Below, piece by piece: positions 1-64,000 of a stretch of 64,000 bases of DNA; the first letter of the stretch is position 1, and each line of letters begins with the position of its first letter. The notes under the pieces were generated by a model. That model was not told the DNA's origin and did no database searches. It saw only the letters and a program-made list of their open reading frames with translations. The position numbers and the translations under genes were made by a program. Origin of the DNA: an uncultured Lentisphaerota bacterium (GTDB lineage: Bacteria; Verrucomicrobiota; Kiritimatiellia; CAIQIC01); assembly GCA_903889245.1 (NCBI GenBank), contig CAISWQ010000024.1, positions 1 through 64,000 of the forward strand, given 5' to 3'.

Positions 1-1
1 C

Positions 2-79
2 AAAGGACTGCCGGTGCCCAGGCGGGTGCCGGATCAGGTCTGGATCAATCCACCCCAGCCAAACACGACTAAATCATGA
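2..79 (+). CDS. C-terminal end of an unidentified protein truncated by the window edge
   Basis: Frame 2 is open to TGA at 77-79 (KGLPVPRRVPDQVWINPPQPNTTKS*); upstream part is not in the window. Confidence 0.4.
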   Translation, partial: KGLPVPRRVPDQVWINPPQPNTTKS

Positions 80-110
80 TGGAAAATGTGTCTCACTTTC
101 ATTGACAACC

Positions 111-188
111 AGCGGGCTTGGAAACGGGAACCGCCGGTTTTCCAAGCCTCGGAGAAACCACGGCTCTCCCATTCCAAGCCTCGGAAAC
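111..188. repeat. Palindromic repeat mini-array, 3 copies (centres about 116, 147, 179)
   Basis: gggCTTGGAAA; TTTTCCAAGCCTCGG; ATTCCAAGCCTCGGAAA; centre spacing 31 and 32 bp. Confidence 0.8.
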
Positions 189-2402
189 TCACTTCTTTGC
201 AGTGGCGGTTTTGACGCCGTAGAAGTTGCAGCGCGCGGGGTCGGCGGGCAGCGCGGAGACGATCATCGGCGGCACTTCCTTGCCGGCGTAGATGAAGACG
301 TCATTGCCGGGGCCCAGCGTGAGTTTATAGGCGGCGCCATCAAGCTCCTGCACGCTCCAGCCCTTGCCGGTGCCGCCCATCAGCAAATATTTTTCGTCGA
401 GCTGCACGCGGCACGTGCCGCCCTTGGCGCTGGTCACGCGCACCCATAGCGTCTTGCCATCCCGGCGCGCGGCGCTGACGAGGAAGCCGCCCTCGGCGCG
501 CAGGTTGTGGAAGGTCGCCTCCTTCCAGCTTGGCGGCACGCCGGGGAAGACGCGGATTTTCCCGCCCCAGCTTTGCAGCAGCAGGTCCTGGATGGACTGC
601 GCGCCGGAGAGCGGCGTCTCGATCACCGGGCTGCCCTCGAGATACATCGTGTTCGGTTTGATATAGCTATCGAGGAACGCGTTCAGCAGCGCCACCGCCT
701 GCTCGCGACGGCCGATGCTCGCGCAGATCGAGCTGGCGCCGGTGTAGGTGTAGCCCTGCAACGCGCCCTTGAAGCCGATCCAGTGGTCGAGCGATTGCTC
801 GATCAGCGCGCGCCGTTCCGGCTGTTCCCAGTTCATCAGGTAGAGCGGATAGATCATCAGCAGGTGCGAGTAGTGCCGGTGCGAGTGGCCGAGCGCCACG
901 CCGCGGCCAATGTCGAGGCCCTTGGCGCTGGTCGGGTAGTCGGTCAGCGTGGCGAGAATGTTCTTCCATTCCGGCAGCAGCGGGTCGGCGAGCTGCAGCC
1001 GTTCATGCTCGATGACGAGCGTCTGGCAGCCCCAGCGCAGCAGCGCCAGGTCATAGTTGCAGTCCGGCGCGGCGCCGTATTCCGGCGAGTAGGTCGGCGG
1101 CAGATGCAGCTTGCCGTCGCTGCCCTTCTCCAGCAGATGACGATAATAATTCACGCAGCGGCGCAGCAGCGGGAGGCAATGGTTCTTGAGCCGCGCGTCG
1201 TCCGCGGCGTAGCGGCACTGACGCCAGTAATTCTGGCACGTCCAGATCAGGTTGCCGACCTCGTTGCCGACCTTGCCGCGGCAGTCATAGCTCGTCACGC
1301 GGCTGATCGCGGCGGAGTCGTGCTGCCACTCCGGCTTCACGTTCTGGATCAGGTTCGTGAGGTTGTTGTCCAGCATCCGGCACAGGCTCTCGCCGAGTTC
1401 GAGGTGATTCGCCGTGTAGACCGGATAATAGGAAAGCTGGATGTTCAGATTCCACCAGATCGCCGGCCAGCCGGTGGTGCGGAACCACGGCCCCATCAGG
1501 TCAATCGCCGGGCGGTCGGCGCGCGTCGCGCTCGCGAGCTTGTAGATTTGAATCCAGTAGAAACTTTCCAGCCGTGTATCCGGGAGGCTCAAGAAACTCT
1601 GCGGATAGAACGCGTGCCACCACGCGCGGTGCGACTCCGCCAGCTTGGCCGCGCCCGTGCCCGCCGCGCCCTCCACCACGCGCACGGCCGAGCCGCGCGC
1701 CGTGGTGCCCGGCCACGAGTTGCCAACGCTGACGAACACAGTGCGCTGGCCCGTGCCCGCGCCCTGCTCCTGCCACGCGGTGGCATATTGCCCGCCCGCC
1801 AGCAGCGGCTGCACGCACACCTGCGTCGCGCCGTCACGCGCCATGACCGAGGGCGGATTCGGCTGATAGTCCTTCGGCGGGCTTCGCGTGCGCGTGCTCG
1901 CCGATTTTTCCGCGACCCACTCCCACGCGAAGTTCTGTTCGCCCGCGCTCGCGTTGAACTCGAACACCGTGACCAGCTCGGTCGCGTGCGTGAACGCGCG
2001 CCAGGAAATTTCGCCGCGGTCGGTGACCAGCTTGCCGGTGGCCTCGGCGTTCCAGAGGTCGAGGCGCATCGTGCCGCTCTTGACCTTGCCGACAGGCTTG
2101 AGCAAAAAGTGGCCGATGGGCAGCCGCGCCTTGTCGAAGCACGCGTTATCGCCGGGCCGGTGATCGGTCACATCGCTGCGCCCGATATCGGCGCGCAGCG
2201 CGCAGTCCTTGTCGGCATAGAGCATCGCGCCGAGCAGGCCGTTGCCGATGAACGCGCCCGCGTCCCACTTATCCGGCATCACTTTCCAGACCAGATCGTG
2301 CCGCGCGAGGAACGCCGGCCAGTCAACCCTGTCTTGGACAACCTCGGCCGCGCAATACAGTACCGAGTTTAACAAAAGCAGAATTACTGGCAATTTCTTC
2401 AT
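189..2402 (-). CDS. Glycoside hydrolase, GH95-like secreted protein
   Basis: Signal peptide MKKLPVILLLLNSVLYCAAE; 'GAFIGNGLLGAMLYADKD' resembles the N-terminal motif of GH95-type enzymes; start chosen at ATG 2402 rather than the longer ORF start. Confidence 0.65.
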   Translation of the reverse strand: MKKLPVILLLLNSVLYCAAEVVQDRVDWPAFLARHDLVWKVMPDKWDAGAFIGNGLLGAMLYADKDCALRADIGRSDVTDHRPGDNACFDKARLPIGHFLLKPVGKVKSGTMRLDLWNAEATGKLVTDRGEISWRAFTHATELVTVFEFNASAGEQNFAWEWVAEKSASTRTRSPPKDYQPNPPSVMARDGATQVCVQPLLAGGQYATAWQEQGAGTGQRTVFVSVGNSWPGTTARGSAVRVVEGAAGTGAAKLAESHRAWWHAFYPQSFLSLPDTRLESFYWIQIYKLASATRADRPAIDLMGPWFRTTGWPAIWWNLNIQLSYYPVYTANHLELGESLCRMLDNNLTNLIQNVKPEWQHDSAAISRVTSYDCRGKVGNEVGNLIWTCQNYWRQCRYAADDARLKNHCLPLLRRCVNYYRHLLEKGSDGKLHLPPTYSPEYGAAPDCNYDLALLRWGCQTLVIEHERLQLADPLLPEWKNILATLTDYPTSAKGLDIGRGVALGHSHRHYSHLLMIYPLYLMNWEQPERRALIEQSLDHWIGFKGALQGYTYTGASSICASIGRREQAVALLNAFLDSYIKPNTMYLEGSPVIETPLSGAQSIQDLLLQSWGGKIRVFPGVPPSWKEATFHNLRAEGGFLVSAARRDGKTLWVRVTSAKGGTCRVQLDEKYLLMGGTGKGWSVQELDGAAYKLTLGPGNDVFIYAGKEVPPMIVSALPADPARCNFYGVKTATAKK

Positions 2403-2452
2403 CACTGATCTCCTGATCAAAGGCGGGAGGGCGAGCCTCCTGGCGAGCCGCA

Positions 2453-2504
2453 ACTGTAGCGGCGGTCTACGACCGCCGTCGGCGGCCATAGGCCGCCGCT
2501 ACAG
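2453..2504. repeat. Dispersed palindromic element TGTAGCGGCGG...CCGCCGCTACA
   Basis: ctgtagcggcggtctacgaccgccgtcggcggccataggccgccgctacag; related copy at 5493-5542. Confidence 0.75.
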
Positions 2505-2585
2505 AAGGCTCGCGAGTACGCTCGCCCTCCCATGTTTTTGCCCATCACTCCAGTACACCACCACTCCATCACTCCAATCTTCTTC

Positions 2586-4511
2586 TCATTTCGCCAGCAG
2601 GCCGAGTTCGGCCACGCTGATGTGGTTGCCGTCGGCGCTATGCAGGCCGACGAACTTCACGAACCGGCCTTTCGCCGGCTTGGCAAAGGTCACGACCTGC
2701 TGGATCGGGTTCGCCTTGATGTTGCCGAACTCGCCCTTGGCGACCGGCGCGCCCCACACCTGGCCATCGGCGCTCACGAAGATTTCGTACTGGTCCACGA
2801 TGCCGCGCGTCGTGCCATCGCTGCGCGGCAGGTAGGTGCAGCCGCCGAACTCCTGCTCCTTGCCGGTATCAATCACGATGAATTGCGGCGGTGCCTGTTC
2901 GCCCTTCGGCCCGTGCGTATGCCAGAGCGTTTTCGGATCATCATCAATCGCGTTGCGCGCCGCCCCACCCCGCCCGGCCTCGAAGCTGGACGAAACCACC
3001 TGCCAGTTGCTCTTCGTCAGTCCGCGGACGAGCTGCTCGCCCGGCCCGGTCTTGCGCGCCCAGTCGGGTTCGAGATGCAGTGCAAATTCGGAGATGGCCG
3101 GGCAGACCGGCGCCTTTGTGATACGCAGGCGGACTTTCTCCGTCGTGATGTTATCGCCGCGCCACAGCCGCCGCGGCCCGATGGCCGAACCGCTCGCAAA
3201 CTCGACCCACGCGCCGTTCGCCCAGCGATCCAGCGCCCAGTCGTCCACGCGCTGGCCAAGCGGCAGGAATTCGCGCAGGCTGACGACGTTGAACGTCACC
3301 GCCTTGCCCAACTCCAGCACCAGCTCCGGCGTCGTCACGCCATCGTCGCAACTCCAATAGGTATCGCCTTTGCCATCGAGCACATGGGCGGCGGCAAAGC
3401 GCGCGTCGTTGCCGCGCACATGGCTGGCGACGGCCTGCGCGCCCTGCGCCAGGTCCCTGGCGAAGGTCGCGTCAATGATCTTGCGGAAGCCCTGCAGCGA
3501 CTTCACATCGTTCTCGTGTACCTTGCCGCGCCGGTCGGGCGGGAGGTTGAGCAGGAAGTTCGCGCCGCGCCCGATGGACTTGTAGTAGAGATCCACGAGA
3601 TTTTCCGGTGTGCGCACGCGGTCATCTTCCTTGGCGTGATAGAACCAGCCGGGGCGGATGGAGACATCGCACTCCGCCGGCAGCCAGTGCGTGCCCGGCC
3701 GCTCGCCGCGGTTGAGCTGCGCATTGACGCCGCCGACGCCGGGATAATAGTTGTCGCGGTTCATCGTGGCCCAGCACGGGTCGCCGGCGATGCCGCGCTC
3801 GTTGCCCACCCACCGCACCTCCGGCCCGCCATCGCTGAACATGCACGCCAGCGGCTGCAGCTCATAAACGATCTTCCACGTATTCGGCCAGTCATAGTAG
3901 GTCTTGTTGTCAATCTTCCGCCGCTCGCGCGCGCCGCCGTAATAACCATCGCCGCCGTTCGCGCCATCGAACCAGACCTCGGTGACCGGCCCGTAGTTCG
4001 TCAGCAGCTCGCGGAGCTGGTTGCGATAGTAGGTGAGGTATTCCGGCCGCGCGTAATCCTTGTGGTTGCGGTCCCACGGCGAGAGATAGGTGCCGAACTG
4101 CAGGCCGTACTTCTTGCAGGCATCGGAGATTTCGCGAACGACGTCGCCCTTGCCGTTCTTCCACGGCGAGTTCTTCACCGAATGCTCGGTGAACTTCGAC
4201 GGCCAGAGACAGAAACCATCGTGATGCTTGCACGTCAGGATCAGCCGCTTCATCCCGGCCTCGGCCGCGACGCGGACGATCTGGTCGGCATCGAACTCCG
4301 TCGGGTTGAAGATACTCTCCGGCTCATCGCCGAGACCCCACTCGCGGTCGGTGAAGGTGTTGACCGTGAAGTGCAGGAAGCCGATGAAGTCCCCCGCGTG
4401 CCAGTTGAGCTGCGCCGCATTTGGCACCGGCCCGTACGGAGCCGGTGGCTCCACCGCCCATGCCGCCCCCGCCATCATCATCGCCGCCACCAGCCATCGT
4501 TGCAGGTTCAT
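2586..4511 (-). CDS. Alpha-L-fucosidase (GH29) with C-terminal F5/8 type C-like (discoidin) domain
   Basis: GMKRLILTCKHHDGFCLWPSKFTEHSVKNSPWKNGKGDVV is characteristic of GH29; C-term 'DDDPKTLWHTHGP...VIDTGKEQEFGGCTYLPR'; signal peptide from ATG 4511. Confidence 0.9.
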   Translation of the reverse strand: MNLQRWLVAAMMMAGAAWAVEPPAPYGPVPNAAQLNWHAGDFIGFLHFTVNTFTDREWGLGDEPESIFNPTEFDADQIVRVAAEAGMKRLILTCKHHDGFCLWPSKFTEHSVKNSPWKNGKGDVVREISDACKKYGLQFGTYLSPWDRNHKDYARPEYLTYYRNQLRELLTNYGPVTEVWFDGANGGDGYYGGARERRKIDNKTYYDWPNTWKIVYELQPLACMFSDGGPEVRWVGNERGIAGDPCWATMNRDNYYPGVGGVNAQLNRGERPGTHWLPAECDVSIRPGWFYHAKEDDRVRTPENLVDLYYKSIGRGANFLLNLPPDRRGKVHENDVKSLQGFRKIIDATFARDLAQGAQAVASHVRGNDARFAAAHVLDGKGDTYWSCDDGVTTPELVLELGKAVTFNVVSLREFLPLGQRVDDWALDRWANGAWVEFASGSAIGPRRLWRGDNITTEKVRLRITKAPVCPAISEFALHLEPDWARKTGPGEQLVRGLTKSNWQVVSSSFEAGRGGAARNAIDDDPKTLWHTHGPKGEQAPPQFIVIDTGKEQEFGGCTYLPRSDGTTRGIVDQYEIFVSADGQVWGAPVAKGEFGNIKANPIQQVVTFAKPAKGRFVKFVGLHSADGNHISVAELGLLAK

Positions 4512-4616
4512 ATCGTCGCTCCCGGTTGAAAGACGCGGCGAACGTAGCCGGACAGAGCGCAAAACAAAAGCGCCAAACTTGACCTCCAACTATCAATCCT
4601 TGACCGGCGAAGAGGA

Positions 4617-4775
4617 TTGAACAGAAGGGAACGAAGCAACGAAGCCGAGGATTGAACAGCGAAGGCGCGAAGCCGGGAAGCAGTCCCCTTCGCGCCTTCC
4701 CGTCTTCCTTGTTCACACCTGCGCCTTCCGACTTTGCTTTGCGCCTTGGCGTCAGCTTCGTTGCCTTCTGTTCAA
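4617..4775. repeat. Inverted-repeat intergenic element bounded by TTGAACAGAAGG-AACGAAG ... CTTCGTTGCCTTCTGTTCAA
   Basis: Terminal inverted segments at 4617-4645 and 4756-4775; same unit appears at 8476-8500, 10299-10323 and 10397-10420. Confidence 0.7.
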
Positions 4776-4794
4776 GCGCCTTCTCTTCTCTGTT

Positions 4795-5367
4795 TCAGTT
4801 GTGGCACTTGGCGCGGCCGTGCTTTTCGAGGTAGCGCTGGTGATATTCCTCGGCACGATAGAACGGCGCGGCGGCGACGATCTGCGTGACGATCTTGCGG
4901 TTGTAGTAGCCGGGCGTCTTCTGCAGCTTCTCCATGGAGGCCTGCGCCGCCTTCTGCTGTTCCGGGGTGTGACAGAAGATCGCCGAGCGATAATTATCTC
5001 CGATGTCGGGTCCTTGCCGGTTCACTTGCGTCGGGTCGTGGATTTTCCAGAACACGTCGAGCAGTTGCTCAAAGGTCACCACCGCCGGGTCGAACTGCAC
5101 CTCGACCGCCTCGGCGTGGCCGGTGGCGTGCGTGCAGACCTGTTCATAAGTGGGATTCGGCATCGCACCGCCGGTGTAGCCGACCGCGGTCTCCTTCACG
5201 CCCTTGAGGGCGCGGAACTCGGCCTCGACGCCCCAGAAACAGCCCGCCGCAAACGTGGCCTGGTCCATTTTCGCCTCTCCTTTGGCCGTCGCGTTCGTCG
5301 CCGGCGCGGCCTGCGCCGCGACGCCCGCCGCCAGCGCCGCCAGCATGATGATAGTGGTCCTTTTCAT
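4795..5367 (-). CDS. msrA: Peptide-methionine (S)-S-oxide reductase MsrA
   Basis: [31 protein letters not shown]...[17 protein letters not shown]; signal-like N-terminus from ATG 5367. Confidence 0.95.
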
Positions 5368-5420
5368 GCCGCGACTATCGCCCCTCCCCCGCCCGCCCGC
5401 AACATCGTTCTTCACGGCGG

Positions 5421-5788
5421 ACTGGAGTAGTGGAGTGTTGGAACTCCAACGCGCCGCCCCGGCGGACTGGCCCCGATGGCGCGCTTGCACTCCTGTAGCG
5501 GCGGCCTGTGGCCACCGTCGGCGGGCATAGCCCGCGCTACAGCTTCCAATGCTTGGGAAAAATCCGGCGAAATTTTCCAAGGATTGGAAGGCATAAACAG
5601 TTTGGAGTGCGGCAGCATGACGCCGCCTTCCGCGGCGCGACGCGTCGCGCCGCCCAAAGCGCGGACACGTCCGCGCACTCCAAAATCTGGCAGGATGCGG
5701 TTTTCAGAGCGGTGTGGCGCGACAGCTCTGTCGTGGGCGGGGCTTTCCAGTCCCGCGTTCCAATACGCCAGCACTCCACTACTCCAGT
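5421..5788. repeat. Composite intergenic repeat region bounded by a 17-bp perfect inverted repeat
   Basis: actggagtagtggagtg 5421-5437 and cactccactactccagt 5772-5788; contains the GTAGCGGCGG element (5493-5542), two 31-bp palindromes (centres 5551, 5582) and TTTGGAGTGCG...CGCACTCCAAA (5601-5611/5674-5684). Confidence 0.75.
5542..5591. repeat. Palindromic repeat mini-array, 2 copies (centres 5551, 5582)
   Basis: cTTCCAATGCTTGGGAAAA and TTTTCCAAGGATTGGAAG; spacing 31. Confidence 0.8.
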
Positions 5789-5869
5789 TCTCCACTTGCT
5801 CGCGCGCGGCTTGTCAGGGCGGCAAGGGCGGTTTATAAGCGGGCCACTTCAACACACAGGAGCCAGACC

Positions 5870-6628
5870 ATGACAACGCCGCCAGCCATCGGAGAAAGCG
5901 CCAAACCGCGCACCGCCGGGATCGCCATCGCCAGCCTTGTGCTCGGCATTCTGGGCGTCACCTGTCTCTCGGTTCTCGCCGGCATCCCGGCGTTGGTGCT
6001 CGGCATCCTGGCGCTCAATCGCGTCAACCGCTCGGCCGGCACGCTGGCGGGCAAGGGTCAGTCCATCGCCGGCATCGTCATGGGCGGTATCAGCATCGTG
6101 CTGCTGCCGGTCATGCTGGGTTTTTGGGCGGGCCTGCTAATGCCGGCCGTGTCCCAAGCCAAAGCCAAGGCGGGCGAGGCCAAGGCTCTCATGGAAATTC
6201 AGGCGCTCCAGCAGGCCATGCAGCACTATTACACCGAATACGGCACGTGGCCCGGCGAGGCGGGCCAGGGTGGTGACCATCGTTACACCGGGCAGGAATA
6301 CAAACAACTGCTGGATATTTTGCAGGGACAAGACGGGGAACTAAACGGCCGCCGGTGTAATCCCAAGAAAATAGTTTTCCTGGCGGTGAGCGAGAAGAGC
6401 ATCGTCACCACGGCGATCCGCGGGACGGCGCAGCCGGGCGAACTGGCCGATCCGTGGGGCAACCGCTATGAAATTGTCGCGGACTGGAATTTCGACAACC
6501 GGATTGACAGCCCCTTGGCCGATGGCGGCGCGGCTACCGGTTACGGAGTGATCGTCTGGTCGCACGGTCCGGGTGGCGTGACAAAACATTCCTCAGCCAC
6601 CAAGAAGAGCATCCGCTCCTGGCGCTGA
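5870..6628 (+). CDS. DUF4190-like membrane protein with pseudopilin-like C-terminal region
   Basis: RTAGIAIASLVLGILGVTCLSVLAGIPALVLGILALNRV..GTLAGKGQSIAGIVMG, then 'MEIQALQQAMQHYYTEYGTWPG' and 'DPWGNRYEIVAD'. Confidence 0.75.
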   Translation: MTTPPAIGESAKPRTAGIAIASLVLGILGVTCLSVLAGIPALVLGILALNRVNRSAGTLAGKGQSIAGIVMGGISIVLLPVMLGFWAGLLMPAVSQAKAKAGEAKALMEIQALQQAMQHYYTEYGTWPGEAGQGGDHRYTGQEYKQLLDILQGQDGELNGRRCNPKKIVFLAVSEKSIVTTAIRGTAQPGELADPWGNRYEIVADWNFDNRIDSPLADGGAATGYGVIVWSHGPGGVTKHSSATKKSIRSWR

Positions 6629-6832
6629 TGCGCCGCCACATGGTCACGGCGCGACTTTGCGCACCATGTCGTGCTCGCGGACGTGCTCCGGGACGCGGAT
6701 GCCGATGTTCCTGCCGGTTCTTCCTGAATGGCAACGTCCGCCCTCTTCCATTAGCCATTCGCCCTACGCTTCCGCTCTTGCCAGCGGCGATGCGGCACGG
6801 CACACTCCGCCGGACTTTTCAGGAGAAAAACC

Positions 6833-8467
6833 ATGCCCAAACAACTGATGTTGACCGAGACGAAGGAATGGCGGGCGTTGGCGAAGCACGCGGTCGCAGT
6901 CAAAAAACTGTCACTGCACAAGCTCTTTGCCGAGGACCCCGGCCGCGCGGAGCGCTTCACCTTGCAGGTCGGCGACCTCCATCTGGATTACTCCAAGAAC
7001 CGCATCACCGCCGAGACGCTCAAGCTGCTCATCGCCCTCGCCCGCCGGCGCAAACTGGCCGAGGCGACCGATGCCATGTTCTCCGGCGAGAAGATCAACC
7101 GCACCGAGGATCGCGCTGTGCTACACGTCGCACTCCGCAACCGTTCGAACACGCCGATTCTGGTGGATGGTAAGGACGTGATGCCCGCGGTCAACGCCGT
7201 GCTCGCCAAGCTGCGCAAGTTTTCCGCGCGCATCCGCAGCGGCGACTGGAAAGGCTTCACCGGGAAACGTATCCGCAACGTGGTGAACATCGGCATCGGC
7301 GGCAGCGACCTCGGCCCGGTCATGGCCTTTGAGGCGCTCAAGCACTACAGCGAGCGCGGCATGGTCTTCCGGTTCGTTTCCAACGTGGACGGCACGCACC
7401 TCGCCGAGAGCGTGCGCGACCTCGACCCGGCCGAGACGCTGTTCATCGTCGCCTCCAAGACCTTCACGACGCAGGAGACGATGGCGAACGCCGAAAGCGC
7501 CCGCGCGTGGCTGCTCGCCACGCTGAAGGACAGGGCGGCGGTCAAGGCGCACTTCGTCGCGCTCTCCACCAACGCGCAGAAGGTCGCCGAGTTCGGGATT
7601 GATACGGCGAACATGTTCGAGTTCTGGGACTGGGTCGGCGGCCGCTACAGCCTGTGCTCCGCCATCGGCCTGCCGGTGATGCTCGCCATCGGCCCGGACC
7701 ACTTCGACGCCATGCTCGATGGGTTCCACAAGATGGACCGCCATTTTGCCGAGACGCCGCCCGAGCACAACGCGCCCGTCATCCTCGCGTTGCTGGGCCT
7801 CTGGTACAACAACTTCCTCGGCGCGCAGAGCCACGCGATCCTGCCCTACGACCAGTATCTCTCGCGCTTCGCCGCCTACTTCCAGCAGGGCGACATGGAG
7901 AGCAACGGCAAGTACGTGGACCAGCAGGGCCACCGCGTCGCGTGGCAGACCGGCCCGATCATCTGGGGCGAGCCCGGCACCAACGGCCAGCACGCCTTCT
8001 ACCAGTTGATCCACCAGGGCACCAAGCTGATCCCGTGCGACTTCATCGGCTTCTGCCGCTCGCTCAACCCGCTGGCCGGGCACCACGACAAGCTGATGTC
8101 GAACTTCTTCGCGCAGACCGAGGCGCTGGCGTTCGGTAAGACCGCCGAACAGGTCGCCGCCGAGGGCACCAAGCCCGACCTCGTCCCGCATCGCGTCTTC
8201 GAGGGCAACCGCCCGACGAACTCGATCATGGCGGCCGAACTGACGCCCGCGGTGTTGGGCCAGCTCATCGCGCTCTATGAGCACAAGATTTTCACGCAGG
8301 GTGTGCTCTGGAATATCTTCAGCTTCGACCAGTGGGGGGTGCAGCTCGGCAAGGAACTCGCCTCGAAAATCCTGCCGGAGTTGACCGCGACCGCCGAGCA
8401 GGAACTGAAGCACGACGCCTCGACCAACGCGCTCATCCGCCTCTACCGCCGCCAGCGCCGCGCCTGA
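6833..8467 (+). CDS. pgi: Glucose-6-phosphate isomerase
   Basis: [63 protein letters not shown]; full-length 544 aa. Confidence 0.97.
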
Positions 8468-8616
8468 AGCCTTGGCGGAGTTGAACAGAAGGCAACGAAG
8501 CAACGCAGAAGACTTTTGACGAGGCTGGGAGAAAAGAAGGCAGCGTTAGCCACAGAGAACACAGAGGACTCCGAGGCCGCTGGCTCTGTGAACGCTGTGC
8601 GCTCTGGGGCGGGAGG
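8449..8616. repeat. Direct repeat copy A (pgi 3' end plus intergenic element)
   Basis: 8449-8500 identical to 10272-10323; 8476-8616 near-identical to 10393-10532 apart from a 2-bp indel. Confidence 0.9.
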
Positions 8617-8669
8617 CCGGAAAGCTGCGGCTCCAGCCACCCCTGCCCTGAATCGCCGGAGGACGCGCC

Positions 8670-9455
8670 TTATGGAGCGGTCGTTTGCGCCCACTTCACC
8701 AGCTTGAGCTGGTCAGTGGCCTCGAAAGTCAGGGCATAATCCCGGCTTTGCAAGGTGGCGCTGTTATTCACACAGTCGAACCGCCAGATGGTGTAGCGGT
8801 TTTTCAGCAACACCTGGCTTGGACTGCGGGTCGTGTGGGCGGTTTGCACAGCGTCAGCCGCGCATATCGTCATATGGTTTATCAAGGTCTGGTCTGGTTC
8901 CAGCAAAGCCAGTGTCGCGGCCAGCGGCAGGCCGCTCCGGAGTTGGGGCCAGTTCTTCTGCAACCGTTGGGCCACGGCGCGCATGGAGATGGTGGCGCCT
9001 TCCCAGGCCCGGCTCGGTTCAATGCGGCGGGCACTGGCGACGCGCGCCTGGCCTTCCTCCTCGGTCAAAGGCTCACACACAATCCCACCATCCGCCGCCG
9101 TCATACTGAAGCAAGCGGTGAAGTAATAGTTGCGTCCAGCGGCCACCACAAGATCGCGGGTGGAACCACCGCGATCTTGCATGCGCACAGAGAGCCGATG
9201 CGGACCCGGATCCACGGTCACCACTTGGTAGGTTTTATACCCCAAGGAACCGAGGGGCGTCCCATCCAGCGCCAGTTCCATGGGCATGGCCGCGCCTACG
9301 AGCGAAGTCCGGGAGACATAGACTTGGGCCTGGTTAGGCGCGGGGGCAAACCTTTTCCCGCTCGCATCGGCCTGCGGATCAGCCAGAGGGACGGAAGCAC
9401 AACCGGCGCACAGCGCCACGGCGACAAGACAGCCTGCGGTGAAAAAGGCTCTCAT
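8670..9455 (-). CDS. Lipoprotein, DUF2846-like
   Basis: Lipobox MRAFFTAGCLVAVALCAGC; 'QVYVSRTSLVGAAMPMELALDGTPLGSLGYKTYQVVTVDPGPHRL'. Confidence 0.65.
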   Translation of the reverse strand: MRAFFTAGCLVAVALCAGCASVPLADPQADASGKRFAPAPNQAQVYVSRTSLVGAAMPMELALDGTPLGSLGYKTYQVVTVDPGPHRLSVRMQDRGGSTRDLVVAAGRNYYFTACFSMTAADGGIVCEPLTEEEGQARVASARRIEPSRAWEGATISMRAVAQRLQKNWPQLRSGLPLAATLALLEPDQTLINHMTICAADAVQTAHTTRSPSQVLLKNRYTIWRFDCVNNSATLQSRDYALTFEATDQLKLVKWAQTTAP

Positions 9456-10072
9456 GGGGTGACGTTGGGTATGGTGTTTTTTTGTCCATCGCGCAGCATG
9501 GGTTGGAGAAATTCGATGCCGGTTTCCAGTTCAATGATGTGCGAGCGCCAGGTAAAATCCGGGGTGAGGGCGGCGGCGGGGCCGAAGAACAGCATTTGGC
9601 CAAGGCTCGGCGCTTTGCTGCCCACAAACCAAGCCTGCACTTGATAGTGCCGCCCGGCCACCGCATGGAACTTGAGCACCGTCGCCGTTGAACCCGAGAC
9701 GCCCGTCCCGCCGAACGGTTTGGGCTGCGACGAGGTTTTTACCTTGATACGAACGCTGTGCAGGCCAGGTACGATGGCAAACTCCACGCCGCCATTCTCC
9801 TGGGCAGGCGCCTGCACGCCATCTATATCGAGAATTTCCACCAACTTCAATTCCCCCCCGCTTTCAACTTCCGTGGGATCCGCGGCGGGTCGCAGGGCAC
9901 TCAAATAGGCGACCTTCCCGGCCGTCACGGCATGGCCCGGATAAGGTTGCCGGGCGAGCGGAGCGGTGCAGGCGGTTAGACCAAGCAAGGGCAACAACCA
10001 TAGGGCTTGGGGCCATGCTCGAATCTTGTTCTGCGGTGCGGGTGTTGTCGCATGATGATTCTTCACTGCCAT
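9452..10072 (-). CDS. Putative lipoprotein of unknown function
   Basis: ALWLLPLLGLTAC lipobox-like signal; overlaps the start of the next gene by 4 bp. Confidence 0.6.
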   Translation of the reverse strand: MAVKNHHATTPAPQNKIRAWPQALWLLPLLGLTACTAPLARQPYPGHAVTAGKVAYLSALRPAADPTEVESGGELKLVEILDIDGVQAPAQENGGVEFAIVPGLHSVRIKVKTSSQPKPFGGTGVSGSTATVLKFHAVAGRHYQVQAWFVGSKAPSLGQMLFFGPAAALTPDFTWRSHIIELETGIEFLQPMLRDGQKNTIPNVTP

Positions 10073-10271
10073 GCTCCTGGGGTTGGTGGGGAAAAAGGCG
10101 GCGCTCCATGTAGTCTGGCCCCAAGTTCAAAGCCAAGACCTGCATGATCGAAAAAATCATGCAACGCATGGTCAAAGATCGCTGCTGCAAGGTCAAGCCC
10201 TTTCTCTGTCAATGTCGGCTCGCACCGCGACAGCCCTTTCTCTGTCAAGCCCTTTATCTGCTCCTCACAGC

Positions 10272-10532
10272 CCGCCAGCGCCGCGCCTGAAGCCTTGGCG
10301 GAGTTGAACAGAAGGCAACGAAGAAGAGTTTGGACGCAGATGAACGCCGATTCCCACTGATGCGCTGCGGTTTGAGATCTGCGGCATCAGCAGCGGAGTT
10401 GAACAGAAGGCAACGAAGCAACGCAGAAGACTTTTGACGAGGCTGGGAGAAAAGAAGGCAGCGTTAGCCACAGAGAACAGAGGACTCCGAGGCCGCTGGC
10501 TCTGTGAACGCTGTGCGCTCTGGGGCGGGAGG
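10272..10532. repeat. Direct repeat copies B1 (10272-10323) and B2 (10393-10532) of the pgi-downstream sequence
   Basis: Identity to 8449-8500 and 8476-8616. Confidence 0.9.
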
Positions 10533-10554
10533 GGGCGCCACCGGAGCGGGCCGC

Positions 10555-11877
10555 TCAAGTGGCGCGGGATAGCAGGACTTCCATCACCTTGTGGCGTTTG
10601 ATTTTGCGGACCCGCGCTTCCAGGCCGCCCAACTGGTGTACGTCGTCGTGATGGACCGGCCCGGTCTTTTGCGCCGCGAACCATTCGGCCAGCGTGGTCT
10701 GCGGCCGGGCCAGCCCCGCGACCGCCGCCACCGGCTGGCCGATGGTCCGGGCCACGGTCGCCAGCGCCACGCCGCCGCCCATGATCCAGCCGTTCTCCAA
10801 GGGATGAATGTGCACCGGCAGGCGGTCATATTCATCGCCAATCGGCCCAACCAGTTCGCCGACCAGATCCTCCAGTGTCAGCAGCCCAAGGAGCGCGCCA
10901 TCGGCGGCGCTGACCGCGGCGATGTGGACCTTCTCGCGCATCATCTGCTCCAGCGCCTGCGCGAGCGAGGTCTGTTCGCCAAACTTCGGCAGCGGCCGGA
11001 TGATGCCCTTGAGGCTGGGGGCGGCGGGATTGAGGCGCAGGGTCGAGATGATGTCCTTGAAATTCACATAGCCGCTGATGCTCGCGGGCTGGCCGGGCTC
11101 CGTGCAGGTGGGATAGCGCGTGTGCATGTACTGGTGCGCAAAGAGCAACGCGTCCATGAGGCTGGCCTGTTCATGAATCATGGCGATCTCGGCGGCGGGC
11201 AGCATGACCTCGCGAACGGTGCGCAGCGGGAACTGCACCGCCGCGGTGACGATCTTTTCCTCCATCGCGCCAATCAGCCGCTCGGCGCGCGCCAGCGAGG
11301 CCGCGGCGCGCAACTCCAGCAAACCCACCTTCTGGTGCGCCAGTTCATCGGCCGGCGCTTTCGCCTTGCGCCAGCCCAGTCGCAGAATCCGCTTCACGGA
11401 GGCTTCGAGGATGAAGATGGCGGGATAGAAGACCATGGAGACGGCCTTGATGACCGGCGAAAGCGCCAGCGCCACCTGCTCCTTGTTGCGCAGGGCGAAC
11501 ATCTTGGGCACCAGCTCGGCGAAGATGATGGTCAGCGCGCTCAACGGCAGCACGAACAACGCGAGCGCCAGAAATTCCGCCGTGGGCCGGGCCAGCCCCA
11601 GGTCCACCAGGACTGGCGCCATGTGTTTATCCACGCCGGCGCCGCCCGTCGCGGCGGCGATGGCCGCCGCGAGGGTGATGCCCACCTGGACCACCGCGAG
11701 GCTGCGCTCGATGCGGGTCTTCATCCAGACGGCGGAGCGCGCGCCCCGGCGGTGCAACTGCGCCAGCGCCTCGAGACGGGCCTGGGAGATGGAGGCCAGC
11801 GCCATCTCGTAGGCCGCGAAGAGGGCGTTCAGGGCCAGCATCGCCACAATGATCAGACTGGCTTCCAGGATTTGCAT
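10555..11877 (-). CDS. CNNM-domain (HlyC/CorC family) membrane protein with CBS domains
   Basis: MQILEASLIIVAMLALNALFAAYEMALASISQARLE...ALTIIFAELVPKMFALRN; 'SAADGALLGLLTLEDLVGELVGPI'. Confidence 0.85.
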   Translation of the reverse strand: MQILEASLIIVAMLALNALFAAYEMALASISQARLEALAQLHRRGARSAVWMKTRIERSLAVVQVGITLAAAIAAATGGAGVDKHMAPVLVDLGLARPTAEFLALALFVLPLSALTIIFAELVPKMFALRNKEQVALALSPVIKAVSMVFYPAIFILEASVKRILRLGWRKAKAPADELAHQKVGLLELRAAASLARAERLIGAMEEKIVTAAVQFPLRTVREVMLPAAEIAMIHEQASLMDALLFAHQYMHTRYPTCTEPGQPASISGYVNFKDIISTLRLNPAAPSLKGIIRPLPKFGEQTSLAQALEQMMREKVHIAAVSAADGALLGLLTLEDLVGELVGPIGDEYDRLPVHIHPLENGWIMGGGVALATVARTIGQPVAAVAGLARPQTTLAEWFAAQKTGPVHHDDVHQLGGLEARVRKIKRHKVMEVLLSRAT

Positions 11878-11933
11878 GTTGCGTTCCTCTGGCCTGCCGG
11901 ACACGCGCCAAGGTAAACGCCCCCCACCCCGTG

Positions 11934-13007
11934 TCAACCGGCGGCGCAGGCCCGGCGCAATGCCGGACCAAAGGGCGGGCGGAGCACACCTTTTTCGCAG
12001 ACGATACCGGCAATCAGGCGCGCGGGCGTGACATCGAAGGCGGGCGCATAGACCTTGACGCCGCGCGGCGCGGTGCGGCGGCCGAAGCCGTGCGTGACTT
12101 CCTCGGCGGCGCGTTCCTCGATCGGAATCTTCCCGCCGGAGGCCAGCGTGAGGTCAAAGGTGCTCGTCGGGGCGAGGACGTAGAACGGGATGCCGTGCGC
12201 CTGGGCGGCGAGGGCGACCGAGTAGGTGCCGATCTTGTTGGCGCTGTCGCCGTTGGCGGCGATGCGGTCGGCACCGACCATGACGCAGTCAATGCGGCCT
12301 TCCTTCATCACCTGCGCGGCGGTGTGGTCGCAGATCAGGGTGACATCCACACCGGCCTGGCCGAGTTCCCACGCGGTCAGGCGGGCACCTTGGAGCAGCG
12401 GGCGGGTTTCATCGGCAAAGACGCGGATGTCCCTGCCCTGCTCGCGGGCGGTGTAAATCGGCGCGAGCGCGGTGCCGAACTCGGCGGTGGCGAGGCCGCC
12501 GGCGTTGCAATGCGTGAGGACGGTGTCGCCATCCTTCAGCAGCTTCGCGCCGTGGCGGCCGATGGCGCGGCACATCGCGGCATCGTCGTCACGAATCTTT
12601 AGCGCGGCGGCGACGAGCCTGTGCTTGAGCTCCGCCGGCGGCAGCGCGTGGCTGGCGCGCGCGAGGCGGCGCATCACGTCGAGCGCCCAGAAGAGATTCA
12701 CGGCGGTCGGGCGCGAGGTGGCAAGGTAGTCCGCCGCGCGCTCGACCTCCGTGGCCAGCTCCGCGCCGGTGCGCGCCCTGGATTTCTGCACGGCGGCCAC
12801 GACGCCCATCGCGGCGGCGATGCCGATGGCGGGCGCGCCGCGGACCTGCAGCGTCTTGATCGCCGTCCAGATTTTGCGGAGGTCGGCGGTTTGAATCCAG
12901 ACGAGCTTGGCCGGAAGGCGCGTCTGGTCAATCAGGCGAACCTTGCCGGGCAGCAGCGCGCCGGGCTGGTGGCCGACCCATTCGATGGTGCGGAGCGTTT
13001 TGCGCAT
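11934..13007 (-). CDS. mtnA: S-methyl-5-thioribose-1-phosphate isomerase
   Basis: VRGAPAIGIAAAMGV; DTVLTHCNAGGLATAEFGTAL; VMVGADRIAANGDSANKIGTYSVALAA. Confidence 0.93.
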   Translation of the reverse strand: MRKTLRTIEWVGHQPGALLPGKVRLIDQTRLPAKLVWIQTADLRKIWTAIKTLQVRGAPAIGIAAAMGVVAAVQKSRARTGAELATEVERAADYLATSRPTAVNLFWALDVMRRLARASHALPPAELKHRLVAAALKIRDDDAAMCRAIGRHGAKLLKDGDTVLTHCNAGGLATAEFGTALAPIYTAREQGRDIRVFADETRPLLQGARLTAWELGQAGVDVTLICDHTAAQVMKEGRIDCVMVGADRIAANGDSANKIGTYSVALAAQAHGIPFYVLAPTSTFDLTLASGGKIPIEERAAEEVTHGFGRRTAPRGVKVYAPAFDVTPARLIAGIVCEKGVLRPPFGPALRRACAAG

Positions 13008-13056
13008 GAGCGGAGTGAAGCACAACCGCGCGGAGTGATTCAAGCCCGGCCTCGCT

Positions 13057-13926
13057 TCAACGCAGGGCGGTGAGCAACGCGAGGTTGAAGGCGTTGAAGA
13101 GGCCGTGCATGAGGACGGGGACGAGCAGATTGCCGGAATAGAGATAGGCGAGCGAGAACGCGACCGACATCACGAAGAGAGGCAGGAGCGAGGCCACGTT
13201 GACGTGGATTGCGGCGAAGAGCAGCGCGACGCAGGCAATCGCCCAGCCGACGCGCAGATGCCGGGCAAAGACCGGCAGGAAGATGCCGCGGAATAAAAGT
13301 TCCTCGAAAAAGGGCGCGACGAGGGTCGCGACGCCCAACAGGTAGAGACGCGCCGCCAGCGGCTGGTCATCGGTGATGGCAATGGCGACCTCCTGCAACT
13401 TGGGGGTGAAGCCGCACCAGCGCAGGCCGAGTTCAGCGAGGTTGGAGTAGAACCAGAAGAAGGGCAGCACCGCGAGGAAGAAAAGCACGCCGCAGAGCAG
13501 CACGCGGCCGCGCAGTTCCAGGCCGAACGCGGCGCGCCAGGTCCAGCCCCGGCGCAGCAGCAGCGCGCCTATCAGCACGAGGCCGAGCCAGTCGAGGACG
13601 ATCGTCTGCGCGATGAATTGCATCGAGGTGGTCAGCTCGCCACCGGAGATTTTCCGCGTGAGACTGGCCAAGCCGATGGTGAGCAGTTGGAGCGCGACCA
13701 GCACGGCGAACATGATGACGGCCTCGGCGACGCCCCACGGCCGCGCGCGCAGCAGATGTTTGCGCTCCTCCCAGTCCACGTGATGATCGCGGAAATAAAA
13801 CGCGAGGCCGACCGCGGTCAGCAGGCCGAGGCCGAGCAGGGCGATGTAGAGCGCCACGATCAGGCCCGTGGCTTCCAAAGGTGTGCCATCCGGCAGGCGC
13901 ACCGCGGCCGGCCACAGCGCGTTCAT
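13057..13926 (-). CDS. CPBP family intramembrane metalloprotease
   Basis: Multi-TM; APFFEELLFRGIFLPVF and IHVNVASLLPLFVMSVAFSLAYLYSGNLLVPVLMHGLFNAFN. Confidence 0.88.
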   Translation of the reverse strand: MNALWPAAVRLPDGTPLEATGLIVALYIALLGLGLLTAVGLAFYFRDHHVDWEERKHLLRARPWGVAEAVIMFAVLVALQLLTIGLASLTRKISGGELTTSMQFIAQTIVLDWLGLVLIGALLLRRGWTWRAAFGLELRGRVLLCGVLFFLAVLPFFWFYSNLAELGLRWCGFTPKLQEVAIAITDDQPLAARLYLLGVATLVAPFFEELLFRGIFLPVFARHLRVGWAIACVALLFAAIHVNVASLLPLFVMSVAFSLAYLYSGNLLVPVLMHGLFNAFNLALLTALR

Positions 13927-13963
13927 GCGCGCACCTCCGCGCACAGCGCACAGCGCAGGCCGG

Positions 13964-14076
13964 TCTTCCAAGGATGGGAAAGCGGGAACACCGGTTTTTC
14001 CAGGGTTTGGAAAAGTTCCGTGCCTGTGTTCCAAGGCTTGGAAAAAGCCCGTGCTTTTTTTCCGGGGCCTGGAAAG
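13964..14076. repeat. Palindromic repeat mini-array, 4 copies (centres 13973, 14005, 14036, 14067)
   Basis: TTCCAAGGATGGGAAA; TTTTCCAGGGTTTGGAAAA; GTTCCAAGGCTTGGAAAA; TTTTCCGGGGCCTGGAAAG; spacing 32, 31, 31. Confidence 0.85.
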
Positions 14077-14104
14077 GGAGGCGTGCGCGTCACGACGGCC
14101 AACC

Positions 14105-15088
14105 TCACGCGGGCGACTCGAAGGTCTCGCGGATGACGTAGATGGGCTTCTGCTGCGACTCGTGGTAGGTGCGGACCTGGACTTCCGCGAGCAGGCCCAT
14201 GCTGATGAACTGGAGCGCGAAACCGATGAACATCAGCGGTGTGATGATCCAGAAGGGGCGCTTGAGCAGATAGGAATCGGCGGCGGCGTGTTCGAGGAAG
14301 AGGCGGTCCACGCCGACCCACGCGAGCATCAGCACGGCGGCGGCGAAGAAGCAGAGCCCGACGCGCCCGAAGATCTGGATGGGACGCGTGCTGTATTGGA
14401 GCAGGAACTTCACCGTGAACAAATCGAGGATGACGCGGAAGGTGCGGCCAATGCCGTACTTCGTGGCGCCGAACTGCCGCGCGCGATGGTTGACGACGAC
14501 CTCCTCGATGCGGCCGCCCACCCAGCTCGCGAGCGCGGGGATGAAGCGGTGCATCTCGCCATAGAGGCGGACGCCCTGCATCACCTCGCGGCGGTAGGCC
14601 TTGAGCGTGCAGCCGTAGTCGTGCAGGCGGACGCCGGTGATGCGGCCGATCAGCCAGTTGGCGATGACCGAGGGCAGGCGGCGGTTGATGAACGTATCCT
14701 GCCGGTTCTTGCGCCAGCCGCTGACCACGTCGCAGCCGGCGTCCATGCGTTCGAGCAGCAGCGGGATGTCGGCCGGGTCGTTCTGCAGGTCGGCGTCGAG
14801 CGTGATGATGACCTCGCCGCGGGCGGCATCGAAGCCGGCGCTCATCGCGGCGGTCTGGCCGAAGTTGCGGCGGAAGCGGATCAGGCGCAGATGCGGAATC
14901 TGCCGGGCCTGCTCGCGCAACTTGTCCCACGTCCGATCGCGCGAGCCATCGTCCACGAGGATCAACTCGTAACTTCTGCCGATGGCGGAAAGAGAGGTGT
15001 GCAACTGCTGGCAGAGGGCGGCGACGCTCTCTTCCTCATTGAAGACCGGAACGACCACCGAAACCGCGATTGGGGTTGTGTTAGTCAT
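14105..15088 (-). CDS. Glycosyltransferase family 2 (undecaprenyl/dolichyl-phosphate glycosyltransferase type) with two C-terminal TM segments
   Basis: IAVSVVVPVFNEEESVAALCQQL...LILVDDGSRDRTWDKL...GEVIITLDADLQNDPADIPLLLE; C-term FFAAAVLMLAWVGVDRLF. Confidence 0.9.
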   Translation of the reverse strand: MTNTTPIAVSVVVPVFNEEESVAALCQQLHTSLSAIGRSYELILVDDGSRDRTWDKLREQARQIPHLRLIRFRRNFGQTAAMSAGFDAARGEVIITLDADLQNDPADIPLLLERMDAGCDVVSGWRKNRQDTFINRRLPSVIANWLIGRITGVRLHDYGCTLKAYRREVMQGVRLYGEMHRFIPALASWVGGRIEEVVVNHRARQFGATKYGIGRTFRVILDLFTVKFLLQYSTRPIQIFGRVGLCFFAAAVLMLAWVGVDRLFLEHAAADSYLLKRPFWIITPLMFIGFALQFISMGLLAEVQVRTYHESQQKPIYVIRETFESPA

Positions 15089-15291
15089 GCAAAAAGCGGC
15101 GGCATCATGCCGTCGGCGACGCCGGATTGCAACCCCGCAATCGGGACTTTCTCCGGCCAAGTTCTCGCCCCAAAAGACACCCGGTTTGAGCAGCCAAAAA
15201 TATTTGTTGTGGCGATAGTTTTTCCCCTTGACCAACGGGCGGTTAGGGGGTTAATTCCGCCTCGGTTGGCAGCACTAGTCCGGAGGGGCTT

Positions 15292-18200
15292 ATGAAGATG
15301 ACGATACGAGCGGTCACAGGGGCAGTTGGGGCGCTGCTCCTCTCCACTTTTTCCACACCAGCAGCGACGTTGCATGTCGTGGGCGGGAACCCCGATGCCA
15401 CCCCACCCTTTGCCTCGTGGGCCACGGCCGCGGCGGACATCCAGACCGCCATCAACGCCGCCAGCACCGGCGATACCATCCTCGTCACCAACGGCACCTA
15501 CGCGTTGAGCGCGCAGGTCAACATCAGCAAGGGTGTGACGGTGCGCAGCGCCAACGGCGCGGCGGTCACCATCCTCGACGGCGGCGGCGCGATGCGGTGC
15601 GCCTACCTCAACCATGCCGGGGCCGTGCTGGATGGTTTCACGCTGCAACATGGCTCGTTGCCGGCAGGCTCCGGCGGTGGCGCCAACATCAACGCGGGCG
15701 TACTCCACCGCTGCATTGTGCAGCAGAACGTCGCGCTGAACGGCGCGGGCGTCTATATCGGCAGCAGCGGTTCCGTGGAAAGCAGCCTCATTCGCGACAA
15801 CACCATCGCGGCCTGGACCAACATCAATCACGGTGGCGGCGGTGTGTATCTCTATAACGGCGGGCTGGCGCGCAACTGCCTGATCACCGGCAACACCTCG
15901 GAGAGCTATGGCGGCGGCGTGAATATCTGGACCGCCGGTCGCGTGGAGAGTTGCACCATCGTCGGCAATACGGCGTCCAACGGCGCCGGCATCCGCGCGC
16001 GCCTGGCCTCGACGGTGCTCAACTCCATTCTCCATGGAAACCACGTCAGCACCGACTGGCAACTTTCCGGCACCGGCCAGGCGTTCACCAACTGCGCGAC
16101 GCCGAACATCACCGGCCTGCCGGGCGATGGCAATGTGACCAACGCGCCACAGTTCGTGAATCAAGCCACCGGCAACTACCGCCTGAAATACGGCGCGGCC
16201 TTGATGAACGCGGGCGCGAACCAGGGCTGGATGGGCGTGGCCACCGACCTCGATGGCGCCAGCCGCATCATGGCTGGCGCGGTGGATATCGGCGCCTATG
16301 AGACGCACGACACCGTGAACCTCGGCGCGGCCGTGAGCGCCGATGCGTTGAATCCGAACGAGGGCGCGACGGTGACGCTCGCCATCACCGTGACCAATGC
16401 GGGACCGATTGAAATGACGGGCATCAACGCAAGCTACCTGCTGCCCGCCGGCTTGTCCGCCGTTTCGTTCACGCCCAGCACCGGCAACTATGTGCCCGCG
16501 ACCGGCGCGTGGACGCTCGACAGCCTGACCGTGGGTGGCAGCGCCACGCTCGTGGCCGTGGCCACCGTGGATGCCGGTCAGGGTGGTAATGCCATCAACA
16601 ACACCCTCACCATCACTGCCGTTGAGCAGGGCGATGCGGTCGCGGCCGATGACACTGCCAGCGTGACGTTGCACGTTCCCTTGGCAGATCTCGGCCTGAC
16701 GATGAGCGTCAATCAGCCTCTGCCGGTTGTGGGCGAGACCGTGAACTTCTTGCTGGTCGCGACGAACCTTGGCCCGGATGCTGCCACTGCGCTGCAAGTC
16801 ACCGATCAACTTCCTTCCGAACTGACATTGACCGGCAGCACGGCCAGCCAGGGCAGTTACGCCGGCGGCGTGTGGACCATCGGCACGCTCGCGGCCGGCG
16901 GCAGCGCGAGGCTGACGCTCGCGGCCACCATCAATGCCGGCACCGCGGGCCAGAACATCACCAACTCCGCCAGCATCACCGCCGTGGCCGAAGCCGATCA
17001 CGCGGCCGCCAACAATGGCGCCAGCGTGGCGGTCCATGTGCCGCTGATTGACCTGGGCGTGACCAAGAGCGTCAATCAGCCGAGCGCCATCGAAGGTGAA
17101 CAGGTCCTCTACACGCTGGTGGTGACCAACGCGAGCGCCGATGGCGCCACGCAGATCACGGTTTCCAATATCCTGCCGGTGGGCGTGACCTTCCTGCTCG
17201 CCAGCTCTCCGGATTTCACCACCAACGGCAACGTCTGGACGATCGCTTCCTTGGCCGCCGGCGGCAGCCTCACCTTGACCGTCTCCGCGCAGGTGGAAGC
17301 CGGCACGGCGGGTGGCAATCTTGCCGGCGCCTCGGTCGTCGTGGCGCGCGAGCAGGAGGCCAACGCGGGCAACAACACCTCCGGCACGGCCCCGCTGCAC
17401 GTTTCGCTGGTGGATGTGGCCGTGGACGTGACGGCCAGTAATGTGCGCCCGAATGAGAACGAGGTCATCACCCTCACGGTGCTGGCGACCAACCTCGGCC
17501 CCGATACCGCCACGGCGGTCAGCGTGCAGGACCTGCTCCCCGCCGGCCTGACGCTCCTGGGCGCGGACAGTGCGGCTTATACCGACACGAACGGCGTCTG
17601 GAATGTCGGCACGCTCTCCGCCCATGCCGGCGCACTGCTGACCCTGACCGCGCAGGTCCAGGCGGCCACGGCCGGCCTGAACATCACCAACACGGCCGCA
17701 CTCGCCGCCGTGCATGAGAACGAGAGCGGGACGGGCAACAACAGCGCCAGCGTCATCCTGCATGTGCCGCTGATCAACCTGGGCCTCACCAAGGATGTGG
17801 ATCAACCGCGGCCGAACGAGGGCGACACGATCACCTACACACTCGTCGTGACCAACGCCGGGCCAGACAACGCCTCGACCGTCGCCGTGGCCAACGTGCT
17901 GCCCGCCGGCGTGACGTTTGTGAGCGGCAGTTCGCCGGCTTACACCACGAACGACAACCTCTGGACCATCGGGACGCTCGCCGCCCATGCCAGCGCCACC
18001 CTGGTGGTACAGGCCCAGGTCAACACCGGCACCGCCGGTAGCGACGTGGACTGTCTCTCCGCCCTCACCGGCTTCGAGAAGGATGCCGACCTGACCGACA
18101 ACAGCGATGGCGCCTCCATCCGCGTGCCGCTGATGGACCTCGGCATCGTGAAGACCGTGGATAATGCGCGGCCGATTGAACACGAAGTGGTGCTCTTTAC

Positions 18201-21200
18201 TCTCGTGGCAACCAACCTCGGCCCGGATTATGCCTCGGCCGTGGTGGTCAGCGAGGTCATGCCGCCCAACGTGACCTTTATCAACAGCAGTTCACCGGCG
18301 TTCGACGCGGGCCTCAACCGGTGGAACCTCGGCACGTTGACGGCCTCCAACAGCGCGACCCTGACCGTCCGGGTGCGCGTGAACAACGGCACCGCCGGCG
18401 GGCCGGACCTCGACAGCGTGACGACCATCAGCGGCCACGAGAAGGATGCGGCGGCCGGCAACAATAGTTCGTCAGCTCCCTTGCATGTGCCGCTGGTGGA
18501 TGTCGGTGTTTCACAGAATATCACCGTGCCACCCGCCCACGCGCCGCACGCGAACGTGAGCAACATCCTGACGATTGCCATTGGCGCGGACAACAGCGGG
18601 CCGGACTATGCCTCGACCATCCGCATCGCCGACAACCTGCCCTCCGGTTACACGTTGATCGGCGCCAGCGCCACCCTGGGTTCTTTTGCCGGCGGCATCT
18701 GGAGCATCGGCCTGTTGGAGGCGCACAGCAACGCGACACTGACGCTGACCGTGCGGGTCAATAATGGCACAGCGGGCGGCTGGGTCACCAACACCGCCGC
18801 GTTGGCCTCGGTACACGAGCGCGACTCCAATGCCGGCAACAACAGCGCGGCCTTCGCTGTGTACATTGAATCGGCCGACATTGAGATCGCCATGACCGGC
18901 GAGGATGCCCGCAAAGCGCCGCGCTGGAGCATTCCGCTGGCGAAGGAGGGCGAGTACCGCCTGATCCTCAACTACGACATGCCGAAGTTCTTCATCAACG
19001 GCATGGGCGAGGTGGGTTCGACCAATCCGCTCTCCACCTCCTGGCATCACCTCGTGGGCCGCCTGACGCGTGGCACCAATGGCTGGGGCACGCACACGCT
19101 GGATCTGTTTGTGGATGGCGAGAAGGTGGCGACGCTGAACACCGGCGGCACGCCCTCCGGCAACACCGCCCCGCTATGCCTCGGCGTCTCCGCACCCGTC
19201 AACGGCCTCGGCTGGTTCGGCGGCGCGATGGACGAAATCCGCATCGCGCAGACCTCGCGCAGTGATGGCTGGGTGCAGACCTCCTTCAATCAGGCCAGTT
19301 CGCCGGACACCTTCCTCGCGGTCGGGGCGGAGGCGGCGGGCACGGTGCTCGCCTATCAAAAGACGTTGACGATCAACCACGCCAAGGTGGGTGGCGATGT
19401 GACCAACTTCCCGGTGCTCGTCAAGATCACCGATACCGCCCTGATGTCGGCCGCGAACGGCGGGCACGTCCAGCACGCGTCCGGTTATGACCTCAAGTTC
19501 ACGCTGCCCGACGGCACGCCGTTGAGCCACGAGGTGGAGCGGTTCGCGGGCAACACGGGCACACTGATCGCGTGGGTCAAGCTGCCGGTCGTCGCCGCCG
19601 CCACCGACACCGAGTTCCTCGTCCACTATGGCGATGCCGGCATTGCGACGCCGACGGCCAATCCCACCGAGGTCTGGGACAGCCAGTTCGCCGTGGTCCA
19701 GCACATGGATGAACTGACCGGCGACCTGCTCGACTCCACCCTCGCCGCCCGCACCGGCACGAACCATGGCGCGCGGCACCAGTATCTTGGCCAGACCGCC
19801 TCCGCCCAGATGTTCGATGGCGTCACCAACTGGGTGACCGTGGCGCACGATACCGCGCTCTCGCCGGCCACGCACGACCTGACCGTGGAGGGCTGGTTCA
19901 TCCGTCGTGGCACCGCCGCCGACACCTGGTTCAAGCTGACCATCCAGAACAAGGGGCCGGACGAGGCCGCCAATGTCGTGGTCGAGGACCGCATGAACGG
20001 CCTGACGTTCGCCGATTGGTTCTCCTATAAGGGCTACTACATCGGCTCGAACAACACCTGGCTGGTGGGCACGCTGCAATCGAACGAGACGGCTGATATC
20101 TGGATCAGTGCCAACACCACACAGACCGGCGCGGTCGCCAATGTGGCCGAGGTGATGTACGCCGATCAGGCCGATACCGACTCGCCGCATGGCAATCATG
20201 ACCCGAGCGAGGACGACCAGACCTCCTACGGACTGGGCGGCACCTCCACCCCGGCCTGGATGAAGCCCGACTTCGACATCGTCTCCATCGTCACCACGCC
20301 CGCCACACCGACCATGGGCGGCACGTTCACGGCCACAGTGACCATCCGCAACACCGGCGACTTGAGCGGTAATGCCGGAACCGTGCGGCTCTGGCTCAAT
20401 CACCTGGCGGCTGCGGTCGCCGGCGAAGCGGGCGATGCCAGCCAGATGGGCGGCACGCTGGGCGTCGGCGCGACGCGGCAGTTGACCTTCAGCGGCCTGA
20501 CCGCGCCAGGCGCGGCCGGCACCTATACGCTGCGCGCCTTCGTGGATGCGAACAACGGAACGGTGGAACACAGTGAGGGCAACAACCAGAAGACGTTGTC
20601 CTATACCTTCCTCGATAACCCGACCGAGAAGCCCGACTTCGTGGTCTCCACCGTCACCACCGTGCCGGCCACGCTGACGCCGGGCGGCTCCTTCGCGGCG
20701 GTGGTCACCGTCGTGAACCAAGGCCCGGTCTCCGGCAACGCCGGCGCGCTACGGCTCTGGTTGAACAAGAGCGCCTCCGCCGCCCTCGGTGAGGCGGGCG
20801 ATGCTGTCCAGACGATCGGCGCACTGGCCTCCGGCGCCTCCACGGTGTTGACCTTTGGCGGCCTGACCGCGCCGGCGGCGACGGGCACCTACACGCTCCG
20901 CGCCTTCGCGGATGCCGATGGCGCCACGGCGGAACAGAGCGAGGGGAACAACCAGAAGACGCTGACCTACACCTTCGCCTCGTCCGGCAGCAGCTATACG
21001 GAAAAGCCGGACTTCCTCATCACCGCGCTCACCACCACCCCGGCCACGCCGGTCAAGGGTGGCGCCTTCTCGGCCACCGTCACGGTGCTGAACCAGGGCC
21101 CGGCGGCTGGTAGCGCTGGCGTGCTGCGGCTGTGGGCCAACCACTACGCCGCCGCGGTCGCGGGCGAGGCGGGCGATGCCGCCGTCGGCGTCGGCACGCT

Positions 21201-21762
21201 GGCGTCCGGCGCCAGCGCCACGTTCACGGTCAGCGGCCTGACCGCGCCGAACGCCGATGGCACCTTCACGCTGCGCGCCTTCGTGGATGCCAACGGCGGA
21301 ACGGCGGAGCAAAGCGAGGGCAACAATCAGAAGACCATGAGCTACACCTTCGCGCCTTCGGGTTCGGGCGGTGGTGGCGGTGGCGGCGGCGGTTCCACCT
21401 ATGTGCCGAAGCCCGACTTCATCATCACCGCGATCAGTTTCAGCCCGGCCACGCTGACCCTCGGCGGCACCTTCACCGCCTACGTCACCGTGATGAACAA
21501 TGGGCCGGTTTCCGGTCACGCCGGCTCGCTGGACATCTATATTGACCGCCTCGCCGCCGCTCCGGCGGGCACGGCAGGCGACGCGAACCAGGCGGTCGGC
21601 ACACTGGCCGCCGGCGAGGTCAAGACCATCACGTTCACCGGCCTGACCGCGCCGGCCACGATGGGCACGCATACTTTCCGCGCGTTCATCGAGAGCCAAG
21701 GCGCGGTCGCCGAACAGAGCGAGGGCAACAACCAGAAGACGCGCACCTACGGCTTCTATTAA
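15292..21762 (+). CDS. Giant secreted surface protein: beta-helix N-terminus, DUF11 repeats, LamG/DUF2341 block, CARDB repeats, Gly-rich linker
   Basis: 2156 aa; signal peptide; 'ASTGDTILVTNGTYALS'; repeated 'VTNAGPDNASTVAVANVLPAGVTFVSGSS' (DUF11); 'NPTEVWDSQFAVVQHMDE' (DUF2341-like); 4 CARDB-type 'KPDFxITxxTTxPATxxxGGxFxAxVTVxNxGPxxG'. Confidence 0.88.
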   Translation: MKMTIRAVTGAVGALLLSTFSTPAATLHVVGGNPDATPPFASWATAAADIQTAINAASTGDTILVTNGTYALSAQVNISKGVTVRSANGAAVTILDGGGAMRCAYLNHAGAVLDGFTLQHGSLPAGSGGGANINAGVLHRCIVQQNVALNGAGVYIGSSGSVESSLIRDNTIAAWTNINHGGGGVYLYNGGLARNCLITGNTSESYGGGVNIWTAGRVESCTIVGNTASNGAGIRARLASTVLNSILHGNHVSTDWQLSGTGQAFTNCATPNITGLPGDGNVTNAPQFVNQATGNYRLKYGAALMNAGANQGWMGVATDLDGASRIMAGAVDIGAYETHDTVNLGAAVSADALNPNEGATVTLAITVTNAGPIEMTGINASYLLPAGLSAVSFTPSTGNYVPATGAWTLDSLTVGGSATLVAVATVDAGQGGNAINNTLTITAVEQGDAVAADDTASVTLHVPLADLGLTMSVNQPLPVVGETVNFLLVATNLGPDAATALQVTDQLPSELTLTGSTASQGSYAGGVWTIGTLAAGGSARLTLAATINAGTAGQNITNSASITAVAEADHAAANNGASVAVHVPLIDLGVTKSVNQPSAIEGEQVLYTLVVTNASADGATQITVSNILPVGVTFLLASSPDFTTNGNVWTIASLAAGGSLTLTVSAQVEAGTAGGNLAGASVVVAREQEANAGNNTSGTAPLHVSLVDVAVDVTASNVRPNENEVITLTVLATNLGPDTATAVSVQDLLPAGLTLLGADSAAYTDTNGVWNVGTLSAHAGALLTLTAQVQAATAGLNITNTAALAAVHENESGTGNNSASVILHVPLINLGLTKDVDQPRPNEGDTITYTLVVTNAGPDNASTVAVANVLPAGVTFVSGSSPAYTTNDNLWTIGTLAAHASATLVVQAQVNTGTAGSDVDCLSALTGFEKDADLTDNSDGASIRVPLMDLGIVKTVDNARPIEHEVVLFTLVATNLGPDYASAVVVSEVMPPNVTFINSSSPAFDAGLNRWNLGTLTASNSATLTVRVRVNNGTAGGPDLDSVTTISGHEKDAAAGNNSSSAPLHVPLVDVGVSQNITVPPAHAPHANVSNILTIAIGADNSGPDYASTIRIADNLPSGYTLIGASATLGSFAGGIWSIGLLEAHSNATLTLTVRVNNGTAGGWVTNTAALASVHERDSNAGNNSAAFAVYIESADIEIAMTGEDARKAPRWSIPLAKEGEYRLILNYDMPKFFINGMGEVGSTNPLSTSWHHLVGRLTRGTNGWGTHTLDLFVDGEKVATLNTGGTPSGNTAPLCLGVSAPVNGLGWFGGAMDEIRIAQTSRSDGWVQTSFNQASSPDTFLAVGAEAAGTVLAYQKTLTINHAKVGGDVTNFPVLVKITDTALMSAANGGHVQHASGYDLKFTLPDGTPLSHEVERFAGNTGTLIAWVKLPVVAAATDTEFLVHYGDAGIATPTANPTEVWDSQFAVVQHMDELTGDLLDSTLAARTGTNHGARHQYLGQTASAQMFDGVTNWVTVAHDTALSPATHDLTVEGWFIRRGTAADTWFKLTIQNKGPDEAANVVVEDRMNGLTFADWFSYKGYYIGSNNTWLVGTLQSNETADIWISANTTQTGAVANVAEVMYADQADTDSPHGNHDPSEDDQTSYGLGGTSTPAWMKPDFDIVSIVTTPATPTMGGTFTATVTIRNTGDLSGNAGTVRLWLNHLAAAVAGEAGDASQMGGTLGVGATRQLTFSGLTAPGAAGTYTLRAFVDANNGTVEHSEGNNQKTLSYTFLDNPTEKPDFVVSTVTTVPATLTPGGSFAAVVTVVNQGPVSGNAGALRLWLNKSASAALGEAGDAVQTIGALASGASTVLTFGGLTAPAATGTYTLRAFADADGATAEQSEGNNQKTLTYTFASSGSSYTEKPDFLITALTTTPATPVKGGAFSATVTVLNQGPAAGSAGVLRLWANHYAAAVAGEAGDAAVGVGTLASGASATFTVSGLTAPNADGTFTLRAFVDANGGTAEQSEGNNQKTMSYTFAPSGSGGGGGGGGGSTYVPKPDFIITAISFSPATLTLGGTFTAYVTVMNNGPVSGHAGSLDIYIDRLAAAPAGTAGDANQAVGTLAAGEVKTITFTGLTAPATMGTHTFRAFIESQGAVAEQSEGNNQKTRTYGFY

Positions 21763-21786
21763 GAGCCGCGCCGTCTCCGCGGTCCC

Positions 21787-21824
21787 GACACATGACGCTT
21801 GGTATGGCGTCATGTGTCATTTTG
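21787..21824 (+). terminator. Candidate hairpin terminator after the 2156-aa gene
   Basis: 12-bp perfect stem gacacatgacgc / gcgtcatgtgtc with 8-nt loop, followed by attttg. Confidence 0.55.
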
Positions 21825-21844
21825 AGGTATCCATAACCGCGCAC

Positions 21845-22849
21845 ATGAAACTCCCCGGTTCCAGTTGGCCGCTTGCCGCCGGACTCGGCCTCTGGCTGGT
21901 GGCGGGTTGTGCCCAGCCAGAGCCACCAGCCAGCCCGGAATCACCCTCCAGAACAGCCAAGACGGCTCGTGTCCAGTCGCCCCTGCGCGTCAAGGCCATC
22001 CCCGCAGCCGCGCCGAACCTCCGCCCGCCTGCTGATGACGCCACCGCCTTCCCCGGTGCGGTGGGAGCGGACAACCTCACGTCAGTCGCCGGCCCGGCGG
22101 CGCACCCGCAGGCGGTACTCGCCGCGATGAACGCGATCCGCCGCGCCACCACCGAGGCCGACCGCCGCCGCGCGGTCGCCACGTTTGTCGGCCAGGCCAA
22201 CCTCAGCGCCCATAATCCGGCCTCGGTGGAAATGCTGCTCGACGCCCTGAAGCTTGCGCCGGAGTGCGATGTCGTCATGGCGGTCCAGCAGGTGCTTGGC
22301 CAGTCGCCCGACACCGCCGTGCCGTTTATGGCCGCCCTGCTCTATCGCGACGCGACGACGCCGACGGAGCGCGAACGACTGCTCGGCGTCATCCGCCATG
22401 CGCAAACGCCTGCCGCGGTGACCATGCTGACGGGACTCGCCGATGGCGCGGCCGGCCACTATACCGAGCCGCTGGCGCTGGCGGCGATTGACACGCTCGG
22501 CGTCATTGGTACACCAGCGGCTGTCCGCGATCTCGCCGGCCGGATCGAGACGGCGGGCGCGCAGGGACAAAACGCGCAGGTGCTGGTCGAGGCGTTGTCG
22601 CGCACGGTCAATCCCGCCGCCTTTGACTGGCTGGCTGCCGCCGCGCGCGGCGAGGGCAGCGTCAACACGCAGGTACGACTGGCCGCGCTCAACGCGCTCG
22701 GCAACTACCCCACCACCGCCAGCCGCGAGGCGCTCCATCAGATCATCGCGCGCGAAGCCGATGCGGCGCTGCAGACGGCCGCCAAGAGTGCGCTCAAGCG
22801 GGCCAGCCTGGAGTTGCCGGAGGACTTCGGTAAACCCGCCACGCCATGA
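21845..22849 (+). CDS. Lipoprotein with HEAT-like alpha-helical repeats
   Basis: MKLPGSSWPLAAGLGLWLVAGCAQ lipobox; Ala-rich repeats 'AALNALGNYPTTASREALHQIIAREADAALQTAAKSAL'. Confidence 0.6.
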   Translation: MKLPGSSWPLAAGLGLWLVAGCAQPEPPASPESPSRTAKTARVQSPLRVKAIPAAAPNLRPPADDATAFPGAVGADNLTSVAGPAAHPQAVLAAMNAIRRATTEADRRRAVATFVGQANLSAHNPASVEMLLDALKLAPECDVVMAVQQVLGQSPDTAVPFMAALLYRDATTPTERERLLGVIRHAQTPAAVTMLTGLADGAAGHYTEPLALAAIDTLGVIGTPAAVRDLAGRIETAGAQGQNAQVLVEALSRTVNPAAFDWLAAAARGEGSVNTQVRLAALNALGNYPTTASREALHQIIAREADAALQTAAKSALKRASLELPEDFGKPATP

Positions 22850-25800
22850 AGCAGGCCCATCCAGCCTCCACCGGTGCGGCACTTTTCCAAGGCTTGGAAA
22901 AACAGCGGAGGATTTTTCCAGGGCTTGGAAAAGCGTGGGCCTCTTTTTTCCAATTCCTGGAAAAACCACGCGCCGGCTTTTCCAATCCCTGGAAAGGCGT
23001 TTGGCCGCTGCTACTGCTCGGCGCGGCGCAGGGCGCGCTGGATTATGACTTCGCGACGCTGGCCGGCCAGATGGGCACCAACGGCTCCGCCAACGGCACG
23101 GGCAGCGCCGCGCAGTTCGATCAACCCGGCGGCCTCGTGATCGCGAGCAACGGCACCCTCTATGTCGCCGACTCCGCGAACCACACCATCCGCGCCATCG
23201 CGCCCGGCGGCGTGGTCACCACCCTGGCCGGCAGCGCGGGCCTGTCCGGCACGAACGACGGTGTGGGCGCGGCGGCGCGCTTCAGCTTTCCGCAGGGGCT
23301 GGCGCTGGACAGCAACGGCCATCTCGTCGTGGCCGACACCGGCAACAGCACGATCCGCAGGGTTACACCGGAGGGTGTCGTGACCACCTTCGCCGGCAGT
23401 GGCGGACGATCCGGCACGAACGACGGTGTGGGAGCGGCGGCGCGCTTTTTGCATCCCTATGGCGTGACCGTGGATGGCGCGGGCCAGCTTTTCGTGACGG
23501 ACACCGGCAACGACACGATCCGCAAAATCACGCCGCTCGGCGAGGTGACCACGTTCGCCGGCCAGGCCGGGAGCAGCGGCAGCACGGATGGCACCGGCCA
23601 TCTCGCGAGCTTTTTCTCGCCCACCGGCATCGTCGTGGATCGCAGCAACGTGGTCTTTGTGGCCGATACCGACAACTCCAAGATCCGCCGCCTCGACGCC
23701 GCCGGCAACGTCTCCACTTTCGCCGGCGCCACGGAACCGGGCCACCTCGATGGCACTGGCACGGCGGCAAGTTTCTCCCAGCCCTATGGCTTGGCGCTGG
23801 ACGCGGTCGGCAACCTCTATGTGGCGGACAAGGGCAATGGCGCGTTGCGCCGCATCAGCCCAACGGCGGAGGTGACGACCTCGGCCAATTCCACCAACCT
23901 CGTCGGTGGCCTCGCGCCGCAGGCGGTGGCTGTGGACACCGGCGGCAACGTCCTGCTCGCCGACACCGGCAGGCAGGTGGTGCGGAGTGGCGAACTGACC
24001 GGGGGCGGACTGATCCTCGTGCAGGCGGGCACCGGCGGCGGCGAGGTCAGCGGCTCCGGCCTCTTCCTGAACGCCTCGAACGTGCAACTTTCCGCAACCG
24101 CCTCCCATGGCTGGGCCTTCCTGAACTGGAACGATGGCGACACCAACAGCACGCGCACCATCACCGTCGCCGGCAGCGCCACCTACACCGCCACGTTCGG
24201 CCAATGGGGCCTGGTCACCGTGTTGGTTGTTCCGACCAACGCGGGCAGCGCGAGTGGTGGCGGTTCCTATGCGCTGGGTTCCCATGCGCTGCTCACGGCG
24301 ATCGCCTCCAATGGCTGGCAGTTTGCCAGTTGGAACGAAACGATCACAAGCAATCCGTGGCCATTTGCCGTGTCGCAGGCCACGACCTGCACGGCCTATT
24401 TCATCCCTGCACGCACCGAATATGTTTTTCAGGATGACTTCGAGCAGGGTCTGGGTAACTGGTCGGTGAGCGGTAGTGGCGCGCGCTGGGGCTTGCAGCC
24501 TTGGCCTTTCGGCGGCACTTCGGTTTGGTGCGCCGCGGATTCCGGCGATGGTTGTGCACCCTGGGGTGCGGCCTATCGGTATGCCAACAGCATGGACACC
24601 CGTCTGGAGCGTTCGTTCGACCTGCGCGGCTACACCACGGCCACGCTGCGCTTCGATTACAAACTCCTCACGGAAAGCGCGCATGATTTTCTGAAGGTGT
24701 ATATCAATGGTGACGAGGTGTTCAGTCAGAGTGGTTATGCCAACTGGAGCGCGACCGGCGCGGGTGCCGAGCGCGCAGGTTTCCACAGGGAACTCGACCT
24801 TTCGGCCTACTGTGGACAGGCCGGCGTCACGGTAAGGTTTGCTTTCGAGAGTGATGCTACCTTGGATGGCAGCAACCTCTCCCTGGGGATGGATGCCGGA
24901 GCGGTGGGCGCCCTACTGGATAATATGCTGATCTTTGGTTCGCGACATCCGACAGGTCAAAAGGTGCTGGGTGTCCCGGTCAAAGGAAAGTTACACCTCC
25001 TGTGCTGCGGGCAGTCAAACATGGCAGGCGCATCAGATGGTTATGGCACTTTACCCGCCTACATGCAGGCCGATGGCAGCGGGGCCTCGAATTGTTACTT
25101 CCACAATTTCTGGGAGAGTCCTGGCTTGACCAACTCGTATGGTCCCCTGCGAGCGTTTAACGCCTCCTACTGGGGGCCGGAGCTGACCATGGGCGATCAA
25201 CTCGCCCGTCAACTGCATATTCCTGTCTTCATCAGCAAGTGGGCGTCGGGGGGGTCCGATCTGGCGAATATGTGGCGCAAAGGCGTCCATGGTTTTTACA
25301 CGAATATCGTCCCCACCGCCACCGGCACCTCGAATGTCTGGCCAACCGCAGGCAGTGTGGACGCCTTCATCTGGGTGCAGGGAGAAAGCGATACCGCAGC
25401 CTTCACCAGCGCCTACGCCTACGAAGCCCATCTGCGGCAATTTATCGCCGATGTACGCGCCGACCTTGGACAATTACACCTCCCCTTCCTCATCCTGGGC
25501 TTGAGCGAAAAATTCCAGACCAACACGTTGGGCAACGCCGTCTGGCAAGCGCAGCAGCGGGTGGCCGCCACCGACCCCGATGTTTTCTTTATCGCCGCCG
25601 ACGGCGCACCGCGCCAACCTGCGCCGTGGGATTCACATTATACCAGTGCGGGCTATCAGGAGATCGGACAACGCCTGGCCAGCAACCTTGTGAGCGCCGC
25701 CAGAGTGATCAGCCCGGCGATAGCCAGCAGCGTCACCAATGACGCTCATGCAATCAGTTCCGCTGGCGTGACCTGTTGGTTGCCATGCGAGAGCACCAAC

Positions 25801-28800
25801 CTGATGGACATTTCCAGTTCGGCTCACTATCTCACCAACTACAACCTCTATGCCCAAAGCATCTGGACCAACGCCCAGGGCTGGTTGCGGTTGGGGGATC
25901 AGGGCGCCTTGCAAATCGGCACCAACCTCGCTTTCAACAGTTCATCGCTATCAGTTAGCCTGTGGGTCTATTCAACCACGCCCGACCATGCGCCCTTCGC
26001 CTTGGGCGCTTGGTTCGGCGCAGAATGGCCGTTGAGTCTTGCCACCATATTGCACACGAGCAATGTCCAGGATGGCCGGCCACAAGCCGCGCTCCGCTCC
26101 TACGGCAATTATGTGTCGGACGCCAGTGTCCAGGGGCTGTTGACGATGTATGTAGAAAACCGGATTACAACCGGCTGCTGGCATCACATAGGTGTGGTGC
26201 TCGATCGCGCCGGGGGTACACTCACCACTTTCTTAAACGGTATACCGGCCGCGCAACAAACTGGAAATTTCGCCAGTTCCTCCAATCTCATTCAAAGCCT
26301 CTGGCTGGGCACCCTCTGCGGCGGCGGTAATCGTACAGTTGGTTTCATGCGCCATCCGATGCTCTGGCCACGCGCACTTTCACGTGAGGAACTCTGGGGT
26401 CTCTATCAATTGCAATTGCGCGGTCAACGCGGCGCACAGGTCTATCAACTCTCTGTTCAAGCCAATCCTGCGCACGGTGGCGTTGTCCAAGGCGGTGGCT
26501 TGTTCACACTCGATGCTGCACCACAGATCACAGCGAGCGCCTCCAACGGCTGGGGCTTTCTGGGTTGGAGCGATGGTGGCACGCAGACCACACGTGTCCT
26601 GACACCGGTGGACGGCAGTGCCGCTTACACCGCCAACTTCGGCCTGCTGGCGACGCTTGTCGTGGTTGCCAACACCAACGCCGGCGGCAGCGTCACGGGC
26701 AGCGGCACCTTCTTTGTCGGTAGCAATGCCACGTTGATCGCAACAGCCTCCAATGGCTGGTGTTTCCTCGGCTGGCAGGATGGTGTGACCAATGCCTCGC
26801 GCACTATCGTCGTCGCCTCGAACATGAATTATACGGCCACCTTTGCGCCGGTCACCACCGTGACCACCGTAGACCTTCCACCGGAAGGAGGCCGTTCCAG
26901 CGGCGGCGGCATCTATGTCGTCGGTTCCAACGTCACGCTCACGGCGACGGCCTCGAACGGCTGGCTCTTCACCAGTTGGAACGGCGCGTTCACCAATAAT
27001 CCGTGGACTTTCAGCGCACCGGAGGGCGGTAGCCTCTGTACCGCCAACTTCGCGCGCATCAGTATCGTGAGCGTATGGGCCAGCCCGACGAATGGAGGCG
27101 ATGTCACCGGCGGCGGCGTGTATTTCTCCGGCAGCCCTGCGACGCTGACGGCGACGGCATCGAACAACTGGCTGTTCACAGGCTGGGGCGGTGGCGTGAC
27201 GAACAATCCGCTGACCATTGTGGCGCCGGAAACCAACCTCAGCTATACGGCCTACTTCGCCGAGACCGCCAACATCACGGCGGGCGTCAACACGAATGCT
27301 GGCGGCAGTGTCACGGGCAGTGGCACTTTCTTTGTCGGCAGCAACGCCACGTTGACCGCCACAGCGTCTAATGGCTGGTTATTCCTGCGCTGGAGCGATG
27401 GCAACACCAGCAACCCGCGCACCGTAGCGGTCGGGTCCGGTGGCGCAACGTACACCGCCGTTTTTGCGCCAACGGCGGTGCTGGTCGTGCAGGCCGATCC
27501 CGTCAGCGGCGGCAGTGTCACGGGCGGCGGCACCTTCGTGGTGGGCAGCACCAACTGGATTGCAGCGACGGCCTCGAATGCTTGGTGGCGTTTCCTCGCC
27601 TGGCAAGACGGCAACACCAACGCCGCCCGCAGCATCATCATGCCGGCTGGCGGTGCGACCTATCTTGCCAGTTTTGCCGCGTTGGGCACAGTCGCGCTCT
27701 ACGCCAGTCCGACCAACGGCGGCAACATCGCTGGCGCTGGAACGTATATCGTCGGCAGCAATGCCACGCTCACCGCGACGGCCTCCAACGGCTGGGTTTT
27801 CCTCCATTGGAACGGCAGCGTCACCAATAACCCCTGGCTCCTTTCCGTCACCAGTGGCGCGACCGTTTGTACGGCAGCTTTCGCCAGGGTCAGCGTGGTG
27901 ACGGTACTGGCCACACCGACGCATGGTGGCAGCGTAACGGGTGGAGGCACCTATTTCGCCGGCAGCAACGCCACGCTCACGGCCACACCCGCGGGCAACT
28001 GGGGCTTTGGCGGCTGGAACGATGGTCACACCAGTACGGTTCGCTCCATCACCGTGCCGGTAACCAACAGCACCTACACCGCCACGTTCCTTGCGCCGGC
28101 CACCGTCACAGCCGGCGTGACTCCGCCTGCCGGCGGCAGCGTCAGCGGCGCGGGCACCTATGCGCCGGGCACCAACATCACCCTGCTGGCGACGCCCAAT
28201 ACTGGCTGGGGTTTTCTCAACTGGACCGATGGCGACTCCAGTAATCCACGCGTGGTCACCGTGCCTGCCGGCGGCGCCGGTTATACGGCACGCTTTGCCT
28301 CGGTGGCGGGCCTCGGTACGGCGCTGGAGGCGCCGCAGTTGACGTGGGGCCTCGGCGGCAGTGCGGCCTGGGCCGGTCAGACCACCACGACACACGGGAC
28401 GCCTTCCGCGGCGCAAAGCGGAGTGCTGAACGCAGGACAGCAGTCATGGATTCAGACGACGACCAATGGTCCGCTCTCCCTGCTGTTCTGGTGGAAGGTC
28501 TCCGCGGCGGCGAACAACTCGCTCCAGTTCTATGTCAATACCCAGTTGGTCTCGCAAATTTCCGGGAATGTGGACTGGCAGCAGTACGTCACCTTCCTCG
28601 GCACCACCAATTCATACACGCTGAAATGGGTCTACTCGAAGACCAGCGCGACGGTCACCGGCAGCGACGCCGGCTTCGTGGATCAGGTGACCGTGCTCAC
28701 CTGCCCGTATGCGACCAACGTCCCACAACTCTTCTTCCAGGAACCCGCCGGCATGATCGCAAGCTGGGTGGTCGAGACCAACGGCGCGTTCCGCTTTGCG

Positions 28801-29424
28801 CGTGTCCTCGCCAACACCGGTGGTTGGGCCTTGAAGTCCGCCGGCGACATTGATGGCGATGGTGTCAGCGACCTGTTGTTCCAAAACACCGCCAGTGCCA
28901 CCGGCGGCTGGTTCCTCAACAGCGATGGCTCTGTCCGTGATGCGCGCTTCTGGTTTAACATTGGTGGCTGGGAGATCAAGGCCGCTGGCGACTACGAGGG
29001 TTTGGGCCGTGCGCAAGTCTTCTTCCAGACCGGTGCGGGCGAGGCGGCTTACTGGCGACTCGATCCCACCGGCGCCTTTGTCGCGGCGGTGTCCCTGGGC
29101 AACCAGCGGCCGTGGGTGCTGCGCGGTGCGGGCGATCTCGATGGCGACCTCAAGGCCGAGTTGTTCTGGCAGAACAGCGCCGGCGTTGTGGCCATCTGGT
29201 GGCATAATCCCGATGGCTCAATCCGCGCAACCATCCCCTTCGCCACCGGCGAGTGGGCCTTGCGTGGCGTCGCCGATGTGGATCACGATGGCGTCTGCGA
29301 CCTGCTCTGGCAAACCCCGGATACGCGTACCGGCGGCTGGTTCATGCAGACCAATGGCGCCGCCCGCGATGCCCGCTTCTGGTGGCCCACTGGCGGCTGG
29401 CAGCTCAAGGCCGCCGGTCGGTAA
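22846..29424 (+). CDS. Giant surface protein: NHL repeats, SASA-type esterase domain, LamG-like domain, InlB/Bacterial repeat array, VCBS/FG-GAP-like C-terminus
   Basis: 2192 aa; 'GLALDSNGHLVVADTGNSTIRRVTPEGVVTTFAGS' (NHL); 'LLCCGQSNMAGASDGYG...VFISKWASGGSDLANMW' (SASA); repeated 'GGSVTGSGTFFVGSNATLTATASNGWLFLRWSDG'; 'DIDGDGVSDLLFQN'. Confidence 0.87.
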   Translation: MKQAHPASTGAALFQGLEKQRRIFPGLGKAWASFFQFLEKPRAGFSNPWKGVWPLLLLGAAQGALDYDFATLAGQMGTNGSANGTGSAAQFDQPGGLVIASNGTLYVADSANHTIRAIAPGGVVTTLAGSAGLSGTNDGVGAAARFSFPQGLALDSNGHLVVADTGNSTIRRVTPEGVVTTFAGSGGRSGTNDGVGAAARFLHPYGVTVDGAGQLFVTDTGNDTIRKITPLGEVTTFAGQAGSSGSTDGTGHLASFFSPTGIVVDRSNVVFVADTDNSKIRRLDAAGNVSTFAGATEPGHLDGTGTAASFSQPYGLALDAVGNLYVADKGNGALRRISPTAEVTTSANSTNLVGGLAPQAVAVDTGGNVLLADTGRQVVRSGELTGGGLILVQAGTGGGEVSGSGLFLNASNVQLSATASHGWAFLNWNDGDTNSTRTITVAGSATYTATFGQWGLVTVLVVPTNAGSASGGGSYALGSHALLTAIASNGWQFASWNETITSNPWPFAVSQATTCTAYFIPARTEYVFQDDFEQGLGNWSVSGSGARWGLQPWPFGGTSVWCAADSGDGCAPWGAAYRYANSMDTRLERSFDLRGYTTATLRFDYKLLTESAHDFLKVYINGDEVFSQSGYANWSATGAGAERAGFHRELDLSAYCGQAGVTVRFAFESDATLDGSNLSLGMDAGAVGALLDNMLIFGSRHPTGQKVLGVPVKGKLHLLCCGQSNMAGASDGYGTLPAYMQADGSGASNCYFHNFWESPGLTNSYGPLRAFNASYWGPELTMGDQLARQLHIPVFISKWASGGSDLANMWRKGVHGFYTNIVPTATGTSNVWPTAGSVDAFIWVQGESDTAAFTSAYAYEAHLRQFIADVRADLGQLHLPFLILGLSEKFQTNTLGNAVWQAQQRVAATDPDVFFIAADGAPRQPAPWDSHYTSAGYQEIGQRLASNLVSAARVISPAIASSVTNDAHAISSAGVTCWLPCESTNLMDISSSAHYLTNYNLYAQSIWTNAQGWLRLGDQGALQIGTNLAFNSSSLSVSLWVYSTTPDHAPFALGAWFGAEWPLSLATILHTSNVQDGRPQAALRSYGNYVSDASVQGLLTMYVENRITTGCWHHIGVVLDRAGGTLTTFLNGIPAAQQTGNFASSSNLIQSLWLGTLCGGGNRTVGFMRHPMLWPRALSREELWGLYQLQLRGQRGAQVYQLSVQANPAHGGVVQGGGLFTLDAAPQITASASNGWGFLGWSDGGTQTTRVLTPVDGSAAYTANFGLLATLVVVANTNAGGSVTGSGTFFVGSNATLIATASNGWCFLGWQDGVTNASRTIVVASNMNYTATFAPVTTVTTVDLPPEGGRSSGGGIYVVGSNVTLTATASNGWLFTSWNGAFTNNPWTFSAPEGGSLCTANFARISIVSVWASPTNGGDVTGGGVYFSGSPATLTATASNNWLFTGWGGGVTNNPLTIVAPETNLSYTAYFAETANITAGVNTNAGGSVTGSGTFFVGSNATLTATASNGWLFLRWSDGNTSNPRTVAVGSGGATYTAVFAPTAVLVVQADPVSGGSVTGGGTFVVGSTNWIAATASNAWWRFLAWQDGNTNAARSIIMPAGGATYLASFAALGTVALYASPTNGGNIAGAGTYIVGSNATLTATASNGWVFLHWNGSVTNNPWLLSVTSGATVCTAAFARVSVVTVLATPTHGGSVTGGGTYFAGSNATLTATPAGNWGFGGWNDGHTSTVRSITVPVTNSTYTATFLAPATVTAGVTPPAGGSVSGAGTYAPGTNITLLATPNTGWGFLNWTDGDSSNPRVVTVPAGGAGYTARFASVAGLGTALEAPQLTWGLGGSAAWAGQTTTTHGTPSAAQSGVLNAGQQSWIQTTTNGPLSLLFWWKVSAAANNSLQFYVNTQLVSQISGNVDWQQYVTFLGTTNSYTLKWVYSKTSATVTGSDAGFVDQVTVLTCPYATNVPQLFFQEPAGMIASWVVETNGAFRFARVLANTGGWALKSAGDIDGDGVSDLLFQNTASATGGWFLNSDGSVRDARFWFNIGGWEIKAAGDYEGLGRAQVFFQTGAGEAAYWRLDPTGAFVAAVSLGNQRPWVLRGAGDLDGDLKAELFWQNSAGVVAIWWHNPDGSIRATIPFATGEWALRGVADVDHDGVCDLLWQTPDTRTGGWFMQTNGAARDARFWWPTGGWQLKAAGR
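22883..22996. repeat. Palindromic repeat mini-array, 4 copies (centres 22892, 22923, 22955, 22987), in frame with the N-terminus of the 2192-aa ORF
   Basis: TTTTCCAAGGCTTGGAAAA; TTTTCCAGGGCTTGGAAAA; TTTTCCAATTCCTGGAAAA; TTTTCCAATCCCTGGAAAG; spacing 31, 32, 32. Confidence 0.92.
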
Positions 29425-29459
29425 GCAGCTCTGTCTGCCCCGCTCAACCAGCCCGCGTT

Positions 29460-31391
29460 TCAGTGGCGGGCGAGCCAGTCTCTCACGTTGGCGGCGTTGG
29501 GGTCACCGGGGGCCAGTTCGAGGAATTTGGTGTAGGCCTGCTTGGCCTGCTGCGTCGCGAGCGGATCATCGGCGAGCACGTAGCCAAGCACGTAATAGGC
29601 GGCGGCGTTGTCGGGTTGCTGTTTGACCATCTCGCGCAGGTGCCCGAGCGCCTCGTCGCGCTTGCGCGCGCCCAGCAGTAGGAGCGCGAGGTTGTAGCGG
29701 GCGGCGCCCATGTCGGGCTGCGCCTTGATGGCGTGCTCATAGGCACCGCGCGCGCTGGTGTTGTCGCTCTTGGCGGCATAGACCAGTCCGAGGTTGAACC
29801 ACGCGTTGGCCATGCCGGGATTGTTTTCCAAGGCGCGCTTATAATAGGTAATGGCGCTTTCCCAGTCCTGCTGGGCTTGATACTGCCGCGCGCGGTTATA
29901 GGCCTGCACGGCGGCCTGCGGATTGGCCGCGACCGGCACCGGCGGGGCTTCCACCACCGGCGCAGACTTGGCCGCCTTCTTGGGACGCGGTGGCTCCTTC
30001 GGCGCCACGGTGGTCGTGCCGCGGACGAGACCCGTGCCCAGCGCGCCCAACCGTTCCTGCGCCTTGACGACGCGCGCATCGCCGGGGAATTGCTTGAGGA
30101 ACTGGCGATAGCTGGCGGCGGCGCGTTCGGCCGACTTGAGGCCGAGATCATAGAGTTGCGCGAGCTGCCACTGCGCATCGGCGTTCAGCGGATCCACTTG
30201 CACGGCGTTCTTGAGCGCGACCAGCGCTACATCATATTCGCCCGTCCGCCCCGCCGCCTCGGCGAGGCCAAGATGGGCCGGCACAAACTTGCCGTCGAGG
30301 ATGATGGCCTGTTTGAACGACTTCAACGCCGCATCCGTCCGGCCGCGGTCCAGTTGAAAGCGGCCGAGAGCCGCATGAATACGGGCCTGGTCGAAGCAAT
30401 ACTTCGCCGCCTGCGTCAACGCCTTTTCCTGCGCCGCGGCATTGTGCTCGCGCTCGGCACGGCTGGCGCCCTCAAGGAACAGGATGACGGCGCGCTGGCT
30501 CTGCCCGCGCTCGGCCTCGGCCACGGCCTCCTGCAGGATGCTATCCACGTTACGTACCGCGGTCTCGATCCGCGTTGGCATCGTGGTCGGCGCGGGACGC
30601 ACAACGGTCCGCACGCCGGCGGTCGGCGCGACGGGTGCGACGGGCGGCATGACGCCGCCCAAGTCGGCGAGCAACTGGCGCGCAAAGTCGGCTTGTTCGC
30701 CCTGCGACTCCACCTCCACAAAGCGACGCAACAACACCGCCGCCTGCACCCGGTCGCCCAACCGCTGCTGATAAACTTGCGCGAGATTGAACAACGCGGG
30801 GGCGTAGCGGGCGTCACGGTCCAGCGCACGGTTGAGCAAGGCGATGGCGGTCCGTTCATCACCGGCGCCCAACTCGGCCAGAGCCAGGCGCGTCAGGATG
30901 CGCGGCGTATCGGGTGCGCGCTGCGCCGCCTCGATCAACGCGCGCCGGGCCTCCGGCCAGGCCTGCCGATCCAGATAGATCTGGCCGAGCAGTTCGAGGG
31001 GCTCGGTCCGCGTGGCTTCACGGGTGGAGATGGGCAGGAGCAAGCCAACCGCAGCGCTGGCATTACCGCCGGCGGCCTGCAAGGCTGCCAGATTGTACTG
31101 CGCCGCCGCATAGCCCGGCTCTGCGCGCAGACTGGCCTCGAAGGCCTCCCGCGCCACGGGCAATTGGCGCAACTGCCACGCCGCGCAGCCCAGATAATTC
31201 CAAGCGGCGGCATGGGCCTCGCCGCCAGCCTGATGGACAACCTTCTCAAACTGCGTCAGGGCACGGGCAAAATTACCGCGCTCATATTCACGCAGGCCGG
31301 CTTTGTAGTCGCGTTCCCCCGGCGCTCCGCCGCAGCCGGCCAGCCACAGCCCACACACGCCCAGCATCACCACTCGCAAAAATTTTCGCAT
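29460..31391 (-). CDS. TPR-repeat lipoprotein
   Basis: Lipobox MRKFLRVVMLGVCGLWLAGC; multiple TPRs, e.g. 'WESAITYYKRALENNPGMANAWFNLGLVYAAKSDNTSARGAYEHAI'. Confidence 0.88.
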   Translation of the reverse strand: MRKFLRVVMLGVCGLWLAGCGGAPGERDYKAGLREYERGNFARALTQFEKVVHQAGGEAHAAAWNYLGCAAWQLRQLPVAREAFEASLRAEPGYAAAQYNLAALQAAGGNASAAVGLLLPISTREATRTEPLELLGQIYLDRQAWPEARRALIEAAQRAPDTPRILTRLALAELGAGDERTAIALLNRALDRDARYAPALFNLAQVYQQRLGDRVQAAVLLRRFVEVESQGEQADFARQLLADLGGVMPPVAPVAPTAGVRTVVRPAPTTMPTRIETAVRNVDSILQEAVAEAERGQSQRAVILFLEGASRAEREHNAAAQEKALTQAAKYCFDQARIHAALGRFQLDRGRTDAALKSFKQAIILDGKFVPAHLGLAEAAGRTGEYDVALVALKNAVQVDPLNADAQWQLAQLYDLGLKSAERAAASYRQFLKQFPGDARVVKAQERLGALGTGLVRGTTTVAPKEPPRPKKAAKSAPVVEAPPVPVAANPQAAVQAYNRARQYQAQQDWESAITYYKRALENNPGMANAWFNLGLVYAAKSDNTSARGAYEHAIKAQPDMGAARYNLALLLLGARKRDEALGHLREMVKQQPDNAAAYYVLGYVLADDPLATQQAKQAYTKFLELAPGDPNAANVRDWLARH

Positions 31392-31595
31392 GACCGCTTG
31401 CTCCTGTGCAAAAAAGCGGGCGCATGATAACGCAGCCCCGCCAGCCCCGCACGGAAAAACAGCGGCCGCGCGCGTTGCGGGAGCCGCGGCCCGGACTGTG
31501 GGAGATCGGAGGCGTGGCCCGGAGGCGGTGTCCCATCGCAAAACAGATTTGGGCCTGGCAGCTTCGTGTCCCGCATCAGGAAACCCGCATCCCGC

Positions 31596-31982
31596 TCACG
31601 CGCTGATCCAGACCTCGCGCTGGCGCGGGCCATCGAACTCGCAGAAGTAGAGGCCCTGCCAGGTGCCCAGTTGCAGGCGGCCTTCGCTGACGAGCACGCG
31701 CACACTGCTGCCCATCAAGCTGGCCTTGATGTGCGCGGCGCTGTTGCCCTCGCCGTGGTGATAGTCGCCGCGCCACGGCACCAGCCGGTCGAGCGCGGTG
31801 GTCAGGTCGCGGACGACATCAGGGTCCGCCTTTTCGTTGAGGGTGATACCCGCCGTGGTGTGAGGGATAAAAACGGTCAGGTAACCATCACGGACCTCCA
31901 GTTCACGCGCGGCCTCCTGCACACGGTTGGTGATGTTGATGAAGTCCGTCCGGCCGCCGGTCTGGAGAGATAAAACTTTCAT
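31596..31982 (-). CDS. YjbQ/UPF0047 family protein
   Basis: DFINITNRVQEA...DGYLTVFIPHTTAGITLNEKADPDV...HHGEGNSAAHIKASLMGSSVRVLVSEGRLQLGTWQGLYFCEFDGPR. Confidence 0.95.
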   Translation of the reverse strand: MKVLSLQTGGRTDFINITNRVQEAARELEVRDGYLTVFIPHTTAGITLNEKADPDVVRDLTTALDRLVPWRGDYHHGEGNSAAHIKASLMGSSVRVLVSEGRLQLGTWQGLYFCEFDGPRQREVWISA

Positions 31983-32047
31983 TGTGTCGGCCGCTAGTAT
32001 AGGAAAACGGGTGTAGGGCGCAACGCCAACCTTGGCGGTGGCCCAGT

Positions 32048-33556
32048 ATGCAGGACAACATGCTGCTGTTTTACATCGGTCTGCTGGTGGTGCTGCTGGT
32101 GCTGAACGCCTTCTTCGTGCTGGCGGAGTTCGCCGCCGTGCGCGTCCGGGGCACGCAGATCAGCGCGATGCAGGAGCGCCGCCCGCGAGAGGCCAAGCTG
32201 CTGCGCCACATCCATGAGCGGCTCGATGAATACCTCTCCGTCTGCCAGCTCGGCATCACCTTCGCCAGCATCGGGCTGGGCTTTGTCGGCGAGCCCGCGA
32301 TTGCGCGCCTGATCGAGCCGCTGCTCGGCAGCGTGACCGCCGCGCACGGCATCGCCATCGGCATCAGCTACATCCTCGTCTCCTTCCTGCACATCCTCTT
32401 GAGCGAGCAGTTGCCCAAGTGCATCGCCATCCGCTTCTCGGAAAAATCCGCGCTGCTCACCGCCCTGCCGATGATCTGGTCGCGGCGGCTCCTCTACCTG
32501 CCGCACACCCTCCTCAACGGCTCGGCGCAACTGCTCCTGAAACTGCTCGGCCTCCGCGCCGTCTCCAGCGACATGGCCCCCTCCGAGGCCGAGGTGCGCA
32601 TCATCCTCGACAAATTCCAGCAGGAGGGTGTCATGTCGTTCCGCCGCCTGCTGCTGATGGAGAACGTGTTCGACTTCGGCGCGGTGCGCGTCCGCGACGA
32701 GCTGCGCCAGTTGCACCAGGTCACCGCGCTCTACGCCGACCACCCGTGGGAGGAGAACCGCAACAAGATCCTGACGACCACCTTCTCGCGCTATCCGCTC
32801 CTCGAAGGCCAGCCGCCGCGCGCGCTCGGCGTCGTCCACCTCAAGGACTTGCTTTTCAAGGACACGCCCTGGCCCGACCCGGTGGACCTCAAGGCCATCG
32901 CGCGCAAGACCTACCTGGCGCCGCCGGACATGCCGCTGGAGCAACTGCTGACCGAGCTGCGCCGCCGCCGCATCCACATGGCGCTGGTGCAGGACGCGCA
33001 GGGCGCGCTCTGCGGCCTGATCACTATGGAGGACATCCTCGAACAACTCGTCGGTGCCATCGAGGACGAGTTCGAGCGCGAGGCGCCGCTGCGGCTCGGC
33101 GACGTGTTGCGCGAGGACCGCGTGTTGCTCGACCTCCAGGCCGGCGACTCGCTCGCGGCAATCGCCGAGCTGCTCAACCGTGTGCCGACCGACGACCTGC
33201 CCGCGAACAAGGCCGCGCTTATTGAGGCCGTACAGGCGCGCGAGCGCAGCCTGACGACCTATCTCGGCGAGGACCTCGCCGTGCCGCACGCCCGTCTGGA
33301 GAATCTCAAGAACGCCGTCCTGTGTTTTGCCCGCGCGCCGGAGGGGGTGGTCTTCGATCCCGCCAAGCCCGACGAGAAGGCCCACATGCTCTTCCTGCTG
33401 CTGACCCCCGCCGCCGCGCCGCGCCTGCAGACCAAGCTGCTCGCGCGCATCGCCAACCTGCGCGAGAGCACCTATGTCTGGGAGCGCCTCGCCATCGCCG
33501 CCACCCCGGCGGCGGCGCTCGAAGCCATCCGCAGTGGCGATGAGTTGAGCACCTGA
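32048..33556 (+). CDS. CNNM-CBS membrane protein fused to a C-terminal PTS EIIA-like domain
   Basis: LLVVLLVLNAFFVLAEFAAVRVRGTQ...LSEQLPKCIAIRFSEK; CBS 'ALVQDAQGALCGLITMEDILEQLVGAI'; EIIA-like 'TDDLPANKAALIEAVQARERSLTTYLGEDLAVPHARLENLK'. Confidence 0.85.
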   Translation: MQDNMLLFYIGLLVVLLVLNAFFVLAEFAAVRVRGTQISAMQERRPREAKLLRHIHERLDEYLSVCQLGITFASIGLGFVGEPAIARLIEPLLGSVTAAHGIAIGISYILVSFLHILLSEQLPKCIAIRFSEKSALLTALPMIWSRRLLYLPHTLLNGSAQLLLKLLGLRAVSSDMAPSEAEVRIILDKFQQEGVMSFRRLLLMENVFDFGAVRVRDELRQLHQVTALYADHPWEENRNKILTTTFSRYPLLEGQPPRALGVVHLKDLLFKDTPWPDPVDLKAIARKTYLAPPDMPLEQLLTELRRRRIHMALVQDAQGALCGLITMEDILEQLVGAIEDEFEREAPLRLGDVLREDRVLLDLQAGDSLAAIAELLNRVPTDDLPANKAALIEAVQARERSLTTYLGEDLAVPHARLENLKNAVLCFARAPEGVVFDPAKPDEKAHMLFLLLTPAAAPRLQTKLLARIANLRESTYVWERLAIAATPAAALEAIRSGDELST

Positions 33557-33561
33557 CGCGA

Positions 33562-33675
33562 TTTTCCAAGCCTTGGAATTTTTCACCGCCTTTTTTCCAA
33601 AGCCTGGAAAAACTCCCCCTGATATTTTCCAAACCCGGGACAAACGACCCTGCGCCTCTGCCAACGTTTGGAAAC
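33562..33675. repeat. Palindromic repeat mini-array, 4 copies (centres 33571, 33602, 33634, 33666)
   Basis: TTTTCCAAGCCTTGGAATT; TTTTCCAAAGCCTGGAAAA; TTTTCCAAACCCGGGAC; GCCAACGTTTGGAAAC; spacing 31, 32, 32; between convergent genes. Confidence 0.88.
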
Positions 33676-33676
33676 T

Positions 33677-34003
33677 TCAGCGCCCGCCGGATGGCGGGGC
33701 ATGGCGCTGGTCGAGCAGGTGGCCAAGGGCAAGGACGGGATGACGCCAGAGCATCCGCGGACCGGCGAAGCGCATGACCTGCCGGATCTGTTCACGCTGT
33801 CTGGGGGCGTAACAATGGACGGTGCAGTGGGCGCAGGTCGGCTTCTCCGTGTGGAAGGGGCAGTGGGCCAGACGCGCCTCGCAGTAGCGCAGCAGGTCGG
33901 CGCAATCCGCGCACAGCGCCGCGCCGCCGCCGTGGCGGGCGCGGCAGAAAATCCGGATCAGCGCGGCGACGGTGCGGCGTTCGCGTTGGAGGCGCGGCTG
34001 CAT
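33677..34003 (-). CDS. Nitrous oxide-stimulated promoter family protein (YgbA_NO-like)
   Basis: LIRIFCRARHGGGAALCADCADLLRYCEARLAHCPFHTEKPTCAHCTVHCYAPRQREQIRQVMRFAGPRMLWRHPVLALGHLLD; Cys-rich pattern of the family. Confidence 0.85.
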   Translation of the reverse strand: MQPRLQRERRTVAALIRIFCRARHGGGAALCADCADLLRYCEARLAHCPFHTEKPTCAHCTVHCYAPRQREQIRQVMRFAGPRMLWRHPVLALGHLLDQRHAPPSGGR

Positions 34004-34011
34004 GGCGGGAA

Positions 34012-36204
34012 CTATCGCTCAACGGCGAGCAGATACAACGGCGTGCCGGTCAGTTGTTGCGGCGCGGCCACGGGTTGGTCGAGCGCATCGCGCACGCCGC
34101 CGAACTGGAACGGCGGCTGGAAGGACGTCGCCGCCGGATGCGCATAGGCGAAGGCGAAGTGCGCGCCCCCGGCGGCACGGAAGAGGAAATAGCGCGCGCC
34201 ATCGGGCAACTCGCGCCGCTCGACGAAGGTGGCCGCGCCGCAGCGTTGCAGAAAAACGCGGAGTTGGTGGTAGGCGGGGCGCAGGCGCCAGTCGGCGGGG
34301 TTCGGCGCGGTGTCGTCAATCAGGCCGAAGCCGCGTGCGGCGAGCCGCCACCAATAGACGCGCTCGACCAGACCGGAGGCGCAGGCGAGTACAAGGTAGC
34401 GGAGCATGAAATCGGCGTAGTCCTGTTCAGAGACGCTGGGATCATTGAAGCGCGGGCCGGGCGAAACATAGGGCGAGCCGACCGGCGACCAGACGCCGGT
34501 GCCGGCGAGGGGCCAGTTGGTTTCGGAGACGATCAGTTTGGGCTGCGTGGCCGGCGACCAGCCGGCGATGGCGCGGGCGAGCGCGAATTTTTCCAGCGCC
34601 GAAAAATTCCCCTGGAAATTTTCCGGCGCACTGCGGCGGTCCACATAGAGATGATGCGAGAGCGCGTCGAAGCGAAAGCCCGGCGGCAGCAGCTTCAGCA
34701 GGGCGAGGAGCTGGTGATATTCAAAGTCAATCGCCGCCGGCCCCATCCAGCGCAGGCGTGGATATTTTTCACGATACTCCTGTACCGGGGCGAGCAGCTT
34801 GAGGTAGTCGCGCAAATCCCAGAGGCCCCACTTGACGCGGTTGATCGCGTGGCCAACCTCGGCCCACTCGGCCACGTCGCCCACCCTCTCCAAGGTCTGG
34901 CAAACGAAGTCGCGCCAGCGGGCCGGTTCCAGCACGGCGCGGCGATCCTGCACGAGCGCGATGGCCAGCGGATGGCCGGCGGCCGCCAGCCGGCGCGCGG
35001 CCTCTGCGGTGAACACGCGCTGCTCCGGCGTGGCGTGATGATAGCAGCGCACCAGCACCGGGATGTTTCCCAGCGCGGCGAGCCACGGCAACTCGTGCTC
35101 GAAGGAGTCCGGCCGCGGCTCAACCGCCACGCCGATGCGTCCGGCCAAGTCCACCGGACTGGTGAAGGCCTGTTGCCGCAACGCGCCATAGCGCCGCCAG
35201 ACCGGCAGCGCGCCGCCCGCGACTGCGGCGGCCACGCGCAGCGCATTGGAGAGGGGATAGTGCTGATGGCGGTCGCGCGAGCGCAGCGTGCTGATCGCTT
35301 GTGCCGAGCGGTCGTCCCAAATCCAGATATCCTTGGGATTGGGATAGGTCGTCGCCGGGTCACCGGCGGGCGCGCGACGCTCGCGCAGGGGATGACGCCA
35401 GCGGCGTGTGAAGGTGTGCCAGGCGAAGCGCTGGCGGTAGTGGCGCTCCCAGTCCAGGAAATCCTGCGGTGGCTGGCGCAGGAAATACATCTCGAAGAAA
35501 ATGCGCAGAAAATCGGAGGGCAGCGTCAGGCGCGAGAGTTCGCGCGCCACGTCGCGCAACCCCAACACCGGCCGGATACGAGCGCGATTCAGATCCACGA
35601 ACTGCACCTCGCCCCACCCCGCGGAGCCCTGACGCCGGAGCAGGATATTCTGGTTGCCAAGGTCATTGTGCGCCACGCCGGCTTGATGCATGGCGCGGAT
35701 CGCCCCGGCCACCACCTGCAGAAGCGCGATCACTTTCGGGCACAGCGGGTCGGTGCGGTAAAGGCGGATGAGCTCATCCCGGAAACAGGTCAGGTGGGGC
35801 GTGTACACGGAAACGAAATGACTGACCAGGAGACGGCGACCCACCCAGCGCTCGACGCACGCTACGGGCGCGGGTGTGCCAACGCCGGCAGCCTGAAGCT
35901 GCGTGGCCACACGGAAGGAACGCTCGGCTTTGGAACCGCGCTGGTAAGCCTGCCAGTCCTTGAACCGTCCCTGTCCGCCAAAAGTTTTCACCACGAGATC
36001 GAGTGTCTGTCCGGAGCAAAGTTGCACAGGCACCTTGACCGTCCGGTTGCGGCCGGCATGCAACACCTCGGCGGCGGGAGTGGCGGTGCGCTCCGCCAGC
36101 CCGGTCAGCAACGCGCGAACATGGGGGTCATCGAAGGCGGGCAGCAAGCAGACCCGCAGGCCCGCCTCCTCAATGAATAACGGCTGTACCTCTGGAGTCT
36201 TCAT
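34012..36204 (-). CDS. Kdo/LPS-kinase-like N-terminal domain fused to a C-terminal glycosidase-like domain
   Basis: 'GAIRAMHQAGVAHNDLGNQNILLRR...VQFVDLNRARI' is a WaaP/KdkA-type kinase loop; C-terminal half 'FRFDALSHHLYVDRR..LIVSETNWPL..SVSEQDYADFMLRYLVLACASGLVERVYWWRL' resembles a TIM-barrel glycosidase. Confidence 0.75.
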   Translation of the reverse strand: MKTPEVQPLFIEEAGLRVCLLPAFDDPHVRALLTGLAERTATPAAEVLHAGRNRTVKVPVQLCSGQTLDLVVKTFGGQGRFKDWQAYQRGSKAERSFRVATQLQAAGVGTPAPVACVERWVGRRLLVSHFVSVYTPHLTCFRDELIRLYRTDPLCPKVIALLQVVAGAIRAMHQAGVAHNDLGNQNILLRRQGSAGWGEVQFVDLNRARIRPVLGLRDVARELSRLTLPSDFLRIFFEMYFLRQPPQDFLDWERHYRQRFAWHTFTRRWRHPLRERRAPAGDPATTYPNPKDIWIWDDRSAQAISTLRSRDRHQHYPLSNALRVAAAVAGGALPVWRRYGALRQQAFTSPVDLAGRIGVAVEPRPDSFEHELPWLAALGNIPVLVRCYHHATPEQRVFTAEAARRLAAAGHPLAIALVQDRRAVLEPARWRDFVCQTLERVGDVAEWAEVGHAINRVKWGLWDLRDYLKLLAPVQEYREKYPRLRWMGPAAIDFEYHQLLALLKLLPPGFRFDALSHHLYVDRRSAPENFQGNFSALEKFALARAIAGWSPATQPKLIVSETNWPLAGTGVWSPVGSPYVSPGPRFNDPSVSEQDYADFMLRYLVLACASGLVERVYWWRLAARGFGLIDDTAPNPADWRLRPAYHQLRVFLQRCGAATFVERRELPDGARYFLFRAAGGAHFAFAYAHPAATSFQPPFQFGGVRDALDQPVAAPQQLTGTPLYLLAVER

Positions 36205-37175
36205 CCGGGAACACCGCGTCGCGCCGACCGGCGGAGCAGCCACAGCACGACCAGCAAAACGGCCAGCAACGCCAGCGTTCCGGCGACCGAGTCCGTCAGA
36301 TCGCCGCGGGCGCCCCAGAAGCGCGAGCGCAGGGGTGGCGGCACAGCGTCAGTAAAGAAGTTGTTGAGCTTGATGCTGAAAACCCAGCCAGCATGCGCAC
36401 CAACCGCGAGCCAGATGGTGCCGGTCAGGCGCACCATGGCACACAAGGCCAAGCCCAGCAGCGTCAGGTTGAATAAACGGACAAAAAACGCGGCCTCGGC
36501 CGTATCCAACCGCACGGCGCTCCCCACGAGGGCCCAGGCGGCCTCCCAGAAACCGGGCAGCTTGAACGCAGCGCCATCCGGATTGATGAAGTGCGCGGCG
36601 GCAAACAGGCCGCTGGAGACCAGCGCTGCCAGCAGTACCCCCCACAAGCGTGACCAGAGGCGGAAGATGATGCCACGCGCAAGCGTCTCCTCGAACAAGC
36701 TGACCACCAGTGCTGAAAAGGCATAGCTGATGATGACTCCGGTCAAACTCCTGGCCATGTCGAGCTGGCTGGCCAGGCGGCGCTCGGTCAGGTACATGAA
36801 CAACGCTAGGCTGCCCAGTGTCGCCACGCCCACCCACACACCCTTCACCACATCCAACCAGGCGGGTCGGGCCCTGCGTTCCAAGTTGCGCCAGCCGCAG
36901 TCACGCCAACCGCGCCAGCCGGAGACACGCAACGCGAGTGGCAACAGCAACACCAACCAGAGTTGCAACATGCGCGTCATCAGCTTGCCTTCGCCACGGC
37001 GCAGCAGGGCTGCGCTCCAGTCAGCAGGCAGGGCGGGTAACAGGTAACGATGCAGGGCGACGGCCGATAGGGCGGCCAGCACATAGGTCACCGCCACCAA
37101 AGCCAGCAGGACGGCGGGCAAGCGCCAGCCGGTCAACGTCAGACCCGGTTTTCCCGGACTGGAGAAATCAGTCAT
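36201..37175 (-). CDS. CPBP family intramembrane metalloprotease
   Basis: 'SLFEETLARGIIFRLWSRLWGVLLAALVSSGLFAAAHFINPDG'; multi-TM; ATGA overlap with the next gene at 36201-36204. Confidence 0.85.
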   Translation of the reverse strand: MTDFSSPGKPGLTLTGWRLPAVLLALVAVTYVLAALSAVALHRYLLPALPADWSAALLRRGEGKLMTRMLQLWLVLLLPLALRVSGWRGWRDCGWRNLERRARPAWLDVVKGVWVGVATLGSLALFMYLTERRLASQLDMARSLTGVIISYAFSALVVSLFEETLARGIIFRLWSRLWGVLLAALVSSGLFAAAHFINPDGAAFKLPGFWEAAWALVGSAVRLDTAEAAFFVRLFNLTLLGLALCAMVRLTGTIWLAVGAHAGWVFSIKLNNFFTDAVPPPLRSRFWGARGDLTDSVAGTLALLAVLLVVLWLLRRSARRGVPG

Positions 37176-37980
37176 CATGCTCTTCCAATCCACGGAGTTG
37201 CGCCACACTGACGGGTGGCGGGGCTTGGTCGGCGCGCTCCAGTTCCCAGAGCTTGGCGTACTTCATCCGCACACCGAAGGAGCTGATGCGCGCGATGAAC
37301 AACCCCGGCAGCCCATCGAGGAACCCCTTCTTGAGGAAGTAGGATTTGAAGAAGCGCCACTGCGGCCGGATGAAATAGTCCACCCAGCGGAAGCGCTCGC
37401 TTTTGCGAAATTTTTCGCGCGCGGTGATAGTGGTGTAGCGGTTGAGCGTCTCGATCTGGTCGTGCAGGTCGTCGTAAGTGTAGTGATAGAGCGGGCTGCG
37501 CAGCGTCTTGACCGCGCCGTTGACGATGACGCGGTCGTGCGGCTCCTCGCCGGCGCTGCGGCCGGCGTCCTTGCGGAAGAGGCGCAGCTTGTAGTCGGGA
37601 TACCATTCGCCGTGACGGATCCACCGCCCCAGAAAATGCACCAGCCGGGGAAAACGATAGCCAACGATCTCGCCATGGCCGTCATTGAACTCGCGTAAAA
37701 TCTCATCGCGCAGGTCGGGGGACACCTCTTCGTCGGCGTCGAGATAGAGCAGCCACGGATGCGTGGCCATACCGCGGATCAGGTTTTTCGAGCCGATGTA
37801 GCCAAGCCATTCGTGCTGATAGACGCGATCGGTGAACTCGCGGCAAATTTCCGCCGTGCGATCGGTGCTGAAGCTGTCCACGACGACGATTTCATCGCAC
37901 CACTTCACGCTCTCCAGGCAACGTCGGATTTTCTTTTCCTCATTGCCCGCCGTGATGCAGGCGGAAATTTTTTCACGCAT
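37168..37980 (-). CDS. Glycosyltransferase family 2 (LPS core GT, WaaE-like)
   Basis: MREKISACITAGNEEKKIRRCLESVKWCDEIVVVDSFSTDRTAEICREFTDRVYQHEWLGYIGSKNLIRGMATHPWLLYLDADEEVS. Confidence 0.9.
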   Translation of the reverse strand: MREKISACITAGNEEKKIRRCLESVKWCDEIVVVDSFSTDRTAEICREFTDRVYQHEWLGYIGSKNLIRGMATHPWLLYLDADEEVSPDLRDEILREFNDGHGEIVGYRFPRLVHFLGRWIRHGEWYPDYKLRLFRKDAGRSAGEEPHDRVIVNGAVKTLRSPLYHYTYDDLHDQIETLNRYTTITAREKFRKSERFRWVDYFIRPQWRFFKSYFLKKGFLDGLPGLFIARISSFGVRMKYAKLWELERADQAPPPVSVAQLRGLEEHDD

Positions 37981-38992
37981 GATTCATCCCCTTCGCCAAC
38001 AGGTCCCGCGCCGCAAGCACCACGTCCGCCACCGAGACGGCCGCCAGCGCCGCCCTGCCCTCGGCGGATTCGCGCGGCACAACACGGTCGCGCGTCGTGC
38101 TGCGCTGTACCACCCGACACCGCGCTCCCAGCGGGCCCGTCCGCGCTGGATCAGTGATTCCGAACACGGCCACCACCGGTACGCCAACGGCCGCAGCCAA
38201 ATGCATTCCGCCGCTATCGTTGCACACCACCATGGCGCACTCCGCGAGCAGCGCCGCCCACTCGCCGAGCGTCGTCGCACCGGCGAGGTTCACCGCGCCC
38301 GCACCCACACCAGCAGCCACGGCGGCGCACGTTTCGGCATCACCGGAACCGCCCATGATGACGATGCTACCCCCCATCTCGGCACGTAGCGTTATCGCCA
38401 CTTCCGCAAAGCGGGCCGCGGGCCAACGCTTGGCCGGCCCGCGGGCAGCCCCGGGCATGACGCCGATCAAGGGCCGCTGCAGGCTGGCAACGCGCTGCAC
38501 AACATTTGCGCGTAGGCCCGCCGACACGTTCAATTGCGGCGCGGGCAGGCTCTGGGCCTCTGGCGCGAGGACGGCGGCATATTCCCACGCTTGATGCTGC
38601 CGTTCGCTGGCCACCGGCGGCACGACCACCTGGGTGAGCAAGGCACTGCGCCAATGGCCGGCGCATCCGATGCGCTCCGGCACCGCCGCAAGCCACGGCA
38701 ACAACGCCGAGCGCACAGAATTTGGCAGCAGATAGGCGGTGGCGAAACCGCCACGCAGGATGGCCCGCGTCGTCGCCCACGTACCAGCCGCTGCCAGTCG
38801 GTGTTGTGGCGCGACATGCAGTTCCCAGAATGGCAGCAGGCCGGGCTTGGCCAAAACGGTGATTTCGGTGGCGGGTTTTTGTTCACGGAAAAGCTGGAGC
38901 GCGGGCAGCGCCATGATGGCGTCGCCAATCCAGCCGGGGCTGACCACGAGCACGCGGCACTCACCGGAAGCAGATGCGCTGGATGCAGCCAT
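37973..38992 (-). CDS. waaF: Glycosyltransferase family 9, ADP-heptose:LPS heptosyltransferase II-like
   Basis: CRVLVVSPGWIGDAIMALPALQLFREQKPATEITVLAKP...VCNDSGGMHLAAAVGVPVVAVFGITDPARTGPLG. Confidence 0.85.
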   Translation of the reverse strand: MAASSASASGECRVLVVSPGWIGDAIMALPALQLFREQKPATEITVLAKPGLLPFWELHVAPQHRLAAAGTWATTRAILRGGFATAYLLPNSVRSALLPWLAAVPERIGCAGHWRSALLTQVVVPPVASERQHQAWEYAAVLAPEAQSLPAPQLNVSAGLRANVVQRVASLQRPLIGVMPGAARGPAKRWPAARFAEVAITLRAEMGGSIVIMGGSGDAETCAAVAAGVGAGAVNLAGATTLGEWAALLAECAMVVCNDSGGMHLAAAVGVPVVAVFGITDPARTGPLGARCRVVQRSTTRDRVVPRESAEGRAALAAVSVADVVLAARDLLAKGMNHA

Positions 38993-40118
38993 AGAAGTCC
39001 TCGACCCCGCTCAACAGCTCGATCTCGACCCGCAGGAAATACATCGGCAGATCGCGCCGCTCGATGTTCGGGAAGCGCACGGCGTCCTTCTCCGTCGTCA
39101 CAATCGCCTGCGCGCCGCGCTCAAGGCTCTTGTTGATGAACTCGATGATCTCGAGCTGGCTGTAGCGGTGATGATCGGCAAAGCGCTTGTGATAGAGCAG
39201 CTTCGCGCCCAGCCGGACGAGTTCATCCTCGAAGCCTTTGGGCTGCGCGATGCCGGAGATGGCGGCAATCGGCAGGTCGCGCAGTTTCTCCAGCGGATGC
39301 TGGTCGCGGCTGAACACGTCCTGCAGTTTCTTCGCACTGTGCCGGCACTCGATGATTTCCGCCGTCGGGTTCAGCGCGCGCAGCTCCGCCCGCAGGTCGG
39401 GCTCGCCACTGGTGCGCGACTTGGTGATGAACAGGTAGCTGGCGCGTTTGATGTTGCGCACCGGCTCGCGCAGGATGCCGCGCGGCAGCATCTGCCGGTT
39501 GCCGAACGGGTTCGTGCGGTCCACCAGCACCAGGTCCAGCCGGTGCTTGAGCGCCATGTACTGGAACCCGTCGTCGAGCAGCAGCGTGTCGCAGCCGAAC
39601 TTCTTGACCGCATAACGCCCGGCCTTGACGCGGTTCTTGTTCACGATCACCACAACGTTCGGCAGGTTGCTGGCGAGCATGAAAGGCTCATCGCCGCTGC
39701 TGGCGGAATCGAGCAGCAGGCTGTGGCCATCGGAGACCACGCGCGGCGGATCCCAGTCCACGCGCCGGACCATGTGGAGCACCTTCTGCCAGAAGGGGGG
39801 CGACTCGCTTTTGTAGCCGCGGCTCAAAATCGCCACCTTGCGGCCCTGCTTGACCAGCGCGCGCGCGAACGCCTCGGCGATCGGTGTCTTGCCCGTGCCG
39901 CCGACCGTCAGGTTGCCGATGCTGATCACCTGGCAACCGAGCGAGTGATGGCGGATGACGCCGTGGCGGTAGAGGAACAGGCGCGACTGTACGATGCCGC
40001 GATAGAGCCACGACAGCGCCAGCAGCAGCCGGCTCAACCAGCGCGCGCCCACATCCTGCCGCCGGTCTTCAATGACCGACAGCACATAGGTTTCGATTTG
40101 TTCCAGACGAATCGCCAC
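38961..40118 (-). CDS. lpxK: Tetraacyldisaccharide 4'-kinase
   Basis: [41 protein letters not shown]...[46 protein letters not shown] start at 40118 inferred, longer ATG ORF runs into repeats. Confidence 0.92.
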
Positions 40119-40191
40119 GCCCAACTCCTGCCGGCGAACCGGCGCGCCGGATGTTGCCAGCCGCCGCCGCGCCGCGCAAGACAGCATTCCG

Positions 40192-40293
40192 GTTTCCAGG
40201 GACTTGGCCCGCAGCAGCGGGGTTGGCCAGTCGCACCCGCGGTTTTTCCAAGGCTTGGAAAATCTCGCTCGAATTTTTCCAAGCCTTGGAAAA
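40192..40293. repeat. Palindromic repeats: phased pair (centres 40253, 40284) plus a degenerate upstream copy near 40201
   Basis: TTTTTCCAAGGCTTGGAAAAT; TTTTTCCAAGCCTTGGAAAAG; spacing 31; divergent intergenic region. Confidence 0.88.
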
Positions 40294-40352
40294 GCCGACA
40301 ATATCCGCCGCGCGCGACCGTTTTCTCCGCAACACAGTCAGGAAGGAAACCC

Positions 40353-41096
40353 ATGAAAAGTTTACTCGTGATCGGCTTGCTGGCTGGCAGCGTGTGCGCG
40401 GCCGAGGAGTGGAAGCCGCGCGATATGAACCGGCCGCGCCCGCCGGTGCGCGACCCCGGAGCGCCCGCGGCCAAGGAATTCGCACCGCCACCCGCCGGCG
40501 CCGTCGTGCTCTTCAACGGCAAGGACCTCAACCAGTGGGAGCGCAAGCCCGGTGCGAAGGACCAGGACAAGTCGCCGGCGCCGAAGTGGAAGATCGAAAA
40601 CGGTTACCTGGAAATCGTCCCCAAGGGCGGCAGCATCGCGACCATGGAAAAATTCGGCGACTGCCGGATCCACATCGAATGGGCGACGCCCGCGCAGGTG
40701 GACCCGGCGAAAACCGGCCAGGGTCGCGGCAACAGCGGCGTCTTCCTGCCCGGCCATAACGAGGTGCAGGTGCTCGACTCCTATCAGAACGATACCTATC
40801 CCGACGGCCAGGCCGCGGCGATCTATAGCAAGTCCCCGCCGCTGGTCAACGTCTGCCGCAAGCCCGGCGAGTGGCAGAGCTATGACATCACCCTGCTCCA
40901 GCCGCGCTACGACGCGCAGCGCAAGCTCACCCGGCCCTGCACCGTCACCGTGATCCACAACGGCGTACTGGTGCAGGACAAGGTGGACCTCGGCGGCGGC
41001 GCGACCGAAGGCGTGCTCTCGCTCCAGGATCACGGCAATCCCGTCCGTTATCGCAACGTCTGGATTCAGAAACTGGAGAAGGACCCCAAGCCATGA
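40353..41096 (+). CDS. DUF1080 (3-keto-disaccharide hydrolase family) secreted protein
   Basis: GAVVLFNGKDLNQWERK...KWKIENGYLEIVPKGGSIATMEKFGDCRIHIEWATP...GQGRGNSGVFLPGHNEVQVLDSYQNDTYPDGQAAAIY. Confidence 0.92.
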   Translation: MKSLLVIGLLAGSVCAAEEWKPRDMNRPRPPVRDPGAPAAKEFAPPPAGAVVLFNGKDLNQWERKPGAKDQDKSPAPKWKIENGYLEIVPKGGSIATMEKFGDCRIHIEWATPAQVDPAKTGQGRGNSGVFLPGHNEVQVLDSYQNDTYPDGQAAAIYSKSPPLVNVCRKPGEWQSYDITLLQPRYDAQRKLTRPCTVTVIHNGVLVQDKVDLGGGATEGVLSLQDHGNPVRYRNVWIQKLEKDPKP

Positions 41097-41842
41097 AGAA
41101 GGAAATTCTGTTTGCCATCGCCCTCATCGCTGGCGCCTCTGCCACGAACGCCGCCGAGTTGCCGAAGATCCCAGCCGACTCCATTGCCGTGAAAAAGGAG
41201 TTGCTGTTCTCGGATGACTTCGAGGGCCAGAAGCCTTCGCCGCTCTGGCACAGGGTGGTGCCGACCTTTACGAATGAGAACGGCACGCTCAAGGGTACGC
41301 AGACGCGGGACAAAAACGTGCTCGACGACAAGGGCAACATCAAAATCAAGGCGCACGCCGCCGTCCATGGCCTGATGCTGCCGACCAAGGACAGCGTCGT
41401 CGAGGTCAAGGTGAAGCTGGCCGGCGCGGCGATGCTGGACGTGGAGTTCGATGACCGCGCCTACACCAACGCCCACTACGGCCACATCTGCCGCGCGCAA
41501 ATCCGCACCAACGGCGTGACACTCGTTGACGAACGCGATGGCGCCATGCGCAACGACATCCGCGCGCTGGCCGATGACCCCGCCAAAAAAGCCGAGCGCA
41601 CCAAGCTGCTCATCGGCCGGCAGGCGACGTTCCCCGGCAAGTTTGTCCCGAACGCTTGGCACGTGTTCGTCGTGGAAACCCTCGGCGATGAAATGCGCGT
41701 GACCGTGGATGGCCAGCCCGCCGGTTATCTCAAGTCCTCCGGCATCGGCCATCCGACCAAATCCAAGCTCGAATTCGGCGTCGCCGGCAAGGACGGCTAT
41801 TTCGACGACCTGAAAATCTGGAACGCCGCACCGGCCAAATAA
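41093..41842 (+). CDS. Secreted concanavalin-like/DUF1080-like protein of unknown function
   Basis: Signal peptide; 'ELLFSDDFEGQKPSPLWHRVVPTFTNENGTLKG'; ATGA overlap with the upstream gene. Confidence 0.6.
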   Translation: MKKEILFAIALIAGASATNAAELPKIPADSIAVKKELLFSDDFEGQKPSPLWHRVVPTFTNENGTLKGTQTRDKNVLDDKGNIKIKAHAAVHGLMLPTKDSVVEVKVKLAGAAMLDVEFDDRAYTNAHYGHICRAQIRTNGVTLVDERDGAMRNDIRALADDPAKKAERTKLLIGRQATFPGKFVPNAWHVFVVETLGDEMRVTVDGQPAGYLKSSGIGHPTKSKLEFGVAGKDGYFDDLKIWNAAPAK

Positions 41843-41848
41843 AACATC

Positions 41849-43120
41849 ATGACCCTCTCGCGCCGCTCGTTCCTCAAAACTTCGCTCGCAGTCGCGGCCG
41901 CGCCCCTGCTCGTGCCGCCGCGCGTGCTCGGGCGCGGCGGCGCGACGGCGCCGAACAGCAAGGTTGTGATGGGCACCATCGGCTGCGGCAACCAGGGCCG
42001 TGGCGATACCTCGCACTTCAGCAGCACGGGCCGCGTCGAGTTCACCGCGTTCTGCGATCCCGACACCGCGCGGCGCGAGGCGCTCAAGGCCCGGTACGGC
42101 GCGCGCAGCGGCGCACAAACCTATAACGACTTCCGCGAGCTGCTCGCGCGCGGCGACCTCGACGCCGTCATCATCGCCACGCCCGACCATTGGCACGCGC
42201 TCCCGGTCATCGCCGCCGCGCGCGCCGGCCTGGACATCTACTGTGAGAAGCCGCTCTCGCTCACCATCCGCGAGGCGCGCGCGATGGTCAACGCCGTGCG
42301 CCAGAACGGGCGCGTCTTCCAGACCGGCAGCCAGCAGCGCTCGGGCGGCGAATTCCGCCACGCCTGCGAGATCATCCGCAACGGCCTGATTGGGAACGTG
42401 CGCGAGGTCTTCGTCCGCGTCGGCGCGCCCTCGCGCGCATGCGACCTGCCGCCGGAGCCCGTGCCCGCGGGTGTGGATTGGAACCTGTGGCTCGGCCCCG
42501 CGCCGTGGCGACCGTTCAACAGCCGCATCCATCCCGGCTGGCGCTCGTGGCGCGACTACGCCGGCGGCGGCACCACCGACTGGGGCGCGCACCACTTCGA
42601 CATCGTCCAGTGGGCGTTCGGGATGGACGCGAGCGGGCCGGTCGAGGTGCTGCCGCCCGACGGCAAGGACCGGCCGTGCCTCGCCCTCCGCTATGCCAAC
42701 GGCGCGCTTGTCTATCACGCGCACGGCGACGAGGCCCAAAAATTGCACTGGCCCGACGAGCCCGAAGGCGATGGCTACGGCATCACCTTCATCGGCGAGC
42801 ACGGCTGGGTCGAGGTGGACCGCAGCCACATCCGCACCTTCCCCGACCTCCTCGCGCGCTGGCAGCCCGGCCCGAACGATGTCCGGCTGGAGCACTCGCG
42901 TAGCCATCCCCGGAACTTCCTCGACTGCATCGGCACGCGGCAGCGGCCGATCTGCGATGTCGAGGTCGGCTGCCGCAGCGTCACGGTCTGCCACCTCGCG
43001 AACATCGGTCACTGGCTGCAGCAGCCCTTCCACTGGGACCCGGTGCGGGAGCAGATTCCCGACAATCCCGACGCCGCGTTCTGGCTCGATCGCGCCAAGC
43101 GCGAGCCGTGGGCCGTCTGA
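41849..43120 (+). CDS. Gfo/Idh/MocA family oxidoreductase with Tat signal
   Basis: MTLSRRSFLKTSLAVAAAPLLVPPRVLG; 'GTIGCGNQGRGDTSHF'; 'DLDAVIIATPDHWHALPVIAAARAGLDIYCEKPLSLTIREAR'. Confidence 0.93.
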   Translation: MTLSRRSFLKTSLAVAAAPLLVPPRVLGRGGATAPNSKVVMGTIGCGNQGRGDTSHFSSTGRVEFTAFCDPDTARREALKARYGARSGAQTYNDFRELLARGDLDAVIIATPDHWHALPVIAAARAGLDIYCEKPLSLTIREARAMVNAVRQNGRVFQTGSQQRSGGEFRHACEIIRNGLIGNVREVFVRVGAPSRACDLPPEPVPAGVDWNLWLGPAPWRPFNSRIHPGWRSWRDYAGGGTTDWGAHHFDIVQWAFGMDASGPVEVLPPDGKDRPCLALRYANGALVYHAHGDEAQKLHWPDEPEGDGYGITFIGEHGWVEVDRSHIRTFPDLLARWQPGPNDVRLEHSRSHPRNFLDCIGTRQRPICDVEVGCRSVTVCHLANIGHWLQQPFHWDPVREQIPDNPDAAFWLDRAKREPWAV

Positions 43121-43224
43121 CCGCGATGCGCGAGGCCGGCTGCGTGCTTCGGGATGCCAGAGATCATCGCTTCCGCACTTCACTTGCAGGAGGGAAACCA
43201 CTATCCTGCGCAGCCGTAAAGACC

Positions 43225-44186
43225 ATGAGCTACGAACGCAACATGCTCGAACAGTTTGCCATGCCGACTCAAGCGCAAGTCGAGGCGCAGTTGCTTTGCG
43301 TATTGCTGAAGCATGGTGGTGTCGTCAGAGAGTTTGGCGCTGGGCAGGAAATCGTTGATGAAATTGCCGATTTATTTCAACTGACGCTGACGCAACGCAC
43401 CGCTTTTCTGGAAACTACCTATCGAAAAGAGAACCGCCGTAAAAAAGCTTATCTATGGCATCGCCTTCTTTTCCGGGCGGCGGATTCACTCGCCAACCAG
43501 CGCATGGTTTCGCGCCCGACGCAGACGCTGCAACTCACTGGCCAGCACGAATGGATGCTGACCGAAAAAGATTTGATGAAGCGCTGCGCTTGGCCAACAT
43601 CCCGAGCGACCAAAAAGAGCTGTTGCCAATCAAGTCTTTTGAGACCCAAAAGATCGCCAACCAACTCATGGCGGTGCGACGGCCGGAAAACTACGATCCC
43701 TTTGATCACGCCAAGATGTCCAAGACGACAACGCGCGCATCCCTGCTGCGGACACGCGGCTTCCGCCAGGCAGTGATTGAAGCGTATGATTTCCAGTGCG
43801 CTGTCTGCGGCTTGAAAATCCATGCACCCGATGCGGCGACATGGGAAGTTGAGGCCGCGCACATTGTCCCGCATCGCGCGCTCGGCCGGGATGATATTTT
43901 TAATGGCCTTGCCTTGTGTGGTCTGCATCATTGGGCCTTTGATACCGGTTGGTTCACCCTCCAAGACGATTACAAACTTCGCGTATCGCCGCAGAAGCAT
44001 CGGTTGCCAGCCGACTTCGGGAAAATGGACGGTTACGATTTTCTTCTGGCGCTAGCGGGCAAGACAGAAAGAATCCGGCTGCCCAGCCGTCGGGAGATTT
44101 ATCCGCATATCAACGCGCTTCGCTGGCATCAGCAATTCTTTTCCGTGGTCAATAACGACAGGAAGAAGCATGAAAGCAACAAGTGA
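43225..44186 (+). pseudogene. HNH restriction endonuclease-like gene split by a -1 frameshift near 43564-43572
   Basis: N-term frame: MSYERNMLEQFAMPTQAQVEAQLLCVLLKHGGVV...SLANQRMVSRPTQTLQLTGQHEWMLTEK; C-term frame: FDEALRLANIPSDQKELLPIKSF...CAVCGLKIHAPDAATWEVEAAHIVPHRALGRDDIFNGLALCGLHHWAFD (HNH). Confidence 0.75.
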
Positions 44187-44367
44187 GATTCTCTACTCCA
44201 TCAACGACGCGGATGTCCAGAACGTGGCGCGGCAAGAACTGGATCGAGAATTGACCGCGACGGAATTGGCGGTCGTCAAGGAGCACATCGGCGACCAACT
44301 CGATTGGTATGGTGCCATCGCAACCCTTCTGGAGCAGCACATCGCATCCCATGAAATCGCCAAATAA
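44170..44367 (+). CDS. Small hypothetical protein (65 aa), start overlaps the HNH gene end by 17 bp
   Basis: MKATSEILYSINDADVQNVARQELDRELTATELAVVKEHIGDQLDWYGAIATLLEQHIASHEIAK. Confidence 0.55.
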   Translation: MKATSEILYSINDADVQNVARQELDRELTATELAVVKEHIGDQLDWYGAIATLLEQHIASHEIAK

Positions 44368-44539
44368 ACTGCACAATGAGTACGCAAAACTGGCCGCCCA
44401 TCTTTCCCAAATGATAGCCGATGGTTGCCAGCTTGTTCACGGTGGCAACCTGTTCTCATGGTCGGACACCAACATTCCCGGTATCCTCGCGCGCATCGCC
44501 AAACTCCAAGCGCAGGAAGCCGCCGCGCGTCGCAAATAA
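44351..44539 (+). CDS. Small hypothetical protein (62 aa), start overlaps the previous gene by 17 bp
   Basis: MKSPNKLHNEYAKLAAHLSQMIADGCQLVHGGNLFSWSDTNIPGILARIAKLQAQEAAARRK. Confidence 0.5.
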   Translation: MKSPNKLHNEYAKLAAHLSQMIADGCQLVHGGNLFSWSDTNIPGILARIAKLQAQEAAARRK

Positions 44540-44567
44540 GTTATGCGGTGTACCACCGCGCGGTGAA

Positions 44568-44617
44568 ATTTCCAGGCCTTGGAAAATCCCACATGATTTT
44601 TTCCAGGCCTTGGAAGG
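44568..44617. repeat. Palindromic repeat mini-array, 2 copies (centres 44577, 44608)
   Basis: ATTTCCAGGCCTTGGAAAA; TTTTCCAGGCCTTGGAAG; spacing 31. Confidence 0.88.
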
Positions 44618-44631
44618 CAGTTCAATTCCCC

Positions 44632-44659
44632 AATCGCACACCTCAAGAGGTGTGCGATT
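44632..44659. terminator. Strong hairpin; possible terminator or regulatory stem
   Basis: Perfect 12-bp stem aatcgcacacct-caag-aggtgtgcgatt; no long T tract directly after it. Confidence 0.5.
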
Positions 44660-44744
44660 ATGCTTAAATTTCTTCGATAACAGCGGTTTTCTGGCGCTAG
44701 GAAAAATATCGCAGCTATTCCCGCGGGTGTTTTATAGTCACCGC

Positions 44745-47258
44745 ATGAAACAGCTTCTGGTGGCGGCTCTGTTGTTGGTGGCGCCCTTTTCACGGGCGCA
44801 TGAGGTGCAACTGGCGGTGGAGGGGCGCGCCTGCCTGCCGATTGTGACCGCCACCAACGCCAGCGCGGCTACGCAGGCGGCGGCGGCGAACCTGGCGCGG
44901 CTGCTCACGCAGATTTCAGGCGCGCAGTTCGCCGTGACCAACGGCGATGGCAGCAGCGGCCTCGCCGTGGGCCACGCGCTGGATTTCCCGGCGCTCGCGC
45001 TCAAGATGGACTGGCCCGCGGCCGACCCGACCAAGCGCGAGGATTATCTGCTGCGCTCGCACCCGCACGGCCTGCTCGTCATCGGCCCCACCGATCTCGC
45101 GATGGAGCACGCCGTCTGGGATTTGCTCTACATGATCGGCTACCGCCAGTTTTTTCCCGGTCCGCATTGGGAAGTGATTCCTTCTATCCGTGATGTGCGC
45201 CTCGCGGTGGATCGCGTCGCGCATCCGGATTATTTCGCGCGGCGCATCTGGTACGGCTTCGGCCCGTGGGACTACGCGCAGGCACCCTACGCGGACTGGT
45301 GCGCCAAGAACCGCGCGACCAGCGGCATCACGTTGAGCACCGGCCACGCCTACGACCGCATCATCAGGGACAACAAGGCCGAGTTCGCCGCGCATCCAGA
45401 GTACCTGGCGCTCGTTGGCGGCGTGCGTAAGCCCGCGAAGTTCTGCATTTCCAACCCGGGCCTGCGCGCGCTGGTCATGGCCCACGCCCTGCGCCATTTC
45501 GAGGAGGCGCCGCTGCTCGACAGCATCTCGCTCGACCCCAGCGATGGCGGCGGCTGGTGCGAGTGCGTGGCGTGCGCCAAGATGGGCTCCGTCAGCGACC
45601 GCGTGGTGACGCTCGCGAACGAGGTCGCCGCGGCCGTGAACGCAAAGTATCCGGGCAAGATCGTCGGCATCTACGCCTATGCCTATCACTCGCCGCCGCC
45701 GACCGTGCGCGTGCATCCGCAGGTGGTCGTCAGCGTCGCGACCGCGTTCCTGCGCGGCGGCACCACGCTCGACGAAAGCCTCGCCGCGTGGTCGGCGCAG
45801 GGCGCGCGGCTCGGCATCCGCGAGTATTACAGCGTCAACACCTGGGATCGCGACCTCCCCGGCGCGGCGCGCGGCGGCAACCTCGACTACCTCAAGCACA
45901 CCATCCCGGACTTCCACGCGAAGGGTGCATGCTTCATGTCGGCGGAGTCGAGCGACAACTGGGGCCCGAACGGGCTCGGCTATTACCTCGCGGCGCGGAT
46001 GCTCTGGGACGTGCGCGAGGCGCAAAATATTGACGCGCTCGTTGAGGATTTTCTCGTGCGCGCCTTCGGACCCGCGCGCGAGCCGATGCGCGAGTTCTAC
46101 CGCCAGCTCGATGGCGCGCAGCCGCACCTTGTCGCCAGCGACCAGCTCGGCCGCATGTTCCGCGCGCTCGCGCAGGCGCGCAAGCTGACCGACGACCCGG
46201 CGATCCGCGCGCGGCTCGATGACCTGCTCCTCTATGCGCACTACGTGGATCTATTCCAGCTCTATGCCAAGGCGAACGGCACGGCGCGCCAGCAGGCTTT
46301 CGAGACGTTGATCCGCCACACCTATCGCATGCGCACCACGATGCTCATCCACGCCAAGGCGCTCTACCGCGACCTCGCCGCGCGCGACAAATCCGTGAAC
46401 GTACCCGCCGGCGCCCAGTGGGGCGTACGCGAAGGGACCAATCCGTGGAAAGCCAGCGTGCCGTTCAAGGCCGAAGAACTGGATAAGTTTCTCGCCGATG
46501 GCATCGCGCGCAATCCGCTGACGGAAGTCAATTTCAAGCCCATCGCGTTCAGCGAGGAACTGGCCAGTGCCGCGCCGCTGAAGCTTCCCGAAGTGACCGC
46601 CGGCAATTTGGGCGCGGCGCGCGGCCGGCAGGAATTCTTCACCTACGTGGAGCAAGCGCCGGCGAGTATCGAGCTGAAAATCACCGGCGGGCTGATCGAG
46701 CACTACCGCGACCGCGGCAACATCCGCCTCGAGTTGCACAAGATCGGCGGCGCAAGCCAGACCGGCGAGCGCGAGACGCTCGTCGCCGAGGACCGCAGCG
46801 CGCCGCCCGACGGCAAGGAACACGCCGTCGCGCTCGCCATCAAGGAAGCCGGGCTCTACCGCGTGACGATCAACGACGGCAACGACCGGACGCTGGTCCA
46901 GTGGAACTGCGCGCTGCCGCTGACCATCCGCTCCGACGCCGCCCACCCGATGAACGAGCATTACACCGATTACTGGCGGCTCTATTTCTACATTCCCAAG
47001 GGAACCAGGACGCTCGGCTTCTTCGGCGGCGAGCACGGCGAGATCCGCGACAGCGCGGGCCGCCCGCACTTCTGGCTGAACGGCCGGCCGCGAAACTATT
47101 ACAGCGTCGCCGTGCCCGAGGGCGAGGATGGCAAGCTCTGGAGCATCCGCTTCGGCCGCGGCCCCATCCGACTGCTTACCGTCCCACCCTGCCTCGCGCG
47201 CACCGCTGCCGAGCTGCTGCTGCCTTCCGAGGTCGTCACCCGCGACGCCGCGAAATGA
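44745..47258 (+). CDS. DUF4838 domain-containing secreted protein (alpha-glucuronidase-like fold)
   Basis: Signal peptide; 'HAVWDLLYMIGYRQFFPGPHWEVIP'; 'DSISLDPSDGGGWCECVACAKM'; 'FHAKGACFMSAESSDNWGPNGLGYYLAARMLWD'. Confidence 0.85.
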   Translation: MKQLLVAALLLVAPFSRAHEVQLAVEGRACLPIVTATNASAATQAAAANLARLLTQISGAQFAVTNGDGSSGLAVGHALDFPALALKMDWPAADPTKREDYLLRSHPHGLLVIGPTDLAMEHAVWDLLYMIGYRQFFPGPHWEVIPSIRDVRLAVDRVAHPDYFARRIWYGFGPWDYAQAPYADWCAKNRATSGITLSTGHAYDRIIRDNKAEFAAHPEYLALVGGVRKPAKFCISNPGLRALVMAHALRHFEEAPLLDSISLDPSDGGGWCECVACAKMGSVSDRVVTLANEVAAAVNAKYPGKIVGIYAYAYHSPPPTVRVHPQVVVSVATAFLRGGTTLDESLAAWSAQGARLGIREYYSVNTWDRDLPGAARGGNLDYLKHTIPDFHAKGACFMSAESSDNWGPNGLGYYLAARMLWDVREAQNIDALVEDFLVRAFGPAREPMREFYRQLDGAQPHLVASDQLGRMFRALAQARKLTDDPAIRARLDDLLLYAHYVDLFQLYAKANGTARQQAFETLIRHTYRMRTTMLIHAKALYRDLAARDKSVNVPAGAQWGVREGTNPWKASVPFKAEELDKFLADGIARNPLTEVNFKPIAFSEELASAAPLKLPEVTAGNLGAARGRQEFFTYVEQAPASIELKITGGLIEHYRDRGNIRLELHKIGGASQTGERETLVAEDRSAPPDGKEHAVALAIKEAGLYRVTINDGNDRTLVQWNCALPLTIRSDAAHPMNEHYTDYWRLYFYIPKGTRTLGFFGGEHGEIRDSAGRPHFWLNGRPRNYYSVAVPEGEDGKLWSIRFGRGPIRLLTVPPCLARTAAELLLPSEVVTRDAAK

Positions 47259-47383
47259 ATCGAGCCTTTTTCAAAATCCGCCCGGTCAGGTGGCCGGGCC
47301 TGCAATTCAAGGGGCTGTAGGCCGCAAGCCCCTCCTGCGGAGGACAAGCCTCACGCGGCAAAATGCGTCGGCGAGTCTCACCG

Positions 47384-47430
47384 TTCCAAGGGGGGATTGG
47401 AAATATTAACCGGGAATTTTCCATGACTTT
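47384..47430. repeat. Degenerate palindromic repeat copies
   Basis: TTCCAAGGGGGGATTGGAAA and TTTTCCATGACTTTTT; about 33 bp apart; convergent intergenic region. Confidence 0.4.
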
Positions 47431-47578
47431 TTGCCCCAATGGTGTCATGCGTCGCGGCGACGAGCACGCCATCTTCCATGATCCACGAGCCGGCGAGCAA
47501 TAAAATGGCCATGAGAGAAGTAGTAACAATTTTCATGGCCGCCGCTTGGCAAAGCGCACCGCGCGTTGGCACTGCCGG

Positions 47579-49300
47579 TTATAGCGTCGTGTTCAAAGCA
47601 ACCGCCTTGACGGTGGGCCAGCGGACTTCGCGCGCGCCGAGCTTCAACGTCACGTTCGAGCCATCACTCGCGAGCGCGAGCGCGTCCTGTGGATGACGCG
47701 CCTTCCAGAGGTTGGCCAGCAGCAGGGCGCATTCGAGGCCATCGCCGCAACGATAGTTCCAGACCTCATCGGGTTGCGCGAGACGCGCGCCGTCATAGAT
47801 GGATTCGCCGGGAATTTTTTCCAAGGCGAGGGCAAGCTCATCGTCGCCCAGCTTCTCGGTCGCCTTGATGGAGACCGGGCTGCGCTCCAGCGCCGCCTTG
47901 AGGAACGGCGCAGGATCGCAACTGGCGAGATCACGAAAAGCGTAGAAGGCGAGGTCGGCGACGGGCAGCGTGGCGCGCAGGCTGGCAACGTACGCGATGA
48001 TCTCCTCGCGCGTCATCGCCGGGGAAATTTTCAGATGAGCCGCGGGCACCACCGGCTGTTTGCCGCTCAACGCCGGCAGTCGTGGCTCCAGCCGCGCGAA
48101 TGCCAGTAACTGCTCCACGGCGGAACGGTTGCGTATGCAGTTGCATTCCAGCTCCGCCAGCAGGCTCTCGACCTCGGCCGGCTGGTCGAGGTTCACGGCG
48201 CGCTTCTTGAAGAAGTCGTCGAACTTGTTCAGCACGATCCGGTTTTCCAGCGGAGCGGGGAAGAACTCGTCCTCGTCCATTTCGTCGAGCAGTTTGGTGC
48301 GCGTCGCGTCGCTGATCTTGCAGGAGCTGGCGTGCTCGTAGGCATAGACCTTCTCGACCGGGATGTAGTGCGCGTGGCCGTTGAACTCGTGCCGCAACTG
48401 AAAACAGGGTTGCAGGCTGGAGTATTGCCGCAGGAAGTTCAGCAGAATCTCCATCGTGATGTGGGTGGTCAGGAATTTCCGCAGATGCTGCTCGAAGCGG
48501 TGATAGGCCTTGGGATCAATGGTCGCTTCCGGGTAGAGGCAGTGGACGTGGCCGCTGACGTGGCCGACCACGGTGACCTGCTCGTGCCGGAGCGCGCGCT
48601 GCGCCTTGTCGGTCAACTCGGTGCCGTTGAACCACATGTTCTTGGTGACGAGCCGGCGGTTGTTGGTCAGCACGCCATCGTTGACGAGGATGAAATTCTG
48701 CGAGTGCAGCGGCGTCGCCAGCAAGAAGATGTCCTCCAGCGGGATGCCACAGACCACGAACATCGCCGCCGCGTAGAGCGTCGAGAGCGAGACGCACTCG
48801 CCCGCGCCGGTCGGATAGCCTTCCTTGAAGCGGAACGCGTCCATCGCCTCGACCGTTTCCGTCTTCCAGTACGGGATGATGTTGCTGGTGTACTTGTCGA
48901 GGCCGAAGTGGCGGCGGATGTCGAGGTCGAAGTAATACTTGTCGCCCTCGTAGCCGAAGAGCGCGTTGCTCTGCGCGAGCGCGGCCTCATCCATCTGCCC
49001 GCGGAAACGCGCGAGTTCGCGCTCCTTGGTCGTCAGGCCCCACGTGTCGAGGTCAAGGTTGAAGGTGTAGTGATCAATGATGAACTGCTTGAGGCGCAGG
49101 ATGCGGCGGTAGGGCGTCAGCTTGTGCAGGTCGGCGAACCAGGGATCGTTGCGCCAAGCCCAGATTTTCGGGGACATGATATTCGCCAGCACCAGGCTGA
49201 ACAGCAGTTCCGGGAAAATAAAAATCTCCATGTCGGAGAGCGTCAACGCCGACGAATACTTTTCCAGGTCCTGCGGCCGGATGGCGGGATATCGGCTCAT
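47579..49300 (-). CDS. Conserved-looking protein of unknown function with a transglutaminase-like Cys/His pattern
   Basis: 573 aa; 'YPTGAGECVSLSTLYAAAMFVVCGIPLEDIFLLATPLHSQNFILVNDGVLTNNRRLVTKNMW'. Confidence 0.6.
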   Translation of the reverse strand: MSRYPAIRPQDLEKYSSALTLSDMEIFIFPELLFSLVLANIMSPKIWAWRNDPWFADLHKLTPYRRILRLKQFIIDHYTFNLDLDTWGLTTKERELARFRGQMDEAALAQSNALFGYEGDKYYFDLDIRRHFGLDKYTSNIIPYWKTETVEAMDAFRFKEGYPTGAGECVSLSTLYAAAMFVVCGIPLEDIFLLATPLHSQNFILVNDGVLTNNRRLVTKNMWFNGTELTDKAQRALRHEQVTVVGHVSGHVHCLYPEATIDPKAYHRFEQHLRKFLTTHITMEILLNFLRQYSSLQPCFQLRHEFNGHAHYIPVEKVYAYEHASSCKISDATRTKLLDEMDEDEFFPAPLENRIVLNKFDDFFKKRAVNLDQPAEVESLLAELECNCIRNRSAVEQLLAFARLEPRLPALSGKQPVVPAAHLKISPAMTREEIIAYVASLRATLPVADLAFYAFRDLASCDPAPFLKAALERSPVSIKATEKLGDDELALALEKIPGESIYDGARLAQPDEVWNYRCGDGLECALLLANLWKARHPQDALALASDGSNVTLKLGAREVRWPTVKAVALNTTL

Positions 49301-49671
49301 AGCTTCTTTCTGCGCACCGAATACCTGCCCGCGGCCTCACACATAGCGAACCCTATCTGCTTAGGGGGCGGTTCAGGCGGTAGAGCATGTTCAGTAAAAG
49401 CATAGGGCGAATATTTGATATTCTGGCCACGCTTCAAGGTCGCAAATTGCGACCTTGAAACCAACCATTCTTGCGCCTCCGCAGTTGACAAGCGGAAAAC
49501 GAAATCCGGCGGGAATCGCTTGGCATTGTGCTTCACCGCCTCATTTAGACGTTTGGTTTCGACTCCATAGATTTCCGCCAACTCGGCTGCCAAGATGACC
49601 TTCTGATTCCGGATGGTCCTAATGCAGGTCTCAATAGGACGGCTGCCATACATGATGGTTTCCTCGCGCAT
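49297..49671 (-). pseudogene. ORF6N/KilA-N-type DNA-binding protein, apparently truncated
   Basis: RTIRNQKVILAAELAEIYGVETKRLNEAVKHNAKRFPPDFVFRLSTAEAQEWLVSRSQFATLKRGQNIKYSPYAFTEHA, then unrelated tail LPPEPPPKQIGFAMCEAAGRYSVRRKKL. Confidence 0.65.
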
Positions 49672-49681
49672 AACCGTCTGC

Positions 49682-50446
49682 TCATCCGTTGTTCGTCTCT
49701 AGGCCGGTTTTCGCGGCGCGCCGGTCGCGGATGACCTTGGCGGGGAGGCCAACGGCGATGCTGTAGGCGGCGATGTCCTTGGTCACGACCGCGCCGGTGC
49801 CGATGATGGTGTGCGCGCCGATCTTCACGCCATCGAGCACCTTGGCGCCGGCGCCGAACCAGCTATTCTCGCCCACCTCGATACCGTGCGAGGTGCTGCC
49901 GGTCTGCGTGATGTCCTCATCAAGATCGGCCACGTGGTCGCCGCCGATGAGATAGGTGTAGGCGGCCAGCAGCGTGCCCTCCCCCACGGTGACGCGGCTG
50001 CCGGAGAACACCTCGCAGTTGAAGCCGATGTTGACGCGATCGCCGAGCGTGATGTCGCCGTTCTTGCAGCTTAAGATGGAGTTGCGTCCGACGAAGGCGT
50101 TGTCGCCGATCTTGATGCCGGCGTTATCGGTGCCCTTGGCATCAATCAGGCAGTTGTCATCAATGACCACGTTGTCGCCGATCTCGATCTTGTGCGGGTG
50201 GCGGAGGATTGTGTTGAGGCCAAACACGCAGCCACGACCGCAGCGCTTGAGTAGCTTGGGATAGAGCCGCGAGCGCAGCCAGAGCCCGAGCGCGCCGGGC
50301 ACGTTGGTGCTCAAAAACTGCACCCACTCGTATTTCCAGAGCGCCCAGAAACCGGGCCGGCCGATGACCAAGTCCTGATAGAGGCCGATCTTCGACTTGC
50401 GCGGCGCGTCCATCTTCCATTGGATTCTGACGGATTCAGTTTTCAT
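49682..50446 (-). CDS. Hexapeptide-repeat acyltransferase (LbH family)
   Basis: RHPHKIEIGDNVVIDDNCLIDAKGTDNAGIKIGDNAFVGRNSILSCKNGDITLGDRVNIGFN...IEVGENSWFGAGAKVLDGVKIGAHTIIGTGAVVTKDIAAYSIAVGLPAKVIRDR. Confidence 0.92.
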   Translation of the reverse strand: MKTESVRIQWKMDAPRKSKIGLYQDLVIGRPGFWALWKYEWVQFLSTNVPGALGLWLRSRLYPKLLKRCGRGCVFGLNTILRHPHKIEIGDNVVIDDNCLIDAKGTDNAGIKIGDNAFVGRNSILSCKNGDITLGDRVNIGFNCEVFSGSRVTVGEGTLLAAYTYLIGGDHVADLDEDITQTGSTSHGIEVGENSWFGAGAKVLDGVKIGAHTIIGTGAVVTKDIAAYSIAVGLPAKVIRDRRAAKTGLETNNG

Positions 50447-50456
50447 AACATATGGC

Positions 50457-50831
50457 TCAAGGCTCTAGGCCCTCGGCTTTAGGTTTGTTCCGTAAGGCGC
50501 GAATTAATCCATTCAGCACACGACCAAACTCATCGCATTGCGTCACCAACACGGCGGATGCTGGCACATAGCCAAGGCGCGAAGCAAGCGAGACTTGATA
50601 GGCGAGTTCCTGCGATGACCCGAAAGCCATATCGAGAAAATGGAGATAGTCCGCTTCCGTGTGTCGAGCACAGCCCTCGACAATATTGGAACAAATCGAA
50701 ACCGTCGCGCGCCGCATCTGGCTGGTCAATCCAAACAATTCCGCCTTGGGAAACGACTGCGTTCCCCCATAGACCGTCAACGCCAGTTGATCAGCCAGTT
50801 CGAACGCCTTCAGTTTCTTGTGGTCGCGCAT
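50457..50831 (-). CDS. Four-helix bundle protein (23S rRNA intervening-sequence protein family)
   Basis: FELADQLALTVYGGTQSFPKAELFGLTSQMRRATVSICSNIVEGCARHTEADYLHFLDMAFGSSQELAYQVSLASRLGYV. Confidence 0.92.
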   Translation of the reverse strand: MRDHKKLKAFELADQLALTVYGGTQSFPKAELFGLTSQMRRATVSICSNIVEGCARHTEADYLHFLDMAFGSSQELAYQVSLASRLGYVPASAVLVTQCDEFGRVLNGLIRALRNKPKAEGLEP

Positions 50832-50872
50832 CCTTTGCCTTTAGTCTAGAACCTAGAGACTCGAGCCTTTCC

Positions 50873-51886
50873 TCATAACCAGCCGTTCTCTCGATACCAA
50901 CGCGCGGTCATCGCCAAGCCTTCTTCGTCGGTGTAGCGCGGCTGGAAGCCCAGCCGGTCACGAATTTTGGAGGTGTCGAACGAGCGATCCTTGGTGAAGA
51001 ACGCCACGCGCCGGCGATAGAGCGGCGGCGCGAGCTTGAACGGCTTGCAGGCCAGTTCACACAGGTCGGCGGCGAGGAAGACCGGCCACGCGGGCAGACG
51101 CAGCACTCGGCAACGGCGGCCGAGCGTCGCGCAGACGATGCGGCCGATCTGCTCCTGCGTCACCGCCGCCGGATTGCCGCAGATGAACGCCTCGCCCTGC
51201 GCGGCCGGATGCGTCGCGGCCAGCAACATGCCACTGACCAGATCCTCGACGTGAATCAGGTGATAGAGCCCCTTGCCATAGCCGAGCAGGACGAACACCG
51301 GCTTGATCGCCAGCTTGAAAATTTTCAGCAGCCGCCGGTCGCCGGGACCGTAGATCGCCGCGGGCCGGATGACAGCGTACGGTAGCTTCTTCTCGCGCGC
51401 GAAAGCATGCAACCAGAGTTCCGCCTCGGCCTTGGTCTTCTGATACATGTCGCCGGGATTGAAGGGCGATTGTTCATTCGCGGGCGGCGTCTCCACGTGG
51501 CCATGCACGCCGACGGTGGAGATATGCACGAAACGCTTGAAACCAGGTTGGTTCAACGCGGCCTCGGCCAGCAGTTGCGTACTGGTTTCGTGGACGCGCC
51601 GATGTTCATCCTCCGGCAGGCCGGAAACGCGATAGGCGGTGGCCGCATGGAAGACGAAGTGCACTCCTGCTGCCGCCTGCCGGACAACGGCAGCATCATA
51701 GATATTGCCGCGGAACCACTCGATGCCGAGATGCTTCAACGAGCCGACGTCGGCCGTATGCCGCGCAATGGCGCGCACGTGGCAGCCCTGCCCGGCCAAC
51801 CGCCGCACCAGGACGGAACCGGTGAAACCCGTCGCCCCGGTGACCAGCACCCGCACCCCCGCGGGCATCTGTCCATTTACGCTCAC
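50873..51886 (-). CDS. NAD-dependent epimerase/dehydratase (extended SDR)
   Basis: RVLVTGATGFTGSVLVRRLAGQGCHVRAIAR...AATAYRVSG...YQKTKAEAELWLHAFAREKKLPYAVIRPAAIYGPGD. Confidence 0.93.
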   Translation of the reverse strand: MSVNGQMPAGVRVLVTGATGFTGSVLVRRLAGQGCHVRAIARHTADVGSLKHLGIEWFRGNIYDAAVVRQAAAGVHFVFHAATAYRVSGLPEDEHRRVHETSTQLLAEAALNQPGFKRFVHISTVGVHGHVETPPANEQSPFNPGDMYQKTKAEAELWLHAFAREKKLPYAVIRPAAIYGPGDRRLLKIFKLAIKPVFVLLGYGKGLYHLIHVEDLVSGMLLAATHPAAQGEAFICGNPAAVTQEQIGRIVCATLGRRCRVLRLPAWPVFLAADLCELACKPFKLAPPLYRRRVAFFTKDRSFDTSKIRDRLGFQPRYTDEEGLAMTARWYRENGWL

Positions 51887-52665
51887 GCCTGCTTGTCCTC
51901 ACGCTCGAACCGCGCCAGCACCGGCGAGCCGAGCAGTTTCTTGAGCCCCAGCACGCCGCAGATTCCTTCCAGGGTGGCGGAGAGGGCCGGGCTTTTTAGC
52001 ATCCGATGCAACACCATCGGCAGGAAGAACTCCCCCTTGCGGTCCACCTTGATGAAGCCATGCCGCGCAAATTCCGCCGCCACTTCGCGGTGAGGGAACA
52101 GGGTGAATGGCCGCGTGTTCTTCTCAATCCGCTTCTTGGTGCCAAACAGCGCCGAGGAAAAGAAGTTCACACTCTGCGTGGTTGGATAATCCACAACCAC
52201 CGCGCTCTTCGCGACGCGACACAGTTCAGCAATGAGCTTGGGCCAGGCGTCGCAATGCGGCAGGAGCCGGATGGAAACCACAACATCGAACGAGCGGGCT
52301 GGGAACGGCAGCGCGACCAGATCGCCGACCGCGAATTGCAGCCGCCCGGCGTGTACCTCAGATTCGATGCGTTTGATGCACGCAGGGTCACTACCAAGCA
52401 CGGTGACATCGAAACCGGCTTGGGCAAGCGGCAGCGCAAGCTGGCCGTGGCCGCCGCCGACATCAAGCACGCTTGCGCCCGGTACGCGTTGCAGCCAGGC
52501 CAGCACGATGCGCCCCTGCACGGATAGCATCCACGCGCCTGCCGGACCGGCAAAGCGGGCGGCATAACCCTCGGAAGCGGTCTCGAGGTCCGCATGTTCG
52601 CCGGAAACGCTGGCCTGTCCTTGCTGCACGGGCGTTACCCTACCCGCTCGCCGCCCTTGCGGCAA
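51883..52665 (-). CDS. Class I SAM-dependent methyltransferase
   Basis: ASVLDVGGGHGQLALPLAQAGFDVTVLGSDPACIKRIE...GDLVALPFPARSFDVVVSIRLLPHCDAWPKLIAELCRVAKSAVVVDYPT; start uncertain. Confidence 0.88.
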   Translation of the reverse strand: MPQGRRAGRVTPVQQGQASVSGEHADLETASEGYAARFAGPAGAWMLSVQGRIVLAWLQRVPGASVLDVGGGHGQLALPLAQAGFDVTVLGSDPACIKRIESEVHAGRLQFAVGDLVALPFPARSFDVVVSIRLLPHCDAWPKLIAELCRVAKSAVVVDYPTTQSVNFFSSALFGTKKRIEKNTRPFTLFPHREVAAEFARHGFIKVDRKGEFFLPMVLHRMLKSPALSATLEGICGVLGLKKLLGSPVLARFEREDKQA

Positions 52666-52686
52666 GGCGCGCGTAAAGGGTAAGGG

Positions 52687-52761
52687 TGGAGCGGGAGATG
52701 GGACTCGAACCCACGACGTTCAGCTTGGGAAGCTGACATTCTACCACTGAATTACTCCCGC
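52687..52761 (-). tRNA. tRNA-Gly (anticodon CCC), CCA encoded
   Basis: Reverse strand GCGGGAGTAATTCAGTGGTAGAATGTCAGCTTCCCAAGCTGAACGTCGTGGGTTCGAGTCCCATCTCCCGCTCCA folds as a cloverleaf with loop TTCCCAA. Confidence 0.95.
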
Positions 52762-52804
52762 TTCGGAGTGGCGGAGACTAAACCTTCCCAAGCGGCTTGT
52801 CCAG

Positions 52805-53452
52805 CTACTGATTGGCTCCGGCACGCCACCGGTTTTCCACCCGTGCAAGAATGTGCTCCGCCACTGCGCGCTTGGAGAGTAACGGCAACTCTTCAGTACT
52901 CCACGCGTCTATGATGGTCACACGGTTGGTTTCAATCTCGAACCCGGCACCGGGCGCGGTGACATCGTTGGCGATGATCAAATCGAGATTCTTCTCGCGC
53001 AGCTTTCGCTTGGCTTCTGCGGTGACGTTGTGCGTCTCGGCGGCGAAGCCGACAAAAATTTTCTTCCCCTTCAGCGGCGCGATGGTCTTGAGGATGTCGG
53101 CGGTCGGCTTGAGAACCAGCGTCAACCGCTGCGCCCCACCCTTCTTCATCTTCCGCTTTGCGATGCGCGCCGGCGTCCAGTCGGCGACGGCGGCGGCCAT
53201 GATGAGTGCATCGCACTTCTTGAGCTGCAATTTGACCGCGGTGAGCATCTCGGCGGCGGTGACGACGCGAACCACACGCACAGCCTTCGGCGTCTGCAAC
53301 GCGACCGGGCCGGAGATAAGCGTCACCCGATGCCCGCGCGCCGCCGCCGCCTCGGCCAGCGCGAAACCCATCTTGCCCGACGACCGGTTGCTCAAAAACC
53401 GCACCGGATCAATCGGCTCCCGCGTCGGCCCAACAGTGATTAGGAGTTTCAT
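52805..53452 (-). CDS. coaB: Phosphopantothenate-cysteine ligase domain (CoaB half of CoaBC), stand-alone
   Basis: MKLLITVGPTREPIDPVRFLSNRSSGKMGFALAEAAAARGHRVTLISGPVAL...FVGFAAETHNVTAEAKRKLREKNLDLIIANDV. Confidence 0.93.
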   Translation of the reverse strand: MKLLITVGPTREPIDPVRFLSNRSSGKMGFALAEAAAARGHRVTLISGPVALQTPKAVRVVRVVTAAEMLTAVKLQLKKCDALIMAAAVADWTPARIAKRKMKKGGAQRLTLVLKPTADILKTIAPLKGKKIFVGFAAETHNVTAEAKRKLREKNLDLIIANDVTAPGAGFEIETNRVTIIDAWSTEELPLLSKRAVAEHILARVENRWRAGANQ

Positions 53453-53516
53453 AAATGAAAAGACCTTCTGCCCTCATATTGCATTTAAGGCAATACGAAA
53501 ACGCATGAACCTATGC

Positions 53517-55427
53517 TCAATTTGTTGATGCATTACCTTGATCCGAAACCACACTAAAGTTGTAGGTGTCATATCTGCTGCCTGGGACAGAAAATACATT
53601 TTCCCACAGTACTGAGTGCCCCGGAGCAAGATACCGGGTACGAAGCTCCTTCGTAAATAAATTGCCGTTTGATGATATTCGAGGGGTGAATTTGACGTTG
53701 TACAAAGGGAAAACCGAATCGTTATATAGAATTACATCATCATTTAGTATGCCCCATTTGATGTCAGCCCTGCATTTAACAGAAGTAATATCTGCAAACT
53801 GACCGCTATAAGCTGACCTAATAGACGCAAGATCTGGGTCTTCCTTCGCCCATGAAACATGCGCAAAGCCGCACTTGGTTATACAGTAATGAAACATCTT
53901 CCATGCATCCTCAACACGCTTTGCGGCAGAACAAATACATGCATAATCGTAGTAAAATGATGAATTTCCTGCCATTAAGTTGTTTATTTCACTAAATAGT
54001 TGTAATGCTTTTCCAAATTCGCCTACGTACGCATAAGCAGAACCTAGGCGCATCCTGATCGTTCCGTTTGAGTCATATGGATTATACTTCCGAGCTGCGA
54101 TGAACAAGCGAATTGCCTCATTGCTATCATATGGGCCATTGACATATCCCCTCCTCGTCGTCTGCCTAAGTTTTGATATGGAAAAGTTCCCAGCTTGGGT
54201 ATACATATATGATTTTATTTCATCATAAAAACTTTCGTCCGGTAGCAAAGAAATAGCGCGTAGTGTCTTTTCTTGTGCCTCCGCCAAAGACGATAGAGTC
54301 GCGTTTACCCCAAGTGAAATAACTTCATAATAAGCACACTGCGAAAAAAGAAATGGGTCGCGTGGTCGTGCATTGCATTCGGCAGACAATAGCGAGGCCA
54401 TCGAAGCCCAATCATTATTTTGTGTTGCACGGTTTTTCTGGTCAATTTGGTCTTGAGGGACGTTTAACCCGGTTTCACCAGGTTGCCATCCATGTCGTGA
54501 CGACAAGGTCTGCCCTACCTGCCTGAAAAGTGAATAATAGTTCTCAACGGCTGACTGAAATTTACTGTTTTCCGCGCGCACCAAAGAATTATACGCCTGC
54601 TCACGTACCGTAGACCGCTCACCTTCTTGCAGAAACATTCCCAGCAAATAGACACCAATACCCGTTAAAGCTGACCCTGCAAATCCCGCATCATTCTGTG
54701 CGGCCATAGCCGCAGCTTCACCTCCGGCATAACCTGCTTTGTAGGATGATTCAGCAATCTCCTTCTCGGCACGGGCGACCGCAAGCGCATCAATTTTTTG
54801 AATATTATTTAGCATCTCAACATACTTATCCAAGACTGCTAACTCTTCTTTTAGAACTGTAATAATTTCAGCATCGAGATGAGCACGTTCGGCATATTCT
54901 TGTGCCACTGATATTTTATTGCGAAATAGCGCCACTTGCTTTTCAAAAACATCTTGCGATTTACCAGGTGTGGGCCAAGTTGAGCTTAGAAAGTCGATAT
55001 ATCGGAGGAAGGTGAGATTGACATCAATGTCATTTGCAGCAGGAACAATATAAGGTGTCTCATCAAGTTGGGGACGAGCCGGCACTTGCACTGCAAGATT
55101 TGTTGAACCGAGTTCACCCTGAGTATTGAAACCCTTTGGTTTTGTGGGAGGAGATGAATTGACGACCGAAATTACAATTATTATTTCAACGACAAGACTA
55201 GCAATTATAAGCCCAAGCACCATTCCTCGATGTTTTGGATCACGACTAGCTTGTCCACTTGATGTCCCATGATTATTGCTATGATTGTGTGGTAGTGGTG
55301 GAGGTGAATCGTATGGAATCATTATTTTTTTACCACAAGATGGGCAGAATATTTCACTCCCATCCATATCCACAGGCGCTTCCAGTGGCTGCGAGCAATG
55401 TGGACATGCAAACTTGGTATCTGTCAT
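53517..55427 (-). CDS. Zinc-ribbon + TM + long helical/TPR-like protein of unknown function (AT-rich island)
   Basis: FACPHCSQPLEAPVDMDGSEIFCPSCGKKIMIPY; TM GMVLGLIIASLVVEIIIVISVV; 'YNPYDSNGTIRMRLGSAYAYVGEFGKALQLFSEINNL' TPR-like. Confidence 0.75.
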   Translation of the reverse strand: MTDTKFACPHCSQPLEAPVDMDGSEIFCPSCGKKIMIPYDSPPPLPHNHSNNHGTSSGQASRDPKHRGMVLGLIIASLVVEIIIVISVVNSSPPTKPKGFNTQGELGSTNLAVQVPARPQLDETPYIVPAANDIDVNLTFLRYIDFLSSTWPTPGKSQDVFEKQVALFRNKISVAQEYAERAHLDAEIITVLKEELAVLDKYVEMLNNIQKIDALAVARAEKEIAESSYKAGYAGGEAAAMAAQNDAGFAGSALTGIGVYLLGMFLQEGERSTVREQAYNSLVRAENSKFQSAVENYYSLFRQVGQTLSSRHGWQPGETGLNVPQDQIDQKNRATQNNDWASMASLLSAECNARPRDPFLFSQCAYYEVISLGVNATLSSLAEAQEKTLRAISLLPDESFYDEIKSYMYTQAGNFSISKLRQTTRRGYVNGPYDSNEAIRLFIAARKYNPYDSNGTIRMRLGSAYAYVGEFGKALQLFSEINNLMAGNSSFYYDYACICSAAKRVEDAWKMFHYCITKCGFAHVSWAKEDPDLASIRSAYSGQFADITSVKCRADIKWGILNDDVILYNDSVFPLYNVKFTPRISSNGNLFTKELRTRYLAPGHSVLWENVFSVPGSRYDTYNFSVVSDQGNASTN

Positions 55428-55436
55428 GTTTTCCTC

Positions 55437-56276
55437 CTATCTCACCTTTCGACACTTGCGAGTTAAAGTTGGGGGATAAAGGTTCCAACTTGTCCGGACT
55501 TCTTTTGCGATATAATCCAAAGCAGGAAATAGTGTTGCCCAGTGAACTCCAATTCGACGCAGGTCGAGCATAATTTTTTCTTTTTTGGCATGCGGAATCC
55601 GATATGTTTTCTTTTTTATTTCCGATGGATGCTTTGAGTCAACGGGCGGGTGCAAGGTAAACCGTGCATTTTGCTGAAGTAGTCTTCCTGTCGTTAGGTT
55701 TGGACTGATTGGGATGACAGGCGGGCTATCCACCGGCTTACCTTCCTTAAATAGAAATGTGATCACTTTGGACACCAGCGGATGAAGTACGTTGATAACA
55801 CCACGAGGGTGGTTTTTTCTTACATCAGAAATTTGAATAATGTCATTGGGATTAACCACATAGACACAGCCGTCAACTCGTGGATGTTCGCAACACGCAA
55901 AAAAAAGAGCGACAAGAGGATTCGCGGTCCAATCAAGAAGCCGTGTTGGCATTCCGTGATGTTGTGCGGCAAAATACAGATCCGTGAGTCTTGCACCGAG
56001 AGGAAAAAGCGAAGCGGAGTTTCTGCGAAATTCATCATTTACGATACGCTCTACCGCAAGAACCTTGTTTGATGCTATTGATTCTCTCTTTTTAGCTCTT
56101 TTCGTAAACCATTTTCTTAGAACCGCAGGTTGAAGTTCCCAGGTCTTGTCCGCATGTCCTCGATACCACACGGGCGAGGAGCCGCATCCAGGATCAAAAA
56201 ATCGTTGTTCCCAGTCTGCAACAACCGCAAGGATTGAAGAAACCGATTCAATATCTCGCTCGAATCTTAGAGTCAT
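55437..56276 (-). CDS. FRG domain-containing protein (AT-rich island)
   Basis: SSPVWYRGHADKTWELQPAVLRKW...FAAQHHGMPTRLLDWTANPLVALFFACCEHPRVDGCVYVVN is the FRG signature. Confidence 0.88.
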   Translation of the reverse strand: MTLRFERDIESVSSILAVVADWEQRFFDPGCGSSPVWYRGHADKTWELQPAVLRKWFTKRAKKRESIASNKVLAVERIVNDEFRRNSASLFPLGARLTDLYFAAQHHGMPTRLLDWTANPLVALFFACCEHPRVDGCVYVVNPNDIIQISDVRKNHPRGVINVLHPLVSKVITFLFKEGKPVDSPPVIPISPNLTTGRLLQQNARFTLHPPVDSKHPSEIKKKTYRIPHAKKEKIMLDLRRIGVHWATLFPALDYIAKEVRTSWNLYPPTLTRKCRKVR

Positions 56277-56317
56277 GATTTCCTCTTGTCAGATTCACTA
56301 TGACTTGCCAACCATAA

Positions 56318-58141
56318 TCACTGTTTCAGTACCGCTAGCGCCGTGGCGATGTTGCCCATGGGCGCGCTGACCTGAAGGCCGGCGAGGCGGTGGCGGATTT
56401 GGGCGACCATTTCACGGGCGATTTCGATGCCAATCTTGCGCTGGTCGTCGCGGCTCTCGACCGCGCCCATCCGCGTCAGCAAAGCATCCGGCACGACGAC
56501 GCCGGGCACTTCGTTCTTCATGAACTGCGCGTTGCGGAAACTCGCCAGCGGCCACACGCCCGCCAAGACCGGCAGCTTCAAATCGGCGACCGCATCCAGA
56601 AACCGGAACAGCGGTTCGGCGGCGAACACTGGCTGAGTGATGGCGAACTCGGCGCCGGCCTCGACCTTCTCGCGGAAGCGGCGGACTTCGCGCGCGAAGT
56701 CGAGTGCGTTCGGATCGGCCCCCACCCCGATGACGGCGCGCGTCTGCGGGTCGATGCTTTGTCCGCCGAGGTCCACGCCGCGATTCAAGCGCGCCTGCAG
56801 GCGCACCAGGCCCACCGAGTCCACGTCGAACACGCCGCTGGCGGAGGGATAGGGGCCGAGCTTCGGCGGATCGCCGGTGATGAACAGCAGGTTCTGCAAG
56901 CCGACCGCGGCGCAGCCGAGCAGGTCAGCCTGCAGGCTGATAATGTTGCGGTCGCGCGCGCAGACGTGGAGCATCGCCTCGACGCCCGCCTTCTGCTGGA
57001 TTTCGAGCGCGGTGATCAGCGGCGAGATACGCGCCGAGGCGCGCGGGCCATCGGGAATGTTGATGGCGTCCACGCCAGCGGCCTTGCACTGCGCGGCCTT
57101 GGCGACCACGTCGCCCAGGTTGTAGCCACGCGGCGGCACGAGCTCGATGCTTGTCACCCACGTGCCGGCGGCCAGCTTCGCGCTGAATTTGGTTTTCTCC
57201 ACCAACGGAACCGCGGACTTGAGTGCGGTGGTCTCGACGGGCGTGGCCTTGACCTCGATGCGCTGCTGCGCGAGCGGGCGCAGCGCGCGCGCCACTTCGC
57301 GGATGTGGTCGGGCGTGGTGCCGCAGCAGCCGCCGACACCGCGCGCGCCGAGGTCGAGGTAGCGCTTGGCGTAGGTCGCCAGGTATTCCGGCGAGCAGAG
57401 CGTGATGCGGCGGTTATCCACTTCCTTGGGCATACCGGCATTGGGCTCGACGATGACGGGCGTGCGCGTGTGGCGCACCGCGCGCTCGACTGCACCGAGC
57501 AAGCCATCCGGACCAAGGCCGCAATTCAAGCCCCATGCCGCCGGCTCAAGGCTGCCGAACGGCAACAACAACTGCTCGACCGGCTCGCCGACCGAGGATT
57601 CCGCGTGCTCGTTGACCGCAAAAGAAACGATAAAAGGTAACTGCACTCCCGCGGATTGCAGCGCGGCGACGGCGTCCTCCGCCAGCGCGCGTGTCGGCAG
57701 CGTCTCAAAGATGATGCAATCCACGCCGCCCGCGGCGAGCGCGGCCATCTGCTCGGCCATCAGTTCGATCCGCCGTTCGCGCGCGAGGCCCGGCGCGGAG
57801 ATTGGCCCGACGGAGCCGGCGACGAACACCAGCCGCTTGGCGTTCTTCGCCACACCGCAGGCCAGCTCGGCGGCGGCCTTGTTGATCGCCACGGTCCGCT
57901 CGGCAAAGCCGAAGCGCGCGAGCGCCTCGCGGTTCGCGCCGTAGGAGTTGGTCGTCAGCACGTCCGCGCCGGCATCCATATAGTCCTGGTGAATCTGCCG
58001 GATCAGCGCGGCATCGGAGACGGAAAGTTCTTCGAAGTTACGATTCAGATAGACGTGGCGTCGGTAGATTTCCGTGCCCATCGCGCCATCGAACACGAGC
58101 ACGCGCGACTGGAGCGCGGCGACGAAAGCGTTTGCTTGCAT
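56318..58141 (-). CDS. Bifunctional homocysteine S-methyltransferase / 5,10-methylenetetrahydrofolate reductase
   Basis: VLVFDGAMGTEIYRRHVYLNRNFEELSVSD...GVGGCCGTTPDHIREVARAL (S-methyltransferase); 'GVDAINIPDGPRASARISPLITALEIQQKAGVEAMLHVCARDRN...AEFAITQPVFAAEPLFRFLDAV' (MetF). Confidence 0.92.
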   Translation of the reverse strand: MQANAFVAALQSRVLVFDGAMGTEIYRRHVYLNRNFEELSVSDAALIRQIHQDYMDAGADVLTTNSYGANREALARFGFAERTVAINKAAAELACGVAKNAKRLVFVAGSVGPISAPGLARERRIELMAEQMAALAAGGVDCIIFETLPTRALAEDAVAALQSAGVQLPFIVSFAVNEHAESSVGEPVEQLLLPFGSLEPAAWGLNCGLGPDGLLGAVERAVRHTRTPVIVEPNAGMPKEVDNRRITLCSPEYLATYAKRYLDLGARGVGGCCGTTPDHIREVARALRPLAQQRIEVKATPVETTALKSAVPLVEKTKFSAKLAAGTWVTSIELVPPRGYNLGDVVAKAAQCKAAGVDAINIPDGPRASARISPLITALEIQQKAGVEAMLHVCARDRNIISLQADLLGCAAVGLQNLLFITGDPPKLGPYPSASGVFDVDSVGLVRLQARLNRGVDLGGQSIDPQTRAVIGVGADPNALDFAREVRRFREKVEAGAEFAITQPVFAAEPLFRFLDAVADLKLPVLAGVWPLASFRNAQFMKNEVPGVVVPDALLTRMGAVESRDDQRKIGIEIAREMVAQIRHRLAGLQVSAPMGNIATALAVLKQ

Positions 58142-58143
58142 CC

Positions 58144-58695
58144 TCAACCCTTCTTCATCGTCTTGGCGACCATGGCCACGATGTCTTCCAGTTCGATCAG
58201 GCGGCCGGCGCCAACCTCGCCGCAGGCGAGGTCGCCCTCGCCGACATCGAGTACGAGCACACCGCGATCCTTGAGCGTTTTTACGTTGGCCTGCGTCGCC
58301 GGGTTCAGCCACATGCGTTCGTTCATCGCGGGCGCGACGACCACCGGTCCCGCCGCCGCCAGCACCGTGGCGCTGACGACATCATCGGCAAGTCCGTGCG
58401 CAAGCTTGGCCAGCACGTTCGCTGTGCAGGGCGCAAGCACCACGACACCCGCGCGGCCGGAGAGATCAAGGTGCTGGTAGGTGGACGTCTCCACGGCCTC
58501 GCACTTGCCGACGGCCACCGGGTGCTTTGTCAGCGCCTGAAACGTCAGCGGCCCGACGTACTTCGCCGCCGCCTCGGTCATCATCACCCACACGTCCCAG
58601 CCCTGCTGCTGCATCCGGCGCACCAGTTCCGCGGACTTATAGGCGGCGATGGAGCCGGTGACACCGAGCACAACGGTCTTGGTTTTCGCTGTCAT
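58144..58695 (-). CDS. coaC: Phosphopantothenoylcysteine decarboxylase (CoaC half), stand-alone
   Basis: KTVVLGVTGSIAAYKSAELVRRMQQQGWDVWVMMTEAAAKYVGPLTFQALTKHPV...VVAPAMNERMWLNPATQANVKTLKDRG. Confidence 0.93.
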   Translation of the reverse strand: MTAKTKTVVLGVTGSIAAYKSAELVRRMQQQGWDVWVMMTEAAAKYVGPLTFQALTKHPVAVGKCEAVETSTYQHLDLSGRAGVVVLAPCTANVLAKLAHGLADDVVSATVLAAAGPVVVAPAMNERMWLNPATQANVKTLKDRGVLVLDVGEGDLACGEVGAGRLIELEDIVAMVAKTMKKG

Positions 58696-58705
58696 AAGGC
58701 ACTCC

Positions 58706-59311
58706 TCACTTCCGAATCCGTACGCGTTCCGCGAGCACGATGGCGCGGAGGTGGTCATAGGCGGTCTGCAGTTCATCGTTGATGACAAGGTAGCTGAACT
58801 CGCGCCAGCGCGTCATCTCGCCCGTGGCCTGCCGGACTCGGTGCGCGATGACTTCCGCGCTGTCTTGACCGCGGCCGGTCAGGCGCGCACGCAGCGCGTC
58901 GAGCGAGGGCGGTGCAATGAAGATATCCACGAGTGGCGGCGCGTGTGGCGTTTGTTGGAGTGAAGCGCGTATGCTGGCCGCGCCCTGCACATCCACATTG
59001 AGCAGCACGTCCTGTCCTTTTTTCAAGGCTTGGAAAACCGGCTCGCGCGGCGAACCATAGCTATGGTCGTGCACGGTGGCGTACTCCAAGAAACCGTTTG
59101 CGGCGCTGCGCCGCTCGAACTCGTCTTGCGTTAAAAAGAAGTAGCTCTGCCCTTCGACCTCGCCCGGACGCATCGGTCGTGTGGTCGCCGTAACCAGTGT
59201 GTAGAGCGAGGCTCCGAACTCGGCCTTGAGCATTTCGCAAAGCGTAGTCTTGCCCGCGCCCGAAGGCGCGGAGATAAGGAAGATGATGGGCTTGGAGCGT
59301 TGCTCATTCAT
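58706..59311 (-). CDS. gmk: Guanylate kinase
   Basis: PIIFLISAPSGAGKTTLCEML...TTRPMRPGEVEGQSYFFLTQDEFERR...DVLLNVDVQGAASIR. Confidence 0.95.
   Translation of the reverse strand: MNEQRSKPIIFLISAPSGAGKTTLCEMLKAEFGASLYTLVTATTRPMRPGEVEGQSYFFLTQDEFERRSAANGFLEYATVHDHSYGSPREPVFQALKKGQDVLLNVDVQGAASIRASLQQTPHAPPLVDIFIAPPSLDALRARLTGRGQDSAEVIAHRVRQATGEMTRWREFSYLVINDELQTAYDHLRAIVLAERVRIRK
59019..59037. repeat. Single repeat-like palindrome inside gmk
   Basis: TTTTTCAAGGCTTGGAAAA, one mismatch to the 19-bp consensus; encodes VFQALKK. Confidence 0.5.
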
Positions 59312-60192
59312 TCGATGTTTTGCACCTGCTCGCGCATCCGCTCCAGCTCCGCCTTGAAGCCGACGACGACCCGGCTGATCGCGGCGGCGTTGGCCTTGGA
59401 ACCGATGGTGTTGATCTCGCGGAACATTTCCTGGGCGAGAAAATCCAGCGCGCGGCCCGGCGGTTCCGCGGCGCGCAGCAGGTCGCGCGCCTGGCGGAAG
59501 TGGCTGCGCAGGCGCGTCAACTCCTCGGTGATATCAGCCTTGTCGGCGAACAGCGCCACCTCGCGGATCATCCGTTCGTCGGCGGCCAGATCGCCCTGGT
59601 CCGCCTCCCGCAGGCGGGCAAGCAACTGCTCGCGATAACGGCTGCAGACCTCCGGCGCGAAGGCCGCGATGTGGTCGGCATATTTCTCCAAAAGCACCAA
59701 GCGCTTCGCGATGTCACGACGCAACGCGACGCCCTCGCGCGCACGCATCGCAACCAGCGCCTTGAGCGCCGCCGCCAGCGCGCGATGGGCCACAGTCCAG
59801 ACACGCTCCAGTTCCTGCGCGGGCGGCGCCAGTTGCACCACCTCCGGCAGGTTCATCAGGAAAGTCGCATCCACCTTGTCGGTCAGGCCGAGCCGCTTGT
59901 TCGCCTTCTGCAAGGCTGCCTGATAGGCGGCGGCCAAGTCCTCATCCACACGTACTTCCTGACGGCGCACAGCGGCGCTGCGCACAACCTCCACCAACAA
60001 GGTCACGCGGCCGCGGCTAAGCGCACCCCGGACAGCGGCCTGCAGGCGCGGCTCCAGTTCGGCAAACTCGCGCGCGAGGTTCACCTGCACATCGAGCTGC
60101 TTGCGGTTGACCGAGGTCGCGCGCACCTCGACGCGCAGCCCGCCGGCCGCCGCCGCACCCCGCCCATAACCTGTCATGCTGCATACAGCCAT
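59308..60192 (-). CDS. yicC: YicC/YloC family endoribonuclease
   Basis: MAVCSMTGYGRGAAAAGGLRVEVRATSVNRKQLDVQVNL...KANAAAISRVVVGFKAELERMREQVQNIE. Confidence 0.93.
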   Translation of the reverse strand: MAVCSMTGYGRGAAAAGGLRVEVRATSVNRKQLDVQVNLAREFAELEPRLQAAVRGALSRGRVTLLVEVVRSAAVRRQEVRVDEDLAAAYQAALQKANKRLGLTDKVDATFLMNLPEVVQLAPPAQELERVWTVAHRALAAALKALVAMRAREGVALRRDIAKRLVLLEKYADHIAAFAPEVCSRYREQLLARLREADQGDLAADERMIREVALFADKADITEELTRLRSHFRQARDLLRAAEPPGRALDFLAQEMFREINTIGSKANAAAISRVVVGFKAELERMREQVQNIE

Positions 60193-60194
60193 AA

Positions 60195-61390
<1,196 letters not shown>

Positions 61391-61406
<16 letters not shown>

Positions 61407-62035
61407 GTTTCGATGAACCTCTTCACGGCGGCCAAATCCTTTTTGCCCGGCTGCGCCTCGACGCCGGAACTAACGTCCACGCCCCACGGCCGCACGGCGC
61501 GGATGGCCTCGGCGATATTCTCCGCGCGCAGCCCGCCGGCGAGCAAAACCTTCGTGCGGCTCGCCGCCACGAACGCGCGCGCCGCTGTCCAGTCTACGGT
61601 CTGGCCCGTGCCGCCGGGCGCGGCCGGACTATAACTATCGAGCACCAGAGCGTCAACGAACGCCGGCGGTGGCGTCGTTTCGCGATCGAGTCGGACGACT
61701 TTCCAAAGCTTGGAAACGCCAGACAGTGTTTTTTCCAAGGCTTGGAAAAAACCGGCGTCTGCTTTTCCAAGGCTTGGAAAACCGTGCCATTGAATCACGT
61801 CGAGCTGCGCGACGTCCACCGCGCGGCGGATGTCTGCCACGGATTCATCCACGACCACGCCGACCTTGAGCAGGCCCGGCGGCAGGTCGCGCGTCCACTC
61901 GGCGACCTGCTCCGGCCGGACAGCGCGTTTGGATTTGGGCCAGAGCACGAAGCCGAGCGCGTCCGGCTTGAGCGCCGCGACCGCGGCGACATCCGCCGCG
62001 TTCGCCAGCCCGCAAATCTTGACAAAAATACCCAT
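61391..62035 (-). CDS. trpF: Phosphoribosylanthranilate isomerase containing an in-frame palindromic-repeat array
   Basis: [88 protein letters not shown] all intact. Confidence 0.94.
61699..61781. repeat. Palindromic repeat mini-array, 3 copies (centres 61708, 61740, 61772), inside trpF
   Basis: CTTTCCAAAGCTTGGAAAC; TTTTCCAAGGCTTGGAAAA; TTTTCCAAGGCTTGGAAAA; spacing 32, 32. Confidence 0.93.
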
Positions 62036-62161
62036 GTGCGGGCGATGATAGACGAGCCCTATCGCTGGCGAAAGCGATTTCCCAAAGCCCTGGCGTGACT
62101 TTGGGCCGAGGTTGTTCTAAAAATCCGCGGCGATGGATAAGTGGCCTATAGGGAGCGAAGC

Positions 62162-63220
62162 ATGAACAGGCGCTGGTTGCCGATAGTGGGTTGCGGAGTC
62201 GGTCTCGTGTTGTTGGTAGGTGGGTGTGGTAAACGCAAGGGCGAAGAGCACGCCGTGCTGAAGCCCTCGGGTGTGACGGCGCAGGGCGTCGCCGACCCGG
62301 CCGTCGTCGCGCGCTGCGAAGCGCCGCTGGAAAGCATCTTTTTCATTTGCGACGCCACGGTGCCCGGCAGCGGCGCGCCGTCGGTCGGTTTTGCCGGCGG
62401 CCTAAGCAACATGCTGTTGCGCACCACCGATGGCGGCCAGACCTGGCAGAATATCCGGTCGGGGAATCCCACCGGCGCAGCGTTTGAGAAAATCTGCTTT
62501 CGCTCCGCGCAGCATGGCTGGGCCGTGAGCCGCGATCGCCTGCTTGGCACCGGCGATGGAGGCCAGACCTGGCAGGAAGCCGCCAAATTGCCCGGGAATT
62601 TTTATTACTTCGGCGCCTGCTCCGTGAGCAGCAGCCGCTACTTCCAGATGCAGACGCCGGGCTGTGGCGCGGCGGTCTATGCGGCCTCCGCCCCGGACGC
62701 GGCGTGGACCAAGTGGGGCGCGTCGCTGCCGCGCAACGATTACGAGGCCGTGTTCTTCCTCGACGATCAACATGGCTGGCTCGCGGGCAACTATGGCATC
62801 GCCGCCTGCACAACCAACGGCGGCGCCACGTGGATGACCACGAACATCAAGGACGGCGGCCATCTGGTCCAGATCCAGTTCGTCACGCCGCAGACCGGCT
62901 GGATGCGGCCGCTGCTGGGCCACGAGGGCGGTATCTGGGCGAGCCGCGACGGCGGCCAGACATGGGCCAAGCAGAACGCCGGCATCAAGACCTACCACAA
63001 CCTGCTCGACATGCACTTTGTGAACGAGCGGACCGGCTACCTGCTCGTGGATACCGGCCGGAACACCGCCGAAATCCTGAAGACCGGCGACGGCGGCGTC
63101 ACGTGGACCTCCGCCCGCACCTTCAAGGCGCCGGCCCACGCGTTCTGCTTTGTGTCACCCACCGAGGTCTGGTTCGCCGCCCGCGACGGCACCCTTCTGC
63201 ATTGCGCGCTGGACAAGTGA
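62162..63220 (+). CDS. Lipoprotein with BNR/YCF48-like beta-propeller repeats
   Basis: Lipobox GVGLVLLVGGCGK; repeated 'LLRTTDGGQTWQNI', 'LLGTGDGGQTWQEA', 'ACTTNGGATWMTT', 'WASRDGGQTWAKQ'. Confidence 0.88.
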   Translation: MNRRWLPIVGCGVGLVLLVGGCGKRKGEEHAVLKPSGVTAQGVADPAVVARCEAPLESIFFICDATVPGSGAPSVGFAGGLSNMLLRTTDGGQTWQNIRSGNPTGAAFEKICFRSAQHGWAVSRDRLLGTGDGGQTWQEAAKLPGNFYYFGACSVSSSRYFQMQTPGCGAAVYAASAPDAAWTKWGASLPRNDYEAVFFLDDQHGWLAGNYGIAACTTNGGATWMTTNIKDGGHLVQIQFVTPQTGWMRPLLGHEGGIWASRDGGQTWAKQNAGIKTYHNLLDMHFVNERTGYLLVDTGRNTAEILKTGDGGVTWTSARTFKAPAHAFCFVSPTEVWFAARDGTLLHCALDK

Positions 63221-63223
63221 TCC

Positions 63224-63273
63224 CGTTCCAAGCCTTGGAAAAATCGCGTTCGCCGTTTCCAAGCCTTGGAAAA
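63224..63273. repeat. Palindromic repeat mini-array, 2 copies (centres 63233, 63264)
   Basis: CGTTCCAAGCCTTGGAAAAA; GTTTCCAAGCCTTGGAAAAC; spacing 31; between tandem genes. Confidence 0.92.
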
Positions 63274-63292
63274 CCTGACATGATGCGCGGCC

Positions 63293-64000
63293 ATGAATGC
63301 GACGCGCAAAAGCATCCTGGCGTTCGGCGAAATCCTCTGGGACGTGTTCCCGGATGGCGCGCACATCGGTGGCGCGCCATTCAACCTCGCGGCGCACGCG
63401 GTCCGCTGCGGGCTTACGGCGCAGTTGCTCTCGCGCGTCGGCGCGGATGACCTCGGCAGCCGTGCGCTGGCGGAGGCGCAGCGGCTCGGCGTCGGTGCGG
63501 ATTTTGTTCCGGCCGATGCGCAGCATCCCACCGGCACGGTCACCGTCCAGCTTTCGCCGGAAGGCCAGCCGACCTACACCATCCACACCGGCGTGGCGTG
63601 GGATTTCATCACCGCCGACGCTGCCAAGCTACAGGCGCTGCCGGTGGACGCCATCTGCTTCGGCACGCTGGCGCAGCGCAGCGCGACCTCGCGCGCCAGC
63701 CTGCGGTGCGTGTTGGAAATCTTCCCGTCCGCGCCGGTGTTCTTCGACGTCAACCTGCGCCAGCAGTTCTATTCGCGCGAGCTGATCGCGGAGGGCTTGC
63801 AGAGGACGACTATCCTGAAGCTGAACGAAAGCGAAGTTGAGGTCCTGTCGGAATTACTGCTGGGTACGCGCTTGGCAGAAGAAACGTTCGCGCGGAAAAT
63901 CCAGGAGCAGTATCCAGGCGTACAGATCGTGTTGGTGACGCGCGGCGCGCACGGCTGCCTGCTCGTCGAGCGCGCCGGCTTGGCGACGGCGATGCCCGGC
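63293..64000 (+). CDS. PfkB family carbohydrate kinase (fructokinase-like), truncated by window end
   Basis: SILAFGEILWDVFPDGAHIGGAPFNLAAHAVRCGLTAQLLSRVGADDLGSRALAEAQRLGVGADFV...ILKLNESEVEVL. Confidence 0.9.
   Translation, partial: MNATRKSILAFGEILWDVFPDGAHIGGAPFNLAAHAVRCGLTAQLLSRVGADDLGSRALAEAQRLGVGADFVPADAQHPTGTVTVQLSPEGQPTYTIHTGVAWDFITADAAKLQALPVDAICFGTLAQRSATSRASLRCVLEIFPSAPVFFDVNLRQQFYSRELIAEGLQRTTILKLNESEVEVLSELLLGTRLAEETFARKIQEQYPGVQIVLVTRGAHGCLLVERAGLATAMPG

Follow-up and report, generated by a model that had tools for sequence, protein, structure and literature searches.

What does a short palindrome do when it recurs, in small regularly stepped groups, at many separate places of one bacterial chromosome? 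The question arises from the window, a 64,000-nucleotide stretch of DNA from an uncultured Lentisphaerota bacterium, in which TTTTCCA-N5-TGGAAAA forms nine clear groups of 2-4 copies together with a single site at 59028 (Table 1). The initial annotation offered three guesses for these arrays: cooperative sites for a dimeric nucleoid-type or partition-type protein, a structured RNA series, or a selfish non-autonomous element. The source genome of the window, 5.26 Mb in size, is called the own genome here; detailed statistics derive from 1.07 Mb of it, complemented by whole-genome pattern counts.

The motif, its abundance and its distribution

The window holds 22 matches to TTTTCCA-N5-TGGAAAA with at most 2 mismatches, compared with 0.09 ± 0.32 in dinucleotide shuffles. 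Throughout the whole own genome, the exact pattern TTCCA-N5-TGGAA occurs at 1,815 sites and its reversed control at 8, while site pairs at 31/32 bp number 743, compared with 0 for the reversed-pattern control. Adjacent gaps within the 1.07 Mb include 198 of 31 bp and 97 of 32 bp, followed by rarer values such as 42 and 52/53 bp. Site counts and spacing data thus establish both the enrichment and the 31-32 bp peak, the two features whose absence had been named beforehand as speaking against the pattern. The centres initially listed were all recovered except 116, which falls below the score cut-off.

The consensus derived from the 1.07 Mb is a 19-bp odd palindrome of near-perfect two-fold symmetry, TTTTCCAAG(S)CTTGGAAAA, with T4...A4 arms. 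Its central 5 nt, originally described as variable, are constrained, with AAG(S)CTT dominant, G/C in 80% at positions ±1 and A/T in 87% at positions ±2. The linkers do diverge as annotated, carrying little information except that they are A/T-rich at the edge and GC-rich in the middle, and being mostly unrelated; the description of them as not conserved needs qualifying only for a small excess of 12-13 bp linkers that are near-identical between separate arrays. Comparison of the own genome with relatives at 7 loci gave 81% identity for palindromes versus 55% for linkers. Linker modules recur in arrays at separate places of the genome G041 (e.g. AACTTATAGAAAAACTTCC), which suggests that its arrays were made partly by copying.

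A 295-genome sample of the phylum contains at least 50 sites in 33 of 97 genomes of the same class, and none of the other 198 genomes exceeds 30. Among the sampled genomes the motif is confined to the class Kiritimatiellia, where its occurrence is patchy, ranging from 0 to 2,320 copies and, within the single genus g42, from 20 to 2,320. Titles of records containing the motif, among the matches listed, point to Kiritimatiellia, some under older or broader labels. Viral contigs hold the pair in 12 stretches only; phased arrays of several sites are present in the viral contigs L230, L231 and L238, which may represent provirus or host DNA. Outside the class, G107 has no match to the motif but matches the reversed control AAGGT-N5-ACCTT 56 times, perhaps reflecting another iterated palindrome. 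A literature search found no description of such repeats in Kiritimatiellia.

Table 1. Palindrome arrays and the single site of the window, with their surroundings
Feature	Centres	Positions	Strand	Context
Array of 2	147, 179	138..188	.	Just past the stop codon of gene 189-2489 (minus strand)
Array of 2	5551, 5582	5542..5591	.	Upstream of an msrA-like gene, in a divergent gap; adjoins a REP-like palindrome
Array of 4	13973, 14005, 14036, 14067	13964..14076	.	Between two tandem minus-strand genes
Array of 4	22892, 22923, 22955, 22987	22883..22996	.	Junction of two tandem plus-strand genes; downstream gene start uncertain
Array of 4	33571, 33602, 33634, 33666	33562..33675	.	Convergent junction; last two sites weaker
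Array of 2 (perfect sites)	40253, 40284	40244..40293	.	Divergent gap adjoining lpxK
Array of 2	44577, 44608	44568..44617	.	Between tandem plus-strand genes
Single site	59028	59019..59037	.	Within the guanylate kinase gene gmk (58706-59311, minus strand)
Array of 3	61708, 61740, 61772	61699..61781	.	Within trpF (61391-62035, minus strand), in frame FPSLGK / FQALEK / VSKLWK
Array of 2	63233, 63264	63224..63273	.	Between tandem plus-strand genes

The sites of the array at 13964..14076 are also present in G001 and G002 and were not seen in G003. The window gave a single Rfam match, to a tRNA. A second dispersed repeat, CTGTAGCGGCGG...CCGCCGCTACAG, is REP-like with a GTAG tag and occupies 2446-2507 and 5490-5543 of the window as well as many places in sister genomes; it constitutes a separate family, located near only 5 of 221 arrays.

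Helical phasing and the array unit

Site pairs up to 130 bp apart in the own genome occur at offsets of 31/32, 42, 52/53, 62/63, 73/74, 83/84, 94, 105, 115 and 126 bp, with scarcely any between, corresponding to 3 to 12 turns at 10.5 bp. The 31/32 bp spacing is consequently one member of a 10.5-bp series and not the sole spacing, as it had been described. Other species add a 22-bp spacing (2 turns) and differ in their preference for 31 or 32, with 32 bp accounting for 83 of 94 adjacent gaps in G001. Pairs within single genes are phased just as sharply (R = 0.92, n = 68), including those more than 33 bp apart (R = 0.85, n = 14), for which a period of 3 gives just 0.19. In G122, phasing can be followed to 130-300 bp (R = 0.58, p ~0.02, n = 11), weakening at greater distances. 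Exact pairs at 34-39 bp were absent from 24 of the 28 genomes searched, the own genome included; the exceptions are four genomes of g42, a genus with looser phasing, which have 5 to 16 such pairs each. Three members of g42, G193, G257 and G276, have some sites 17 bp apart, recurrent similar modules spaced by ~35 bp, and AATGATT centres. A ladder of 8 sites at L053:14654-14937 advances in steps of 42, 42, 42, 42, 42, 42 and 31 bp, 42 bp being 4 turns.

It is hard to account for the offset pattern unless proteins come together on the same face of the DNA duplex. Binding at the level of DNA is well supported, and it is highly probable that the palindromes are same-face protein sites. Each 19-bp palindrome would bind a putative dimeric, probably helix-turn-helix, protein, its TTCCA half-sites lying 10 bp apart in consecutive major grooves on the same side of the helix. 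Dimers occupying sites 2, 3 or more whole turns apart would share that side and could touch or bridge, which would account for the grouping of sites as pairs, double pairs or phased ladders. Own-genome arrays after extension comprise 70 of one site, 102 of two, 29 of three, 38 of four and 10 of five; G001 has 87 pairs, 60 singles and 3 larger groups, and the sites of G122 are mostly singles. The basic unit seems to be the pair, and quartets seem to be two pairs.

Gene context and the origin of coding sites

Gene calls were obtained from a simple codon-usage predictor, in which starts and small genes are approximate. Site density in the own genome is 1.43 per kb of gap between tandem genes, 1.44 between divergent and 1.42 between convergent genes, in agreement with the initial annotation that arrays occur in all three settings alike, to which intragenic positions must be added, as in trpF and gmk. 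Arrays situated outside gaps of at least 60 bp between two predicted genes make up 68 of 228 (~30%) in the own genome, some of them at contig ends, and 94 of 137 in G122. Array-to-array distances in the own genome are more even than when arrays are placed at random in distinct gaps (CV 0.61 vs 0.81 ± 0.05), as are those of arrays with at least 2 sites (CV 0.54 vs 0.80 ± 0.06). Even spacing was not seen for all arrays of G001, in which multi-site arrays less than 1 kb apart are rare (1% vs 9-11%), and the sites of G122 are clustered (CV 1.09 vs 0.86), so even spacing is limited to some genomes.

Coding sites occupy all three frames, most commonly frame 0, which yields the peptide FQxLE. In the DNA covered, the palindrome encodes this peptide in 25 of 25 cases in G001, in 22 of 24 cases for the own genome and in 22 of 28 for G122, and FQxLE in Kiritimatiellia is mostly a by-product of the palindrome. 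The three TrpF peptides of Table 1 are likewise recurrent and imposed by the DNA motif. The trpF gene contains three sites in the own genome, two in G001, one in G003 and none in G002, and TrpF is colinear at the site stretch in G002 and G003. A gap test for insertion, covering the coding sites of G122, found 15 of 21 gapless at the site relative to homologues. Examples include ETIWWVFSELWKQGR versus its homologue ETIWWAFKQLWEQGR, in what we take to be an aminoacyl-tRNA synthetase, and IIRSKDWKLIYY versus IIRQGAWKLIHY, presumably in a sulfatase. These gapless alignments indicate that the motif in genes often arose through point substitutions and not through insertion. Some coding arrays are located in tolerant linkers, e.g. 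those following signal peptides in sulfatase-like proteins.

Candidate binders and competing explanations

The closest functional parallel is provided by Lrp/AsnC operators, exemplified by Ss-LrpB of Sulfolobus, whose 13-17 bp palindromes are aligned along a single side of the helix with their centres two or three turns apart, with dimers binding cooperatively and the DNA being wrapped (PMC2995911). One-face placement is shared by the present arrays, with spacings of 22, 31/32 and higher 10.5-bp multiples; the difference is that Lrp/AsnC arrays serve limited target sets, whereas here up to thousands of constant-sequence sites occur, many of them intragenic. An Lrp/AsnC-family match was found in 56 of 60 genomes tested, one or two in each, the four absences all being site-poor. 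There is one main orthologue per genome, and its recognition helix varies from one site-rich genome to another although these have the motif in common; the site-free relatives G004 and G005 also carry an orthologue, and Lrp was therefore rejected as the binder. By analogy, the palindrome arrays may work most like Lrp/AsnC operator arrays at the scale of uptake sequences, and we assign them to neither group, since Lrp fails the recognition-helix comparison and palindromic symmetry is absent from the uptake sequences known.

Noc/ParB sites, too, are palindromic, lie dispersed over the chromosome and are recognised by a helix-turn-helix protein (PMC4331003). The present sites differ in their far greater number, their centre, their phased arrays and, in genomes rich in sites, the lack of an extra ParB-family protein. 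Nearly all genomes, site-rich or site-poor, have just one strong HTH_ParB match, additional matches being weak and mostly in site-poor genomes; no ParB/Noc paralogue emerged as a candidate, and the partition-type protein among the initial guesses is not supported. Protein clustering across 38 species and three genomes, aimed at an autoregulated gene beside the arrays, gave two small clusters only (4 and 3 species), neither resembling a DNA-binding regulator, and the genes adjoining the largest arrays included no obvious binder candidate.

Operators of a conventional global transcription regulator controlling many genes could well be palindromic, cooperative and phased, as is typical of Lrp/AsnC-type regulators (PMC2995911), but we regard this explanation as improbable, given that no divergent or start-proximal preference exists, convergent gaps are equally dense, arrays in tandem gaps lie closer to the end of the preceding gene than to the beginning of the next, and many sites are deep within genes. 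The chief rival, though still unlikely, is that the palindromes are DNA uptake (self-recognition) sequences, favoured by competent cells when taking up DNA, and spread and kept by molecular drive via recombination without a function for each site; it explains the coding sites, the patchiness and the even spacing, and leaves symmetry and phasing unexplained. Known uptake sequences, such as the USS and DUS of Pasteurellaceae and Neisseriaceae, are likewise dispersed, high in copy number, patchy by lineage and present in both coding and non-coding DNA (65% in ORFs in H. influenzae), and their even spacing has been remarked upon; as described, they are not palindromes (DUES; PMC1939737), in contrast to the near-perfect 19-bp palindrome found here. 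The origin of coding sites by substitution, recurrent peptides such as FQxLE and the even spacing of the own genome also accord with uptake, and the ComEC family is present in 56 of 58 genomes. Its near-universality, whatever the site number, makes it a poor discriminator between site-rich and site-poor genomes, and G003, with 418 sites, has no ComEC match in an assembly ~94% complete. To our knowledge, uptake sequences are not set in helix-phased arrays and offer no parallel to the helical phasing of these pairs and ladders.

Spread as REP-like selfish repeats by a transposase is very unlikely. Such an origin would suit the high copy number, the mainly intergenic location, the near-identical linkers of some arrays and the linker modules of G041, and the GTAG- and CGTC-tagged REP/BIME elements are likewise high-copy palindromes that lie mainly between genes in regularly spaced groups (PMC2817692, PMC3733652). 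However, the linkers are mainly unrelated, coding sites often lack indels, insertion would not be expected to give 10.5-bp phasing, and a separate GTAG repeat already exists in the same genome. The Y1 transposase, present in 53 of 60 genomes, site-rich and site-poor alike, and absent from G184 with its 196 sites, does not correlate with copy number. The selfish-element guess thus loses ground, at least for coding sites. RNA hairpins, acting as terminators or mRNA stabilisers, are hardly credible, although the inverted repeats are near-perfect, are common downstream of stop codons and are denser in convergent gaps of G001 (3.0 vs 1.5-1.7 per kb). Selection on hairpins would favour G-U pairs, yet mismatched palindrome positions on the transcribed strand comprise 260 G-U and 277 A-C, so the palindromes do not behave as RNA hairpins, which tells against the structured RNA series; nor do the T4...A4 arms, without a hairpin followed by a U-tract, the helical phasing and the sites within coding sequence fit such a role. 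HIP1 of cyanobacteria is another highly iterated palindrome, of unclear function (PMC4390886), and differs as a methyltransferase-linked octamer, GCGATCGC, with GATC and CGATCG sites; the motif here is 19 bp long, contains neither by inspection, and is arranged in phased arrays.

Among the three initial guesses, cooperative sites for a dimeric nucleoid-type protein give the best fit to steps of 10.5 bp over 2 to 12 turns. The complete explanation, cooperative same-face sites for a putative dimeric DNA-binding protein acting chromosome-wide, is assigned a probability of roughly 0.6. A candidate sequence-specific nucleoid protein would bridge, wrap or loop DNA at many points, and is considered most likely in place of a gene-specific regulator because the sites number hundreds to thousands, are orientation-blind and are kept inside genes. 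For the role itself, chromosome-wide architecture has slightly better than even odds. A range of 20 to 2,320 copies within one genus is surprising for a core architectural system, drive would explain the override of protein sequence more easily than selection on one site among a thousand, even spacing fails in G122 and across all arrays of G001, and g42 contains some off-phase pairs. A mixture of bound protein and drive is possible.

Should the palindromes prove to be uptake signals, they would be the first palindromic, helix-phased ones known to us and would give an initial indication of biased transformation in the class Kiritimatiellia. Sequence specificity is low in many bacterial nucleoid proteins, which makes the holding points of a chromosome hard to read from sequence. 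More tentatively, the arrays may represent a distributed sequence code for chromosome folding, in which a putative sequence-specific protein bridges phased palindrome pairs every few kb and selection or drive writes the sites into intergenic and coding DNA. Were this so, the holding points of a chromosome would be readable in sequence and countable in any genome, and the range of copy number among congeners, from 20 to 2,320, would make the effects of the sites on folding, gene content and protein sequence testable.
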